A DNA stretch of 64,000 nt from Nocardioides panacis. Its GTDB lineage: Bacteria > Actinomycetota > Actinomycetes > Propionibacteriales > Nocardioidaceae. Both the position numbers and the translations under genes were made by a program. The DNA lies in NCBI RefSeq assembly GCF_019039255.1, contig NZ_CP077062.1, positions 3,286,001 through 3,350,000 on the forward strand, given 5' to 3'. Below the pieces are notes generated by a model. It was given only the letters and a program-made list of their open reading frames with translations. It was not told the origin of the DNA and searched no databases. Shown piece after piece: positions 1 through 64,000 of this stretch; the stretch's first letter is position 1; each line of letters starts with the position of its first letter.

Positions 1-56
1 CGCGGCCGGTTCCGGAGGTGCAGGTCCGGCTCGCGCGGATGGTTACTGGAGCAGCG

Positions 57-446
57 TCACTTGACCGAGACGCTCGCGCCGGCGCCCTCGAGGGAAGCCT
101 TGGCCTTCTCGGCGGCCTCCTTGGTGACCTTCTCCAGGACGGCCTTCGGAGCGGCCTCGACCAGCTCCTTGGCCTCCTTGAGACCGAGGCTCGTGAGGGC
201 GCGCACCTCCTTGATGACGTTGATCTTCTTCTCGCCGGCAGCCTCGAGGACGACGTCGAACTCGTCCTGCTCGAACGCCTCCTCGGCGGCACCGGCGCCA
301 CCGGCGGCCGGGGCGGCAGCCACGGCGACGGGGGCGGCGGCGGTCACGCCGAAGGTCTCTTCGAACTGCTTCACGAACTCGCTCAGCTCGAGGAGGGTCA
401 TCTCCTTGAACGCGTCGAGCAGCTCGTCGGTGGTGAGCTTCGCCAT
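57..446 (-). CDS. rplL: 50S ribosomal protein L7/L12
   Basis: Forms the flexible stalk of the 50S subunit that recruits and activates translation GTPases; it binds as dimers to the C-terminal helix of L10. The 129-residue product has the family layout: an N-terminal dimerisation segment starting [16 protein letters not shown], an Ala/Gly/Pro-rich hinge at about residues 35-60, and the globular C-terminal domain with [21 protein letters not shown] start at the ATG at 446; an in-frame extension reaches 479 but lies before the conserved MAKL start. It lies downstream of rplJ on the same strand, 74 bp apart, the standard rplJL order. Bases 1-56 to its left contain no gene. Confidence 0.97.
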
Positions 447-520
447 GGTGGCGTTTCCTTCCGGTTTGCTGACCCGCACGGTCGCGCGGGTCTGACTGGT
501 TGAGGGGGGTGAGCCGAAGC

Positions 521-1220
521 TCAGGCCTCGGTGGTCTCCGTGCTGGTCTCCGTGCTGGTGTCCGTGCTGGACTCCGCGTCGGCCTCGGCCGCGGCGGGTG
601 CCTCGGCCTCGGTGCTCTCGGCGGCTGCGTCGGCCGGGGCCTCCGCAGACTCGGACTCCTCGGCGACGGCCGGCGTGCCGGCTCCGCCCCGGAGGACCGA
701 CGGGTCCTGCTCCGCCTTGGCCTGCAGCGCACCCGCGAGGCGGGCAGCCTGCGCGAGGGGCGCGTTGAGCAGGTAGACGGCCTGGCTGAGCGACGCCAGC
801 ATGCCGCCGGCGAGCTTGGCGAGGAGGACCTCGCGCGACTCGAGGTCGGCCAGCTTGGCGATCTCCTTCGCGTCGAGCGGCTTGCCGTCGAGGACGCCGC
901 CCTTGATCACGAGAGAGGGGTTTGCCTTGGCAAAGTCACGCAGGCCCTTGGCCGCCTCGACCACGTCACCGCTGATGAAGGCGATGGCGGTGGGTCCGAC
1001 GAGGAGGTCGTCGAAGCCTTCGACGCCCGCCTCCGTCGCGGCGATCTTGGTCAGCGTGTTCTTGACCACGGCGTAGTTGGCGTTCTCGCCGAGGGCTCGC
1101 CGCAGGTCCTGCAGCTGCTTCCACGGTGAGACCGCGGTACTCGGTCAGCACAGCACCCGCAGACTCCTGGAATGACTCCACGAGGTCTGCGACGTCGGCT
1201 GTCTTGTCTGGCCGCGCCAT
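521..1220 (-). CDS. rplJ: 50S ribosomal protein L10 (apparent frameshift)
   Basis: L10 anchors the L7/L12 stalk and usually represses its own operon. The reading frame is broken. The N-terminus ([18 protein letters not shown]... TEYRGLTV) is in one frame and the rest ([14 protein letters not shown]...) in another. Removing one base near 1119-1123 (GTGGAAGCAG to GTGAAGCAG) restores [12 protein letters not shown], the expected family sequence. The 700-bp span is 233 codons plus one base. L10 is needed for normal growth, so a base-calling error is the likeliest cause. The C-terminus carries an unusual tail of about 50 residues rich in Ala, Glu, Ser and Thr, longer than the family norm. A structured leader lies upstream. 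Confidence 0.93.
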
Positions 1221-1420
1221 GGGTCTCCTTCCGGATCGGTCACTGATCAGTGGTTGATCAACGATGAGTCCGGAGACCGCCGTACGTCCTGAAGGGCCCG
1301 ACTGGAGCCTGGAACGACGAACGCCCCGGCGCAGGCGCACGGGGCGGTCCCGACAAGATGCGGGCATCTCGACGAGTTCACTCGGTGTCACCTGCGCAGG
1401 CCGCCCGCTGAGCGGGACCT
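1221..1420 (-). promoter_or_regulatory. Candidate structured leader of the rplJL mRNA
   Basis: Upstream of rplJ the minus strand can fold into a long-range stem: GCGCAGG (1391-1397) pairs with CCTGCGC (1329-1335). Inside it is a hairpin AGATG-CCCG-CATCT (1356-1369), and beside it is CCGCTCAGCGG near 1405-1415. L10 leaders that bind the L10-L12 complex are known from other bacteria (Rfam L10_leader), and this position fits. The pairing is seen in the sequence; the regulatory role is inferred. A good ribosome binding site, GGAAGGAG, precedes the rplJ ATG. The opposite strand of this stretch shows no supported gene. Confidence 0.4.
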
Positions 1421-1629
1421 TCAGTCGACTTGCTCGATCCGTGGAACACGGAGCGGGCACGCCGACGACCGGCGGTCTCTGGTTTCAGCGGCCAATCTAC
1501 GCGACCCCCGCCCGGGGCGCCAAATCCGCGCCCGGAGGGGTACCGGGCGGTCCGACCCGGGCCGTCCCGTTCGGAGGGTTTCGCGGCGAATCCCCTCCCC
1601 CGGTCCGGGCGCGGTGCTCCAATGATCGC

Positions 1630-2625
1630 GTGGATCTCTCCCTGGAACCCCTGAGCGACGTCCTGGAGAAGGCCGAGCACGCGGCCCGGGCCGGCGCGCA
1701 CCCGATGTCGCGCGTGTGGCCCACCGGGTTCGACCTGCTCGACCAGACGCTGGCCGGCGGCATGCGCTCCGGCGAGCTGGTGCTCCTCGGCGGCCCCCAG
1801 GGCCTGGGCAAGACCACCTGGGTGCTCCAGGTGGCCCGCAACACCGCCCGCTCCGGGCGCCCGGTCGTGGTGTTCTCCTTCGAGCACGACACCCAGACGC
1901 TGCTGGTCCGCCTGGTCGCCCTCGAGGCCGGCCAGCTCGGCGGGCTCGCGGCTCCCAACGTCGCCCGGATCCGGGCCAGCTTCGAGTCCTCGGACGGCCG
2001 GACCGGCTCGCTCGCCGACCGGCTCAAGGACACCGAGGGTGGCGTCCAGGCGCTCGACGTCGTCCAGGAGTACGCCGACCGGCTGCACCTGCACCGCTCC
2101 ACCGGCGCGAGCACGTCGCTGGAGGTGATCACCGCGGCCGTCGACCAGGTCCGCGCGCACACCGGCGAGGCGCCCCTGGTGATCGTCGACTACCTGCAGA
2201 AGGTGCACTCCCCGATCGCCGACCAGGAGGAGCGGATCACCGCGGTCACCGAGGGCCTCAAGGACCTCGCGCTGGACCGGGACGTCCCGATCCTGGCGGT
2301 GGTGGCCGCCGACAAGGAGGGCCTCACCGCGGGCCGGCGGATGCGGGTCAACAACATGCGCGGCTCCTCGGCGCTGGCCTACGAGGCGGACACCGTCCTG
2401 CTGCTGAACAACAAGTACGACGTCGTGGCGCGCCACCACCTCGTCTACAGCACGGCCAACGTGGAGAAGTTCCGCAACTGGACCGTGGTCAGCGTCGAGA
2501 AGAACCGCAACGGCCGCACCGGGCAGGACTTCGAGTTCCTCAAGCGCTTCGACCAGTGCCGCTTCGAGACGGCCGGCCGCTCGGTCGTCGAGCAGCTGGT
2601 CGACGACCGCATCTACCTGGAGTGA
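1630..2625 (+). CDS. DnaB-like helicase C-terminal domain ATPase
   Basis: A stand-alone RecA-fold ATPase resembling the C-terminal domain of replicative helicase DnaB. Walker A is GGPQGLGKTTW near residue 54; Walker B is in APLVIVDYLQKVHS. The end carries SSALAYEADTVLLLN and VEKNRNGRTG, typical of DnaB motif 4 and the arginine-finger region. There is no DnaB N-terminal or primase-binding domain, so it is unlikely to be the main replicative helicase. The open frame runs back to 1264, but that part crosses the rplJ leader on the other strand. GTG at 1630 (VDLSLEPLSDVL) is the better start, giving about 331 residues. It stands alone between rplJ and rplA and converges on rplA. Its cellular role is unknown. 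Confidence 0.8.
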   Translation: MDLSLEPLSDVLEKAEHAARAGAHPMSRVWPTGFDLLDQTLAGGMRSGELVLLGGPQGLGKTTWVLQVARNTARSGRPVVVFSFEHDTQTLLVRLVALEAGQLGGLAAPNVARIRASFESSDGRTGSLADRLKDTEGGVQALDVVQEYADRLHLHRSTGASTSLEVITAAVDQVRAHTGEAPLVIVDYLQKVHSPIADQEERITAVTEGLKDLALDRDVPILAVVAADKEGLTAGRRMRVNNMRGSSALAYEADTVLLLNNKYDVVARHHLVYSTANVEKFRNWTVVSVEKNRNGRTGQDFEFLKRFDQCRFETAGRSVVEQLVDDRIYLE

Positions 2626-2640
2626 CGCCGGAGTGCAGCG

Positions 2641-2718
2641 ACCCGGCGGGTCTGGCGGAGGTTCTCCGCCGGACGCGCCGGGTCGTGGGTTCTGCGGGCG
2701 CCAGAAGCGCCGGGTGGG
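2641..2718. repeat. Three copies of the stop-associated 31-bp repeat family
   Basis: Copies lie at 2641-2658 (plus orientation), 2666-2685 and 2699-2718 (minus orientation). The first two form an inverted pair able to make an 18-bp stem with two mismatches and a 7-base loop. The third, CGCCAGAAGCGCCGGGTGGG, directly abuts the TCA stop complement of rplA at 2719. They fill the gap between two convergent genes and could act as a bidirectional terminator. The same core is found at four other loci in the window. Confidence 0.75.
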
Positions 2719-3432
2719 TCAGTCCTCGTTCTCGACCGCGACGTTCTTGACGCGGTTGGGGTCGACCTGGATGCCGGGGCCCATGGTCGTCGAGAGGGTG
2801 ACCTTCCTCAGGTAGCGGCCCTTGGAGCTGGCCGGCTTGAGCCGCAGCACCTCCTCGAGCGCCGCGGCGTAGTTCTCCGCGAGCTGGGCCTCGGAGAAGG
2901 AGGCCTTGCCGATGATGAAGTGCAGGTTGGCGTGCCGGTCGACGCGGAACTCGATCTTGCCGCCCTTGATGTCCGTGACGGCCTTGGCCACGTCGGGGGT
3001 GACCGTGCCGGTCTTCGGGTTCGGCATGAGGCCGCGGGGGCCGAGCACGCGGCCCAGGCGGCCGACCTTGCCCATCATGTCCGGGGTGGCGACGACGGCG
3101 TCGAAGTCGAGCCAGCCGCCGTTCACCTTCTCGATGAGCTCGTCGCCACCGACGAAGTCGGCGCCCGCCTCGCGAGCCGCGTCCGCCTTCTCGGCGTTGG
3201 CGAAGACCAGGACCCTGGCGGTCTTGCCGGTGCCGTGCGGGAGGTTCACGGTGCCGCGGACCATCTGGTCCGCCTTGCGGGGGTCGACGCCGAGGCGCAT
3301 GGCCACGTCGACGGTCTCGTCGAACTTCTTCTTGCTGCCGGCCTTGGCGATCTTGATCGCCTCGAACGGGGCGTAGGGGAGGTCCTTGTCGAACGTCTCC
3401 GCCACCGCGCGGTAGGTCTTGCTGCGCTGCAT
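2719..3432 (-). CDS. rplA: 50S ribosomal protein L1
   Basis: L1 binds 23S rRNA at the mobile L1 stalk next to the E site and can repress the rplKA operon. The 237-residue product matches the family throughout: [17 protein letters not shown] at the start, [20 protein letters not shown] in domain II, and the signature-type segment [23 protein letters not shown] near residues 120-140. It lies 92 bp downstream of rplK in the usual rplK-rplA order. No internal anomaly is visible. Confidence 0.97.
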
Positions 3433-3524
3433 GTCTGGTTCCTTCTGTTCTCGTGTTTCCAGAGTGTGGTCAACGGGCGCTCAGCTGCCCTGCCACGGTT
3501 CTTGGTGCTGCTGGGCCGACTCGG

Positions 3525-3953
3525 TCAGTCGGTCGTGATGCCCATCGAGCGGGCGGTGCCCTCGACGATTTTCATCGCCGCGTCGATGTCGTTGGCGTTG
3601 AGGTCCGGCAGCTTGGTCGTGGCGATCTCGCGCACCTGGTCCTTGGTCAGCTTGCCGACCTTCTCCTTGTGCGGGACGCCCGAGCCCTTCTGCAGGCCTG
3701 CAGCCTTCTTGATCAGCTCGGCGGCCGGCGGGGTCTTCGTGATGAACGTGAACGACCGGTCCTCGAAGATGGTGATCTCGACCGGGATGACGTTCCCGCG
3801 CATCGGTTCCGTCTGCGCGTTGTAGGCCTTGCAGAACTCCATGATGTTCACGCCGTGGGGACCGAGAGCGGTACCCACCGGCGGAGCAGGAGTTGCCGCC
3901 CCGGCCTGCAGCTGCACCTTGACCAGGGCAGCGATCTTCTTCTTGGGAGGCAT
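3525..3953 (-). CDS. rplK: 50S ribosomal protein L11
   Basis: L11 forms the base of the GTPase-associated centre with 23S rRNA and is where RelA-type stringent signalling and thiopeptides act. The product is 142 residues, the normal length. It opens [18 protein letters not shown], with the proline-rich [20 protein letters not shown] segment of the N-terminal domain and the C-terminal rRNA-binding part ending in [20 protein letters not shown]. Order is nusG, rplK, rplA on the minus strand, with 61 bp to nusG. Confidence 0.97.
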
Positions 3954-4014
3954 GTTTCCTTGGGTCCTTACGTGGTTGTAGCTGGGTGTTTCGCGAGCTT
4001 CGTGAGGATCTCGG

Positions 4015-4959
4015 TCAGACCTTCTGGATCTGGCTGAAGCTCAGCTCGACCGGGGTCTCCCGGCCGAAGATCTCGACGAGGGCCTTGACCCTCTGGGACT
4101 CCGCGTTGATCTCGGTGATCGTCGCGTGCAGCGTGGCGAACGGGCCGTCGACCACCATGACCGAGTCGGACACGTCGAAGTCCGCGACCTCGACCTTCTT
4201 CTTCGGCGCGCCGGTACGGCCGCCGCCCTGGTCGGGCGCTGCGGCCTCGGCCTCGGCCTGGACGGCCGGGGCGAGCATGCTCTCGACCTCGTCGAGGCTC
4301 AGCGGCACCGGCTGGTGGCTGTGGCCGACGAAGCCGGTGACGGACGGCGTGTGGCGTACGGCGGCCCAGGACTCGTCCGTGAGGTCCATCCGGACCAGGA
4401 CGTAGCCGGGCAGCACGGTGCGCCGGACCAGCTTGCGCTGGCCGTTCTTGATCTCCGCGACCTCTTCGGTCGGGACGATCACCTCGTGGATGTAGTCCTC
4501 CATGTTCAGGGACGTGATCCGGTTCTCGAGGTTCGCCTTCACCCGGTTCTCCATGCCGGAGTAGGTGTGCACCACGAACCAGTCGCCGACCTTGGCGCGC
4601 AGCGCCTCGCGGAACTCGGCGAGCACGTCGGACGGGGCGTCGTCGTCAGACTCCGCGGCGTCGGACTCGGAGGCCTCGTCGGTCCCGGACTCGGAGGCCT
4701 CGTCGGCATCGGACTCGGAGGCCTCGTCGGTCTCGGACGCGGACCCGGCGTCGTCGGTCTCAGCGACCGCGGCGTCCGTCTCGGAGTCGGCCGGGGCGTC
4801 CGTCTCGGAGTCGGCCGCTGCGTCCGCGGCGACCTCCTCGTCGGTGGGCAGGTCGTCGGGAAGGTCCGTCGACGCGTCCGTGGACGGGTCGACGACCGAC
4901 TGCTCGGCGGCATCGGTCGAGGTAGCTCCCTGGAGCTCTTCGTCGTACTGCTGCGACAC
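4015..4959 (-). CDS. nusG: Transcription elongation/termination factor NusG with long acidic N-terminus
   Basis: NusG binds RNA polymerase and links it to Rho or to the ribosome. The core is clear: the NGN domain begins at [20 protein letters not shown] (about residue 126) and the KOW domain ends the protein ([12 protein letters not shown]). At 314 residues it is much longer than the about 180-residue minimal NusG. Residues 1-125 are an acidic Asp/Glu/Ser/Ala region with three tandem DEASES units encoded by a 24-bp DNA repeat near 4665-4735. There is also an Ala/Glu/Pro linker between NGN and KOW. Actinobacterial NusG proteins often carry an acidic extension; this one looks long. secE lies 67 bp upstream. 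Confidence 0.96.
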
Positions 4960-5026
4960 GGTTACTCAGTCACCTTCATCGTTGTGGGTCCTGCCTGGTG
5001 GTGCGGGCCGGAGGACCCGGTGTTGG

Positions 5027-5254
5027 CTAGCCGAAGACCTTGAAGACCAGCCGGCCGAACGCGAGGTCGAGCAGCGACACGATCGTCATGACTACGAGCA
5101 CGAACACCAGGACCACGAGGAAGTACGTGATCAGCTGCTGCTGCGTCGGCCAGACGACCTTGCGGAGCTCGGCGACGATCTGGCGGTAGAACGTGGTCGG
5201 GGTCGTCCGCTTGCCGCTCGACGAGGTCGAGCCCACGGGGCGGCTCTGCGTCAC
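5027..5254 (-). CDS. secE: Preprotein translocase subunit SecE
   Basis: SecE clamps SecY in the protein-conducting channel. The 75-residue product has the short bacterial form: a cytoplasmic amphipathic segment with the conserved EL-R-K-V-V-W-P-T pattern, then one membrane helix (YFLVVLVFVLVVMTIVSLL, about residues 44-62). It is followed on the same strand by nusG and preceded by tRNA-Trp, the standard actinobacterial arrangement. Confidence 0.96.
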   Translation of the reverse strand: MTQSRPVGSTSSSGKRTTPTTFYRQIVAELRKVVWPTQQQLITYFLVVLVFVLVVMTIVSLLDLAFGRLVFKVFG

Positions 5255-5346
5255 GGTCCTCCACCTTTCGTTCCGTCCGGATCCGGTGTGCCCGGATCCG
5301 TTGGCTGGTCGGCCACCCGCCCGGATCCGGTCCGCGCGGGGTCTTG

Positions 5347-5419
5347 CAGGGCACGAGGGACTTGAACCCCCAACCTTCGGTTTTGGAGACCGATGCTCTG
5401 CCAGTTGAGCTAGTGCCCT
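5347..5419 (-). tRNA. tRNA-Trp (CCA anticodon)
   Basis: A full cloverleaf can be drawn. The acceptor is AGGGCAC with GTGCCCT, the D arm is AGCTCAACTGGCAGAGC, the anticodon stem TCGGT/ACCGA carries loop CTCCAAA with anticodon CCA, and the T loop is TTCAAGT. The discriminator base is G and the 3' CCA is not encoded. It sits just upstream of secE and nusG on the same strand, its usual place in actinobacteria. Confidence 0.96.
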
Positions 5420-5561
5420 CCGGGGGACCTCGTCCAGATGCGGGCATGCCGATCAAGGGTGAGATCCACCAAACGTGAAGCATACGGGCCGGTCCCAGGC
5501 GAAGTCGAACCGAGTGTGGACCCGGCAGGCACGAGACGGCGGGCAGTGCGAGCATAGGTTC

Positions 5562-6794
5562 ATGAGCGAAGCCCTCCCCAGCACCGGTGCCGGCTCCGGC
5601 ACCCGCCGCCGCATCTCCGCCCGCATCGGCGGCATCGCCGAGTCCGCGACCCTCGCGGTCGACGCCAAGGCCAAGGCCCTCAAGGCCGCCGGGCGCCCCG
5701 TGATCGGGTTCGGCGCCGGCGAGCCGGACTTCCCGACCCCCGACTACATCGTCGAGGCGGCCGTGGAGGCCTGCCGCGACCCCCGCAACCACCGCTACAC
5801 GCCGGCGGGCGGCCTGCCGGAGCTCAAGAAGGCGATCGTGGACAAGACGCTGCGGGACTCCGGGTACACCGTGACCCCCGCCCAGGTGCTGGTCACCAAC
5901 GGCGGCAAGCAGGCGATCTACGAGGCCTTCGCGACGATCCTCGACCCCGGCGACGAGGTGCTGCTGCCGGCGCCGTACTGGACGACCTACCCCGAGGCGA
6001 TCCGGCTCGCGGGCGGCGTGCCGGTCGAGATCCTGGCCGACGAGACCCAGGGCTACAAGGTCACCGTCGACCAGCTCGAGGCCGCGCTGACCGACCGCAC
6101 GAAGGCGATGCTGTTCTGCTCGCCGTCGAACCCGACCGGTGCGGTCGACGGCCCCGAGGAGGTCGAGGCGATCGGCCGCTGGCTGCTCGACCAGGGCCTG
6201 TGGGTGGTCACCGACGAGATCTACGAGCACCTCACCTACGGCGACACCGTCACCACCTCCCTGCCCGTCGTGGTCCCCGAGCTCGCGGACCGCTGCATCG
6301 TGGTCAACGGGGTCGCGAAGACCTACGCGATGACCGGGTGGCGGGTGGGCTGGCTGCTCGGTCCCGCCGACGTCGTCAAGGCCGCCACGAACCTGCAGTC
6401 GCACCAGACCTCCAACGTCAACAACGTCGCGCAGCGCGCCGCGATCGCGGCCCTGGAGGGCGACCTGACCGCGGTCGCCGAGATGCGCGAGGCGTTCGAC
6501 CGGCGGCGCCGGACGATGGTCCGGATGCTCAACGAGATCCCCGGGGTCGAGTGCCCCGAGCCGACCGGCGCGTTCTACGCCTACCCCTCGGTCAAGGGCG
6601 TCCTCGGCCGCGAGATCGAGGGCCGGACCGCGAGCACCTCGGCCGAGCTGGCCGAGATCATCCTGGAGCAGGCGGAGGTCGCCGTCGTGCCGGGCGAGGC
6701 GTTCGGCGCACCGGGCTACCTGCGGCTGTCCTACGCGCTCGGGGACGAGGACCTGGTCGAGGGCGTGGCCCGGATCCAGAAGCTGCTCGGCTGA
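5562..6794 (+). CDS. Pyridoxal-phosphate aminotransferase (class I, AspC type)
   Basis: Likely an aspartate or broad-specificity aminotransferase of the Ib subgroup, moving amino groups between amino and 2-oxo acids. The product is about 410 residues. Visible features are [11 protein letters not shown] near residue 52, the substrate/PLP pocket SPSNPTGAV, the DEIYEHLTY segment, and the PLP lysine Lys253 in [13 protein letters not shown] start at ATG 5562 (MSEALPST); the frame extends upstream to 5475 without family similarity. The stop TGA at 6792-6794 is immediately followed by the only possible upstream start of the next gene, so the two are probably co-transcribed. Confidence 0.93.
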
Positions 6795-7901
6795 GTGGTC
6801 TCCCTTCGAGACGCCTCGCTCCTCGGCTCCTCGGGACGAGCGACAGCCACCACCCGGGCTGACGCGGCCCCCGCACGGGACCTGCGGACGCTGCCCAAGG
6901 CGCACCTGCACCTGCACTTCACCGGCTCGATGCGCCACGAGACGCTCGTCGAGCTGGCCGCCCGGGACGGGATCGTGCTGCCGGACGCCCTGGTGGAGGA
7001 CTGGCCGCCGCGGCTGTCGGCCGCTGACGAGAAGGGCTGGTTCCGCTTCCAGCGGCTCTACGACGTGGCCCGCTCGGTGCTGCGGACCCCGGACGACGTC
7101 CGCCGGCTGGTCCGCGAGGCGGCCGAGGACGACGTGGCCGACGGCGGCCGGTGGCTGGAGATCCAGGTCGACCCGAGCGGGTACGCCGCGCTCTTCGGCG
7201 GGATCACCGCGTTCACCGACCTGGTGCTCGACGCCGTGCGGGACGCCTCCCGCAGCACCGGGCTGGGCATCGCGGTGGTGATCGCGGCGAACCGCACCCG
7301 GCACCCGCTCGACGCGCGCACCCTGGCCCGGCTGGCCGCGCAGTACGCCGACCGGGGCGTGGTCGGCTTCGGCCTGTCCAACGACGAGCGGCGCGGGACG
7401 ACCTCCGACTTCGCGGCGGCGTTCGCGATCGCCGACCGGGCCGGGCTGCTGCTCGCCCCGCACGGCGGCGAGCTGCTCGGCCCGGACAGCGTGCGGGCCT
7501 GCCTCGACGACCTGCACGCCGGCCGCCTCGGGCACGGCGTCCGGGTAGCGGAGGACCCGCGGCTGCTGGACCGGGTCGTGGCCCGGGGCGTCGCGCTCGA
7601 GGTGTGCCCGGTGTCCAACGTCGCGCTCGGCGTCTACAGCGACCTGACCTCGGTGCCGCTGCCCACCCTGCTGGAGGCCGGCGCCACCGTCGCGCTCGGC
7701 GCCGACGACCCGCTGCTGTTCGGGTCCCGGCTGGCCTCGCAGTACGCCACCATGCGGGCCGCGCACGACCTCTCCGACGAGACCCTCGCCGAGCTCGCCC
7801 GGATGTCGCTGCGCGCCTCGCAGGCACCGCTCGACGTCCGGACCGCGGCGCTCGCCGACATCGACGTGTGGCTCTCGTCGGCAGGTGCCGGCGCCCCCTA
7901 G
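6795..7901 (+). CDS. add: Adenosine deaminase family protein
   Basis: Expected to hydrolyse adenosine (or a related purine) to the inosine product using one zinc ion. Family features seen are the metal-binding KAHLHLHFTGSM, APHGGELLGPDSV around the catalytic Glu, GHGVR, EVCPVSNVALG, and GADDPLLFGS. The HFTG variant replaces the E/D-G-S of classical enzymes. Actinobacterial members commonly have this form, so exact substrate is less certain. The only in-frame start before RDLRTLPKAHL is GTG 6795, directly after the preceding stop. The first about 28 codons look like a dispersed-repeat sequence rather than conserved protein. Confidence 0.85.
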   Translation: MVSLRDASLLGSSGRATATTRADAAPARDLRTLPKAHLHLHFTGSMRHETLVELAARDGIVLPDALVEDWPPRLSAADEKGWFRFQRLYDVARSVLRTPDDVRRLVREAAEDDVADGGRWLEIQVDPSGYAALFGGITAFTDLVLDAVRDASRSTGLGIAVVIAANRTRHPLDARTLARLAAQYADRGVVGFGLSNDERRGTTSDFAAAFAIADRAGLLLAPHGGELLGPDSVRACLDDLHAGRLGHGVRVAEDPRLLDRVVARGVALEVCPVSNVALGVYSDLTSVPLPTLLEAGATVALGADDPLLFGSRLASQYATMRAAHDLSDETLAELARMSLRASQAPLDVRTAALADIDVWLSSAGAGAP

Positions 7902-7910
7902 GCTGACCGC

Positions 7911-8387
7911 ATGACGAACTCACCGGGGGACGGCCAGCCGCCGCAGGACCCGAACCAGCCACCGTCGGGCGAGCAGCCGGGCTACTGGCAGCAGCAGTCC
8001 GGCCAGCCGGGCCAGGACCCGTACGCCCAGCCGCCCTCCGGCCAGCAGCCCTACGGCCAGGTGCCCCCGGCGCCCTACGGACAGGCGCCGGGCTACCCGA
8101 TGGCCTACGCCCCGGACCACCCGAGGGCGACCACCTCGCTGATCCTGGGCATCCTCGGCATCGTGATCTGCGGGATCATCGCGCCGTTCGCCTGGCGGAT
8201 GGGCAAGCGCACGGTCGACGAGATCGACGCCTCGCACGGGCAGCTCGGCGGACGCGGGTCGGCGCAGGCCGGCTACATCCTGGGGATCGTCGGCACGATC
8301 CTGCTCGGCCTGGGCCTGCTGGTCGTGCTGGGCGCGATCGTGCTCGGGGTGCTCGGCACGGTGAGCAGCTCGTCCACGACGTACTGA
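7911..8387 (+). CDS. DUF4190 domain membrane protein
   Basis: A 158-residue protein of unknown function. Residues 1-70 are a Pro/Gln/Gly/Tyr-rich, low-complexity cytoplasmic tail with repeated PPSGQQPYGQ-like units. The rest has two hydrophobic segments: TTSLILGILGIVICGIIAPF (near residues 74-93) and ILGIVGTILLGLGLLVVLGA (near 123-142), with a short loop containing GKRTVDEID between them. This matches the DUF4190 pattern common in actinobacteria. It lies 9 bp after the adenosine deaminase gene and converges on murB. Confidence 0.85.
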   Translation: MTNSPGDGQPPQDPNQPPSGEQPGYWQQQSGQPGQDPYAQPPSGQQPYGQVPPAPYGQAPGYPMAYAPDHPRATTSLILGILGIVICGIIAPFAWRMGKRTVDEIDASHGQLGGRGSAQAGYILGIVGTILLGLGLLVVLGAIVLGVLGTVSSSSTTY

Positions 8388-8403
8388 CGGCCCGGCCGGC
8401 GGC

Positions 8404-9426
8404 TCAGCCGGGCAGCGAGCAGCCGACCAGGGTGGGCTCGTTGACCAGCCACACCCCGAAGGCGTCGTGCACGCCGCGCCGGACCTCGCCGGCCAGCGCC
8501 AGCAGGTCCTCGGTGCGGGCACTCCCCCGGTTGGTGAGCGCCAGCGTGTGCTTGGTGGACAGCGACACCCGGTCGTTGCCGTAGCCCTTGGTGAAGCCGG
8601 CGTGCTCGATCAGCCAGGCGGCACTGGTCTTGACGGTGCCGTCCGGCTGCTCCCACCGCGGCGCGCCCTCGGGCAGGGCCGTCCCGGGCGCCAGGAACGG
8701 GTTGGTGAAGAACGACCCGGCGCTCCAGGTGTCGTGGTCCCCGTCGGCGAGCACCATGCCCTTGCCGCGACGCAGGCCGAGGACCGCCTCGCGCACCGCC
8801 GCCAGCGGGGCCCGGGCGCCCACCTCGACCCCGAGGGTGCGGGCCAGCTCGGCGTAGCGCACCGGCGCGGAGAGGTCGCCGAGCCGGAGCTGGAAGGTCA
8901 CGTCGAGCACGACGTGCCGGTCCGGGTCCTGCTTGAACCGGCTGGTGCGGTAGCCGAAGCCGCAGTCGGCGGCCGCGAACGTGCGCTGCACCCGGTCCAC
9001 GCGGTCCCAGCAGCGCACCGACGCGACCGTGTCGGCGACCTCCTGGCCGTAGGCGCCGACGTTCTGCACCGGGGTGGCCCCGACGCTGCCGGGGATGCCC
9101 GAGAGCGCCTCCACGCCGACCCAGCCCTCGCGCACCGCACGCTCTACGAACGGGTCCCAGGGCTCGCCGGCCGCGACGGTCACCATCGCCCCGCCGCACA
9201 GGTCGCCCGCCGCGGTCACGCCGCGGGTCGCGACGTGCACGACGGTGCCGTCGAAGCCGCCGTCGCCGACCACGAGGTTGCTGCCGCCCGCGACGAGCAG
9301 CACCGGCGTGCCGGCCTCGTCCCCGCGGCGTACGGCGGCCAGCAGCTCGTCCTCGGTGGTCGCACGCACCAGCTCGCGGGCGGGTCCCCCGAGCCGCAGG
9401 GTGGTCAGGCCGGACAGGTCAGACAC
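8404..9426 (-). CDS. murB: UDP-N-acetylenolpyruvoylglucosamine reductase MurB
   Basis: Reduces UDP-GlcNAc-enolpyruvate to UDP-N-acetylmuramate with NADPH and FAD, the second committed step of peptidoglycan synthesis in the cytoplasm. The 340-residue product has the FAD-binding N-terminus (TTLRLGGPARELV, LVAGGSNLVVGDGG), the central GIPGSVGATPVQNVGAYGQE, and the C-terminal AGSFFTNPF with catalytic Ser and AAWLIEHAGF. Its start overlaps the stop of the upstream dehydratase gene by 8 bp, so the two are probably translationally coupled. Confidence 0.96.
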   Translation of the reverse strand: MSDLSGLTTLRLGGPARELVRATTEDELLAAVRRGDEAGTPVLLVAGGSNLVVGDGGFDGTVVHVATRGVTAAGDLCGGAMVTVAAGEPWDPFVERAVREGWVGVEALSGIPGSVGATPVQNVGAYGQEVADTVASVRCWDRVDRVQRTFAAADCGFGYRTSRFKQDPDRHVVLDVTFQLRLGDLSAPVRYAELARTLGVEVGARAPLAAVREAVLGLRRGKGMVLADGDHDTWSAGSFFTNPFLAPGTALPEGAPRWEQPDGTVKTSAAWLIEHAGFTKGYGNDRVSLSTKHTLALTNRGSARTEDLLALAGEVRRGVHDAFGVWLVNEPTLVGCSLPG

Positions 9427-9835
9427 CCAGGACTGCCTTCGGCATGCCGAGCACCTTCTGGTCCCCGCAGGTGACCTCCAGGGCGATCTGCACGCCCTCG
9501 TCGGTGACGTTCTTGACGGTGCCGCGCACGACCACCTCGACGCCGTGCTCGTCGTCGGGCACCACGACGGGCTTGGTGAACTTGCAGCCGAGCTCGCGGA
9601 CCCGGCCGGGGCCGCCGGCCCAGGTGTCCAGGGCCCGCGCCGCGAGGGCGAGGGTGTACATCCCGTGGGCGATGACGCCGGGCAGGCCGACCGAGGTGGC
9701 CACCCGGTCCGACCAGTGGATCGGGTTGCGGTCGCCGCTGGCGCCGGCGTAGCGGACCAGGTCGGCGCGGGTCACGGTGTAGGTCTGGGCCGGCAGCTCG
9801 GTGCCGGTCTCGAGGCCGGCCAGGGGGGTGCTCAT
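9419..9835 (-). CDS. MaoC family dehydratase, HadB type
   Basis: A hot-dog-fold hydratase. In mycobacteria HadB with HadA forms the (3R)-hydroxyacyl-ACP dehydratase of FAS-II. The 138-residue product carries the hydratase-2 motif YAGASGDRNPIHWSD near residues 30-44, with the catalytic Asp and His. I start at ATG 9835 (MSTPLAGLETG); it overlaps the stop of the upstream hadA-type gene by 4 bases. Order rpmG-hadA-hadB is conserved in actinobacteria. The substrate in an organism that may lack mycolic acids is uncertain. Confidence 0.88.
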   Translation of the reverse strand: MSTPLAGLETGTELPAQTYTVTRADLVRYAGASGDRNPIHWSDRVATSVGLPGVIAHGMYTLALAARALDTWAGGPGRVRELGCKFTKPVVVPDDEHGVEVVVRGTVKNVTDEGVQIALEVTCGDQKVLGMPKAVLGV

Positions 9836-10239
9836 GCGTCCTCCCCCCGGTGCATCAGCGTCGCGAAGGCGGTGCACACCGGCCGGCCCTCGGCGTCCAC
9901 GATCTCGCTGCGGGTGCCGATGATGTCGGCGCCGCTGATCTGCCGCAGCGTGTCGACGGTCAGCGTCGCGGTCAGCTCGTCGCCGGCGACCACCGGGCGG
10001 GTGTAGGTGAACCGCTGCTCGGCGTGCACCACGCGGTGCAGCGAGATGCCCACCGACGGGTCCTCCATCAGCGCGGTCATCGCCCCGAACGCCACGACGA
10101 TCGGGAACGTCGCGGGCGCCGCTCCTCCGTCGTACGTCGACCCGGTGGCGTGCGCGAACTCCACGAGGCGCTCGCGGGTGACGACGTACGGCTCGGTCGG
10201 CGGGAAGGTCCGCCCGGCCAGGGATGCCTCGACTGTCAT
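9832..10239 (-). CDS. MaoC-like N-terminal domain dehydratase, HadA/UPF0336 type
   Basis: The non-catalytic-type hot-dog partner of the HadB protein. The 135-residue product starts MTVEASLAGRTFPP and contains YVVTRERLVEFAHATG, FPIVVAFGAM and the AEQRFTYTRPVVAGDELTA segment typical of the FAS1-like dehydratase domain. ATG 10239 is chosen because upstream codons to 10263 show no family similarity. It overlaps hadB by 4 bases (ATGA), which suggests equal expression as a heterodimer. Confidence 0.87.
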   Translation of the reverse strand: MTVEASLAGRTFPPTEPYVVTRERLVEFAHATGSTYDGGAAPATFPIVVAFGAMTALMEDPSVGISLHRVVHAEQRFTYTRPVVAGDELTATLTVDTLRQISGADIIGTRSEIVDAEGRPVCTAFATLMHRGEDA

Positions 10240-10269
10240 GGCGGAGAATCTACTCGGCCCCACACGCGA

Positions 10270-10296
10270 AACGGCCCCGGGAGACCCGGGGCCGTT
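10270..10296 (-). terminator. Hairpin terminator downstream of rpmG
   Basis: A perfect 12-bp stem, AACGGCCCCGGG with its complement, has a 3-base loop. It lies 25 bases after the rpmG stop on the minus strand and is followed by TTTCGCG rather than a long T tract. This GC-rich, U-poor form is usual for actinobacterial intrinsic terminators. Confidence 0.7.
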
Positions 10297-10320
10297 CGGC
10301 GAAGCGAGGGGAGAGACGCG

Positions 10321-10491
10321 TCAGCGCGTCTCGCGGTGCACGGTGTGCCTGCGGTCGCGGGGGCAGAACTTCTTCATCTCCATGCGGTCCGGGTCGTTGC
10401 GCCGGTTCTTCTTGGTGATGTAGTTGCGCTCCTTGCACTCCACGCAGGCCAAGGTGATCTTGGGGCGAACGTCTGAGCTCTTGCTGGCCAC
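10321..10491 (-). CDS. rpmG: 50S ribosomal protein L33
   Basis: A 56-residue large-subunit protein beginning at GTG 10491 ([19 protein letters not shown]) with the core [21 protein letters not shown]. The N-terminal zinc pair is present (CVEC, Cys16 and Cys19). The second pair is incomplete: the sequence reads F-C-P-R-D-R-R-H, so Asp replaces the usual fourth Cys. It may bind metal differently or be a partly zinc-free form. It follows tRNA-Thr and tRNA-Met on the same strand and ends in a hairpin. Confidence 0.93.
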
Positions 10492-10595
10492 GGGACTGCC
10501 TCTACTTTCGGAACTACGGTCAATGCGTCTGACGACGTGCGGTACAAGTCTGCCCTACCACACCAGCGAACGTCGAACCCGGTCGGATCGTGCAG

Positions 10596-10669
10596 TAGCG
10601 GGGGCGGGGGTCGAACCCGCGACACCACGATTATGAGTCGTGTGCTCTAACCACCTGAGCTACCCCGCC
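10596..10669 (-). tRNA. tRNA-Met (CAT anticodon)
   Basis: A complete cloverleaf: acceptor GGCGGGG/CCCCGCT closes with a G-U pair, the D arm is AGCTCAGGTGGTTAGAGC, the anticodon stem CACGA/TCGTG carries loop CTCATAA, and the T arm is GCGGG/CCCGC. The discriminator is A. The G1-U72 pair and the synteny with tRNA-Thr and rpmG favour the elongator tRNA-Met over the initiator or the Ile-CAT form. Confidence 0.93.
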
Positions 10670-10678
10670 TCAGGAAAC

Positions 10679-10707
10679 GGACCCCCCACCCTCGCGGGTG
10701 GGGGTCC
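10679..10707. terminator. GC-rich hairpin between tRNA-Thr and tRNA-Met
   Basis: GGACCCCCCACCC pairs with GGGTGGGGGTCC across a 4-base loop with one bulged C. It sits between the two tRNA genes. It could end part of the tRNA-Thr transcripts or mark a processing point; no T tract follows. Confidence 0.4.
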
Positions 10708-10716
10708 ACAACCCAG

Positions 10717-10789
10717 AGCCCCTTTACGGAATCGAACCGTAGACCTTCTCCTTACCATGGAGACGCTCTGCCGACTGAGCTAAAGGGGC
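10717..10789 (-). tRNA. tRNA-Thr (GGT anticodon)
   Basis: The acceptor stem is GCCCCTT/AAGGGGC, the D arm AGCTCAGTCGGCAGAGC, the anticodon stem TCTCC/GGAGA with loop ATGGTAA, and the T loop TTCGATT. The discriminator is T. It is the first gene of the leftward tRNA-Thr, tRNA-Met, rpmG block. Confidence 0.95.
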
Positions 10790-10886
10790 AAGCAGCAAGG
10801 AAGGATACACACGCCGCGAGCCGATCATGAAATCGGTTCTCCGGCTGTGCTCCGGGCCACTCCCGCGGGGTCCGGCGGCCCCCGGC

Positions 10887-11678
10887 ATGATGGCCGGTGT
10901 GCAGCCCTTCTACGTCCCTGACGGCCCCGCCACGTTCACCTCCACGCCCTCCACGGCCGGCCCCTGGGGCCCGGACAGCCAGCACGGCGGGCCCCCGGCG
11001 GCGCTGCTGACCCGGGCGGTCGAGCGGCTCGAGCGGGCCGGCGCCGCACGCGTCGTGGGCCGGTTCACCCTGGAGCTGCTCGGGCCGGTGCCGGTCGGCC
11101 CGCTGCGCGTCGAGGCGTCCGTCGTGCGCCCCGGACGGACGGTGGAGATGTGCGAGGCGACGGCGTACGACGTGCGCCGCGACCGGCCCGTCGCCCGGGC
11201 CACCGCCTGGATGTTCCCGGCGCACGAGGACGGCCCCGTCCAGCAGGGCGAGCCGCGCCCGCACTCCCCCGCGGACGGCGTCCCCAAGCCGCCGCCGGAG
11301 TCCTGGTCCGGTGGCTACCTCGACGCCGTCGACTGGCGCTGGATCAGCGGCGCCGTCACCGAGCCGGGCCCGGGGGTGGTGTGGATGCGCCCGACGGTCG
11401 GGCTCGTCGAGGGTGAGCCGCTCGGCCCGGTGCAGCGGCTGATGGCCTGCGTGGACTCGGCCTCCGGCGTCTCGGCGGCGCTCGACCCCGCGGAGTGGAA
11501 CTTCCTGAACACCGAGCTGACCGTGCACGTGCTGCGCCCGCCCGTCGGGGAGTGGGTGTGCGTCGAGGCGGAGACCTCGCTGGGGTCCGGCAGCGTCGGC
11601 GTCGCCACCTCCCGGGTGTACGACGCCCAGGGCCTCGTCGCGAGGTCGGCGCAGGCGCTGCTGGTCGTGCGTCGCTGA
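10887..11678 (+). CDS. Thioesterase family protein (TesB-like, double hot-dog)
   Basis: Resembles actinobacterial acyl-CoA thioesterase-like proteins. The product is about 263 residues and can be read as two hot-dog units. The first has GPDSQHGGPPAALLTRAVER and the second has VQRLMACVDSASG and FLNTELTVHVLRPPVGEWVCVEA. The start is uncertain: ATG 10887, ATG 10890 and GTG 10899 lie close together after a GC-rich lead. The adjacent gene on the other strand converges 4 bp away. The physiological substrate cannot be read from the sequence. Confidence 0.75.
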   Translation: MMAGVQPFYVPDGPATFTSTPSTAGPWGPDSQHGGPPAALLTRAVERLERAGAARVVGRFTLELLGPVPVGPLRVEASVVRPGRTVEMCEATAYDVRRDRPVARATAWMFPAHEDGPVQQGEPRPHSPADGVPKPPPESWSGGYLDAVDWRWISGAVTEPGPGVVWMRPTVGLVEGEPLGPVQRLMACVDSASGVSAALDPAEWNFLNTELTVHVLRPPVGEWVCVEAETSLGSGSVGVATSRVYDAQGLVARSAQALLVVRR

Positions 11679-11682
11679 GGGC

Positions 11683-12366
11683 TCAGAAGGTCCAGGTGGC
11701 GACGAAGTAGCTGACCCCGAACGGGTCGTCGCGGTAGGTCATCTCCGCGACCGGCGTCGACCCGCCGGCCGCCGCGACCGCCCCGAGCAGCCGCAGGGCG
11801 GTGCTGCCGCCCACCATCAGCTCCGCGGCGAGGCCGGCGTCCAGGTCGCGCAGCGCGGCGGCGTCCCCGCCGGCCAGGGCTGCGGCGACCGCGTCGTCGA
11901 ACCCGAACGCCCGCTCGTCGAGGTACCCCGGGGCCTTCTCGCCGCGCCGCGCGCTGCCGTCGCCGAGCACCAGCAGCACCGTGCCGTCCGGTCGGTCGCC
12001 GAGCCGCTCGGCCAGGGCCGCCACCGGGTCGGGGCCGGCGTGCCACCTCGCCGCGACCAGCTCGACGGGGCCGTCCCAGCCGGCCTCCTCGAGCAGCCTC
12101 CGGCCGACCCCGAGGGACGCCGGCAGCCCGGGGCGGGTCGGGTGCGTGCCTGTCGTGCCGAAGCGGCGGACGTCGACGGGGAGGTCCGCGGACCAGTCGC
12201 CGGCCTCGTCGTGGCCGCCGACGACGACCACCGCGGAGGCGCCGGCCACCGCGGCCTTCACCGCGCCGACCGCGGCCTCGCGGAGCGCCGCCACCGGGTC
12301 CTGGGCACCGCCGAGCTCCCGCAGCAGCAGCGGCGGGTGCGGCACCAGCACGGCGGCGGAGATCAC
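11683..12366 (-). CDS. Class III extradiol dioxygenase subunit B-like protein
   Basis: A 227-residue member of the DODA/LigB-like fold seen in actinobacteria. The N-terminus MISAAVLVPHPPLLLRELGG has the His pattern of the metal site; VVVVGGHDEAG, LVLGDGSARRGEKAPGYLDERA and a central ALRDLDAGLAAEL segment follow. The complete set of extradiol iron ligands cannot be confirmed by eye, so ring-cleaving activity is not assured. It is followed by folP2 on the same strand after a gap of about 30 bp upstream, and converges with the thioesterase gene. Confidence 0.75.
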   Translation of the reverse strand: MISAAVLVPHPPLLLRELGGAQDPVAALREAAVGAVKAAVAGASAVVVVGGHDEAGDWSADLPVDVRRFGTTGTHPTRPGLPASLGVGRRLLEEAGWDGPVELVAARWHAGPDPVAALAERLGDRPDGTVLLVLGDGSARRGEKAPGYLDERAFGFDDAVAAALAGGDAAALRDLDAGLAAELMVGGSTALRLLGAVAAAGGSTPVAEMTYRDDPFGVSYFVATWTF

Positions 12367-12397
12367 AGGCCGACAGTAGCCGTGCGGCCGGCGGGGC

Positions 12398-13257
12398 TCA
12401 GGCGAGCCCGCGGACGACCCGGGACGGGGGGCGCGTGCCGCGGATGCTGGCGACCATGTCGAGCACCTGCCGGGTCGGGGCGACGTCGTGCACGCGGTAG
12501 ACCTGCGCGCCGTGCCAGGCGCTGACGGCGGTGGCCGCCAGGGTGCCGACCAGCCGCTCGTCGAGGCCGGCGTCGAGGGTCTCCCCCACGAAGTCCTTGT
12601 GGGACAGGGAGACCAGCACCGGCCAGCCGGTCGCGACCATCTCGTCCAGCCGCCGGGTGAGCTCGAGCGAGTGCCAGGTGTTCTTGTCGAAGTCGTGTGC
12701 CGGGTCGATCAGCACGCTCTCGCGGCCCACCCCGAGCGAGACGGCCCGCTCGGCGAGCGTGACCGTGTCCCGGATCGCGGCGGCCACCACGTCGTCGTAC
12801 GACGGGCGGTGCGGGGGGTGCGCGGGGTGGCGCCGTTGGTGTGCGTGCAGACGAGGGCCGCGCCGTGCTCGGCGGCCACCTCGGCCAGCGCCGGGTCGAA
12901 CCCGCCCCACGCGTCGTTCAGCAGGTCGGCGCCGACCCGGCAGACCTCGCGGCCGACCTCGGCCCGCCAGGTGTCCACGCTGATCACCACGTCGGGGTGC
13001 TCCTCGCGCACGGCGGCCACGAACGGCACCGTGCGCCGGATCTCCTCCGCGACGTCGACGACCTCGCCGGGCCCGGCTTTCACCCCGCCGATGTCGACGA
13101 TCTCGGCGCCCTCGGCGACCACCGCCCGCACCCGCTCGAGCGCCTTGTCCTCGGCGTAGGTCGCACCGCGGTCGTAGAACGAGTCGCGCGTCCGGTTGAC
13201 GATCGCCATCACCAGCAGGTCGGTGTCCGCGAAGGTCCGGTGTCCGAGCGTCAGCAC
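12398..13257 (-). CDS. folP2: Dihydropteroate synthase paralogue, FolP2 type (apparent frameshift)
   Basis: The sequence matches the actinobacterial FolP2 group more than the folate-making FolP1. It has MAIVNRTRDSFYDRG where FolP1 has a MGVLNVTPDSF-type motif, plus IVDIGGVKAGPGE, SVDTWRAEVGREVC and LIDPAHDFDKNTWHSLEL. M. tuberculosis FolP2 (Rv1207) is reported to lack dihydropteroate synthase activity. The frame breaks in a run of six G at 12813-12818: THTNGATPRT lies in one frame and PPHRPSYDDVVAA in the next. Adding one base restores a 286-residue protein. GTG 13257 is the start. Confidence 0.85.
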
Positions 13258-13369
13258 GCTGGCGAGGCTACCCGGGTCGGGCTAGTCAGAAGGGATCACG
13301 ACAGACCGCGACCGGTCGGGCGATCCTGACCTCGGGGGTCCGGGCGTGCTGCCCGAGAGGAGCGGAGCC

Positions 13370-13825
13370 ATGAGATCGGTCTACCGGGTGCTGGCGTTCG
13401 TCGTCGCAGCCGAGGTGGTCGTGCAGGCCGCGGCCATCGCGTTCGCGGTCTACGGCCTGGGCAAGTGGGTCGACGACGGCGGCAGGCTCGACAAGGCGCT
13501 GCTGGCGCGCGAGGACAGCGCCGTCGGCGGGGCGGCCGGCTTCGCGGTCCACGGGGCGAACGGGACGATGCTGGTGCCGCTGGTGGCGCTCGTCCTGCTC
13601 GTGGTGTCCTTCTTCGCCGGGGTGCCCGGCGGGGTGAGGTGGGCCGGCGTCGTCTTCGCCCTGGTGGTGGTCCAGGCGGCGCTGGGCTTCCTCGGGCAGG
13701 GCGTGCCGGCGCTCGGTGCCCTGCACGGCGCCAACGCGCTGGTGCTGTTCGGTGTCGCGGTGATGGCCGGGAAGCGGGTCGGCTCGACGACGGTGCCCGA
13801 GCAGCTCGGCGCCACGCGCGGCTGA
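13370..13825 (+). CDS. Small four-helix membrane protein
   Basis: A 151-residue integral membrane protein with about four hydrophobic helices: VYRVLAFVVAAEVVVQAAAI, MLVPLVALVLLVVSFFAGV, WAGVVFALVVVQAALGFL and ALVLFGVAVMAG. GANG and LHGAN occur in the two halves, which hints at an internal duplication (residue pairs with His near the membrane). It resembles actinobacterial DUF6220-type proteins, but I am not sure. ATG 13370 follows a good site, GAGAGGAG. It is a lone gene between folP2 and the flavin oxidoreductase pair. Confidence 0.7.
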   Translation: MRSVYRVLAFVVAAEVVVQAAAIAFAVYGLGKWVDDGGRLDKALLAREDSAVGGAAGFAVHGANGTMLVPLVALVLLVVSFFAGVPGGVRWAGVVFALVVVQAALGFLGQGVPALGALHGANALVLFGVAVMAGKRVGSTTVPEQLGATRG

Positions 13826-14031
13826 GGGCGATCGCCGCCACCGAGGCCTCCGCGGGGGTGCTCCTCCTGGCCGAACCGTTCCGTCCCGCGGGACGCGACG
13901 AAGGTCTGCACGCGCCCGTCCGCCAGGGTGCGGCACCGGGACATCCGTCCCCACCTATCTCCCTCCCGGGGACCGCGCCAAACCAGCCGGGAATGCGGGG
14001 GCGGGTCCGTCGGTTGTGAGATGTAGTTGAA

Positions 14032-14043
14032 TCTTGAACAAGA
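14032..14043 (+). promoter_or_regulatory. Palindrome upstream of the LLM oxidoreductase gene
   Basis: TCTTGAACAAGA is a perfect 5-bp inverted repeat with a 2-base centre. It lies 18 bp before ATG 14062 within the AT-richer stretch AGTTGAATCTTGAACAAGAC. Position and form suit a regulator (for example MarR type) covering the promoter. No regulator gene is adjacent, so this is speculative. Confidence 0.35.
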
Positions 14044-14061
14044 CTAGGTCGGGAGCACGAC

Positions 14062-15156
14062 ATGCAGTTCGGCATCTTCACCGTCGGGGACGTCACCACG
14101 GACCCCACCACCGGCGCCACCCCCAGCGAGCACGAGCGCATCAAGGCCACCATCGCGATCGCGAAGAAGGCCGAGGAGGTCGGGCTGGACGTGTTCGCCA
14201 CGGGTGAGCACCACAACCCGCCGTTCGTCCCGTCCGCGCCCACGACCACGCTGGCCTACATCGCCGCGCAGACCGAGCGGCTGCTGCTGTCGACCGCGAC
14301 CACGCTGATCACCACGACCGACCCGGTGCGGATCGCCGAGGACTACGCGACCCTGCAGCACCTCTCGGACGGCCGCGTCGACCTGATGATGGGGCGCGGC
14401 AACACCGGCCCGGTCTACCCGTGGTTCGGCAAGGACATCCGCGACGGCATCCCGCTGGCCATCGAGAACTACCACCTGCTGCGCCGGCTCTGGCGCGAGG
14501 AGGTCGTGAGCTGGGAGGGGAAGTACCGCACCCCGCTGCAGGGCTTCACCGCGACGCCCCGTCCCCTCGACGACCTCCCACCGTTCGTCTGGCACGGCTC
14601 GATCCGCTCCCCCGAGATCGCCGAGCAGGCGGCGTACTACGGGGACGGGTTCTTCGCGAACCACATCTTCTGGCCGGCCTCGCACACCCGGCAGATGGTC
14701 GACCTCTACCGCCGCCGCTTCGAGCACTACGGGCACGGGTCCGCCGACCAGGCCATCGTCGGCCTCGGCGGCCAGGTGTTCATGCGCAAGAACAGCCAGG
14801 ACGCCGTCCGCGAGTTCCGGCCGTACTTCGACAACGCGCCGGTCTACGGCCACGGGCCGTCGCTGGAGGACTTCACCTCCCAGACGCCGCTGACCGTCGG
14901 CAGCCCGCAGGAGGTCATCGAGCGCACCCTCGGCTTCCGGGAGTACGCCGGGGACTACCAGCGCCAGCTGTTCCTGATGGACCACGCGGGGCTGCCCCTC
15001 ACGACCGTGCTGGAGCAGCTCGACATCCTCGGCGAGGAGGTCGTGCCCGTGCTGCGCAAGGAGTTCGCGGCGCTGCGCCCGGCGCACGTCCCGGACGCCC
15101 CCACCCACGCCTCGATGCTCGCCGCCCGCACCGCCACCCAGGAGGTCTCCGCATGA
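14062..15156 (+). CDS. LLM class flavin-dependent oxidoreductase
   Basis: A luciferase-like, FMNH2-dependent monooxygenase of about 364 residues. Signs are the TIM-barrel start MQFGIFTVGD, FATGEHHNPPF, RLLLSTATTLITTTDPVRIAEDYATL, the phosphate-binding DLMMGRGNTGPVYPWFG, and WHGSIRSPEIAEQAAYYGDG. Actinobacterial homologues are often paired with a CE1759-family FMN reductase, and here the next gene is one, overlapping by 4 bases (ATGA). Together they probably make a two-component monooxygenase; the substrate is unknown. GGGAG upstream of ATG 14062 is a suitable binding site. Confidence 0.88.
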   Translation: MQFGIFTVGDVTTDPTTGATPSEHERIKATIAIAKKAEEVGLDVFATGEHHNPPFVPSAPTTTLAYIAAQTERLLLSTATTLITTTDPVRIAEDYATLQHLSDGRVDLMMGRGNTGPVYPWFGKDIRDGIPLAIENYHLLRRLWREEVVSWEGKYRTPLQGFTATPRPLDDLPPFVWHGSIRSPEIAEQAAYYGDGFFANHIFWPASHTRQMVDLYRRRFEHYGHGSADQAIVGLGGQVFMRKNSQDAVREFRPYFDNAPVYGHGPSLEDFTSQTPLTVGSPQEVIERTLGFREYAGDYQRQLFLMDHAGLPLTTVLEQLDILGEEVVPVLRKEFAALRPAHVPDAPTHASMLAARTATQEVSA

Positions 15157-15773
15157 CCGGCCGCACGATCGTCGTGGTCACCGCAGGGCTGAGCCAGCCG
15201 TCGTCGTCGCGGCTGCTGGCCGACCAGCTCGCCACCGCGACCGACCGGGCCCTGCGCCTGGGCGGCGTCGAGGTCGACGTGGTGACCCTGGAGCTGCGCG
15301 ACCTCGCGCACGCGCTGACCGACCACCTGCTCACCGGGTTCCCGTCCGGCGCGCTGGCCGAGGCCCTGCGGGCGGTGCGCGACGCCGACGCCCTGATCGC
15401 CGTGACGCCGATCTTCAGCGCGTCGTACAGCGGGCTGTTCAAGACGTTCTTCGACGTCCTGGAGGACGGCACCCTCGAGGGCAAGCCGGTGCTGCTCGGC
15501 GCCACCGCCGGCACCGCCCGGCACTCGCTGGCCCTGGAGTTCGCGGCCCGCCCGCTGCTCGCCTACCTGCGCGCCGACGTCGTGCCGACCGCCGTGTTCG
15601 CGGCCAGCGAGGACTTCGGGTCGACCGGGCCCGGCGGCGGGCTGTCCGAGCGGGTCGAGCGGGCCGGGCGCGAGCTGGCCGACCGGGTGCTGGGCCGGCA
15701 GCCCGGCACGCGCGTCGACCCGTTCACGAACCCCACGCCGTTCGCGGACCTGCTCGGCCCCCACGCCGGTTGA
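15153..15773 (+). CDS. NAD(P)H-dependent FMN reductase, CE1759 family
   Basis: Flavodoxin-fold reductase expected to supply reduced FMN to the oxidoreductase encoded just upstream. The 206-residue product has VVVTAGLSQPSSSRLLADQL (flavin phosphate loop), AVTPIFSASYSGLFKTFFDVL and LLGATAGTARHSL. It overlaps the upstream gene by ATGA, a strong sign of coupled translation. Confidence 0.88.
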   Translation: MTGRTIVVVTAGLSQPSSSRLLADQLATATDRALRLGGVEVDVVTLELRDLAHALTDHLLTGFPSGALAEALRAVRDADALIAVTPIFSASYSGLFKTFFDVLEDGTLEGKPVLLGATAGTARHSLALEFAARPLLAYLRADVVPTAVFAASEDFGSTGPGGGLSERVERAGRELADRVLGRQPGTRVDPFTNPTPFADLLGPHAG

Positions 15774-15869
15774 GGTGCGGGCACGGCGCGGTCCTGACCG
15801 CCCCGGGTTTCCCGCACGCCCGTCGAGGTACTGCCCCACTGACGACGAATCGACCCTGGAAGGGGACGC

Positions 15870-16877
15870 ATGAGTGAGCACGGCTACGTCGAGGACGACT
15901 TCGCCCGCGACACCGACTACATCGAGGACCGGATCACCGCGGACGGCCGGGACGGCTGGCCGGTCGAGGCGGACCGCTACCGGCTCGTCGTCTCCCGGGC
16001 CTGCCCCTGGGCCAACCGCGCGATCATCGTGCGCCGGCTGCTCGGCCTGGAGGACGTGCTCGGCATGGGCGTGTGCGGACCGACCCACGACGAGCGGAGC
16101 TGGACCTTCGACCTGGACCTCGACGGCCGCGACCCGGTGCTCGGCATCGAGCGGCTCCAGGACGCCTTCCTCGCCCGGTTCCCGGACTACCCCAAGGGCA
16201 TCACGGTCCCCGCGATCGTCGACGTGCCGACCGGAAAGGTCGTCACCAACGACTTCCCGCAGATGACGTTGGACCTGTCGCTGGAGTGGACCGCGCACCA
16301 CCGGGACGGCGCCCCGTCGCTGTACCCCGAGGCGCTGCGCGAGGAGATCGACGAGGTCAACGCGTGGGTCTACACCGACGTGAACAACGGCGTCTACCGC
16401 TGCGGCTTCGCCGGCCGGCAGGCGTCGTACGAGCGGGCCTACGACCGGCTGTTCGGGGCGCTGGACCGGCTCGAGGAGCGGCTGACGGACCGGCGCTACC
16501 TCGTCGGCGACACGATCACCGAGGCCGACGTACGCCTGTTCACCACGCTGGTGCGCTTCGACCCCGTCTACCACGGCCACTTCAAGGCGAACCGCAACAA
16601 GCTCGTCGAGATGCCGGCGCTGTGGGGCTACGCCCGCGACCTGTTCCAGACGCGCGGGTTCGGCGACACCGTCGACTTCGAGCACATCAAGCGGCACTAC
16701 TACGTCGTGCACTCCGACATCAACCCCACCCGGATCGTGCCGAAGGGGCCGGACCTGGCCGGCTGGCTCACCCCGCACGGCCGCGAGGCTCTGGGTGGCC
16801 GTCCGTTCGGGGACGGGACACCGCCGCCGGCGCCGCGGAAGGACGAGCGGGTCCCGTCCGAGCACCGCGCCGCCTGA
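15870..16877 (+). CDS. Glutathione S-transferase C-terminal family protein (glutathionyl-hydroquinone reductase type)
   Basis: A 335-residue Xi-class (ECM4/YqjG-like) enzyme. In the thioredoxin-like domain SRACPWANRAIIVRRLLGLE places the catalytic Cys of the CPWA motif near residue 45. LYPEALREEIDEVNAWVYTDVNNGVYRCGFA is typical of the family. The C-terminal helical domain has YLVGDTITEADVRLFTTLVRFDPVYHGHFK. Actinobacteria usually lack glutathione, so mycothiol is the probable thiol. The last 110 bp overlap the 3' end of the dedA gene on the other strand. Confidence 0.9.
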   Translation: MSEHGYVEDDFARDTDYIEDRITADGRDGWPVEADRYRLVVSRACPWANRAIIVRRLLGLEDVLGMGVCGPTHDERSWTFDLDLDGRDPVLGIERLQDAFLARFPDYPKGITVPAIVDVPTGKVVTNDFPQMTLDLSLEWTAHHRDGAPSLYPEALREEIDEVNAWVYTDVNNGVYRCGFAGRQASYERAYDRLFGALDRLEERLTDRRYLVGDTITEADVRLFTTLVRFDPVYHGHFKANRNKLVEMPALWGYARDLFQTRGFGDTVDFEHIKRHYYVVHSDINPTRIVPKGPDLAGWLTPHGREALGGRPFGDGTPPPAPRKDERVPSEHRAA

Positions 16878-17457
16878 GCCGCCACACCACCAGCGCGGCG
16901 ACCACCAGCACGACGGCGACCGCGGCACCGCCCTGGCCGAGGTAGTGCGCCACCCGCTGGTACGACGAGCCGGCGACGTACCCCGCGACGACGCAGCCGA
17001 GGCCCCAGACCAGGCCACCGGCCGCGTTGTAGGCCAGGAACCGCCGGTAGCGCATGCCGCTGAGCCCGGCGAGGCCCGGGGTGACGGCGCGCAGGAACGC
17101 GGTGAACCGGCCGACGAAGATCGCCGAGGCGCCGCGTCCGTCGAGGAAGCCGCGGGCGCTGTCGACCCGGCCCTCGTAGCGGCTGAACGCCCGGGTGCGC
17201 AGCAGCCGCGGACCGAAGCGCTTGCCGACCTCGTAGCCGACCGAGTCGCCGACGATCGCGGCGACGACCACCACCACGGCCAGCGCCACGACCGGCACCC
17301 GGCCGGTCGAGGCGAGGAACCCGGCGAGCAGCACGGCGGTCTCGCCCGGGAGCACGAAGCCCAGGAACACGGCGGCCTCACCGAAGACCAGGCAGCCGAC
17401 CGCCGCGAGCACGACCAGGGCCGGTACGTGCGTCAGGAAGTCGAGGAACCCGGTCAC
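16768..17457 (-). CDS. DedA family membrane protein (SNARE-associated Golgi type)
   Basis: A 229-residue inner-membrane protein of the DedA/Tvp38 family, linked in other bacteria to lipid carrier recycling. Seen are LVFGEAAVFLGFVLPGETAV, the conserved FVGRFTAFLRAVTPGLAG with the Arg/Pro pattern of the re-entrant loop, and GLVWGLGCVVAGYVAGSSY. The last about 35 residues are a Pro/Arg-rich tail encoded opposite the end of the glutathione transferase-like gene, a convergent 110-bp overlap. Confidence 0.88.
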   Translation of the reverse strand: MTGFLDFLTHVPALVVLAAVGCLVFGEAAVFLGFVLPGETAVLLAGFLASTGRVPVVALAVVVVVAAIVGDSVGYEVGKRFGPRLLRTRAFSRYEGRVDSARGFLDGRGASAIFVGRFTAFLRAVTPGLAGLSGMRYRRFLAYNAAGGLVWGLGCVVAGYVAGSSYQRVAHYLGQGGAAVAVVLVVAALVVWRLRRRGARTGPARPSAAPAAVSRPRTDGHPEPRGRAG

Positions 17458-17528
17458 GTCCTCACGCTAGTCCGGGCACCTGAACACAGCATGAAGGCGG
17501 TCTTGGGGCCGGTGGCAGACTCCCGGTC

Positions 17529-18289
17529 ATGTCCCTGCGCACCTCGACCGTCGACATCGAGACCCCCCGACGGCACCGCCGACGCCTACCTCGCCGCTCC
17601 CGAGGGCGACGGCCACCACCCCGGCGTGATCCTCTACATGGACGCGTTCGGCCCGCGCCCACGGCTCGAGGAGATGGCGGACCGGTTGGCGGCGGAGGGC
17701 TACGTCGTCCTCGTCCCGCACGTGTTCTACCGGCAGGGCCGGGCGCCGCTGATCGACACGTCCTCGCTGCAGGACCCGGACGCCCGTCGCGAGCTGTTCG
17801 CGCAGATCGGTCCCTGGATGGCCGCACTGACCCCGGAGCTGGCGATGCGGGACGCGGACGCCTACGTCGACTTCCTGCGCTCCCACGACCAGGTCGGCAA
17901 CGGCCCGATCGGCGTCACCGGCTACTGCATGGGCGGGGCCCTGGCGCTGCGCACCGCGGCCGAGCACCCCGGCGACGTCGGCGCCGCCGCCGCGTTCCAC
18001 CCGGCCCGGCTCGCCACCGACGCCCCGGACAGCGCGCACCTGCTGGCGGACCGCCTGACGGCCGAGGTGTACGTCGCCGCCGCCGACCAGGACCAGGGCA
18101 TGCCGCCCGAGCAGCAGGAGCGGCTCGACGCGGCCCTCACCGCGGCCGGCGTCACGCACACCTGCGAGCAGTACGACGGCGCCGCGCACGGCTTCCACGA
18201 TGTCCGACACGGCCGCCTACGACGAGCAGGCGACCGAGCGGCACTGGGCGGCCCTGACCGACCTGTTCCGGCGCGCGTTGCAGGAGTAA
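17529..18289 (+). CDS. Dienelactone hydrolase family protein (two apparent frameshifts)
   Basis: An alpha/beta hydrolase of about 252 residues once corrected. MSLRTSTVDIETP is in one frame; DGTADAYLAAPEGDGHHPGV to AAHGF is in a second; and MSDTAAYDEQATERHWAALT to the TAA at 18287-18289 is back in the first. One extra C in the run at 17563-17568 and one extra base near 18192-18196 account for both shifts; the 761-bp span is 253 codons plus two. The nucleophile is the Cys of GYCMGGALAL and the His is in AAHGF. Dienelactone hydrolases open ring-cleavage lactones, but this subgroup is broad. Confidence 0.8.
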
Positions 18290-18319
18290 GCCACCAGGGC
18301 CGTGGGTACCAGTGCGGCC

Positions 18320-19825
18320 ATGGCTACGAGCAAGCTCCTGCGCACCAAGGACGTCGACGACGTCATCCGGCAGAACGACGACCCGGTCGGCGGTGAGGCG
18401 CACCACACCCGGCTCAGCAAGCGGCTCACGGCGTGGGACCTGATGGGCTTCGGGATCGGGATCGTGATCGGCACCGGCATCTTCACGCTGACCGGGATCC
18501 AGGCGAAGAACAACGCCGGCCCGGCGATCGTGGTCTCGTTCGCCATCGCGGGCGTGGTCAGCCTGCTCGCGGCGCTCTGCTACGCCGAGCTCGCGGCCGC
18601 CGTACCGACTGCCGGCAGCTCCTACACCTACGCCTACACGACGATCGGCGAGATCTTCGCCTGGATCATCGCCTGGGACCTGATCCTGGAGTTCGCGCTC
18701 GGCGCCGCGGTGGTGTCGCGGGGGTGGTCGGGCTACCTCCAGGACGCGATGAACCTGCCCACCACGTTCTTCGGCGAGGAGTCGAGCATCAACCTCGGGG
18801 CGATGGCGATCGCGCTGGTGCTCGGGGTGGTGGCGATGATCGGCATCCGCGAGTCCAAGTGGGTCACCAACGCGCTGGTCGTCGTGAAGGTCTCGGTCTG
18901 CGTGTTCGTGATCGTGCTCGGCATCTTCTTCGTCAAGGCCGCCAACCTGACACCGTTCGTGCCGTCCTCGCGCCCGGTGCCGGACGGCGCGGCGCTCAGC
19001 GGCCTCAAGCAGCCGCTGTGGCAGTGGGTCAGCGGCGTCGACGCCACCGCGTTCGGCTTCACCGGCGTGTTCGTCGCGGCGGCGGTGGTGTTCTTCGCCT
19101 ACAGCGGCTTCGAGGCGGTGGCCAACCTCGGCGAGGAGACGAAGAACCCGGCCAAGGACATGCCCCGCGGCCTGCTCGGCACGCTGGCGATCTGCACCGT
19201 GCTCTACATCCTGGTCTGCCTGGTGATCACCGGGATGGTCAGCTACACCGACCTGTCCGAGGGCGCCCCGATCTCCGACGCGTTCGACCAGGTGGGCATG
19301 GGCTGGGCCAGCATCCTGATCGCGGTCGCCGCGATCGCCGGGCTGTCCTCGGTGATCCTCGTCGACCTCGTGGCGATGGGCCGGATCGGCTTCGCGCTCT
19401 GCCGCGACGGCCTGCTCCCGGCCTGGATCGGCCGGGTCCACCCGAAGTGGGAGACGCCCTACCGCGTCACCATCGGCACGACGGCCGTCGTCATGCTGCT
19501 GGCCGGCTTCATCCCGCTCGACGCCCTCGCCGAGATGGTCAGCATCGGCACGCTGTTCGCGTTCCTGGTGGTCTCCATCGCGGTGGTCGTGCTGCGCCGC
19601 ACCCGGCCGCGGATGAAGCGGCCGTTCCGGACCCCGTCGGTGCCCCTGCTGCCGGTGGTCTCCGCGCTGTGCTGCGTCGGGCTGATGACCAACCTGGCCA
19701 TGGAGACCTGGCTGCGGTTCCTGGTCTGGCTGGTGATCGGCCTGGTGATCTACGGGTTCTACGGCCGCAAGCACTCCAAGCTGGAGGGCGCCTCGGCGTC
19801 GGCGGAGACCACGCCGGTCGGCTGA
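18320..19825 (+). CDS. APC family amino acid permease
   Basis: A 501-residue transporter with about 12 membrane helices. The family signature region is DLMGFGIGIVIGTGIFTLTG (about residues 41-60), followed by CYAELAAAVPTAGSSYTYAY and the conserved VFFAYSGFEAVANLGEETKNP. It most resembles cationic amino acid permeases of the YfnA/CAT type; the exact substrate is unclear. ATG 18320 (MATSKLLRTKDVDD) is chosen over GTG 18302. No obvious partner genes adjoin. Confidence 0.9.
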   Translation: MATSKLLRTKDVDDVIRQNDDPVGGEAHHTRLSKRLTAWDLMGFGIGIVIGTGIFTLTGIQAKNNAGPAIVVSFAIAGVVSLLAALCYAELAAAVPTAGSSYTYAYTTIGEIFAWIIAWDLILEFALGAAVVSRGWSGYLQDAMNLPTTFFGEESSINLGAMAIALVLGVVAMIGIRESKWVTNALVVVKVSVCVFVIVLGIFFVKAANLTPFVPSSRPVPDGAALSGLKQPLWQWVSGVDATAFGFTGVFVAAAVVFFAYSGFEAVANLGEETKNPAKDMPRGLLGTLAICTVLYILVCLVITGMVSYTDLSEGAPISDAFDQVGMGWASILIAVAAIAGLSSVILVDLVAMGRIGFALCRDGLLPAWIGRVHPKWETPYRVTIGTTAVVMLLAGFIPLDALAEMVSIGTLFAFLVVSIAVVVLRRTRPRMKRPFRTPSVPLLPVVSALCCVGLMTNLAMETWLRFLVWLVIGLVIYGFYGRKHSKLEGASASAETTPVG

Positions 19826-19833
19826 GGCCCGGG

Positions 19834-21022
19834 CTAGAACCCGATCGGGAGGCCGGCGTAGTTCTCCGCGAGACCCGCCGCGCCGGCCTCCGAGCTGGTC
19901 ACCCACCGCAGCTGGGACAGCTGCAGCTGCTGGTCGAACTCGTCGCCCTGGCCGGGCGGCGGCGTGTGCAGCATCGAGGTCATCCACCACGAGAAGTGCG
20001 TGCACCGCCAGACCCGGCGCAGGGCGTCGTCGGAGTAGGAGTCCACGAGCGTCGAGGAGCCCTCCACCAGCCACGCGGTCAGCGCCCGGGCGAGCAGCGT
20101 CACGTCGGCGATCGCGAGGTTCAGCCCCTTGGCGCCGGTCGGCGGCACGATGTGCGCCGCGTCCCCGGCCAGGAACAGCCGGCCGTGCCGCATCGGCGTG
20201 GACACGAAGCTGCGCATCGGCAGCACGCTCTTCTCGGTGACCGCCCCCTGCTGCAGCGTCCAGCCGTCGATGCCCGCGCCGAGCCGGGTGGCCAGGCCGT
20301 CCCAGATCCGGTCGTCGGACCACCGCGAGACGTCCTCGTCGGGCGGCACCTGCAGGTAGAACCGGGAGACGCTGGCCGAACGCATCGAGTGCAGCGCGAA
20401 GCCGTCCGGGTGCCAGGCGTAGATCAGCTCGTCGGTCGACGGGGGGCACGTCGGCCAGCACGCCGAGCCACGCGAACGGGTACACCCGCTCCCAGGTGTG
20501 CTGCACTGCCGACGGGACCGCCGTACGGCTGGGGCCGTGGAAGCCGTCGCAGCCGGCCACCGCGTCGGCCTCGATGCGGCGCGCGACGCCGTCCCGGTCG
20601 ACGAAGCTCACCGACGGCCGGTCGGAGGCGAGGTCGTGCAGGGCGACGTCGGAGACCTCGTAGTAGGCCTGCCGGCCGGCCGCCTCCCGGGCCGCCATCA
20701 GGTCCTTGGTGACCTCGGTCTGCCCGTAGATCCACACCGAGCGGCCGACGTGGTCGACGAAGTCGAGGTGGTGGCGCTCGCCGGGCCACTGCAGGTAGAT
20801 CCCGCGGTGCTCGTCGCCCTCGGCCGCGATCCGGTCCCCGAGCCCGACGGAGGTCAGCAGGTCGACCGAGGAGGACTCCAGGACCCCGGCGCGGATCCGG
20901 CCGGCGACGTACTCCGGGGAGCGGTTCTCGACCAGCACCGACTCGATCCCCGCGAGGTCGAGCAGGTGCGAGAGCAGCAGGCCGGCCGGGCCGGCGCCGA
21001 CGATCACGACACGGGTGCGCAT
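19834..21022 (-). CDS. pobA: 4-hydroxybenzoate 3-monooxygenase (apparent frameshift)
   Basis: Flavoprotein that hydroxylates 4-hydroxybenzoate to protocatechuate using NAD(P)H and O2. Features: FAD site VIVGAGPAGLLLSHLLDLAG at the N-terminus, QTEVTKDLM, the NAD(P)H/FAD DG motif GCDGFHGPSR, and GDAAHIVPPTGAKGLNLAI near the C-terminus. These parts lie in two frames joined at a run of six G (20441-20446). With five, the text reads ADVPPSTDELIYAW, the expected continuity, giving 395 residues. It lies 8 bp after an IclR-family gene in the same direction. Confidence 0.88.
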
Positions 21023-21030
21023 GGGTCTCC

Positions 21031-21801
21031 CTACTGGGTCCGGGACAGGTCGGTCTCGATCTCGGTGACCGCCCGCAGCAGCGCGGGCAGCAGCTCGTCG
21101 CGGGCCTGCTCGCGGGTGACCCGGCTGACGTGCGAGGAGACGTTGACGGCGGCGACCACGACGCCGTGCCGGTTGCGGACCGGGGCGGCGATCGAGCGCA
21201 GGCCGTGCTCGAGCTCCTGGTCCACGAGCGCGTAGCCCTGCTCGCGGGTCTCGTGGACCAGGGCCCGCAGGTCCTCGACGGTGCCGACCGTGTGCTCGGT
21301 GAACGGCTCGAGCTCCAGGGCCGCGAGGTGCGCCTCCAGGGCCTCGTCGTCCAGGCCGGCCAGCAGCACCCGCCCCATCGAGGTGGCGTACGCCGGGAAG
21401 CGGGTGCCGACGTTGATGGCGACGGTCATGATCCGCGAGGTCGGGACCCGGGCGACGTACACGATCTCGTGGCCGTCGAGCACCGACATCGAGGAGGACT
21501 CGCGCACCTCGCGGACCAGCCGCTCGAGGTGCGGCTCGGCGATCCCCGGCAGGGACAGCGCCGAGAGGTAGGCGTAGCCCAGGGTCAGCACCCGCGGGGT
21601 GAGCCGGAACAGCTTGCCGTCCTGCCGGACGTGCCCGAGGTCGACCAGCGTGAGCAGGAACCGGCGGGCGGCGGCCCGGGTCAGGCCGGTCGCGCGGGCC
21701 ACGTCGCTGAGGCTGAGCTCGGGGGTCTCCGGGCCGAACGCGGTGATCACCGAGAGGCCGCGGGCCAGGGACTGCACGTAGTGGCTCTCCCGCTCGGTCA
21801 C
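21031..21801 (-). CDS. IclR family transcriptional regulator (PobR/PcaR-like)
   Basis: A 256-residue regulator with an N-terminal winged HTH (YVQSLARGLSVITAF, SLSDVARATGLTRAAARRFL) and a C-terminal effector domain (GRVLLAGLDDEALEAHL, REQGYALVDQELEHGLRSIAAPV). The sequence and its position before pobA fit a PcaR/PobR-type regulator of hydroxybenzoate use. I start at GTG 21801 because GAGGAGG lies 8 bases before it; the earlier GTG at 21816 falls just before that binding site. It is probably co-transcribed with pobA and self-regulated. Confidence 0.9.
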   Translation of the reverse strand: MTERESHYVQSLARGLSVITAFGPETPELSLSDVARATGLTRAAARRFLLTLVDLGHVRQDGKLFRLTPRVLTLGYAYLSALSLPGIAEPHLERLVREVRESSSMSVLDGHEIVYVARVPTSRIMTVAINVGTRFPAYATSMGRVLLAGLDDEALEAHLAALELEPFTEHTVGTVEDLRALVHETREQGYALVDQELEHGLRSIAAPVRNRHGVVVAAVNVSSHVSRVTREQARDELLPALLRAVTEIETDLSRTQ

Positions 21802-21858
21802 GCCGGCCCTCCTCACGGTCCGTGGGCGGGGCGGACGGACCCACCCCGCGGACGAATG

Positions 21859-21883
21859 TGCGCCATGTTAACGCAAGTTCGCA
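21859..21883 (-). promoter_or_regulatory. Candidate operator/promoter region of the IclR-pobA unit
   Basis: An AT-richer stretch around the palindrome GTTAAC (21867-21872), bounded by TGCG and CGCA, lies about 60-80 bp before the regulator start. Half-sites TGCGAAC and TGCGTTAAC repeat in the same direction. This is a plausible IclR-type site; no binding sequence for this protein is known to me. Confidence 0.3.
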
Positions 21884-21899
21884 TCACGCACACGCACGC

Positions 21900-21983
21900 C
21901 CACCCGGCGGCTCTGGCGGTCGCCGACCCGCCGACCCGGCGCGTCTGGCGGCCCCGCGCACGCTGACCCGGCGACCGTGGCGG
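21900..21983. repeat. Three tandem copies of the 31-bp repeat family
   Basis: Cores start at 21900 (CCACCCGGCGGCTCTGGCGG), 21932 (CGACCCGGCGCGTCTGGCGG) and 21964 (TGACCCGGCGACCGTGGCGG), spaced exactly 32 bp. They lie in the divergent gap between the IclR gene and the AbiEi-like gene, so here they do not follow a stop codon. Confidence 0.7.
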
Positions 21984-22034
21984 GCCTGTGGACGACCGGC
22001 GACGCGAGCGGGCCGACCTCACGACCCTGGTGGG

Positions 22035-23000
22035 ATGACCGACCGCGTCCTCCACCTCCCGCTGCTCGACGGCTCGTTCCCGCTGCCGGTCGACCGGCCC
22101 TTCACCTTCGGCCAGGCCGTCGCCGCGGGAGTCTCCCGGCACCGGCTCCGGCGGCTCGAGGAGGAGGCGCTGGTCCGCCGCGTCCTCAAGGGCGTGTACG
22201 TCGCGGCGCAGGTGCCCGACTCCCTCACGCTGCGGACGCGCGCGCTGCGCCTGGTGGTGCCCCGCGACGCGGTGGTGACCGACTGGACGGCGTGCTGGTT
22301 CCACACCGGGGTGCTCCGCGCCGGGCAGCACGTCGAGGTCCCGCCGCTCAGCGTGTTCCGGCCGGCCGGGCACGACCGGCTCCGCAACACGCTCTGCGCG
22401 AGCGGCGAGCGCGGCTTCGCGCTCGGCGACCTGACCCACGTGGGGGGTCTGCGGGTCACGACGCCGCTCCGCACGGCGTGGGACCTGGGCAGGCTGGCGC
22501 ACCGCGACCGGGCCATCGGCGCCCTGGACGCGCTGCTGCGGCACGGCTCGTTCACCCGCGGCGAGCTCGTCGCCGGGGTCGAACGCTTCACGGGCATGCG
22601 CGGTGTCGTCCAGCTGCGGGCCCTGGCGCCGCTCGCCGACGCCCGCGCGGAGTCACCCGGCGAGTCGACGCTGCGCCTGCGCTGGCTGGACCTCCCGAGC
22701 CTGCCGCCGCCCACCCCGCAGGTCTCGATCACGGTCGGGGCGGTCGAGGTGTACCGCGTCGACCTCGGCGTGCCCGAGCTCCGCTACGGCTGCGAGTACG
22801 ACGGGGAGGAGTTCCACGGCGCGGCGCACGAGGCGCACGACCTGCGCCGGCGCGCGGACCTGCGCGGCCGGTTCGGGTGGGACGTGGACGCGGTCCGGAA
22901 GCGGGACGTCTCCGGCCCCACGCGCGACGTCGAGCGCGTGCTGGTCGAGGGGATCCGTCGGGCTCGTCGGGCGGGCGGCGGGTCGACGTACCTCGGGTGA
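22035..23000 (+). CDS. AbiEi antitoxin-like domain protein with DUF559-type C-terminus
   Basis: A 321-residue protein of unknown role. The N-terminus has the winged-helix pattern of AbiEi-type antitoxin domains (FTFGQAVAAGVSRHRLRRLEEE, LVRRVLKGVYVA). The middle has VTTPLRTAWDLGR. The C-terminus has DLGVPELRYGCEYDGEEFHG and FGWDVDAVRKRDV, as in Vsr/DUF559-like endonuclease folds with candidate acidic residues D, E, D. No AbiEii toxin gene is adjacent, so a classic type IV toxin-antitoxin pair is not supported. Such solitary proteins are common in actinobacteria. ATG 22035 is chosen; 31-bp repeats flank both ends of the gene. Confidence 0.72.
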   Translation: MTDRVLHLPLLDGSFPLPVDRPFTFGQAVAAGVSRHRLRRLEEEALVRRVLKGVYVAAQVPDSLTLRTRALRLVVPRDAVVTDWTACWFHTGVLRAGQHVEVPPLSVFRPAGHDRLRNTLCASGERGFALGDLTHVGGLRVTTPLRTAWDLGRLAHRDRAIGALDALLRHGSFTRGELVAGVERFTGMRGVVQLRALAPLADARAESPGESTLRLRWLDLPSLPPPTPQVSITVGAVEVYRVDLGVPELRYGCEYDGEEFHGAAHEAHDLRRRADLRGRFGWDVDAVRKRDVSGPTRDVERVLVEGIRRARRAGGGSTYLG

Positions 23001-23027
23001 GGCGGCAGAGGCGCCGGCTCGGCGGGG

Positions 23028-23121
23028 TTCGGGCCGCCAGACGCGCCGGGTCGGCGGGTTCGGGCCGCCAGACGCGCCGGGTCGGCGGGGTTCGGGCCGC
23101 CAGACGCGCCGGGTCGGCGGG
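23028..23121. repeat. Tandem array of three 31/32-bp repeats abutting a stop codon
   Basis: Three near-identical units start at 23028, 23059 and 23091, each beginning TTCGGGCCGCCAGACGCGCC and ending GGGTCGGCGGG. A fourth, degenerate copy lies at about 23003-23027. The last unit runs directly into the stop complement (TCA, 23122) of the VWA gene. Seen from that gene, the order is stop codon, then repeat array. The array sits between two convergent genes. Confidence 0.85.
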
Positions 23122-25062
23122 TCAGGGGCGGCCGCGGCGGGAGCTGAGGTAGTCGGCGACGACGTACTCCCCCAGCCGCGACAGGTCGGGCGTGAACACC
23201 CGGCCGGCGGCCCGGCGGGCCATCGCGTCGACGAACCGCCGCAGGCCCGGGTCGTCGCCGAGCATGAAGAAGTTGATCGCCGCACCGAACCGGGTGAGCT
23301 CGTCGACCTGGCCGACGGTCGCGCGCAGCGCCTCCTGCGTGGTCGGCCAGTGGAACTCCGGGTTGCCGTCGGCGCGGATGTGCGCGGTCGGCTCGCCGTC
23401 GGTGACCACCAGCACCACCGGCTCGGCGTCCGGGTGCCGGCGCAGGTGCCGCTGGGCGAGCATCAGCGCGTGCTGCAGGTTGGTGCCCTGCCGCCACTCC
23501 GGCTCCACGTCGGCGAGCTGCAGCGGGGTGAGCCGCCGGGCGGTCAGGTCGAAGCCGATGATCTCCAGCGCGTCCTGCCGGAAGCGCGTCTCGACGAGGT
23601 GCGAGAGCGCCAGCGCGGTCTGCTTCATCGGCCCCCAGCGGCCCTCGGTCACCATCGAGAACGAGAGGTCCACGCAGACCGCCACCGCCGCCGCCGTACG
23701 TCGCTCGGTCTCGACCACCTCGAAGTCCTCGACGAGCAGCCGCCCGGGGATGCCCGCGCCGCGCCGCAGGGCGTTCGAGACCGTCCGGACGGCGTCGATG
23801 GGCAGCTCGTCGCCGAACACCCAGGGCCGGGTGGTGCCGACGAGCTCGTCGGCCGACCCGGTCCGGTGGTCCTGGTGGTCCCCCGCGCCGGACGCGTCGA
23901 TCTGGGCGAACACCCGCTTCAGGGCGCTCTCCCCCAGCCGTCGCACGGCACGCGGGGTCAGCTTGAGGCCGTCGTCGCTGCGCTGCACGAAGCCCTGCCG
24001 CTCGAGCTCCTGCTCCAGCTCGCGCAACGCCTCGAAGTCGGTGGCGGCCCCGGCACCGAGGTGCTTCTCCAGGGTCTCCACGTCGACGTCGTCGAGGGTC
24101 GCGCCGGCACCGGTCTGGCCGAGCGCCTGCTCGAGGGCCTCGAGGTCGGCGAGCTCGGCGACCGCCTCGACGGCGTCGCTGTACCCCATCGGCTCGCCGC
24201 CCTCGCGCATGTTCACCGGCCCGCGGTCCAGACCGGGCCGCAGCGCGCGGAGGTTGTCGGAGAGCTGCGCCATCTGCGAGGCCAGGTCGGCGTCGGCCAT
24301 CGCGTCGCTCATCAGCTGGCCGAGCTGCTCGCGCTGCTCCGGGGAGAGCGAGGCCAGCATCCGGTCGGCGGCGGCCTGCCGGCGGGCCAGCGCGTCGATC
24401 AGCTCGTCGACGTTCTCGGGGTTCTCCGGGAACAGCTCGCCGTGCTTGTCCATGAAGTCGCGGAACCGGTCCTCGGTGTCCTCCCCGCGCGCGTGCGCGG
24501 CCAGCAGCCCGTTGAGGTCGGCGAGCATGTCCTTGACGGCCTGCATCGCCTCGGGGTCGGGGTCCTCGAGCGCCTGCTTCAGCCCGGCGAACTGCGCGTC
24601 GAGCACCTCCCGCTGGAGCATCTGCTGGATCGACTCGTACGTCGCCCGGGCCTCCTCCGAGTGCCAGTCGTACGTCGCCAGCGCGCGCACCGCGCCGGCC
24701 GCGTCGTCGGGGAGCGTCGCGAGCTCCATCTCGGCCCAGCGTGCGTCGTCGTCGTCCTCTCCGGCGAGGGTGTCGCGCTCCTGGGCCAGGGCCTGGTCGA
24801 GCGCGGCCCGCACCTGGTCGAGCGTGCCGCCGAGGTCGCCGCGCCGGCGGGCCGCCTCGCGCATCCGCCGGACTTTCGCGGCGAGCTCGTCGAGGCCCCG
24901 GTTGCCGTCGAAGCCGCGTCGGAGCAGGTCGGACAGGGCGTCGCGCATCGAGCCGCCCGCGAGCACGTCGCGGCCCAGCTCGTCGAGGGCCGCCCGGACG
25001 TCGTACGGGGGCGCGAGCGGGTCGGGACCGTCGTGCCAGGGGCCGTAGCGGAACCGGCTCAT
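23122..25062 (-). CDS. VWA domain-containing protein, partner of MoxR-type ATPase
   Basis: About 646 residues. The long N-terminal half is helical, charged and unrecognised (ALDELGRDVLAGGSMRDALS..., a run of acidic helices). The C-terminal von Willebrand A domain has the MIDAS pattern CVDLSFSMVTEG, VVTDGEPTAH and NFFMLGDD. Such proteins work with MoxR/chelatase-like AAA+ ATPases as co-chaperones or metal-insertion partners. An alternative start, ATG 25134, overlaps the stop of the ATPase gene (ATGA). I prefer ATG 25062 (MSRFRYGPWHDGPDPLAPPY), which follows a GGGGGGA site and matches the family start better. Confidence 0.85.
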   Translation of the reverse strand: MSRFRYGPWHDGPDPLAPPYDVRAALDELGRDVLAGGSMRDALSDLLRRGFDGNRGLDELAAKVRRMREAARRRGDLGGTLDQVRAALDQALAQERDTLAGEDDDDARWAEMELATLPDDAAGAVRALATYDWHSEEARATYESIQQMLQREVLDAQFAGLKQALEDPDPEAMQAVKDMLADLNGLLAAHARGEDTEDRFRDFMDKHGELFPENPENVDELIDALARRQAAADRMLASLSPEQREQLGQLMSDAMADADLASQMAQLSDNLRALRPGLDRGPVNMREGGEPMGYSDAVEAVAELADLEALEQALGQTGAGATLDDVDVETLEKHLGAGAATDFEALRELEQELERQGFVQRSDDGLKLTPRAVRRLGESALKRVFAQIDASGAGDHQDHRTGSADELVGTTRPWVFGDELPIDAVRTVSNALRRGAGIPGRLLVEDFEVVETERRTAAAVAVCVDLSFSMVTEGRWGPMKQTALALSHLVETRFRQDALEIIGFDLTARRLTPLQLADVEPEWRQGTNLQHALMLAQRHLRRHPDAEPVVLVVTDGEPTAHIRADGNPEFHWPTTQEALRATVGQVDELTRFGAAINFFMLGDDPGLRRFVDAMARRAAGRVFTPDLSRLGEYVVADYLSSRRGRP

Positions 25063-25133
25063 CCGGGGTCCCCCCGGCGTTGTCCGGTGGAGCAGTGAAG
25101 CGGGGGGAGCCGGGGAACGGCGTGGGGTGTTCA

Positions 25134-26516
25134 TCAGACCCCGTAGACCGAGCGCCCGGCCACGGACTCCTTGTCGATCCGCCGGGTCAGGTGCAGGCCC
25201 TCCAGCACGAACTCGATCGCCGCGGCCACCTCGCCGGGCGACGCGTCGTCGCCGTGCCCGAGCCGGTCGAGCACCTTGGACAGGCCGGGCACCGTGCCGA
25301 CCTGCTCCAGGAGGTCGCCGGCCGGCACCAGCTCGCCGGTCTCGACGGTGCCGCCCTCGGCGAACAGCCCGGTGAAGCCCGATACGTCGAGGCCGACCAG
25401 CCGGGCCCGGAACGTCTCGGCGACGGCCACCCGCAGCAGGTGCTGGACGACCTCGCCCTCGCGGCCCTCCTCGCCCATCTCGAACTCGATCTTGCCCAGC
25501 AGCGTGGGCACCACGGTGGGCACGTCGCACACGCGCGCCACCGCGAGGCCCTCGCCGGACCGGGCGCCGCGGCGCAGCGCGGAGGCGGCGACCCCCTCGG
25601 CCGCGGCGATCGCGAACCGGGCGCTGACCCCGGATCGGTGGTCGACCGCCGGCGACTCGCGCAGCCCGCGGGTGAGCCGGGCGACGACCTCGAGCAGGTG
25701 CTCGGGGACGTCGGAGACGAGCTTCGCCTCCTGGGCGATCAGCGCGACCTCCTCCTCGACCTCGCGGGGGTAGTGCGTGCGCAGCTCGGCGCCGAAGCGG
25801 TCCTTGAGCGGGGTGATGATCCGCCCGCGGTTGGTGTAGTCCTCGGGGTTCGCCGACGCCACCAGGAGCACGTCGATCGGCAGCCGCAGGGAGTACCCGC
25901 GGACCTGGATGTCGCGCTCCTCGAGCACGTTGAACATCGCGACCTGGATGCGCTCGGCGAGGTCGGGGAGCTCGTTGATGCCGAAGACGCCCCGGTTCGT
26001 GCGGGGCAGCAGGCCGTAGTGCACGGTCTCGGGGTCCCCGAGCGTGCGGCCCTCGGCCACCTTGACCGGGTCCACGTCGCCGACCAGGTCGCCGACCGAC
26101 GTGTCCGGGGTGGCGAGCTTCTCGACGTACCGCTCGTCGCGGTGCTTCCACGCGACCGGCAGGTCGTCGCCCACCTCGGCGGCGAGGCGCCGGCAGCGGG
26201 AGCAGACCGGCGCCATCGGGTCGTCGTTGATCTCGCAGCCCGCGACGACCGGGGTCCACTCGTCGAGGAGCCGGCTGATCGTGCGCATCAGCCGGGTCTT
26301 GCCCTGGCCGCGCTCGCCGAGCAGGACCAGGTCGTGGCCGGCCAGCAGGGCGCTCTCGAGCTGCGGCAGCACCGTGTCGTCGAAGCCGACGATGCCGGGG
26401 AACGCGGTCTCGCCGCTGCGCAGCCGGTCGAGGAGGTTCTCGCGGATCTCGGTCTTCACCGACCGGGAGCGGTAGGAGGTGTCACGAAGGGCACCCAACG
26501 TCGTGGGTTGGCTCAT
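25134..26516 (-). CDS. MoxR/magnesium chelatase I-like AAA+ ATPase
   Basis: A 460-residue AAA+ protein. Walker A is GERGQGKTRLM near residue 65; the Walker B region lies in LLPRTNRGVFGINELPDLAE; the sensor is in VLLVASANPEDYTNRGRIITPLKDRF. The N-terminal part inserts C-E-I-N-D-D-P-M-A-P-V-C-S-R-C, a three-Cys cluster that may bind zinc. The protein pairs with the VWA protein encoded directly downstream, so a chelatase-like or chaperone complex is likely. The client is unknown. The promoter must lie in 26517-26547 or beyond, as the next gene reads the same way. Confidence 0.9.
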   Translation of the reverse strand: MSQPTTLGALRDTSYRSRSVKTEIRENLLDRLRSGETAFPGIVGFDDTVLPQLESALLAGHDLVLLGERGQGKTRLMRTISRLLDEWTPVVAGCEINDDPMAPVCSRCRRLAAEVGDDLPVAWKHRDERYVEKLATPDTSVGDLVGDVDPVKVAEGRTLGDPETVHYGLLPRTNRGVFGINELPDLAERIQVAMFNVLEERDIQVRGYSLRLPIDVLLVASANPEDYTNRGRIITPLKDRFGAELRTHYPREVEEEVALIAQEAKLVSDVPEHLLEVVARLTRGLRESPAVDHRSGVSARFAIAAAEGVAASALRRGARSGEGLAVARVCDVPTVVPTLLGKIEFEMGEEGREGEVVQHLLRVAVAETFRARLVGLDVSGFTGLFAEGGTVETGELVPAGDLLEQVGTVPGLSKVLDRLGHGDDASPGEVAAAIEFVLEGLHLTRRIDKESVAGRSVYGV

Positions 26517-26547
26517 GGTCCGAGCCTAGGACGTCGGCTGAAACGGC

Positions 26548-27480
26548 TCAGGTCGCGGAGGTTTCCCACTCGTAACGCACGCCGGTGAGGTCCTCGCTGA
26601 CCGTCCAGAGCTTGCCGGCCAGCGACTCGTCGGAGGCGAGCCGGCCCAGCCGGGCCGGGCCGGGTCGCCCGCGCGACTCGCGGAGCGTCTGCGGGCCGGT
26701 GTAGGAGCCCGGAGTGGCGGCCGTGGCGGCGTACAGCGTCGGCAGCGCGCCCGCCTTCGGGGACTGGAACGCGATCTTGAGGAACAGCGGCGCGAGCAGC
26801 TTGACGCCCGGGAGGGCGCCGAGCCCCTGCTCGCTGGTGACCAGCCGGGTGGAGGCGACCCCGGGGTGCGCCGCCGTCGAGGTCAGCGCGGCCCCGGCCA
26901 GCGACGCCCGCCGCTGCAGCTCCAGCGCGAAGAGCAGGTTGGCCAGCTTGGAGTTGCCGTAGCCCGCGGCCGGGTTGTAGCGCTCGGGCGGGTTGCCCTC
27001 GACCACGTCGGTGCGGCCCTGGTGGTGCGCGATCGAGGAGACCGTCACCACCCGGGGCTCCGGGGCGGCCAGCAGCGCCGGCAGCAGCCGCCCGGTCAGC
27101 GCGAAGTGACCGAGGTGGTTCGTGCCGAACTGCAGCTCGAACCCGTCCTCGGTCGCCTGGTAGCGCGGCGGCGCCATCAGCCCGGCGTTGTTCACCAGCA
27201 GCCCGAGCGGGCCGTCCCAGGCCTCGGCGAACTCCTGCACCGAGGCCAGGGACGCCAGGTCCAGCCGGGCCACGCGTACGGCGCCGGTGGCGCCCTCCCG
27301 CATCGTGGCCGCGGCCGCCTCACCCTTGTCGAGGTTGCGGACCGCGAGCGTCACGTCGGCGCCGTGCCGGGCCAGCTCGGCGGCCGTGTGCCAGCCGATG
27401 CCCGAGTTGGCACCGGTGACCACGGCCGTCGTGCCGACCAGCGACGGGATGTCGGCGGGGCTCCACGCGTAGGCAGACAT
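26548..27480 (-). CDS. SDR family oxidoreductase (retinol dehydrogenase-like)
   Basis: A 310-residue short-chain dehydrogenase. The cofactor loop is TGANSGIGWHTAAELARHG near residue 22, LLVNNAGLM follows, and the catalytic set is VVTVSSIAHH (Ser) with Y-G-N-S-K (Tyr, Lys) in AAGYGNSKLANLLFALEL. It belongs to the large group related to light-dependent protochlorophyllide reductase and retinol dehydrogenases; the substrate is unknown. It lies 9 bp after the glgX stop, so it may share that transcript. Confidence 0.88.
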   Translation of the reverse strand: MSAYAWSPADIPSLVGTTAVVTGANSGIGWHTAAELARHGADVTLAVRNLDKGEAAAATMREGATGAVRVARLDLASLASVQEFAEAWDGPLGLLVNNAGLMAPPRYQATEDGFELQFGTNHLGHFALTGRLLPALLAAPEPRVVTVSSIAHHQGRTDVVEGNPPERYNPAAGYGNSKLANLLFALELQRRASLAGAALTSTAAHPGVASTRLVTSEQGLGALPGVKLLAPLFLKIAFQSPKAGALPTLYAATAATPGSYTGPQTLRESRGRPGPARLGRLASDESLAGKLWTVSEDLTGVRYEWETSAT

Positions 27481-27489
27481 GTCCCGACC

Positions 27490-29619
<2,130 letters not shown>

Positions 29620-29782
29620 GCAGCTCCCTCTCGCGATGATGGTTCCCGGACCGCCGTCGGACGGCGGGGGGTGCTTCCCGGTGCCCCAGAAACCTACCTG
29701 CCTCACATGTCGGGCCGATGTCGGGCGGAGAACGACGGAATCCGCACTTTTTCGGCGGCCTCCCGCGTGGAAGCATGGGTCC

Positions 29783-31159
29783 ATGGCCATTGCGACGACT
29801 GACCCCAGGACCGGACAGGTCCTCACCACCTTCGACGAGCTCACCGACGACCAGCTCGAGGACCGGCTGGCGCGCGCCGCTGCGGCCGCCGACTCCTACC
29901 GGCTGACCACCCACGAGCAGCGTGCCGGGTGGCTGCGGAGCGCCGCCGACATCCTCGACAAGCGCACCGAGGAGGTCGCCGAGCTGATGACGCTCGAGAT
30001 GGGCAAGACCAAGAAGGCGTCGGTCGCCGAGATCGGCAAGTGCGCGGCGGTGCTGCGCTACTACGCCGACAACGCGGCCGGCTTCCTGGCCGACGAGGAG
30101 GTCGACGCGGCGAGCGTGAACGCCTCCAAGGCCTACGCCCACTACCTGCCGATCGGGGTGGTGCTGGCGATCATGCCGTGGAACTTCCCGCTCTGGCAGG
30201 CGATGCGGTTCGCGGCCCCGGCGCTGGCCGCCGGCAACGTCGGGCTGCTCAAGCACGCCAGCAACGTGCCGCAGACCGCGCTGTTCATGGAGGAGCTGTT
30301 CCGCGACGCGGGCTTCCCCGACGACGCGTTCCAGACCCTGCTGATCGGCAGCGGCAAGGTCGACGCCGTGCTCCGCGACGACCGGGTCGCCGCCGCGACG
30401 CTGACCGGCAGCGAGGCCGCCGGGGTCGCCGTCGCGCGGACCGCCGGCGAGGTGCTCAAGAAGGTCGTCCTCGAGCTCGGCGGGTCCGACCCGTTCGTGG
30501 TGATGCCGTCGGCCGACCTGGCCGCCGCGGCGAAGGTCGCCACCACCTCGCGCTGCCAGAACAACGGCCAGTCCTGCATCTCGGCCAAGCGGTTCATCGT
30601 GCACACCGACGTGTACGACGAGTTCGTGGAGCTGTTCGCCAAGGAGATGGCCGCGCTCGTCGTCGGCGACCCGATGGAGGACGGCACCGACGTGGGGCCG
30701 CTGGCCAACGAGCAGGGCCGCGAGGACGTCGAGGCGCTGGTCAAGGACGCCGTCGACAAGGGCGCGACCGTGCTGGTCGGCGGCGAGCGCCCGGACCGGG
30801 ACGGCTGGTGGTTCCCGCCCACGCTGGTCGCCGACGTCACCGAGGAGATGGACATGTACCTCGAGGAGGTCTTCGGCCCGGTCGCCCAGGTGCACCGCGC
30901 CACCGACATCGAGGACGCGGTCCGGATCGCCAACGTGACCCGCTTCGGGCTCGGCTCCAACGCCTGGACCAACGACCCCGAGGAGCAGGCGGTGTTCGTC
31001 CGCGACCTCGCCGCCGGCCAGACCTTCATCAACGGGATGGTCGCGTCGTTCCCGGCGCTCCCGTTCGGCGGCGTCAAGGCCTCCGGTCACGGGCGCGAGC
31101 TGGCCGCGCACGGCATCCGCGAGTTCACCAACATCAAGACGGTCTGGGTCGGCAAGTAG
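29783..31159 (+). CDS. NAD(P)-dependent aldehyde dehydrogenase (succinate-semialdehyde type)
   Basis: A 458-residue aldehyde dehydrogenase. Key features: IMPWNFPLWQAMRF (cofactor/oxyanion Asn), GSEAAGVAVAR, the general base Glu in LELGGSDPF, and the nucleophile Cys265 in NNGQSCISAKRF. Overall it looks like GabD-type succinate-semialdehyde dehydrogenases. It starts at ATG 29783, divergent from glgX. An alternative role as the missing BoxD (semialdehyde step of the box pathway) is possible because the box genes begin about 1.4 kb away, but the gene is on the other strand and not in that operon. Confidence 0.9.
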   Translation: MAIATTDPRTGQVLTTFDELTDDQLEDRLARAAAAADSYRLTTHEQRAGWLRSAADILDKRTEEVAELMTLEMGKTKKASVAEIGKCAAVLRYYADNAAGFLADEEVDAASVNASKAYAHYLPIGVVLAIMPWNFPLWQAMRFAAPALAAGNVGLLKHASNVPQTALFMEELFRDAGFPDDAFQTLLIGSGKVDAVLRDDRVAAATLTGSEAAGVAVARTAGEVLKKVVLELGGSDPFVVMPSADLAAAAKVATTSRCQNNGQSCISAKRFIVHTDVYDEFVELFAKEMAALVVGDPMEDGTDVGPLANEQGREDVEALVKDAVDKGATVLVGGERPDRDGWWFPPTLVADVTEEMDMYLEEVFGPVAQVHRATDIEDAVRIANVTRFGLGSNAWTNDPEEQAVFVRDLAAGQTFINGMVASFPALPFGGVKASGHGRELAAHGIREFTNIKTVWVGK

Positions 31160-31189
31160 ACCCGCGCGGCGTGCGGGCGGGTCGGCCGG

Positions 31190-31702
31190 TCAGGACCGCC
31201 GGTCGATCAGCCCGCGCACGTAGGCGGCCTGCCCGGCGTGCTGGGTGGTGTCGTTGAGCACGCTCATCAGCCGGACGCCCAGCGTGACCGGCGGGTCCCA
31301 GCGCTCGTCGACGACCCGCTCGTAGTCCTCGTCGGCCAGCGTCGCGACGTAGTCGACGGTCGCGCTGTGCACCGCGTCCTGGTAGCCGGCGAGCAGCTCG
31401 GCGGTCGTGCGCAGCTGCCCCACCTCGTCCGGGCCGTGCCCGTAGCCGGTCGCCCCGACGTCGTACGGCAGCCGGAAGCGCTCGACCCAGCCGCCGACCG
31501 TCCACAGCTGCTCGGAGCCGGCGACGTCCGCGACGTGGTCGTCCTGGACCCGGGTGAGGTGCCAGACCAGCCAGGCGACGGAGTTCGCGTCCCGGTCGGG
31601 GCGGTAGCCGAGCCGGTCCGGGTCGAGACCGCCGACGACCTGTTCCACGGTCTCCCGCACCCGGTCGAACCCGTCGGCGAGCAGCACGTTCGCAGTTCCC
31701 AT
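31190..31702 (-). CDS. DinB/DUF664 family protein
   Basis: A 170-residue four-helix-bundle protein of the DinB/YfiT superfamily. The His triad expected for metal binding can be followed: WLVWHLTRVQDDHVADV supplies two His and LNDTTQHAGQAAYVRG a third. Actinobacterial members often act as thiol (mycothiol or bacillithiol)-dependent transferases, but this is only an analogy. It lies between the aldehyde dehydrogenase gene (convergent) and an SDR gene (same strand). Confidence 0.83.
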   Translation of the reverse strand: MGTANVLLADGFDRVRETVEQVVGGLDPDRLGYRPDRDANSVAWLVWHLTRVQDDHVADVAGSEQLWTVGGWVERFRLPYDVGATGYGHGPDEVGQLRTTAELLAGYQDAVHSATVDYVATLADEDYERVVDERWDPPVTLGVRLMSVLNDTTQHAGQAAYVRGLIDRRS

Positions 31703-31715
31703 GCCCGCGACGCTA

Positions 31716-31788
31716 CCCCCGATAGTCCGTGACGAACCTGCTGTCCCAGGAGCCCTGCGACGACAAGTACGTCACGGACTATCGGGGG
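31716..31788. repeat. Perfect 19-bp inverted repeat with 35-base spacer
   Basis: CCCCCGATAGTCCGTGACG (31716-31734) has its exact reverse complement at 31770-31788. The second arm ends one base before the stop complement of the SDR gene at 31790. The AT-rich CGATAGTC core is unlike the surrounding DNA. It could end SDR transcripts or be a small palindromic repeat element; the long spacer is unusual for an intrinsic terminator. Confidence 0.85.
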
Positions 31789-31789
31789 G

Positions 31790-32577
31790 TCAGGTGCGGG
31801 GGCCGCCGGCGACGTACAGGACCTGGCCGCTGACGAAGCCGGACCTCGGCGAGCAGAAGAACGACACCGCGTCCGCGACGTCCTCGGGGCGGCCGGGCCG
31901 GCGCACCGGGATGCCGGCGACCCGGGCGGCGCTGAACTCCTCGAAGGTCTGGCCGACCCGCTCGGCGGTCGCCCGGGTCATCTCGGTGACGATGAAGCCC
32001 GGCGCCACCGCGTTGCAGGTGACGCCGTACCGGCCGAGCTCGTGCGCGACCGTCTTGGTGAAGCCCTGCAGGCCGGCCTTGGCGGCGGCGTAGTTGGCCT
32101 GGCCGCGGTTGCCGAGCGCGGAGGTCGAGGAGAGGTTCACCACCCGCCCGTACGACGCCGCCGTCATGTGCTTCTGCGCGGCGCGGGTCATCAGGAAGGT
32201 GCCGCGCAGGTGCACCTGCATCACCGTGTCCCAGTCGTCGGCCGACATCTTGAACAGCAGGTTGTCGCGCAGCACCCCGGCGTTGTTGACCAGCACCGTC
32301 GGCGCGCCGAGCCGCTCGCGACCTCGCCGACGACCCGGTCCACCGCCGCCTCGTCGCTGACGTCCGCGCCGAACGCCGCGGCCGGGACGCCGCGGTCGGC
32401 CAGCCGGTCGGCGGTGCCCCGCGCGGCGGGCTCGTCGATGTCGAGGCAGGCGACCGCCATCCCGTCGGCGCCGAGCCGCTCGGCGATCGCGGCGCCGATG
32501 CCGCGGCCGGCCCCCGTGACGATCGCGACGACCTGGGCGGGCGGGGGGTACGTGGCGTCAGCAGTCTCAGCAGTCAT
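31790..32577 (-). CDS. SDR family oxidoreductase, FabG-like (apparent frameshift)
   Basis: About 262 residues after correction. The N-terminal part has the cofactor loop VTGAGRGIGAAIAERLGADG; the C-terminal part has VLVNNAGVLRDNLLFKM, the Ser region VVNLSSTSALGNRGQ and Tyr/Lys N-Y-A-A-A-K, ending in SGQVLYVAGGPRT. The frames join near 32317, where one base is missing: GTCGCGAGCGGCTC should encode V-A-E-R-L. It resembles 3-oxoacyl-ACP/CoA reductases. It lies 11 bp downstream of the DUF6158-like gene, so it may be the last gene of the box operon and act on a CoA ester. Confidence 0.83.
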
Positions 32578-32588
32578 GGGGGGTCTTT

Positions 32589-33023
32589 CTACCGGCCGAG
32601 CCGGGCGCGACCGGCGTCGGTGACCACCCGGTCCTGCTTGTCGGTGGCGAGCAGCTGCGGCTCGGCGGTGTAGAGCCGGGCCAGCTGGGCGCGCTCGAGC
32701 CCGACCGACCGGGCGATCTGGTGCACCTCGAGCTTGTGCATCCGGCCGCCGGGGGCGTCGGCCACGGCCTGCAGCAGCGCGACCACCGGGTCGTCGGCGG
32801 CGACGACAGGCGGCTCGCCCTCGACGCCCTGCCAGGTGCGCTTGGGGAAGCGGTGGAGGTACTCCTGCTCCAGCTCGAGCATCCGCCGGGTGTGGGTGTC
32901 GAACTGCGCGGCGCTGCCGTGCAGGAACACCCAGTTGCGGCTGTCGTGCAGCTGCTTGCCCTGGGTCTCGAGCTCCTCGTCGGTGAGCTCGGCGGCCGGC
33001 CGGCCGGTGGGCACCTCAGTCAT
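32589..33023 (-). CDS. DUF6158-like protein in the box operon
   Basis: A 144-residue soluble protein of unknown function. It opens MTEVPTGRPAAELTDEELET and contains QLHDSRNWVFLHGSAAQFDTHT and LELEQEYLHRFPKRTW, followed by a helical C-terminus with a winged-helix look (KLEVHQIARSVGLERAQLARLY). I recall this pattern as DUF6158, moderately sure. ATG 33023 follows AGGAGG; it overlaps the stop of the amidohydrolase gene by 8 bp. Its place in the box operon suggests a role in benzoyl-CoA oxidation or its control. Confidence 0.72.
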   Translation of the reverse strand: MTEVPTGRPAAELTDEELETQGKQLHDSRNWVFLHGSAAQFDTHTRRMLELEQEYLHRFPKRTWQGVEGEPPVVAADDPVVALLQAVADAPGGRMHKLEVHQIARSVGLERAQLARLYTAEPQLLATDKQDRVVTDAGRARLGR

Positions 33024-33903
33024 CCTCAACCTCCTGGGAGTGGTCGGCCGTGAGGCCGCTGTAGACGGCGGTGGCGTTGCCCCCGAGGACGGCGGCCACG
33101 GTCGCCTCGTCCAGCCCGAGACCGGCCACCGCGCGGGCGTTCTGCGCGGTGCCCGGCACGCCCGGCCAGTCGGTGGCGAAGATCCACCTGCGGGCCAGCC
33201 GGGCCAGGTCGAAGTTGCGGTAGTACTCCGGCAGCCGCTTGGGCGGCAGGCCGGACAGCTCGATCCAGACCGTCGGGTTGGACAGCGCCATGAACGCGGC
33301 CGCGTCGTACCACCAGCCGCGCCCGCCGTGCGCGAGCACCACGTCCAGGGTCGGGAAGTCCCGCACCACCGGCAGGAGGTACGCCGGGTCGGCGAGCTCG
33401 TTCATCGAGCCGGGGAAGGTGCTGGTGCCGCAGTGCACGACCAGGGGGACGCCGCGCTCGGCGAGCACCTGGTAGGCCGGGTAGAGCATCGCGTCGTCGC
33501 AGCGGAAGCCGCCGTGCACCGGGTGCAGCTTGAGCGCCGCCGCGCCGAGGTCGAGCTGGCGCCGTACCTCGTCGCCGATCGGGAAGTGCAGGTGCGGGTT
33601 GACGTTGGCGACCGGCCGGAAGCGCACGGGGTTGTGCTCGACGATCGGCAGCAGGTCGTCGAAGCGCTGGTAGCCGGTGGCCTTCGGGGAGTACTCGCAG
33701 AACAACAGCGCGTGGTCGACGCCCTGCTCCTCGAAGAGCGTGTCGAGCCGGTCCGGGCGGGGCACGCCGTCGGCGTCCCAGAGGTCCTCGAGGATGCCGT
33801 CGGGCCCGAAGTCGCGGGCCCAGTCGAGCCAGGCGGGCGCCAGCGAGCCGAGCACCGGCACGTGCACGTGCGCGTCGACGAGCAGGTGGCCGTCGAGGGT
33901 CAT
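33016..33903 (-). CDS. Amidohydrolase family protein (amidohydrolase 2, ACMSD-like)
   Basis: A 295-residue TIM-barrel metal hydrolase or decarboxylase. Seen are the HxH metal motif DAHVHVPVLGS near residue 11, AALKLHPVHGGFRCDD, the VVHCGTSTFPGS strand with His, VVLAHGGRGWW, and the C-terminal IFATDWPGVPG with the catalytic Asp. It sits between the ferredoxin gene (4-base overlap) and the DUF6158-like gene (8-base overlap), so it is firmly in the benzoate operon. Its substrate in the pathway is unknown; it is not one of the core Box enzymes. Confidence 0.87.
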   Translation of the reverse strand: MTLDGHLLVDAHVHVPVLGSLAPAWLDWARDFGPDGILEDLWDADGVPRPDRLDTLFEEQGVDHALLFCEYSPKATGYQRFDDLLPIVEHNPVRFRPVANVNPHLHFPIGDEVRRQLDLGAAALKLHPVHGGFRCDDAMLYPAYQVLAERGVPLVVHCGTSTFPGSMNELADPAYLLPVVRDFPTLDVVLAHGGRGWWYDAAAFMALSNPTVWIELSGLPPKRLPEYYRNFDLARLARRWIFATDWPGVPGTAQNARAVAGLGLDEATVAAVLGGNATAVYSGLTADHSQEVEDD

Positions 33904-34232
33904 GACCAGGCCTGCACCAGCGGGGTGTCGGCGCCGAGCTCGCCGACCTTGCGGGCGCCGCCCGGCGCGCCGAGCGGCTCGTCGCGGCCGGGCAGCACCT
34001 CGGTGAAGAACGCCCGGTTGTCCTCGACGAACGCCTCGTCGCCCTCGGCGACCCGGCGGTCCTGGCTGATCGCCTCGACCGGGCAGACCGGCTCGCAGGC
34101 GCCGCAGTCGATGCACTCCTTGGGGTTGATGTAGCTCTTGCGGTCCCCCTCGTAGATGCAGTCGACCGGGCACTCCTCGACGCAGGACTTGTCGTTCACG
34201 TCGATGCAGGCGCTGGCGATGACGTAGGGCAC
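33900..34232 (-). CDS. 7Fe-type ferredoxin (FdxA-like)
   Basis: A 110-residue ferredoxin with an actinobacterial seven-iron pattern: CIDVNDKSCVEECPVDCIYE for the first cluster and CIDCGACEPVCPVEAI for the second. The C-terminal half (FVEDNRAFFTEVLPGRDEPLG) is like FdxA. It overlaps the amidohydrolase gene by 4 bases and follows the reductase gene by 27 bp. In this operon it probably carries electrons from the reductase to the BoxB epoxidase. Confidence 0.93.
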   Translation of the reverse strand: MPYVIASACIDVNDKSCVEECPVDCIYEGDRKSYINPKECIDCGACEPVCPVEAISQDRRVAEGDEAFVEDNRAFFTEVLPGRDEPLGAPGGARKVGELGADTPLVQAWS

Positions 34233-34259
34233 GGGCTTCTCCGGTCTCGGTCTCGGGGG

Positions 34260-35262
34260 TCAGGCGGGGACGGGTACGTCGTGGGGCAGGTCGGTGGAGT
34301 GCCCGGGGAACACCGGGGCGTCGGGGTCGAGGTGCACGGCGGCGTTGTTCACGGCGGTCGCGACCTCGCCGAAGCCGACGGAGATCAGCCGGACCTTGCC
34401 GTCGTACTCGGTGATGTCGCCGGCAGCGAAGACGCCCGGCAGGTTGGTGCGCATGGCCGAGTCGACCACGAGGTGCCGGTTGTCGCGCAGCTCGACACCC
34501 CAGTCGCGCATCGGTCCGAGGTTCGCGGTGAACCCCAGCGCCGCGACGGCCCGCTGGCACGGCACGACGAGCGGGTCCTCGCCCTTGACGGTGATCTCGG
34601 CCTGCTCCAGGAGGTCGCCCCCCCGCGAGCCCGGTCACCTGCGCGTTGACGATCATCCGTACGTCGGAGGCGCGGACCTGCTCGACGCTGGCGCTGTGTG
34701 CGCGGAACGCCTCGCGCCGGTGCACCAGCGTGACGCTGGACGCGAGCGGCTCGAGCATCAGCGCCCAGTCCAGGGCGCTGTCGCCCCCGCCGACCACGAC
34801 CACGTCGCGGCCGACGTACTCCTGGCTGCTGGGCACGAAGTACTCCAGCCCGCGGCCGAGGAACTCCTCGCCGGCCGGGAGCGGCCGCGGCGTGAAGGTG
34901 CCGATGCCGCCGGTGACGACCAGCGCGCCGCAGGTGACCTCGGTGCCCGCGCTGGTGGTGACGTGCAGCCGGCCGTCGGCGAGGGTGCGCAGCTGCTGGG
35001 CCTCCTGGCCGAGGAGGTACGTCGGACCCTGCGCGGCGGCCTGCGCGACGAGCCCGCGGACCAGGTCGCGCCCGGAGATCGCCGGGAAGCCGGCCACGTC
35101 GTAGATCTGCTTCTCGGGGTACATCGCGGTGACCTGGCCGCCGACCTCGGACAGCGAGTCGACGACGGCGACGGACAGCCCGCGGACGCCCGCGTAGTAG
35201 GCGCCGTAGAGCCCCACCGGTCCGGCCCCCACGATCAGCAGGTCGACCTCGCGCGTGCTCAC
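34260..35262 (-). CDS. TrxR-like ferredoxin-NADP+ reductase (apparent frameshift)
   Basis: An FAD protein of about 333 residues once corrected. FAD site: [25 protein letters not shown] site: [17 protein letters not shown]-terminus: [20 protein letters not shown]. There is no thioredoxin-reductase CxxC, which fits the YumC-type ferredoxin-NADP+ reductases. The frame breaks at seven C (34618-34624); with six, [19 protein letters not shown] is continuous. GTG 35262 overlaps the TGA of the ligase gene (GTGA). It very likely reduces the adjacent ferredoxin. Confidence 0.87.
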
Positions 35263-36854
35263 GGGGCCACCTCGAGCTCGTCGGTCTGCGCCGGCGCCGG
35301 CTCGGCGGCGGGGTCGCCGCCGACGAGGTCGCGGACCTTGAAGCGCTGGAGCTTGCCGGTGGCGGTCTTCGGCAGGTCGCTGACGAACACCACCTTGCGG
35401 GGCGCCTTGAAGTGCGCCAGCCCGTCGCGGCACCAGGCGACCAGGTCGGCCTCGTGCAGGTCGGTCCCGGGTGCCACCACCACGACCGCGATCGGCTTGT
35501 CGAGGCCGTCGGCGTCGGGCACCCCGACCACCGCCGCCTCGCGCACCTCCGGGTGCTCCAGCAGCCGGCTCTCCACCTCGCCGGGCGAGACCCAGATGCC
35601 GCCGGCCTTGAGCATGTCGCTGTTGCGGCCCAGGCAGGTGTAGTAGCCCTCCGCGTTGCGGACGTAGGTGTCGCCGGTGACCAGCCACTCGCCCTGGAAC
35701 ACCTGACGGGAGGCGTCCGTGCGGTGCCAGTAGCCGAGCGCGATGGACTCGCCGCGCACGTGCAGCGCCCCGGGTTCGTCGTCGGGGACCAGCCGGCCCG
35801 CGGCGTCGCGGACCTCGACGTCGTAGCCCGGGACGGGCCGGCCGGTCGTGCCCGGACGGATGTCTCCAGGCCGGTTGGACAAGAAGATGTGCAGCGCCTC
35901 CGTCGAGCCGATGCCGTCGAGGATCTCCACCCCGAACCGGTCGGTGAAGCGGCGCTGCAGCGGGGCCGGCAGCGGCTCCCCCGCCGAGGCGCACATCCGC
36001 ACCGACGAGAACGCCTCGGCCGGCACGTCGCTGGCGGTCAGCGCGGCGTAGAACGTGGGCACCCCGAAGAACAGCGTCGGCCGGGCGCCCTCCAGCCGCT
36101 CGCGTACGACGTCCGGGCTCGGCCGACGGGGCTCCAGGACGGTCGAGGCGCCCACCGAGAGCGGGAAGAACACCGTGTTGCCGATGCCGTAGGCGAAGAA
36201 CATCTTGGCGACCGAGAACGTGGTGTCGTCGGGGGTGATGGCCAGCACCTGGGCGCCGTACGTCTCGCAGACGTGCCGGATGTTGGCGTGCCGGTGCATC
36301 GCCGCCTTGGGCAGCCCGGTCGTGCCGGAGGTGTAGAGCCACAGCGCCCACGAGTCGTCGACGGTCGGGGCGATGCTGCCGTCGCCGTCGCGCCCGAGCG
36401 CCGTCAGCTCGGCCCACGAGTGCCCGGCGACCCGGTCCGGCAGCACCAGGCGTCCCTCCCCCGCCAGCACGGCGTGCTCCACGTCCGGCGCGGCGGCGAC
36501 CGCCTCGCCGACGGCGCCGGCGAACTCCGGGGTGGCCAGCACGACCCGCGCGCCGGAGTCGGCCATGATCTTGCCGAGCTCCGCGCCGGTGAACATCGTG
36601 GAGACCGGCACCGCGACCAGCCCGGCCCGGAACGCGCCCAGGATCCCGGTGAGCATCGGGACCTCGTCGCTCATCACCAGCATCACCCGGTCGTCGCGGC
36701 GCAGGCCGAGCCCGCGCAGGCCGGCGGCGGCGACCGCGGTGCGCTCGTCCAGGTCGGCGTAGGTCAGCGTCTCCGACGCGATCACCGCCGTGCGGTCGCC
36801 GGACCCGCTGGTGACGTGCCGGGAGACGAGGTACTCCGCCGCGTTGAACCCCAT
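35259..36854 (-). CDS. Benzoate-CoA ligase
   Basis: Activates benzoate to benzoyl-CoA with ATP, the entry step of the box pathway. The 531-residue product is an ANL-family enzyme. AMP-binding motif LYTSGTTGLPKAAMH sits near residue 175; DGIGSTEALHIFLSNRPGDI is characteristic of benzoate-type ligases; YTCLGRNSDMLKAGGIWVSP and the C-terminal KTATGKLQRFK with the catalytic Lys follow. The start is ATG 36854 (MGFNAAEYLVSRH), 5 bp after the boxC stop. The reductase gene overlaps its stop. Confidence 0.9.
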   Translation of the reverse strand: MGFNAAEYLVSRHVTSGSGDRTAVIASETLTYADLDERTAVAAAGLRGLGLRRDDRVMLVMSDEVPMLTGILGAFRAGLVAVPVSTMFTGAELGKIMADSGARVVLATPEFAGAVGEAVAAAPDVEHAVLAGEGRLVLPDRVAGHSWAELTALGRDGDGSIAPTVDDSWALWLYTSGTTGLPKAAMHRHANIRHVCETYGAQVLAITPDDTTFSVAKMFFAYGIGNTVFFPLSVGASTVLEPRRPSPDVVRERLEGARPTLFFGVPTFYAALTASDVPAEAFSSVRMCASAGEPLPAPLQRRFTDRFGVEILDGIGSTEALHIFLSNRPGDIRPGTTGRPVPGYDVEVRDAAGRLVPDDEPGALHVRGESIALGYWHRTDASRQVFQGEWLVTGDTYVRNAEGYYTCLGRNSDMLKAGGIWVSPGEVESRLLEHPEVREAAVVGVPDADGLDKPIAVVVVAPGTDLHEADLVAWCRDGLAHFKAPRKVVFVSDLPKTATGKLQRFKVRDLVGGDPAAEPAPAQTDELEVAP

Positions 36855-36859
36855 CGCGC

Positions 36860-38563
36860 TCACACCCGCTGGTAGCTGTAGCTGCCGCGCTGCCCGGAGC
36901 CGTAGCGCCGCAGCGCCCCCTCCGGTCCCGACGCGTTCGGCCGGATGAAGATCCAGTTCTGCCAGGCGGTCAGCCGCCCGAAGATCTTGGTCTCCATCGT
37001 CTCGGGGCCGACGAACCGGTGGTTGGCCTCCATGCCGGTCAGCGCGTCGGGCGAGAGCGAGGCCCGCTCCTCCAGCACGATCCGGATCTCGTCCTCGAAG
37101 TCGATGTCGTCCAGCGCCATCGTGACCAGGCCGGCGGAGTCCGCGGCCTGCGCGTCGAGCCGCTCGCCGGCGTGCGTGCGGGCGTTCTCGACCTGGTCGT
37201 CGTGGCCCCAGAACCGGGACTCCACGCGGGACAGCTCGTTGCCCATCGGGAAGCGCCCGTCGTTGCTGGCGGTGAGCACCAGGACGGCCGGCTCCGCGTC
37301 CGGGTCCACGTCCTCGTAGACGCCCTCGAGCATGTACTGCCGGTCGCAGGCCAGCGCGAGCTCGAGCAGGAACCCGGCGAAGCAGCTGCCCGGCTCGATC
37401 ACGGCGACCAGGCTGCGGCTGGTGACGTCGAGCCGCTTGAGGGTGCGCTTGAGGTACTGCGTCGTCTCGTGCACGAACCAGTCCCCGGCCAGGTCGCCGA
37501 GCTGCGCGTCGTACGCCAGCACGCGGTCGACGTCGCCGCGGGTGCGCAGCACCCAGGTGCCGAGCTCCTGCTCGTTGGTGCGCAGCCGCAGCACCAGGTC
37601 GTCGAGGGCCCGGGTGACCGCGAACGGCCACCAGTCCACGCCCTGCGCCAGCACGGCGGCCGCGTCGCCCGGCGGTTCCTCGGCGGGGCCGTGCACGGTG
37701 ATCTCGACCCGCCGGTCGGTCCGGGAGAGCTCGGCGGTGACGAACGGGTAGCTGATCGTGTCGCCGTCCTCGGTCCGGTCCAGCGGGGTCAGCGTGATGC
37801 CCTCGCCGGGGCGCCGGGACGAGGCGTCGGCGGCCTCCCGGGCCCGGCGCGCGATCTCCTCGTCCCAGCCCTGCCGGGCGACCGTGCCGTCGACGAGCCC
37901 CCACTCGACGGCGGTGGCCCCCCGGTAGCCCTCGGACTTGGTGGCGAACAGGTCGGCCCGGTCCTTGCGGACGTGCCGCTTGTCGACCACCCGGGTCAGG
38001 CCGCCGGTGCCGGGCAGCACGCCGAGCAGCGGGACCTCCGGGAGCGAGACGGTCGAGGCGCCGTCGTCGATCAGCACGATCTCGTCGCAGGCCAGCGCCA
38101 GCTCGTAGCCGCCGCCGGCCGCGGTGCCGTTGAGCGCGGCGATCCAGGTCTGCCCGGACGTGTCGTGCGCGTCCTCGATGGTGTTGCGGGTCTCGTTGGT
38201 GAACTTGCAGAAGTTCACCTTCCAGGCGTGGCTGGACTGCGCGAGCATCCGGATGTTCGCGCCGGCGCAGAACATCTTCTCCAGGCCGCCGGTCATCACG
38301 ACCGCCTTGACCCCGGGGTGCTCGAAGCGCAGCCGCTGCACGGCGTCGTACAGCTCGATGTCGACGCCGAGGTCGTAGGAGTTCATCTTCAGCGCGTAGC
38401 CCTCGACCAGTCCGGCGTCCTCGTCGACCTTCAGGGTCACCGTCGCGACGTCGCCGTCGACGTCGAGCCGCCAGTGCCGGTAGCGGTCGGGGGCGGTGTC
38501 GAAGTCGACCACCGGGATCGCGGGGGCCTGCTGGTCGGCTTCCGGGGTGTCCAGAACAGTCAC
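36860..38563 (-). CDS. boxC: 2,3-epoxybenzoyl-CoA dihydrolase BoxC
   Basis: Cleaves 2,3-epoxybenzoyl-CoA with two waters to 3,4-dehydroadipyl-CoA semialdehyde and formate. The 567-residue protein has an N-terminal crotonase domain with FCAGANIRMLAQSSHAWKVN, FTNETRNTIED and ALNGTAAGGGYELALACDEI, typical of BoxC, and a second crotonase-like half (SLVAVIEPGSCFAGFLLELA). I start at GTG 38563, 8 bases after GGATGAGG; the frame extends to 38644 across the predicted promoter. It heads the leftward operon boxC, ligase, reductase, ferredoxin, amidohydrolase, DUF6158. Confidence 0.93.
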   Translation of the reverse strand: MTVLDTPEADQQAPAIPVVDFDTAPDRYRHWRLDVDGDVATVTLKVDEDAGLVEGYALKMNSYDLGVDIELYDAVQRLRFEHPGVKAVVMTGGLEKMFCAGANIRMLAQSSHAWKVNFCKFTNETRNTIEDAHDTSGQTWIAALNGTAAGGGYELALACDEIVLIDDGASTVSLPEVPLLGVLPGTGGLTRVVDKRHVRKDRADLFATKSEGYRGATAVEWGLVDGTVARQGWDEEIARRAREAADASSRRPGEGITLTPLDRTEDGDTISYPFVTAELSRTDRRVEITVHGPAEEPPGDAAAVLAQGVDWWPFAVTRALDDLVLRLRTNEQELGTWVLRTRGDVDRVLAYDAQLGDLAGDWFVHETTQYLKRTLKRLDVTSRSLVAVIEPGSCFAGFLLELALACDRQYMLEGVYEDVDPDAEPAVLVLTASNDGRFPMGNELSRVESRFWGHDDQVENARTHAGERLDAQAADSAGLVTMALDDIDFEDEIRIVLEERASLSPDALTGMEANHRFVGPETMETKIFGRLTAWQNWIFIRPNASGPEGALRRYGSGQRGSYSYQRV

Positions 38564-38598
38564 GGCGTGCACCTCATCCTTGGCGTGTGGTGCACAAC

Positions 38599-38641
38599 AC
38601 TCTACGCTGGACTCGAAGATCGTCAAGACTTTGTCGACTGT
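38599..38641 (-). promoter_or_regulatory. boxC promoter with shared box element
   Basis: On the minus strand -35 TTGACG (38621-38626) and -10 TAGAGT (38599-38604) are 16 bp apart and about 35-60 bp before the boxC start. The element ACAGTCGACAAAGTCTTG (38624-38641) overlaps the -35. The same element, 17 of 18 bases identical, occupies the same place before boxB. The divergent paaX gene begins 104 bp to the right, so its product is the first candidate regulator. Confidence 0.6.
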
Positions 38642-38745
38642 CATTCCCAGGGACCGGCGGCGTCCGGTGCGACAATTCGGGGCGGCCGGTCACCGGACCG
38701 GCCGACGTCGCCCGCGACCGCGTCGCCGACCGGAGAGGAGCCGCC

Positions 38746-39609
38746 GTGTCCGAGCCGAGCGTCGCCTCCTCGCGCCGCCGCGAGGTGGGCTCCGCCAGCG
38801 CCCGCTCGCTGCTGCTGACCGTGCTCGGCGAGTTCGTGCACCCGCGGCACTCCTCGGTGTGGACCGCGACCCTGCTCGAGGCACTGGGCAGCCTCGGGGT
38901 GGAGGAGAAGTCCGCCCGCCAGGCCCTCTCCCGTACGGCGAGCGAGGAGCTGCTGGTCTCCTCGCGGCACGGCCGGCGGGTGCTCTGGGAGCTCACCCCT
39001 GCCGGGGCCGAGCTGCTCGAGGAGGGCACCGCCCGGATCTACGGGTTCCTGCGGGAGCGGCACCCGTGGGACGGCCGCTGGCTGGTGCTCAGCGTGCCGA
39101 TCCCGGAGACCCAGCGGCAGCTGCGGCACCGGCTGCGCACCCGGCTGACCTGGCTCGGCCTCGGCTCGCCCACCTCCGGGCTGTGGGTCAGCCCCGACGC
39201 CACCAAGGCCCACGACGTGCACGAGGTGGTCCGGGACCTCGGGCTGGAGGCGCAGGCCTTCGCCTGGGTGGGCCCGGCCAGCGGCGTCGGCGACGAGAGC
39301 CGGCTGCTCGCCGACGCCTGGGACCTCGCCGACGTCGAGGACCGCTACCTCGGCTTCCTCGACGCGTTCGCGACCCGCGAGGCCGGCTCCCCCGCCGACG
39401 CGTTCGCCGCCCAGGTCGAGATGGTCCAGGAGTGGCGGCGCTTCCCGTTCCTCGACCCGGACCTCCCCGGCGAGCTGCTCGACCACGACTGGCCCGGGCC
39501 GCGCGCGGGCGCCGCCTTCCACGACCGGCATGCCGCCTGGCACGCCGCGGCACAGGCCGAGTGGGACCGGATGGACGGCGCGGCCGGCCCGCGGCCCTCG
39601 GCGACCTGA
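38746..39609 (+). CDS. PaaX family transcriptional regulator
   Basis: A 287-residue regulator. The N-terminal winged helix follows the PaaX pattern (SARSLLLTVLGEFV, SLGVEEKSARQALSRTASEELL), the middle has WDGRWLVLSVPIPETQRQLRHRLR, and the C-terminal part FVWVG-like AFAWVG and FLDAFATREAG. PaaX proteins repress aromatic-CoA operons and respond to the CoA ester; phenylacetyl-CoA is the classic ligand, so benzoyl-CoA is a fair guess here. GTG 38746 follows GGAGAGGAG. It is divergent from boxC. Confidence 0.88.
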   Translation: MSEPSVASSRRREVGSASARSLLLTVLGEFVHPRHSSVWTATLLEALGSLGVEEKSARQALSRTASEELLVSSRHGRRVLWELTPAGAELLEEGTARIYGFLRERHPWDGRWLVLSVPIPETQRQLRHRLRTRLTWLGLGSPTSGLWVSPDATKAHDVHEVVRDLGLEAQAFAWVGPASGVGDESRLLADAWDLADVEDRYLGFLDAFATREAGSPADAFAAQVEMVQEWRRFPFLDPDLPGELLDHDWPGPRAGAAFHDRHAAWHAAAQAEWDRMDGAAGPRPSAT

Positions 39610-39828
39610 CCCGTCCCGGCCCGTCCGGGCGGACGGCACGCCCGGGGCGCGGATGAACCCGGCCGAGGTCGGGACGTGCGCCGGAGCCTGCTGAGCCGCA
39701 CCTGCCGGGCGGTCTAGTGACCCTGGACACGGCCGCTTGTGTCACCTAAGTTCGAAACGTCGGGTTGGGAGGTCAGCCTGTGGCCGTTTTCTCAGGCCGC
39801 GAACCCTCCTGACCAAGGGAGATCGGAC

Positions 39829-40249
39829 ATGTCGGTCAACCACCACTTCGACACCGATGCCCCCCCGGCCGGTCGGCGACCGGCTGCTGGACTCGCTCCA
39901 CCAGTGGCGCTACGCGGACCTGACCGACGGGCCGGAAGCCCTCGACCACGAGCTTCGGGCCATCGACGCCCACCGCCCCGTCATCGAGCACGCCAAGGGC
40001 GCGTTGATGCTGCGCTACGGGATCGACTCCTACCAGGCGTTCGCGGTGCTGGTGCGCTGGGCCCGGGTGACGCACACGCCGGTGCACACGGTCGCCCACA
40101 CGCTGGTGCACGGCATCTGCGAGGGAAGTCCGCGCACCGAGGCGCTCCAGGGGCCGTTGATGCGGTGGATGGAGAACCGGCTCCGGGTCCACGACCCGGA
40201 GCCCGCGGGGACCCCGGAGCCGTCCGACTGGTCACGCAGCGACGACTGA
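39829..40249 (+). CDS. ANTAR domain protein (apparent frameshift)
   Basis: Predicted RNA-binding antiterminator of about 139 residues. The ANTAR core is VIEHAKGALMLRYGIDSYQA with AFAVLVRWARVTHTPVHTVA. The frame with the good start (AAGGGAGA, then ATG 39829, MSVNHHFDTDAPP) breaks at seven C in 39860-39866; with six it joins RPVGDRLLDSLHQWRYADLT and the ANTAR part. No sensor domain is present. The adjacent gene on the other strand encodes a GAF-ANTAR protein, so the two may belong to one regulatory theme. Confidence 0.78.
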
Positions 40250-40262
40250 GACTCGCGCCCGC

Positions 40263-40949
40263 CTACTCCGGCGTCTGCCGGGTGCGCACCAGCTCGTCGG
40301 CCACCAGGTGCAGCCGGACGTTGCGGTGCTGGGAGACCCGGCGGAGGACGGCGAAGGCGTCCGAGGCCGAGAGGTCGAACCGCTCCATCAGGATGCCCTC
40401 GGCCCGGCCGATCACCGTCCGGTTGTCGATCGCGGTCTCGAGGTGCTCGACGTTCTCCGCCGCGGCGAGCGCGACGGCCACGTGAGCGGCCAGCGCGTGG
40501 CCGTCGTAGACGTCGTCGGCGTTGAACGCGTCGAGCTTCCTGGCGTAGAGGTTCAGGGCACCGAGCGTGTCCGCGGTCGTGAAGAGCCGGAAGCTCACGA
40601 TGCTGAGCGCCCCGACCTCCGAGGCGACGAGCGGTCCCCAGCGGGGCCAGCGGGGGTCCCGGGCCAGGTCGCTGCTGCACACCGTCTCGTGGTTCCGGAG
40701 CGTGTCGAAGCAGGGCCCCTCCTTGAGCTCGAACTGCAGCTCGTCGACCCGCCGCAGCACCTCGTCGCTGGCGGCGGGGGTGTCGATGCCGGTGCGGTGG
40801 ACGAGGGAGATGCCGACCAGGTCGCACCCGTGGATCAGCTCGGTGGCGACGGAGACGACGCGGTCGAGCGTCTCCCGCGTGCTCGACGAGCCGTGCATCG
40901 CGCGCGCCGCGTCCGCGAGCTGGGTCGCGAAGCCGGCGGTCGGGTCCAT
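40263..40949 (-). CDS. GAF and ANTAR domain-containing regulator
   Basis: A 228-residue protein. Residues about 10-150 form a GAF sensor domain (VATELIHGCDLVGISLVHRTG, FELKEGPCFDTLRNHETVCSSDLA). Residues about 165-225 form an ANTAR RNA-binding domain (NRTVIGRAEGILMERFDLSA, AFAVLRRVSQHRNVRLHLVA). ATG 40949 follows GGAGGATC. Such proteins bind paired hairpins in mRNA leaders and prevent termination; ligand and targets here are unknown. It faces the smaller ANTAR gene, with only 13 bp between stops. Confidence 0.88.
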   Translation of the reverse strand: MDPTAGFATQLADAARAMHGSSSTRETLDRVVSVATELIHGCDLVGISLVHRTGIDTPAASDEVLRRVDELQFELKEGPCFDTLRNHETVCSSDLARDPRWPRWGPLVASEVGALSIVSFRLFTTADTLGALNLYARKLDAFNADDVYDGHALAAHVAVALAAAENVEHLETAIDNRTVIGRAEGILMERFDLSASDAFAVLRRVSQHRNVRLHLVADELVRTRQTPE

Positions 40950-41001
40950 TCTTCGGATCCTCCGCTGGTCCCGGGGTGCGGGCAAGCCCGCGGGCACCCG
41001 G

Positions 41002-41496
41002 CTAGACACCGCCCGGCGGACGGCCGCTCGCCCGCAGCGTCCCGGCGCCCGGACCGAGGGCCGACCACGGCGCCGGTACGTCGAGCACGGCCAGCGCCGA
41101 GGTGGGCAGCCGCACGTGCTCTCCGGTGAGGTGCTCGACGAGCTCCTCCAGACCGGGGTTGTGGCCGACCAGGAGCACCGTCGCCGTGGCCTCGGGCAGG
41201 TCGGCGAGCACCGCGAGCAGCTCGGCCGGCGACGCGGCGTACACCCGGTCCTCGACGCGGGTCGGCGGCGTCCCCGGCAGCTCGGCCGCGACCAGGTCCC
41301 ACGTGCGGCGGGCGCGGACGGCCGGGGACACCACGACGAGGTCCGGGACGGGACCGTGCTCGGCCAGCCACCGCCCGGCCTCCGGCGCCTGGCGTCGCCC
41401 CCGGCCGGACAGCGGGCGGTCCCGGTCGGGCTGCCCCGGCGTCGACCAGTCGGACTTGGCGTGCCGCAGCAGGACGAGGGTGTGGCGGGTGCTCAC
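41002..41496 (-). CDS. SixA-type histidine phosphatase
   Basis: A 164-residue phosphohistidine phosphatase-like protein of the RHG fold. The catalytic motif is LVLLRHAKSDWSTPGQPDRD; the second His lies in VLLVGHNPGLEELVEHL. GTG 41496 is the start. It is downstream of the GNAT gene on the same strand with a 13-bp gap, so it probably belongs to the boxB transcript. Its target is unknown. Confidence 0.86.
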   Translation of the reverse strand: MSTRHTLVLLRHAKSDWSTPGQPDRDRPLSGRGRRQAPEAGRWLAEHGPVPDLVVVSPAVRARRTWDLVAAELPGTPPTRVEDRVYAASPAELLAVLADLPEATATVLLVGHNPGLEELVEHLTGEHVRLPTSALAVLDVPAPWSALGPGAGTLRASGRPPGGV

Positions 41497-41509
41497 GGCC
41501 GGGTCCCGC

Positions 41510-42075
41510 TCAGTACTGGTGCTCGTCGACGTCGACGTAGCCGCCGGACTCCTCGTGACCGGGCGCGCGGTCCCCGTCGGCGGAGGGGTCGTAGGCGCGC
41601 GACGGCGCGGGCTCGGCCTTCGAGGGCCCGCCGCCCGGGGCCGGGCGCTGGTCGTCGGCCCCGACCCGCTTGCGCAGCGTGGTGTCCGTCGTGGAGCCGC
41701 GGTAGCCGCGCACCGCCAGCCAGTCGTGCACGTCGTCGCGCTGCGGGTGGGTGCCGCGGACCGTGTTGTAGACGTAGTTGAGGCCGCGTCGGGCCGCCTC
41801 GTCCTCGAGCCGGTCGAGCACGAAGGAGCCGACGCCGCGGCGCTGCGCCGTGGCGTCCACGGCGAGCAGGATCTCCGCGTCGCCGCCCCAGGTCGCGTCG
41901 AGCCAGCCGTAGCCGACGACCACGCCGTCCGCGGTGCGTGCGTCCCACCAGTCACCCGGCAGCTCGGCCCCGTCCGGGTAGGACACGTCGAGCGCCCCCG
42001 CGGGGGCCGAGCCGATCACGCGCTGCTTGTCGGCGTCCCAGGTCGGGCTCGGCTCGTGGTGCCAGGTCAGCTCGC

Positions 42076-42079
<4 letters not shown>
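41510..42079 (-). CDS. GNAT family N-acetyltransferase
   Basis: A 189-residue acetyltransferase. The acetyl-CoA loop is seen as LLAVDATAQRRGVGSFVLDRL, and the last 50 residues form a Pro/Asp-rich tail (PSKAEPAPSRAYDPSADGD). GTG 42079 overlaps the boxB stop (GTGA), so it is co-translated with BoxB. Substrate unknown; one possibility is control of CoA-pathway enzymes by acetylation, which is only a guess. Confidence 0.78.
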
Positions 42080-43569
<1,490 letters not shown>

Positions 43570-43600
43570 CACGGCTCCTGTCGATGGGGCTTCCCTCTAA

Positions 43601-43644
43601 GTTCTACACTTCCTTTGCGAACAGGACAAGAGTTTGTCGACTGT
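43601..43644 (-). promoter_or_regulatory. boxB promoter with shared box element
   Basis: On the minus strand -35 TTGTCC (43624-43629) and -10 TAGAAC (43601-43606) are 17 bp apart, about 32-60 bp before boxB. The element ACAGTCGACAAACTCTTG (43627-43644) overlaps the -35 exactly as at boxC. The divergent thioesterase gene starts 49 bp to the right and may share this control. Confidence 0.6.
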
Positions 43645-43692
43645 TTCTGCCCCGTCGCACGTCCGCTGCCGGGCGGCCGGGATACTGCGGGC

Positions 43693-44109
43693 ATGAGCGA
43701 CTCTCGTGTGGACGGCCTGCTGGACGACGACATCACCGGCGACTTCGTGCGACACCTCGGCGTCGAGTTCGGGGAGGTCACCGGCGACCGGGTGACCGCG
43801 ACCTGGACCGCGAAGCCCGACCTGCACCAGCCCTACGGCATCGTGCACGGCGGCGTGCACTGCTCGGTGATCGAGACGCTGGCCAGCGTGGGCGCCGCCG
43901 TCTGGATGGGCGAGCGCGGCAAGGTCGTCGGGGTCAACAACAACACCGACTTCTACCGCGCCGTCCGGACCGGCACGCTGACCTCGACGGCGACCCCGCT
44001 GCACCGCGGCCGCTCCCAGCAGGTCTGGCTCGTCGAGACCCTCGACCCGGACGGCAAGGTCGCCGCCCGCGGGCAGGTCCGGCTGCAGAACCTCTACCCC
44101 GAGGCCTGA
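43693..44109 (+). CDS. PaaI family (hot-dog) thioesterase
   Basis: A 138-residue acyl-CoA thioesterase. The signature is YGIVHGGVHCSVIETLASVG (catalytic Asp/Glu region and HGG), with NNNTDFYRAVRTGTLTSTAT. It starts at ATG 43693, divergent from boxB and next to the shared box element. It may release CoA from dead-end aromatic or dehydroadipyl-CoA esters, like PaaI in phenylacetate catabolism. It converges on the siderophore-interacting protein gene, with the two 3' ends overlapping by 16 bp. Confidence 0.88.
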   Translation: MSDSRVDGLLDDDITGDFVRHLGVEFGEVTGDRVTATWTAKPDLHQPYGIVHGGVHCSVIETLASVGAAVWMGERGKVVGVNNNTDFYRAVRTGTLTSTATPLHRGRSQQVWLVETLDPDGKVAARGQVRLQNLYPEA

Positions 44110-45044
44110 CCGGAGGCCGCCCGCAGCGCGCTCCCGGGCCGCTCGGCCGGCGTCTCACGCCAGTAGCCCATGAACGTCACCGCGCTGCGCGGCAGCCCCG
44201 CCGCCCCGACCAGGTGCCGCCGCAGGCCGCGCACCACGGCCGCCTCCCCCGCGACCCAGACGTACGGCGCCCCCGTCGGCCGCCCGCCGACGGCCGGCTC
44301 CCACAGCACCTCGTCCGGGTCGACGTCGGCGACCGGGCGGGACCCGCGTGCCGGGGCCACGGCCCGGACCGCCTCGGCGAGCAGCTCGCCGCGGGCGTGC
44401 GTCCCGCGCGCCAGCCAGGTCACCGCCACGTCGGCGTCGGTCCGCACGTCGAGGAAGTCCGCCGGGGCGGGCACCTCGAGGACCGCGCGCCCGTCGTACC
44501 CGGCGGGCAGGGTGGCCAGGACCGACGCGATCGCGGGCACGGCGGTCTCGTCGCCGACGAGCAGCAGCGGACCGGCGCCGGGGGCCGGCGGGGCCCACTC
44601 GATGCCGGCGTACTCCTCGCGGCGGCCGCGGCGCGGGCCGAGCAGGGTGACCCGGTCGCCGCGCTCCGCGGCGCACGCCCACGCCGACGCGGGGCCGGTC
44701 GCGCCGTGCAGCACGAAGTCGACGTCCACCTCGGTGCCCGTCCCGGACCCGCGGACGGCCCGCACCGTGTAGGTGCGCATCTCGCCGCGCAGCGCGGGGT
44801 CCCGCGCGAGCCACCGCGGGTACCAGCCCGGGGACAGGTCGCGGAGCGGCGGCGCGGCCCCGCCGGCCAGCGGCACGACGAGCTTGACCCGCTGGTCGCG
44901 CGGGCCGAGCGGGCCGCCGTCGTCGAAGCCGGCCAGGCAGTCGCCGCCGAACGTCACCCGCGCGAAGGTCGGCGACATCCGGTGCACGGCCCGGACCTCG
45001 ACCTCGAAGCAGGCCAGCGGGCTCTCCCCGGCCGGACCGGTCAT
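44094..45044 (-). CDS. Siderophore-interacting protein (ferric-siderophore reductase)
   Basis: Cytoplasmic FAD-dependent reductase that frees iron from imported ferric siderophores. The 316-residue product has the ViuB/SIP layout: [17 protein letters not shown], the flavin motif [46 protein letters not shown] and [19 protein letters not shown] 45044 overlaps the ATPase stop (ATGA). It is the last gene of the iron operon. Confidence 0.93.
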
Positions 45045-45853
45045 CGCGCGACCCGGGTGGCCGGGCGGCCGTGCCGCCCGAGGGGTACGACGAGCGGGGT
45101 GCCCGACACGGGGCACTCCACGACCAGCGAGTCGAGGCCGAACACGTCGCGGACCAGCTCCGCGGTGACCACGTCGCCGGGGGCACCGGCGGCGACGACC
45201 CGGCCCCGGGTCAGCGCGACGAGGTGGTCGGCGTAGCGCGCGGCCAGGTTGAGGTCGTGCAGCACCATCACCACCGTCGTGCCGCGGCTCGCGTTCAGGT
45301 CGCGGAGCAGGTCGAGCACCTCGACCTGGTGGGCGACGTCGAGGAACGTCGTGGGCTCGTCGAGCAGCAGCAGGTCGGTCTGCTGGGCCAGCGCCATCGC
45401 GATCCAGACCCGCTGGCGCTGGCCGCCGGAGAGCTCGTCGACGGCCCGGCCGGCGAGGTCGAGCACGTCGGTGGAGCGCATCGCCGCGGCGACGGCCGCG
45501 TCGTCCTCGGAGGTCCACCGGCGGAACCAGCCCTGGTGCGGGTACCTCCCCCGGCCGACCAGGTCGGTGACCGTGATCCCCTCCGGCGCGACCGGGTCCT
45601 GCGGCAGCAGGCCGAGCACGGTGGCCACCTCGCGGGTCGGCAGCTCGTGGATCGCCCGGCCGTCCAGCAGGGCCGCGCCGTGCGTGGGCGCCATCAGCCG
45701 CGCGAGCCCGCGCAGCAGCGTGGACTTCCCGCAGGCGTTCGCGCCCACGACGATCGTGACCTCGCCGGGCGGGACGTCCAGGGTGAGCCGGTCCACGACG
45801 GTCGTGGCGTCGTACGCCAGGGAGAGGTCCTGGGCGCGCAGGGTGTGGGTCAT
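45041..45853 (-). CDS. Iron-siderophore ABC transporter, ATP-binding protein
   Basis: FepC-type ATPase of 270 residues that powers the two membrane subunits encoded just upstream. Walker A is [17 protein letters not shown] (Cys in place of the common Gly/Ala), signature [20 protein letters not shown], Walker [14 protein letters not shown], and the switch His in [14 protein letters not shown]. It overlaps the permease stop by 4 bases. Confidence 0.95.
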
Positions 45854-46884
45854 GCGGTTCTCCGGTTCGAGGCGACGATCAGGGCCAGCAGGAACGGTGC
45901 GCCGAGGGCGCCGGTGACCACGCCGACCGGCAGGGTCGCGCCGGGCACGAGGTTGTGCGCGACGAAGTCGGCGGCCAGCACGACGGCCGCGCCGACCAGC
46001 CCGGCCGCGACCAGCGACACCCGTCCCCGCAGCAGCCGGCGGGCGATCGGCCCGGACACGAAGGCCACGAAGGCCACCGGTCCGGCCGCGGCGGTGGCGA
46101 CCGCGGCGAGCGCGACCCCGACGACGAGCAGCGCGAGGCGGGCGCGGGCCACCGGGACGCCGAGCCCGGCGGCCGGGTCGTCCCCGAGCGCCAGCACGTC
46201 GAGGAACCGGGCGAGCAGCACCGCCAACGGCAGCAGCACCGCCAGCGCGACCACGAGGTCGCGGACCCGGGGCCAGGTGCTGCCGTTCAGCGAGCCGGTC
46301 AGCCAGACGAACGCGTCGGACGCGACCCGCACGTCGGAACGGGTGAGGAGGTAGGACACCACCGACTGGAGCATCGCCGCGAGCCCGATGCCGACCAGCA
46401 CCATCCGCGCGCCGCCCCCGCGGGCCAGCAGGTGGATCGCCAGCGCGACCACGAGGGTGCCGCCGAACGACCAGGCCGAGAGGGCCGGCCCGCTCGCGCC
46501 CAGCACGACGATCGCCAGCACCGCCCCGGCGCTCGCCCCGGCGGTCACCCCGATCACGTCGGGACTGGCCAGCGGGTTGCGCAGCATCGTCTGGAACACC
46601 GCCCCGGACACCCCGAACGCGGCGCCGACGAGCAGGCCGGTCACGGCCCGCGGCAGCTTGTCCTCCAGGACGACGAACGTCGCGCCCGGCAGGTCGGCGC
46701 CACCGACGATCCGGAGCAGGTCGGGGAGGGTGACGGTGAACGTGCCGAGCAGCACCTCGACGAGGAACAGCGCGGCCACCAGGACCACGAGCCCGGCCAC
46801 GACCAGGCGGGTGCGGCGGTGCGTCGTCCGCCGGGTGCGGGTGACGACCTGCCGCGCGGCCGGGAGGTCGAGGCGCGCGCTCAC
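45850..46884 (-). CDS. FecCD family iron-siderophore permease (second subunit)
   Basis: A 344-residue integral membrane protein with about nine to ten helices. FecCD motifs include [24 protein letters not shown] and the cytoplasmic ATPase-coupling [16 protein letters not shown] 46884 overlaps the stop of the other permease (GTGA). The two permeases should form a heterodimer. Confidence 0.92.
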
Positions 46885-47912
46885 AGCCCGACCGCCGTAC
46901 GCCGCCGGACCAGCCAGACGAAGACCGGCGCCCCGACCAGCGCGGTCATCAGCCCGGCCTGCACCTCGGTCGGCGGGAGCAGGACCCGGCCGACGGTGTC
47001 CGCGCCCACGAGCAGCGCGGCGCCGAGCACGGCGGACACCGGCAGCACCCAGCGGTGGTCGCCGCCGACCAGCGAGCGCGCGGCGTGCGGGACGACGAGG
47101 CCGACGAACCCGATCGGGCCGGCGACCGCGGTCGCGGCCCCGCAGAGCAGCACCACCGAGAGGGCCGCCACCGCCCGCGCCACCCCGGGCCGCTGGCCCA
47201 GGGAGCGCGCGGAGTCCTCCCCGAGCGCGAGCCCGTTGAGCGCCCGCGCGGTGGCCAGGGCGACCAGCGTGCCGACCACCAGGAACGGCAGCACGTCGAG
47301 CACCGCGTCCCAGCTGCGCACGGCGACCGAGCCGAGCGCCCAGAACCGGTAGCGGTCGAAGGTGTCCTGGCTCACCACGAGCAGCCCGTTCGTGAGCGAG
47401 ACGAGACCGGCGCTGGTCGCGGCCCCGGCCAGCGCGAGCGTGAGCGGGGTCGCGCCGGCCCGCGCGAGGCTCGCCACGGCGTACACCAGCACCGCCGCGG
47501 CGGCCGCACCCGCGAAGGCGAACCAGACGTAGCCCGACACGCTGCCCACCCCGAACCCGGCGATCGCGACGACCACCGCGAGCGCCGCGCCGGCGTTCAC
47601 GCCGAGGATGCCGGGGTCGGCCAGCGGGTTGCGGGTCACGCCCTGCATCACCGCACCGGCGAGCCCCAGGGCCAGCCCGACGAGCACGCCGACCGCGGTC
47701 CGCGGCAACCGCGCCCGCACCACGGCGTGGTCGCCGTCGGCCGCGTCGGCGTGCAGCCACGCGTCGAGCAGCGTCGACCAGCCGACGGAGCGGGCACCGA
47801 GGGCCAGCGACGCCAGCCCCAGCACCGCGAGCAGCAGCACCGCCGCGGCGAGCACGACGCCCGGGGCGGGCCGGGGCCGGGTCGCCGTCCGGGCGAGGAC
47901 GGCGGCGCTCAC
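46881..47912 (-). CDS. FecCD family iron-siderophore permease (first subunit)
   Basis: A 343-residue permease paired with the previous one. It has [40 protein letters not shown] (coupling helix) and [25 protein letters not shown] 47912 overlaps the stop of the binding-protein gene (GTGA), so all five genes of this operon are joined by 4-base overlaps. Confidence 0.92.
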
Positions 47913-48967
47913 GCCTTCTCGGCCGCCGCGCCGAGCATCGGCAGGAACCGGTCCAGCGCCCACGGCAGGCTGAGCGGGCTCGACGCCGAGACGGACAGCG
48001 TCAGGGTGTTGTCGGAGTCGGCGACCCAGGAACCGCGCCTCACCGCCGGGATCTGGCCGAGCAGCGGGTCCTTCTCGATCTGCGCGACGGTCTTCTCGTC
48101 CGGGACCCAGGTCACGAAGACGTCGGCCTCGAGCTCGTCGGCGCGCTCGGCGGACCACGGGATGAAGAACGCCTGATCGTCCTCGGTGTTCTGCTCCACG
48201 ACCGGCGCCTGCTTCATGCCGAGCTCGTCGAGGAACCGGGGCCGGTTGTCGGCCTCGGTGTAGACGTTCACCCCGTCCGCGGAGGCCGGCTCGAGGTTGC
48301 CGTAGATGAAGGTCTTGCCCCCGAGCTGGGGGTAGGCAGCCACCTCGTCGTCGATGGTCCTCTCGGTCGTGTCCACCAGCGCCTCGGCCGCCTCCTCGCG
48401 TCCGAGGGCCTCGCCGATCATCTCGGTGGAGTCCTGCCACGACGTCCCGTAGGCGATCTCCGGGTAGGCGACGACCGGGGCGATCTTGGAGAGCTTGGTG
48501 TACTCCGGCTTCGTCAGCCCGGAGTACGCCGCGAGGATCACGTCGGGAGCCGTCCGGGCGATCGCCGTGTAGTTGATCCCGTCCGCCTCGGAGTACTGCG
48601 CCGGCGCCGCGTCACTGCCGATCGGCGCACCCAGCCGCTCCAGCGCCGCGTCCTTCCAGGGCGTCGAGCCGTTCGCGTTGCCGCCCCACTCGTCCCTGGC
48701 CATCCCGACCGGGACGACCCCGAGGGCCAGCGCGACGTCGGCGTTGACCCACGAGACGGTCGCCACCCGGGTCGGTGCCTCCGGGATCGTCGTCGACCCG
48801 AAGACGTGGTTGATGGTGACCGGGAAGGCGTCCGGGTCGGCCGAGGAGCCAGTGCCGGCGGGGGTGGCCTGGGTCGCCCCGTCCGTCGTACCGGTGGAGC
48901 AGGCGGCGAGCAGCAGGGCGAGCACGGCGGCGGCGACGGCAGGCCAGCGCAGGGGACGACGGGGCAC
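47909..48967 (-). CDS. Iron-siderophore ABC transporter substrate-binding lipoprotein
   Basis: A 352-residue lipoprotein: basic start MPRRPLRW, hydrophobic core, lipobox LLAAC with the lipidated Cys near residue 23. The mature part has the class III binding-protein pattern, with HVFGSTTIPEAPTRVATVSWVN, PDVILAAYSG and VDTTERTIDDEVAAYP. It captures a ferric siderophore at the cell surface. First gene of the operon, directly behind an iron box. Confidence 0.93.
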   Translation of the reverse strand: MPRRPLRWPAVAAAVLALLLAACSTGTTDGATQATPAGTGSSADPDAFPVTINHVFGSTTIPEAPTRVATVSWVNADVALALGVVPVGMARDEWGGNANGSTPWKDAALERLGAPIGSDAAPAQYSEADGINYTAIARTAPDVILAAYSGLTKPEYTKLSKIAPVVAYPEIAYGTSWQDSTEMIGEALGREEAAEALVDTTERTIDDEVAAYPQLGGKTFIYGNLEPASADGVNVYTEADNRPRFLDELGMKQAPVVEQNTEDDQAFFIPWSAERADELEADVFVTWVPDEKTVAQIEKDPLLGQIPAVRRGSWVADSDNTLTLSVSASSPLSLPWALDRFLPMLGAAAEKA

Positions 48968-49005
48968 GGGGAGCTCCTGGAGGCGGCAGAGGTAGGTGGA
49001 CGAAG

Positions 49006-49024
49006 TTAGGTAAGGCTGACCTTA
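49006..49024 (-). promoter_or_regulatory. IdeR/DmdR iron box
   Basis: TTAGGTAAGGCTGACCTTA matches the 19-bp IdeR/DtxR consensus TTAGGTTAGGCTAACCTAA at 16 positions. It lies 38 bp before the start of the siderophore-binding lipoprotein gene. Iron-loaded IdeR should repress the operon through it. TTAGTTAG directly follows and may extend the site. Confidence 0.9.
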
Positions 49025-49061
49025 GTTAGCCGACCCTAACCAGCGCAACCCACAGATCCGC

Positions 49062-49225
49062 CCACCCGGCGCGTCTGGCGGCGACACACCCGCCCACCCG
49101 GCGCCTTTGGCGCCGACCGCTCGTCCGGACGCGGCGCCCAGGTCGCCAAAGTCGCCGGGTCGGGCGTTCGGGCTCGCCAAAGTCGCCGGGTCGGCCGTTC
49201 GTGCTCGCCAGAGTCGCCGGGTGGG
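49062..49225. repeat. Five copies of the 31-bp repeat family in two orientations
   Basis: Two copies read in plus orientation (49062-49081 CCACCCGGCGCGTCTGGCGG; 49094-49112 CCACCCGGCGCCTTTGGCG). Three read in minus orientation at 49144, 49175 and 49206, exactly 31 bp apart; the first two have identical 20-bp cores, CGCCAAAGTCGCCGGGTCGG. The last copy runs into the stop complement of the ROK gene at 49226. The opposed blocks could form a large hairpin. Confidence 0.85.
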
Positions 49226-50434
49226 TCAGGGGTGGGCGAGGGCGCGGTCGACGGCGGCGGAGTCCAGGACCTCGCGGATCGCCATCGCGGCGCAGCCGAC
49301 GACGCCGGACTGCTCGCCGTGGGTGACCGGGACGATCACCAGCTCGCGGGTGGCCAGCGCGGACGCCTGGGAGTAGACCGACTCCCGCAGCCCGGCCACG
49401 AACGTGTCGTAGGCCTGCGCCAGGTCGCCGCCGACGACGACCGCCTCGGGGTTGAGCAGGTTGACCGCGGAGGCGAGCGCCTCGCCGATCCGGCGGCCGG
49501 CCTCGCGGACCAGGTGCCGGGCGTCGGGGTCGCCGACGACGGCCAGCCGGACGACGTCGCGGATGTGGTCCACCTGGTGGCCGCGTTCGCGAGCGGTCTG
49601 GACCAGTGCCCAGCCGGCGGCGACCGCCTCGACGCAGCCGGTGTCGCCGCAGCGGCAGGGCAGCCCCTCGGCCGAGGAGGTCTTGGTGTGGCCGATCTCG
49701 CCGGCCGCGCCGGACGCCCCGCGCAGCAGCCGGCCGCCGGACACGATGCCGACCCCGATGCCGGTCGAGGCCTTGACGAAGATCAGGTCCCGGTGCCGCT
49801 CGAGGTGCCCGCGCCGCTCGGAGAGCGCCATCACGTTGGCGTCGTTGTCGACGAAGACCGGCGCGGCGGTCAGCGGGCGCAGGAACGGCGCCAGCTCGAC
49901 CCCGTCCCAGCCCGCCATGATCGGCGAGTCCAGGCTGGCGCCCCGGTCGAAGTCCACGGTGCCCGGGATCGACAGCCCCACCGCGCGTACGGCGTCCGGC
50001 GACCGCCCCACGCTCGCCAGCAGGTCCCGGAAGGCCGCCACGACCTGCGCCATCAGGTCCTCCGCGGCCGGCCCGACCTCCTGGTCGAGGTCGACCGACG
50101 CGAGCACCGCACCGTCGAGGTCGCACACCCCGAGCTGGGTGCGGCTGCGACCGATCGCGCCGGCCAGCACCACGCCGGCCGCCCGGTTGAACCGCAGGTG
50201 CACCGGCGGGCGACCCCCCGTGGACGGGCCGCGATCGTCGGGCTCGGCGCCCTCGACGACCAGCCCGGATCCGAGCAGCGCGCCGAGCCGGGCGGCGACC
50301 GCGGTGCGGGACAGGCCGGTGATCCGGCCCACGTCGCTGCGGGTGAGCGCGCGGCCGTCCCGGATCAGGGAGAAGACCTGACCCGGCGTGGCCGGGCCCT
50401 GGCCCGTCGTGAACGCGGTCGACATGACTGGCAT
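49226..50434 (-). CDS. ROK family transcriptional regulator
   Basis: A 402-residue repressor. An N-terminal winged HTH (ALTRSDVGRITGLSRTAVAARL) is followed by a sugar-kinase-like ROK domain: VFVDNDANVMALSERRGH, FVKASTGIGVGIVSGGRLLRG, GEIGHTK and the zinc motif LPCRCGDTGCVEAVA. ATG 50434 follows CGAGGTGG. It is divergent from zwf-edd-eda across 142 bp, so it probably controls the Entner-Doudoroff operon in response to a sugar or sugar phosphate. Confidence 0.9.
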   Translation of the reverse strand: MPVMSTAFTTGQGPATPGQVFSLIRDGRALTRSDVGRITGLSRTAVAARLGALLGSGLVVEGAEPDDRGPSTGGRPPVHLRFNRAAGVVLAGAIGRSRTQLGVCDLDGAVLASVDLDQEVGPAAEDLMAQVVAAFRDLLASVGRSPDAVRAVGLSIPGTVDFDRGASLDSPIMAGWDGVELAPFLRPLTAAPVFVDNDANVMALSERRGHLERHRDLIFVKASTGIGVGIVSGGRLLRGASGAAGEIGHTKTSSAEGLPCRCGDTGCVEAVAAGWALVQTARERGHQVDHIRDVVRLAVVGDPDARHLVREAGRRIGEALASAVNLLNPEAVVVGGDLAQAYDTFVAGLRESVYSQASALATRELVIVPVTHGEQSGVVGCAAMAIREVLDSAAVDRALAHP

Positions 50435-50491
50435 TGAACCACCTCGAGGTACCTGGAAACCCAGATGTTCTCACTTATGCTTTCTGAAATA

Positions 50492-50532
50492 CATATCCGT
50501 GTCTTGCCAGCACGCATATCCGTCCCTACCGT
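50492..50532 (+). promoter_or_regulatory. zwf-edd-eda promoter region
   Basis: TTGCCA (50504-50509) and TACCGT (50527-50532) are 17 bp apart and fit a housekeeping promoter. The 9-base direct repeat CATATCCGT occurs at 50492-50500 and 50515-50523, flanking and overlapping the spacer. The stretch is much more AT-rich than its surroundings. The repeats are candidate sites for the divergent ROK regulator. Confidence 0.5.
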
Positions 50533-50576
50533 GGACGACAGACGTGCACCTGCCCCGTCCCGAGAGAAAACCTGAG

Positions 50577-52082
50577 ATGCCCCCCACTTCCGGCCCCGCC
50601 CCCACTCCCGTCTCCCCCTGCGACTTCGTCGTGTTCGGCGGCACCGGCGACCTGGCCGTCCGCAAGCTCCTCCCCGCCCTGTACCTCCGCGACCGCGACG
50701 GCCAGCTGCCGCCGGAGACCCGCATCGTCGCGGTCTCCCGCGCCGGCCTCGACGAGGCCGGCTACCGCGACAAGATCCGCGGCGAGCTGCCGCGCTTCGT
50801 GCGCGCCGCCGAGCTCGACCCCGAGCACAACGGCGCCACCGTCGAGCGGTTCATCGAACGGCTCACCCACGTCAGCCTGGACATCGACGACGAGTCGAGC
50901 TGGCCGGCCCTGGTCGAGCAGCTGCCGGTCAGCGACCGGGTCCGGGTGTTCTACCTGGCCATCGGCCCGGCGCTGTTCGGCCGGGTCAGCCAGCGGCTCG
51001 CCGAGCACGGCCTGGTCACCCCCACCTCGCGCCTGGTGCTCGAGAAGCCGCTCGGCCACGACCTGGCCTCCGCCCGCGAGGTCAACGACGCGGTCGGCGC
51101 CGTGTTCGAGGAGCAGCAGATCTTCCGGATCGACCACTACCTCGGCAAGGAGAGCGTCCAGAACCTCCTGGTCACCCGCTTCGCCAACACGTTCCTCGAG
51201 CCGCTGTGGAACGCGAACACCATCGACCACGTGCAGATCACCGCCTCGGAGTCGCTCGGCGTCGGCAGCCGCGGCGGCTACTACGACGGCTCCGGCGCGC
51301 TGCGCGACATGGTGCAGAACCACCTGCTCCAGCTGCTCTGCCTGGTCGCCATGGAGCCCCCGACGTACGTCGACCGGGAGACCGTCCGCGACGAGAAGCT
51401 CAAGGTCCTCCAGGCGCTCAGGCCCCTCGAGGACGGCGACGTGGACCGCTCGGTCGTCGCCGGGCAGTACGCCCCCGGGCTCGTCGACGGGCTGGCCGCG
51501 GCGTCCTACCGCGCGGACGCCGAGCGTCCCGACTCCACCACCGAGACCTTCGTCGCGATCAAGGCCGAGGTGCAGAACTGGCGCTGGGCCGGGGTGCCGT
51601 TCTACCTGCGCACCGGCAAGCGGATGGACCGGCGCTGCTCGGAGATCGTGATCCAGTTCAAGGCGGTCCCGCACGCGATGTTCCCGGGCAGCGAAGGCGC
51701 CCAGGAGCCCAACCGGCTGGTGATCCAGCTGCAGCCCGACGAGGGCATGAAGCTGCACATGACCGCGAAGGAGCCGGGCCCCGGCGGCATCCGGCTGCGT
51801 CAGGTCTCGCTCGACCTGAGCTACGCCAAGACGTTCCAGCGGCGCTCCCCCGAGGCCTACGAACGCCTGCTGATGGACGTCGTCCGCGGCAACCCGACCC
51901 TGTTCATGCGCCGCGACGAGGTCGAGGCCGCCTGGGCGTGGGTCGAGCCGATCCTCGAGCGCTGGTCCCGTCCCGACCACTCGCCGCGGCCCTACCCGGC
52001 CGGCACCAGCGGCCCGAGCGCCGCGACCACGCTGATCGAGCGCGACGGCCGCTCCTGGCACGAGAGCACCACCACCGCATGA
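50577..52082 (+). CDS. zwf: Glucose-6-phosphate dehydrogenase
   Basis: Oxidises glucose-6-phosphate to 6-phosphogluconolactone with NAD(P)+, feeding the Entner-Doudoroff genes downstream. The 501-residue product has the dinucleotide motif [34 protein letters not shown], the active-site [14 protein letters not shown] and [12 protein letters not shown] 50577 is used; the frame runs back over the promoter. edd follows after 49 bp. Confidence 0.96.
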
Positions 52083-52131
52083 GCCCCTCCCCCGAGCGCC
52101 CCGCGCGCTCCCGGAACGAAGGCACCAGCTG

Positions 52132-53974
<1,843 letters not shown>

Positions 53975-53982
<8 letters not shown>

Positions 53983-54595
53983 CTCACTCCTCGACCGCGT
54001 CCCGGTCATCCCGGTCGTCGTCCTGCACGACCTCGACCACGCCGTCCCCGTCGCCCGCGCGCTGGTCGAGGGCGGCGTCCCGGTGATCGAGCTGACCCTG
54101 CGGACCCCGGTCGCGCTCGACGCCATCGAGGCGATCGCCACCCACGTGCCGGAGATCCTGGTCGGCGCCGGCACCATCGTCGCGCCGGCCCAGGCCAAGG
54201 ACGCGCTGTCCGCCGGCGCGCAGTTCCTGGTCTCCCCCGGTACGACGGAGACGCTGGCCGCCGCGATGCAGGACACCGGCCTGCCGCACCTGCCCGGGGC
54301 GGCGACCGTCTCGGAGGTGCTGCGGCTGCTCGAGCTCGGCTACTCGGAGATGAAGTTCTTCCCGGCCGAGGCCTCCGGCGGCGCGGACTTCCTGAAGTCG
54401 ATCGGCTCGCCGCTCCCCCACGCGCGGTTCTGCCCGACGGGCGGGATCACGGCGTCGAGCGCGGCGTCGTACCTCTCGCTGCCCAACGTGGGCTGCGTCG
54501 GCGGCTCCTGGCTGACCCCGGCCGACGCCCTGCTCGACCACGACTGGGACCGCATCGTGCGCATCGCCACCGAGGCCACCTACCTCCCGAGCTAG
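53975..54595 (+). CDS. eda: KDPG aldolase
   Basis: Splits 2-keto-3-deoxy-6-phosphogluconate into pyruvate and glyceraldehyde-3-phosphate, the last Entner-Doudoroff step. The 206-residue barrel has [36 protein letters not shown], the Schiff-base Lys in [14 protein letters not shown], and [15 protein letters not shown] 53975 lies inside the end of edd (8-base overlap). Its stop TAG shares bases with the stop of the convergent XdhC-type gene through a CTAG. Confidence 0.96.
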
Positions 54596-55077
54596 CGCGA
54601 GGTCATCGGGCCGCCGTCGCGGCCGTGCGAGACGGCGACGAGCTCGGCGACCACCGACAGCGCGATCTCACCGGGTGCCTTGCCGCCGGTGTTCAGGCCG
54701 GCCGGGACGTGCAGCCGGGCCAGCGTCGCGGCGTCCAGCTCGGCGTCCAGCGCGGCGAAGACGCCCTCGGCCCGGCGCCGGCTGCCCATCATCGCGACGT
54801 AGCCGGCCCGCCCGGCCAGCGCCTGGCGCAGCAGGGCCTCCATGCCCGGCGTGTCGTGGTCGCACATCACGAACGCGTCGGCCTCCTCGAGCGGGTGCTC
54901 GGCGAGCCACTGCGCGGGCGTCGGGTCGACGTCCTCGTCCGGCAGCAGCACGGTCCGGCGGCCCACGACCTGCGCGATCGCGACGACCGCGCGGCCGATC
55001 GGGTTGTCGGTGACCACCACGACCCGGCCCTGCTCCGGGACGTCGTCGGACCAGGGCTGCTCACGGTTCGCGCTCAT
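54592..55077 (-). CDS. XdhC-type Rossmann domain protein
   Basis: A 161-residue protein matching only the C-terminal NAD(P)-binding domain of XdhC/CoxI proteins: GRVVVVTDNPIGRAVVAIAQ, ADAFVMCDHDTPGMEALLRQAL, GYVAMMGSRRRAEGVFAALD and HVPAGLNTGGKAPGEIALSVVAELVA. Full XdhC proteins help insert the molybdenum cofactor into xanthine dehydrogenase. The N-terminal XdhC domain is missing and no molybdoenzyme gene is nearby, so its role here is unclear. Confidence 0.82.
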   Translation of the reverse strand: MSANREQPWSDDVPEQGRVVVVTDNPIGRAVVAIAQVVGRRTVLLPDEDVDPTPAQWLAEHPLEEADAFVMCDHDTPGMEALLRQALAGRAGYVAMMGSRRRAEGVFAALDAELDAATLARLHVPAGLNTGGKAPGEIALSVVAELVAVSHGRDGGPMTSR

Positions 55078-55113
55078 GGCGCCGACCCTACTGCCGGCTG
55101 GCAGACTGGCCGG

Positions 55114-55989
55114 GTGATCCTCGACGGCGGGCTGTCCAACGCGCTGGTCGCGCGGGGGCACGACCTCTCCGACGACCTCTGGACCGCGGCGCTGCTGCGG
55201 GACCGGCCCGAGGAGGTCGCGGCGGTGCACCGGGCGTACTTCGCGGCCGGGGCCGAGGTCGCGACCACCGCGAGCTACCAGGCCAGCGTGCCCGGCTACG
55301 AGCGGGCCGGGCTGTCCCGGCCCGAGGCCGAGGCGCTCGTCCGGCGCAGCGTCACGCTGGCCCGTGAGGTCCGCGACGAGCTCGCCGGCGACGGCCGGCG
55401 CCGGCTGGTCGCCGCGTCGGTCGGTCCGTACGGCGCGGTGCTGGCCGACGGCTCGGAGTACCGCGGGCGCTACGGGATCGGCGCGGCCCGGCTCCGCGAC
55501 TTCCACCTGCCCCGCCTGGAGCTCCTGGTCTCGGCCGGCCCGGACCTGCTCGCGGTCGAGACGATCCCGGACCTCGACGAGGCGGCGGTGCTGGTCGACC
55601 TGCTCGACGAGCTCGGCGTGCCCGCCTGGCTGTCCTACTCCTGCGCCGGCGACACCACGCGGGCCGGGCAGCCGCTCGCCGAGGCGTTCGCGGTGGTCGC
55701 CGGCAGCACCGCGGTCGTCGCCGCCGGGGTGAACTGCTGCGCCCCCGAGGACGTGCTCCCGGCGCTGCAGACCGCGGCCCGGGTCAGCGGCAGGCCCGGG
55801 GTGGCCTACCCGAACTCCGGTCAGGGCTGGGACAGCGGCACCCACTCCTGGCAGGGCCCGACGGCGTACGACGTGCGTCTCGCGCCGGACTGGGTCGCAG
55901 CGGGCGCGACGTACGTCGGGGGCTGCTGCGAGGTCGGGCCGGCGGACATCTCAGCGCTGAGGGACGTGCTCGGTCAGTCATCGTCGTAG
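55114..55989 (+). CDS. mmuM: Homocysteine S-methyltransferase
   Basis: Zinc-dependent methyltransferase that makes methionine from homocysteine and S-methylmethionine or a similar donor. The 291-residue product starts at GTG 55114 (VILDGGLSNALVARGHDL) and has YFAAGAEVATTASYQAS, VAAGVNCCAPEDVLPAL and the Cys pair VGGCCEVGPADI, the zinc ligands of the family. It stands alone, divergent from the XdhC-type gene. Confidence 0.9.
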   Translation: MILDGGLSNALVARGHDLSDDLWTAALLRDRPEEVAAVHRAYFAAGAEVATTASYQASVPGYERAGLSRPEAEALVRRSVTLAREVRDELAGDGRRRLVAASVGPYGAVLADGSEYRGRYGIGAARLRDFHLPRLELLVSAGPDLLAVETIPDLDEAAVLVDLLDELGVPAWLSYSCAGDTTRAGQPLAEAFAVVAGSTAVVAAGVNCCAPEDVLPALQTAARVSGRPGVAYPNSGQGWDSGTHSWQGPTAYDVRLAPDWVAAGATYVGGCCEVGPADISALRDVLGQSSS

Positions 55990-56119
55990 CCCCCACCCGT
56001 CCTCATGCCGCCATCCTCCGGCAGCCGGGCCGGGCACGCCATGGCCCGGCCTGACCATCACCGATGACTTCCCCGCCGCGCCGGGGTCTACCTCCCGACG
56101 CACGACGAGAGGACTTCCG

Positions 56120-56506
56120 ATGTTGAGGGACAGCACGACGATGAGCGGCTTCTCCGTGGACGACCCGGAGGCGGCGCGCACGTTCTACGAGGACACCCTG
56201 GGCCTGCGGGTCGAGGCCGGCGACGGGGGCTTCCTGCGGCTGAAGGTCGCGGACGGCCGTGACGTGCTGGTGTACCCCGCGCCGCAGCACCGGCCGGGGT
56301 CCTACACCGTGCTGAACTTCGAGGTCCCGGACATCGAGGCCGCGGTGCGCGACCTGACCGCACGCGGCGTGGTCTTCGAGAAGTACGCCGGCACGGAGAT
56401 GGCGACCGACGACCTCGGCGTGTTCCGCAAGGGCGGCCCGCTGATCGCGTGGTTCACCGACCCGGCCGGCAACGTGCTGTCGGTGCTCGAGCAGCCCGAC
56501 GCCTAG
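56120..56506 (+). CDS. VOC (glyoxalase-like) family protein
   Basis: A 128-residue single-module vicinal oxygen chelate protein: SVDDPEAARTFYEDTLGLRV at the start, VLNFEVPDIEAAVRDLTARG, and WFTDPAGNVLSVLEQ at the end with the usual Glu. Such domains act as dioxygenases, isomerases or resistance proteins; the function is not evident. It converges on pgm. Confidence 0.87.
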   Translation: MLRDSTTMSGFSVDDPEAARTFYEDTLGLRVEAGDGGFLRLKVADGRDVLVYPAPQHRPGSYTVLNFEVPDIEAAVRDLTARGVVFEKYAGTEMATDDLGVFRKGGPLIAWFTDPAGNVLSVLEQPDA

Positions 56507-56524
56507 GCACGACGCAGGACCGGG

Positions 56525-58158
<1,634 letters not shown>

Positions 58159-58162
<4 letters not shown>

Positions 58163-59390
58163 GGGGACACTCCGTTCGTGCGGGCGGGCGGGGACGACTG
58201 CGGTGGGACGGACGGTAGCGGGGGCACCCGGACCGCGACCACGGCGATGTCGTCGCGGGCGGTGCCGGCCTGGAAGTCCAGGACGTCGCCGAGGATCCGC
58301 TCGGCGGGCCGGGAGGTCCCGCGGTGCGTGCGGACGGCGTCCTCGAGCCGCTCGTCGCCGTAGAACTCGGCGCCGTGCCGGCCCTCGGTCACCCCGTCGG
58401 TGTACATCACGAGCACGTCGCCGGGGACCAGCCGCACCTCGCTGTCCTGCGCGGTGATGGCCGCGAGCACGCCGATGAGGGAGCCGGTCTCCCCGACGGT
58501 GCGGACCACGCCGGCGGCGGAGACGTGCAGCGGGAGCGGGTGGCCGCCCGACGCGAAGGTGGCGAGCCAGCCCTCCTCGTCGAGCCGCAGCCGGACCAGC
58601 ACCACCGTGCAGAACCGGTCGGTGCCCTGGCCGACCAGGATGTCGTTGAGGGCGTGCAGCACCTCGCTCGGCTGCTCCTGCTGCACGGACAGCGCCCGCA
58701 GGGAGTAGCGCACCAGCGCCGTGACGACCGCGGCCTCCACGCCCTTGCCGCACACGTCGCCGATCGCGACGACCCAGTCGCCGGACGCGATCTGGAAGAT
58801 GTCGTAGAAGTCGCCGCCGACCTCCTCGCCGTCCCCCGCGGGGCGGTAGGCGGCGGACACGTCCAGGCCGGGCAGGCTGGGCGGGGACGGTGGGATCAAC
58901 GTCGACTGGAGCGTCCGGGCCAGCGCCTGGGCCCGCTCCTCGGAGCGCTCGGCACGCTGCTTGGCGATCAGCAGCTCGCGCTCGTAGGCCCGCCGGTGCG
59001 TGGCGTCGAAGACCGCGACCCGGATCAGCCGGGGGTCCCGTCGGGCTCGGTCTCGAGCACCGCGTTGACCAGCACCGGGATCCGCCCGCCGTCGGCGCGG
59101 ACCACCTCGAAGGCGACCTCGGCGACCTGGCCGTGCATCCGCAGCAGCGGCGCGAAGTGCGTCTCGTGGTAGATCCGGCCGCCGGCGGTGAGCAGCTCGG
59201 AGAAGGTACGGCGGCCGATCAGCTCCTCGCGGTCGTACCCGGTCAGCGTGCTGAAGGTCGCGTTCGCCTTCACCACCGTGCCGTCCGGCGTGGTGGTCAG
59301 GTAGCCGCACGGCGCGCGCTCGTAGAGCTGCTCCGGGTCGTCGTCGAGCAGGGCGGCGTAGAACGCCTCCGTGGCGGTCTCCCAGCTCAT
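58159..59390 (-). CDS. PAS domain PP2C (SpoIIE-type) phosphatase, RsbP-like (apparent frameshift)
   Basis: A 410-residue protein once one base is added to the G run at 59031-59035. Residues about 15-130 form a PAS domain ([40 protein letters not shown]). A coiled coil follows ([19 protein letters not shown]). The rest is a PP2C phosphatase: [50 protein letters not shown], and [14 protein letters not shown]. The order PAS, coiled coil, PP2C is that of B. subtilis RsbP, which dephosphorylates an anti-sigma antagonist under energy stress. It overlaps the RsbQ-like gene by 4 bases. Confidence 0.85.
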
Positions 59391-60202
59391 GCGCCGACGA
59401 CGGCGCTGCCCCGGACGAAGCGGGTGATCGCGGCGACCGTCTCCTCCGGGGCGCTCATGTGCGGACAGTGCCCGGTCGCGTCCAGCACCACCAGCGACGC
59501 CTCCGGGATGGCGTCGGCGACGTACCGGCCGACCTCCACGGGGGCGATGGCGTCGTGCGCGCACTGCAGCACGAGCGTCGGGGTGCGGACCTCGGGCAGG
59601 TCGGCCCGGTTGTCGGAGAGGAAGGTGACCTCGGCGAACCGGCGGGCCCGGTCGGGGTCGGTGCGGCAGAAGCTGTCGGTGAGCTCGCCGCCGAGGTCGG
59701 GACGCTCGGGCGCGCCCATGATCACCGGGGCCATCGCGCTCGACCAGCCGAGGTAGTTGCTCTCCAGCGACTCGAGCAGCTCGCGCACGTCCGCCTCGGT
59801 GAACCCGCCGACGTAGCCCTCGTCGTCGATGTAGCGCGGCGACGGGCCGATCAGCACCAGCCGGTCGAACAGCTCGGGCGCCGCGGCGTCCGCGAGCACG
59901 CCGATCATCGAGGACACCGAGTGGCCGACGAACACCCCGTGGGTGATGCCCAGCTCGCGGCAGATCTCCACGACGTCGTCGGCGTACCCCTGGAGCGAGG
60001 CGTGCCGCTCCTCGTCGTACGCCGCGGGGTCGGACTCGCCGGCGCCCGCGTGGTCGAACAGCACGACCCGGAAGTCGTCCTCGAACGCCGGCGCCACCCA
60101 CCGCCACATGTGCTGGTCGCAGCCGAACCCGTGGGCGAACACGAGGGCGGGCCCGTCTGCCCGTCCCGTGACGGAGACGTGGTGCCGGGTGAGCGCGCTC
60201 AT
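59387..60202 (-). CDS. Alpha/beta hydrolase, RsbQ-like
   Basis: A 271-residue hydrolase close in form to RsbQ, the positive regulator that activates RsbP, and to the plant D14/KAI2 receptors. The triad can be placed as Ser95 in FVGHSVSSMIG, Asp217 in LQCAHDAIAP and His245 in ATGHCPHMSAPEET. Also typical are FAHGFGCDQHMW and LFDHAGAGESD. ATG 60202 starts the gene, and its stop overlaps the phosphatase gene (ATGA). The pair probably senses a small hydrophobic ligand or energy state. Confidence 0.88.
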   Translation of the reverse strand: MSALTRHHVSVTGRADGPALVFAHGFGCDQHMWRWVAPAFEDDFRVVLFDHAGAGESDPAAYDEERHASLQGYADDVVEICRELGITHGVFVGHSVSSMIGVLADAAAPELFDRLVLIGPSPRYIDDEGYVGGFTEADVRELLESLESNYLGWSSAMAPVIMGAPERPDLGGELTDSFCRTDPDRARRFAEVTFLSDNRADLPEVRTPTLVLQCAHDAIAPVEVGRYVADAIPEASLVVLDATGHCPHMSAPEETVAAITRFVRGSAVVGA

Positions 60203-60339
60203 GGGGGCGAGCCTAGCCCGGGACGGCCCCTCCTGCGCGTCCTCGGCCGGACGTCTCGCCCCGGCGCGCGCCGCCAGGCATGACTGCCCGCGCGCCGGGT
60301 AGCGGTGGGGAGGGATCCCGACTGGAAGGTGCGTGGCTC

Positions 60340-60585
60340 GTGGGTGCAGGACTGTTCCTGGTGGTGTTCGGGGCGCTGCTGACGTTCGCCGTCAAGGACG
60401 AGATGCCGAACGTGAACCTCGCGGTGGCGGGGCTGATCCTGATGGTCGCCGGGGCCGCGGTGATCGCGCACGCGCGGGCCACCGCCGCGAAGGAGCGGGT
60501 CGTCACGACCCGCGAGGAGTCCGGTGACCCCGCGGTGCCGACGCACGTCGTCGAGGAGATCGTCCGGGAGCGCCGCCGCGACTGA
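60340..60585 (+). CDS. DUF6458-like small membrane protein
   Basis: An 81-residue protein with two membrane helices: VGAGLFLVVFGALLTFAV and VNLAVAGLILMVAGAAVIAH, with DEMPN between them and a charged tail (EEIVRERRRD). It resembles DUF6458 proteins of actinobacteria. GTG 60340 is chosen since the helix starts there as in relatives and GGAAGG lies upstream; GTG or ATG alternatives reach back to 60280. Function unknown. Confidence 0.7.
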   Translation: MGAGLFLVVFGALLTFAVKDEMPNVNLAVAGLILMVAGAAVIAHARATAAKERVVTTREESGDPAVPTHVVEEIVRERRRD

Positions 60586-60593
60586 CCTGGCGC

Positions 60594-60618
60594 CGCCAGA
60601 GCCGGCCGGGTCGGCGGG
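60594..60618. repeat. Single copy of the 31-bp repeat family abutting a stop codon
   Basis: CGCCAGAGCCGGCCGGGTCGG, followed by CGGG, lies between the DUF6458-like gene and the phosphoesterase gene. It runs directly into the phosphoesterase stop complement (TCA at 60619). The core carries three additional bases compared with other copies. Confidence 0.65.
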
Positions 60619-61548
60619 TCAGGCGATCGGGAGGCCGAACGCCCCGGCCATCGACGGTGCGGTGCCGGCGTTCGCGAGGTACGGCAGGTGCGCCACGTCG
60701 TCGTACAGCCTGGTCAGCGAGTAGTGCGTGAGCCGGGTGCTGACGACGTGGTGGCTCTGGCTGGGGTGGATGACCACGGTCAGCACCTTGTTGCCCTGGT
60801 TGTGGTCGTCCTCGTCGGCGGTGAGCACGACGGCGAGGCGCCCGGACTTCCAGTCCGGGCCGGCGAAGACCTGCTGCATCCGGGCGCGGAACCAGGCATC
60901 GGCGGTGGCGAGCGAGCCGTCGTGCGCGTCGTGCGCGAGGTTCGGGATGACCAGTCCGACGTTCGGCAGCCGGCCGGAGCGCACCGCGGTGCCGAAGGCG
61001 CGCAGGCCGAGGTCGTGCGCGGCACAGCTCGTGCGCTCGCGGGCGAAGTAGGCCCACGGGTTGTGCTTGACGGCGTAGGCGCCCCGGCTGGTGCGAGCGC
61101 ACGGGGACGGGATGCCCTCGGCGTACGTCGCCGCGGTCATGCCGTGGCTCAACGCCTGGCCGAACACCGAGCGGCCGGCGATGCGATGACGGGCCGGCGG
61201 GTCGTCGTCGTGCACGCCGAAGGTCTGCCCTCCCGCGATCGCGAGGTAGTTCGGCAGCGAGGGGTGCCGGATCGCGTGAAAGTCGGTGGCGTAGCCGTAC
61301 TTCTTCGCGAGACCGGCGGTGTAGGGCATCCCGGACCGCATCTGGTCCAGCGAGTGGTTCTCCTCGACGAACACCAGCAGCTTGCTCACCGCGGCCGGGG
61401 CGTGCGCCCTGGTCGCGGCGGCCGGCGTCTGGGCCGGCGTCTGGGCCAGCGTCTTGGCATCGGTCGCCGTGGTGGTGCACGCGGCCACGGCCACACCGGC
61501 CGCGAGGACGGACGTCAGCGTGCACAGCGCACGGGGCAGGAGACTCAT
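60619..61548 (-). CDS. Secreted phosphoesterase / acid phosphatase-like lipoprotein
   Basis: A 309-residue exported protein. The signal peptide ends in a lipobox (VAVAAC), followed by a Thr/Ala/Pro linker. The enzyme domain matches the phosphoesterase family of bacterial acid phosphatases and phospholipases C: KLLVFVEENHSLDQMRSGMP, IRHPSLPNYLAIAGGQTFG, and VLTADEDDHNQGNKVLTVVI. It probably cleaves phosphate esters outside the cell. ATG 61548 is the start. Confidence 0.85.
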   Translation of the reverse strand: MSLLPRALCTLTSVLAAGVAVAACTTTATDAKTLAQTPAQTPAAATRAHAPAAVSKLLVFVEENHSLDQMRSGMPYTAGLAKKYGYATDFHAIRHPSLPNYLAIAGGQTFGVHDDDPPARHRIAGRSVFGQALSHGMTAATYAEGIPSPCARTSRGAYAVKHNPWAYFARERTSCAAHDLGLRAFGTAVRSGRLPNVGLVIPNLAHDAHDGSLATADAWFRARMQQVFAGPDWKSGRLAVVLTADEDDHNQGNKVLTVVIHPSQSHHVVSTRLTHYSLTRLYDDVAHLPYLANAGTAPSMAGAFGLPIA

Positions 61549-61627
61549 GCCACCAGTCTGCGCGGCCGGCTCCACCCCGGCAACAGAACCCCGGGTTCCA
61601 GCGTGCCCGACCTCGCGGCCGAACCGC

Positions 61628-62098
61628 TCAGGCAGTGCCCGGGGCCACCGGCTGCTCGCCGACCGCGTGGGCGGTGGCCAGGTGGCCCGCCAGCAGGTCG
61701 GCGGCCAGGTGCTGGTCGAGCTGCTCGCTGAGCGCCTCGACCGCGTCGTCGATGGCCGCCTGGGGCAGCCAGGACGCCATCTCCGTGCGCTGGTAGGGGA
61801 TCAGCAGCGCCGCGACGCCGCCCTCGCGCACCGACGCGACGTAGGACCGCTGCACCGTCTCGTGCAGCTCGCCCCAGCAGTCGGAGTGGAAGGTCATGGC
61901 CGCTCGCGGCAGCGGGACGGCTGCCTGCCGGCCGCGGATCGGGTTGCGGCATTGTGCACAGCGTTCGTGGTTCACGGTGCCCTCGCTCCCGCCCGGCGGG
62001 GCTCGATCGGCGTTCGGCTCGCCGCTCGTGCCCGGTCCCGGGCTGCAGTTGCGTGAGTCCTGCTCCTCGACCGTCGTCCTGCGACGCGCAGTGCTCAC
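61628..62098 (-). CDS. Hypothetical protein with a small zinc-site motif
   Basis: A 156-residue soluble protein I do not recognise. Residues 44-75 hold CAQCRNPIRG ... FHSDCW, a C-x2-C ... H-x2-C spacing like a LIM or treble-clef zinc site. The remainder is predicted helical (AIDDAVEALSEQLDQHLAADLLAGHLATAH). GTG 62098 follows GGGAGGAC; GTG 61975 (VNHERCAQC) is a shorter alternative that removes a low-complexity start. Divergent from the MetE-like gene. Confidence 0.6.
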   Translation of the reverse strand: MSTARRRTTVEEQDSRNCSPGPGTSGEPNADRAPPGGSEGTVNHERCAQCRNPIRGRQAAVPLPRAAMTFHSDCWGELHETVQRSYVASVREGGVAALLIPYQRTEMASWLPQAAIDDAVEALSEQLDQHLAADLLAGHLATAHAVGEQPVAPGTA

Positions 62099-62232
62099 CT
62101 GTCCTCCCTAGTCTCGGAAGCCCGGACGGGGCGGATGAAGCGCAGCGAGGCAAAGAATCCCGGCGTGCATGTCCGCGTGGTCGACGGGGCACGGTCCGGG
62201 TGACCGTCACCACCGTCCCCGAGAGGCATCCG

Positions 62233-63363
62233 ATGACCTGGAATGACCGTCCCCCGTTCCGCGCCGACCACGTCGGCAGCCTGCTGCGGCCGCCCGCGCT
62301 GCTCGAGGCCCGGTCCCGGTACGCCGCCGGGGAGATCGACGCGGACGCGCTGCGCGAGGTCGAGGACCGGTCCGTCGCGGAGGTGGTCGCGCTGCAGCGC
62401 GACGCCGGCCTGGAGACGGCCACGGACGGCGAGCTGCGACGTACCTCGTGGCACATGGACTTCATCTACCAGCTCGAGGGCGTCGGCAGCACCGACGAGA
62501 AGCTGCAGGTGCACTTCCGCAACGCCGAGGGCGACCTGGACTTCGAGTCCGCCGCGCTCCAGGTGCACGACAAGGTGACGCTCGGCGAGACGATCTTCGG
62601 GGACGCGTTCGCGTTCCTCGCCGAGACCGTCCGGCAGACCGCCGACGGCCTGACCCCGAAGCTGACCATCCCGTCGCCGAGCATGGTGCACTACCGCGGC
62701 GGCCGGGCGGCGATCGACGAGGCCGTCTACCCCGACCTCGAGCCGTTCTGGACCGACCTGTCCGCGGCGTACGCCGAGGAGCTGCGCCGGGTCTCGGACC
62801 TCGGCTGCACCTACCTCCAGCTCGACGACACGAGCCTCGCCTACCTCAACGACCCCAAGCAGCGCGAGATCGTCGCGGCGCAGGGCGCGGACGCCGAGCA
62901 CCAGCACGAGCAGTACATCCGCACGATCAACGCCGCGATCCAGGACCGCCCCGAGAGCCTCCGGGTCACCACGCACATGTGCCGCGGCAACTACCGCTCG
63001 TCGTGGGCGGCGGAGGGCGGCTACGACTTCGTCGCCGAGGCGCTGTTCAGCGAGCTCGCCGTGGACGGGTTCTTCCTGGAGTACGACGACGAGCGCTCGG
63101 GCGGCTTCGAGCCGCTGCGGTTCGTCCCGGAGGGCAAGCAGGTGGTGCTCGGCCTGGTGACCACCAAGAACGGCCGGCTCGAGGACGAGGACACCCTCAA
63201 GCGCCGGATCGACGAGGCGTCGAAGTACGTCCCCCTCGACCAGCTCTGCCTCTCCCCGCAGTGCGGCTTCTCCTCCACGGTCGAGGGCAACGCCCTGACC
63301 CTCGAGGAGGAGCGGGCCAAGCTGAGGCTGATCGTCGAGGTCGCCGCCGACGTCTGGCGCTGA
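62233..63363 (+). CDS. Cobalamin-independent methionine synthase-like protein
   Basis: A 376-residue protein matching only the C-terminal catalytic barrel of MetE: FRADHVGSLLRPPALLEARS at the start, TDGELRRTSWHMDF, CTYLQLDDTSLAYLND, and the metal site THMCRGNYRSSW (His, Cys) with CLSPQCGFSST (Cys). Such short forms of the type II group may methylate homocysteine from a different methyl donor or act on another thiol. ATG 62233 is the start. Its TGA leads straight into the 50-bp repeat element. Confidence 0.88.
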   Translation: MTWNDRPPFRADHVGSLLRPPALLEARSRYAAGEIDADALREVEDRSVAEVVALQRDAGLETATDGELRRTSWHMDFIYQLEGVGSTDEKLQVHFRNAEGDLDFESAALQVHDKVTLGETIFGDAFAFLAETVRQTADGLTPKLTIPSPSMVHYRGGRAAIDEAVYPDLEPFWTDLSAAYAEELRRVSDLGCTYLQLDDTSLAYLNDPKQREIVAAQGADAEHQHEQYIRTINAAIQDRPESLRVTTHMCRGNYRSSWAAEGGYDFVAEALFSELAVDGFFLEYDDERSGGFEPLRFVPEGKQVVLGLVTTKNGRLEDEDTLKRRIDEASKYVPLDQLCLSPQCGFSSTVEGNALTLEEERAKLRLIVEVAADVWR

Positions 63364-63503
63364 CCCGTCACCCGTGCAGCCCTTTCGGCGGTGTGTCGTT
63401 GCAGAAGTGACGGCTGGGCGGGCGGCGGGCTGCGCCCGGGCGCCCGGCCCGACCCGTCACCCACGCAACGACACACCGCGAGAACTGCTGCACGGGTGAC
63501 GGG
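63364..63503. repeat. Inverted pair of 50-bp palindromic elements between convergent genes
   Basis: Element 1 (63364-63413) and element 2 (63453-63503, reversed) share CCCGTCACCCGTGCAGC, then CGGTGTGTCGTTGC, and end in GTGACGG. Each has its own inverted ends, CCCGTCAC and GTGACGGG. Element 1 starts directly after the MetE-like stop TGA; element 2 ends six bases before the mftD stop complement. Together they can form one large hairpin. Confidence 0.85.
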
Positions 63504-63509
63504 TGGGCG

Positions 63510-64000
63510 TCAGGTGCCGAGGGGGCGGAAGAACCCCTCCGGCGCCAGTACGTCCTCCGGGGACAGGTCGTGGACCGAGGAGTGGTTCAGCCCCAGCAGC
63601 GCCGAGTCGATGCCGCCGCGCAGCACGTCCAGCACGTTCTCCACGCCGGCCTGGCCGTTGGCGGCGAGCCCCCACAGGTACGCGCGCCCGATCATCACCG
63701 CCCGAGCCCCCAGCGCGACCGCCTTGACCACGTCGCTGCCGCGCCGGATGCCGCCGTCGAGGAGCACCTCGATCTGGTCGCCCACCGCGTCAGCGACCGC
63801 GGGCAGCGCCCGGATCGGCGCCGGGGTGCCGTCGATGTTGTTGCCGCCGTGGTTGGACACCGAGATCGCGGTGACGCCGGCGTCGACGGCCTTGCGGGCG
63901 TCGTCGACCCGGCAGACGCCCTTGAGCATGAACGGGCCGCCCCACTCCTCGCGCATCCAGGCGACGTCCTCCCAGGACGGCGGCTCGGTCTGCATCCAGG
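63510..64000 (-). CDS. mftD: Pre-mycofactocin synthase MftD (3' end only)
   Basis: FMN-dependent enzyme of the alpha-hydroxy-acid oxidase fold that turns the cyclised peptide product into pre-mycofactocin. About 163 C-terminal residues are in the window; the gene continues past 64000. VSNHGGNNIDGTPAPIRALP, VLLDGGIRRGSDVVKAVALG, VMIGRAYLWGLAANGQAG and LLGLNHSSVHDLSPEDVL are closer to MftD than to lactate oxidases. mftA, mftB and mftC are expected to the right. No mftE or mftF follows here. Confidence 0.88.
   Translation of the reverse strand, partial: WMQTEPPSWEDVAWMREEWGGPFMLKGVCRVDDARKAVDAGVTAISVSNHGGNNIDGTPAPIRALPAVADAVGDQIEVLLDGGIRRGSDVVKAVALGARAVMIGRAYLWGLAANGQAGVENVLDVLRGGIDSALLGLNHSSVHDLSPEDVLAPEGFFRPLGT

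Follow-up and report, generated by a model that had tools for sequence, protein, structure and literature searches.

The window, a 64,000-nucleotide stretch of the Nocardioides panacis genome (a single contig of 4.9 Mb), encodes a version of the box pathway for benzoate degradation (Table 1). On the minus strand the genes run in the order boxC, benzoate-CoA ligase, flavoprotein, ferredoxin, amidohydrolase (here amh), DUF6158 and short-chain dehydrogenase.

Table 1. Genes of the benzoate locus (positions in the window).
Feature	Position	Strand	Evidence and remarks
Aldehyde dehydrogenase	29784-31160	+	Flanks the operon
Short-chain dehydrogenase	31790-32577	-	Last gene of the operon, 11 bp downstream of DUF6158; in two overlapping frames, apparently by frameshift
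DUF6158 protein	32589-33023	-	144 aa, ATG to TAG; PF19655
Amidohydrolase (amh)	33016-33903	-	295 aa, ATG to TGA; PF04909; Pfam, start and stop checked
Ferredoxin (FdxA_Actino)	33900-34232	-	NF045480, 144 bits (cut-off 125)
Thioredoxin-reductase-like flavoprotein, putative ferredoxin reductase	34260-35262	-	Frameshift at ~34620
Benzoate-CoA ligase family protein	35259-36854	-	TIGR02262, 549.4 bits (cut-off 375.25)
boxC	36860-38644	-	TIGR03222, 850.8 bits (cut-off 712.3)
PaaX-like regulator	38587-39609	+	Divergent from boxC; three PaaX Pfam domains over cut-off
GNAT acetyltransferase	41510-42079	-	PF00583; directly after boxB, overlapping its end
boxB, benzoyl-CoA 2,3-epoxidase	42076-43572	-	TIGR03225, 757.5 bits (cut-off 499.1)

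The overlaps of amh with the ferredoxin gene (4 bp, 33900-33903) and of DUF6158 with amh (8 bp, 33016-33023) had been reported in a first-pass annotation of this DNA, and are exact in coordinates, strand and length. An AGGAGG sequence lies inside amh, ahead of the DUF6158 start, and third-codon-position G+C is ~98% in the amh, DUF6158 and ferredoxin genes alike. The same annotation had assigned both genes to a box operon. This holds for boxC and the ligase, which score over their cut-offs, but not for boxB. The latter is located ~3.4 kb upstream of boxC, and because other genes intervene, the PaaX-like one on the opposite strand, it falls outside the transcription unit of amh and DUF6158.

The amh, DUF6158, ferredoxin, ligase, boxC and boxB frames are open. 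The frames of the short-chain dehydrogenase and of the flavoprotein (two frames, both matched by the relative at locus L040) are broken, due to either sequencing error or decay. The FdxA-type ferredoxin and the flavoprotein probably feed electrons to BoxB. No match (E<=1e-20) was identified in the source genome to the aldehyde dehydrogenase encoded ahead of boxB in genome G142, a query only inferred to be BoxD; thus, the aldehyde dehydrogenase that flanks the operon on the opposite strand may serve the pathway.

Predicted structures of the two proteins

The amidohydrolase matches PF04909 (Amidohydro_2) over residues 9-281 with 113.9 bits (cut-off 26.4). The only NCBIfam match is unrelated and weak (E 0.15). 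In an alignment of 40 relatives from both genomic contexts described below, H12, H14, H157, H192 and D245 are invariant, as are D10, E70, H106, K125, H127 and H130. The first five (HxH...H...H...D) are presumably the metal site. Given this invariance in both contexts, the catalytic site is kept. The structure model (pLDDT 94.1) is closest to two uncharacterised proteins, 3irs (Z 27.2, rmsd 2.9, 265 aligned residues, 20% identity) and 3cjp (Z 23.2, rmsd 2.7, 230 aligned). These are followed, within a few Z units of each other, by 2,3-dihydroxybenzoate decarboxylases (Z 22.3, rmsd 3.3-3.4, 266-267 aligned), ACMSD (Z ~20-21, 17-19% identity) and the pyrone-dicarboxylate hydrolase 4i6k (Z 19.5, rmsd 3.2, 243 aligned). 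LigJ, ACMSD and LigY were also recovered in a profile search.

The PF04909-type enzymes (ACMSD, LigJ hydratase, LigY hydrolase, LigW, the dihydroxybenzoate decarboxylases and pyrone-dicarboxylate hydrolase) share with amh a TIM-barrel and the HxH...H...H...D pattern, but are only 13-20% identical to it in the structural alignments listed. Many such relatives act on aromatic rings or ring-cleavage products. The earlier label "ACMSD-like" is thus apt for the fold but too specific, as LigJ, LigY, LigW, the dihydroxybenzoate decarboxylases and pyrone-dicarboxylate hydrolase are comparably remote. Judged from the model, the fold neighbours narrow the chemistry of amh, not the reaction.

The DUF6158 protein matches PF19655 over residues 8-63 (58.2 bits, cut-off 26.8). 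Its model (pLDDT 87.7, pTM 0.52) has two predicted parts, an N-terminal helical hairpin (residues 15-58) and a C-terminal winged-helix-like domain (79-143), with a lower-confidence joint between them. Residues H26, R29, W31, H44, R47, E50, E52, E54 and Y55 of the hairpin are invariant. Alignments of the hairpin with ribosomal protein chains (Z ~7) were set aside, as they were taken to reflect a common two-helix arrangement. Searches of PDB sequences with the protein and the profile returned nothing useful, and no paper naming DUF6158 was found in a search of the open-access literature.

Co-occurrence with boxB

Among 245 genomes of the order, boxB was identified in five, and amh (E<=1e-30) in exactly those five, with 76-84% identity besides the query. 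The chance of such a match is 1.4e-10 if kinship is ignored. PF19655 matches occur in three of the five and in none of the remaining genomes of the 245. In G079, amh is ~250 kb from boxB and there is no PF19655 match; in G122 the amh alignment overruns the natural stop of a 283-aa gene.

We then consider 80 boxB loci (stretches of 3.9-21.5 kb, 56 of at least 20 kb), which are biased to close kin because they are the best 80 of 393 boxB relatives; the counts that follow apply to this set. The amh gene is present in 41 of the 80 stretches; in 26 of these, it lies no more than 25 bp from where the ferredoxin alignment ends. Its position varies: it directly precedes boxB at L073 and L082 and is some kb upstream at L081 and L087, and at other loci it mostly follows the ferredoxin gene. 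The 39 loci without amh correspond to 36 genomes searched genome-wide (L098 and L097 were left out, and L109 and L110 are contigs of one strain). Of these, 27 carry amh elsewhere, 20 copies with 74-87% identity and seven with 58-66%. The latter, one of which (G644) has an internal stop, may belong to the subgroup linked to PaaA/PaaC-type genes described below. Altogether, amh is found in 67 of 76 boxB genomes, or 68 of 77 loci, the difference arising because a single MAG contributes both L085 and L089 as contigs, and the copy matched in G655 had already been counted at L089. It was not identified in nine of the 36 genomes: Acrocarpospora, a Nocardioides MAG, Nonomuraea jiangxiensis (end fragments only), three Mycobacteriaceae, two Catenulispora and one Pseudonocardia.

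The DUF6158 gene is encoded, whole or in part (partial at L056 and L072), in 25 of the 80 stretches. Where both genes are present (18 loci), it adjoins amh or is one gene away in 13. Searches of 15 further boxB genomes, from the 55 loci without DUF6158, gave a match in 14, in nine of them <1 kb from amh and on the same strand. The match in G644 (115.8 bits) scores like the short form of the protein (below) and was not counted as box-type.

In seven of the 18 loci with both genes, the gene that separates amh from DUF6158 encodes a hexapeptide-repeat relative of PaaY and gamma carbonic anhydrases. The protein at L042 and its counterpart at L151, a boxB-less amh locus (below), score 126.8 and 144.8 bits on the PaaY model TIGR02287 (cut-off 319.6), and 132.4 and 164.6 bits on a gamma carbonic anhydrase model (cut-off 250). 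As the PaaY equivalog cut-off is not reached, we refer to them as PaaY-like.

Across a sample of 396 genomes of the phylum, including the source genome of the window (G000), boxB was identified in four. In the other three (G286, G301 and G512; boxB ~60% identical) amh was not found at E<=1e-20, and the box cluster of Mycetohabitans has neither amh nor DUF6158. Thus, amh is a trait of the actinobacterial version of the box pathway rather than of the pathway itself. The association with boxB, which the first-pass annotation had proposed as a check, proves strong within the Actinomycetes but does not extend to every boxB lineage.

DUF6158 as a family specific to the box pathway is rejected: PF19655 matches occur in 17 of the 396 phylum genomes (16 over the cut-off), and only G000 among them has boxB. 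The non-box proteins in the eight stretches read are a short form (~75-125 aa, with guessed starts) that lacks the winged helix, and hardly any of their neighbours are conserved beyond one genome pair. No match to DUF6158 was identified on plasmids.

In a tree of 67 sequences, the nearest amh belongs to a Nocardioidaceae MAG (L040). Box-linked and PaaA/C-linked sequences fall on two sides of one branch (97/91), in a tree in which the labels also follow taxonomy, nine rows are unlabelled and far outgroup rows sit on very long branches. In many Actinomycetes, co-occurrence and gene order support the view that amh and DUF6158 are part of the benzoate module. Among open-access papers, judged on titles and abstract openings, none connecting an amidohydrolase with the box pathway was found.

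The association does not extend to canonical phenylacetate degradation. PaaA is over its cut-off in all five boxB genomes of the order sample and in eight of 12 boxB-less relatives of the source genome, and none of the 12 has amh. Thus, amh is not a general enzyme of phenylacetate degradation and, unless another enzyme covers the need in those relatives, is not linked to the intermediates shared by the two pathways from dehydroadipyl-CoA onwards. A shared lower-pathway role for amh is weakened by this distribution.

Amidohydrolase genes in genomes without boxB

We identified amh with 52-61% identity in 25 of the 395 phylum-sample genomes besides G000, none of which has boxB (E<=1e-20). Sixteen of these loci (15.6-20 kb each) were read; a further locus (L156, 34% identity) was left out here and is counted among the 17 loci of the protein comparison between contexts. 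PaaA/PaaC-type gene clusters are present at 11 of the 16 loci, and a benzoate-CoA-ligase homologue at 14. At L151, the members of both clusters match PaaA_PaaC with 211.6 and 125.6 bits (cut-off 28.5) but reach only 126.2 of 280 and 83.4 of 133.35 bits on the equivalog models, and the ligase homologue exceeds the benzoate-CoA-ligase cut-off (592.1 versus 375.25 bits). PaaA-family matches are under the PaaA cut-off in all five boxB-less amh genomes that have one.

PaaY-like matches occur at 12 of the 17 loci, and no BoxC match above 36% identity was found at any of the 17. Between the two cluster types, median identity is 56% for amh, 46% for the PaaY-like protein and 41% for the ligase, so that amh is the best conserved of the proteins compared. 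Oxygenase genes were not seen at five of the 16 loci (L144, L150, L153, L155 and L158), and a genome-wide search of G309, the genome of L144, gave no PaaA-family match, with amh, ligase and PaaY-like genes present. An epoxidase is therefore not always the partner of amh. Extradiol-dioxygenase-like genes are near amh at L144 and L158.

Related genes are also carried on Thermus plasmids. The cluster on pHB5018c encodes a ligase, thiolase, amh, MaoC, PaaI-type thioesterase, dehydrogenase and alpha/beta hydrolase, with PaaA-, PaaD- and PaaC-like genes 16 kb away. A PaaA-like gene is present in all seven Thermus plasmid records with amh. The amh frame of pTF19b is open across the match, although annotated only as short hypothetical pieces. 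The alpha/beta hydrolase shares 51% identity with its counterpart in the Mycetohabitans box cluster, which suggests that the substrate of the Thermus cluster may be benzoate rather than phenylacetate. Formate-dehydrogenase-type genes lie ~11 kb from amh on one Thermus plasmid (L178:26093-28822), and would be of interest if formate is released. Loci L142-L158, L175 and L179 include clusters in which a benzoate-CoA-ligase homologue accompanies divergent PaaA/PaaC/PaaD-like proteins; these clusters possibly represent a second aerobic route of aroyl-CoA epoxidation.

Possible roles and comparison with known pathways

From these gene patterns, a hydrolase acting on a side product or a ring-opened product is the most plausible role for amh. 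We propose that it is a metal-dependent hydrolase dedicated to oxygen-dependent aroyl-CoA catabolism of the benzoyl-CoA type, with DUF6158 as a small accessory protein, most likely regulatory, and give this reading a probability of about 0.45. An aroyl-CoA 2,3-epoxide would open to a beta-formyl thioester. In BoxC chemistry, water would cleave the C-C bond of such a thioester to yield formate and a semialdehyde. The amidohydrolase may act on a product common to both oxygenases (the ring-opened beta-formyl or semialdehyde intermediate, or a shunt product), by C-C or C-O hydrolysis or, after removal of CoA by the PaaY-like protein, by decarboxylation. Trapping of carbon and CoA would thereby be avoided. 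The enzyme could perform BoxC-type cleavage where BoxC is missing, or clear leaked intermediates where BoxC is present. In a published proposal, BoxC itself catalyses two successive hydrolyses (PMC4498308, excerpt), so the BoxB route offers no obvious gap for amh. PaaY, which hydrolyses an inhibitory shunt CoA ester of the phenylacetate pathway (PMC4498308, excerpt), sets a precedent for a salvage role.

A more specific version of this proposal is that amh marks an undescribed hydrolytic step of two oxygen-dependent benzoyl-CoA routes, one with BoxB and one that lacks BoxB and has a PaaA/PaaC-type aroyl-CoA epoxidase and the ligase. In the second route (a family of the phylum, perhaps Rubrobacteraceae, and the Thermus plasmids), amh would release the formyl carbon, as BoxC does in the BoxB route. 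We regard this version as doubtful.

Replacement of the lower-pathway lactonase seems unlikely. The amidohydrolase would in that case open 3-hydroxyadipyl-CoA lactone as a non-orthologous substitute for an alpha/beta hydrolase. A lactonase is a recognised accessory of the Betaproteobacterial box gene set (PMC6449761, excerpt), the alpha/beta hydrolase is present in the Mycetohabitans cluster, none of the 80 actinobacterial boxB stretches (best 80 of 393) encodes a relative of it at E<=1e-5, and the similar folds include pyrone-dicarboxylate hydrolase (4i6k). However, the phenylacetate pathway too yields 3-hydroxyadipyl-CoA (PMC4498308, excerpt), yet none of the 12 boxB-less relatives, eight of them with canonical PaaA, has amh, and the Thermus cluster has amh together with a box-type alpha/beta hydrolase. 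The two are thus not simple alternatives in Thermus, and lactonase replacement is weakened as an explanation. Less probable still is that amh decarboxylates free shunt acids of the hydroxybenzoate type, formed from the epoxide after thioester cleavage. The 2,3-dihydroxybenzoate decarboxylases are the closest solved folds after the two uncharacterised structures, and the PaaY-like gene between amh and DUF6158 in seven of the 18 loci (best 80 of 393) fits such a sequence of steps. Against this, structural matches less than 1 Z unit apart count as ties, scores are similar for several PF04909-type functions at 13-20% identity, and no phenol- or catechol-degrading gene was noticed among the families common to the boxB stretches. 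It is very improbable that amh and DUF6158 are passengers that take no part in benzoate degradation. Some boxB genomes do lack amh and DUF6158, and G079 has neither amh close to boxB nor a PF19655 match, but the linkage survives rearrangement (amh before boxB at L073 and L082, after the ferredoxin gene at 26 other loci) and, in the order sample, amh tracks boxB even when far apart.

The DUF6158 protein is probably regulatory. The first-pass annotation had called it regulatory or structural; the regulatory part would fit the winged-helix prediction and a single fusion, in Gordonia otitidis (L080:16061-17266), where DUF6158 and GNAT form one open frame of 402 residues (DUF6158 profile 75-207, GNAT 226-402). 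DUF6158 may therefore work with the GNAT acetyltransferase encoded beside boxB. This link is only suggestive, since there is one fusion case and the 80 boxB loci (best 80 of 393) divide into 13 with both genes, 14 with GNAT alone, 12 with DUF6158 alone and 41 with neither. A GNAT protein is likewise tied to benzoate degradation in Rhodopseudomonas palustris, where BadL makes acetamidobenzoates needed for derepression of benzoate genes (PMC6191541, excerpt). DNA binding by the winged helix, with DUF6158 as the regulator of the operon, is possible, though we lean against it. The predicted domain aligns with MarR-type regulators (e.g., 7el2; Z 7.1, rmsd 2.9, 64 aligned residues), there is a weak IclR-HTH match (E=0.085), and the GNAT fusion speaks for it as well. 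On the other hand, Z ~7 is middling for so common an arrangement, and a Foldseek search returned nothing at E<=0.001. The winged-helix part has little excess of basic residues (10 K+R versus 9 D+E), and the locus already encodes a PaaX-like regulator.

The pair of amh and DUF6158 is real, conserved and mostly unexplained, and the pathway in which it occurs is a known one in variant form. With one hydrolase accompanying two oxygenase systems, an intermediate common to both is predicted and a further benzoyl-CoA route may exist; DUF6158 gains a testable context.

The box pathway has been described mainly from Proteobacteria. It is reported from Alpha- and Betaproteobacteria (PMC10803450, excerpt), and the Betaproteobacterial gene set includes a lactonase accessory, an alpha/beta hydrolase (PMC6449761, excerpt). 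As the first-pass annotation had stated, neither amh nor DUF6158 belongs to the known pathway, insofar as the gene set is given in the excerpt of PMC6449761 and in the Mycetohabitans cluster. The latter encodes the alpha/beta hydrolase, DUF4863, a helix-turn-helix regulator and boxA; relatives of its BoxA, BoxR, lactonase and DUF4863 were found in none of the 80 actinobacterial boxB stretches (best 80 of 393, E<=1e-5). The window shares BoxB, BoxC and benzoate-CoA ligase, all over curated cut-offs, with the boxABCD system of Betaproteobacteria. Unlike that system, it has a separate ferredoxin (28.1 of 459.2 bits on the BoxA model TIGR03224), the flavoprotein, amh, DUF6158, GNAT and, instead of BoxR, a PaaX-like regulator (153.2 bits on TIGR02277, under the 264.55 cut-off), and its relatives have the PaaY-like gene. 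Electron supply, regulator and accessory genes thus set the actinobacterial version apart, and amh and DUF6158 are unexplained parts of it. The PaaX-like regulator and PaaY-like protein of the actinobacterial box clusters resemble components of the phenylacetate pathway, as do the PaaA/PaaC/PaaD-like proteins adjoining amh in boxB-less genomes. However, the PaaA/PaaC-like proteins of the boxB-less genomes are far under the equivalog cut-offs and occur with a benzoate-CoA-ligase homologue.
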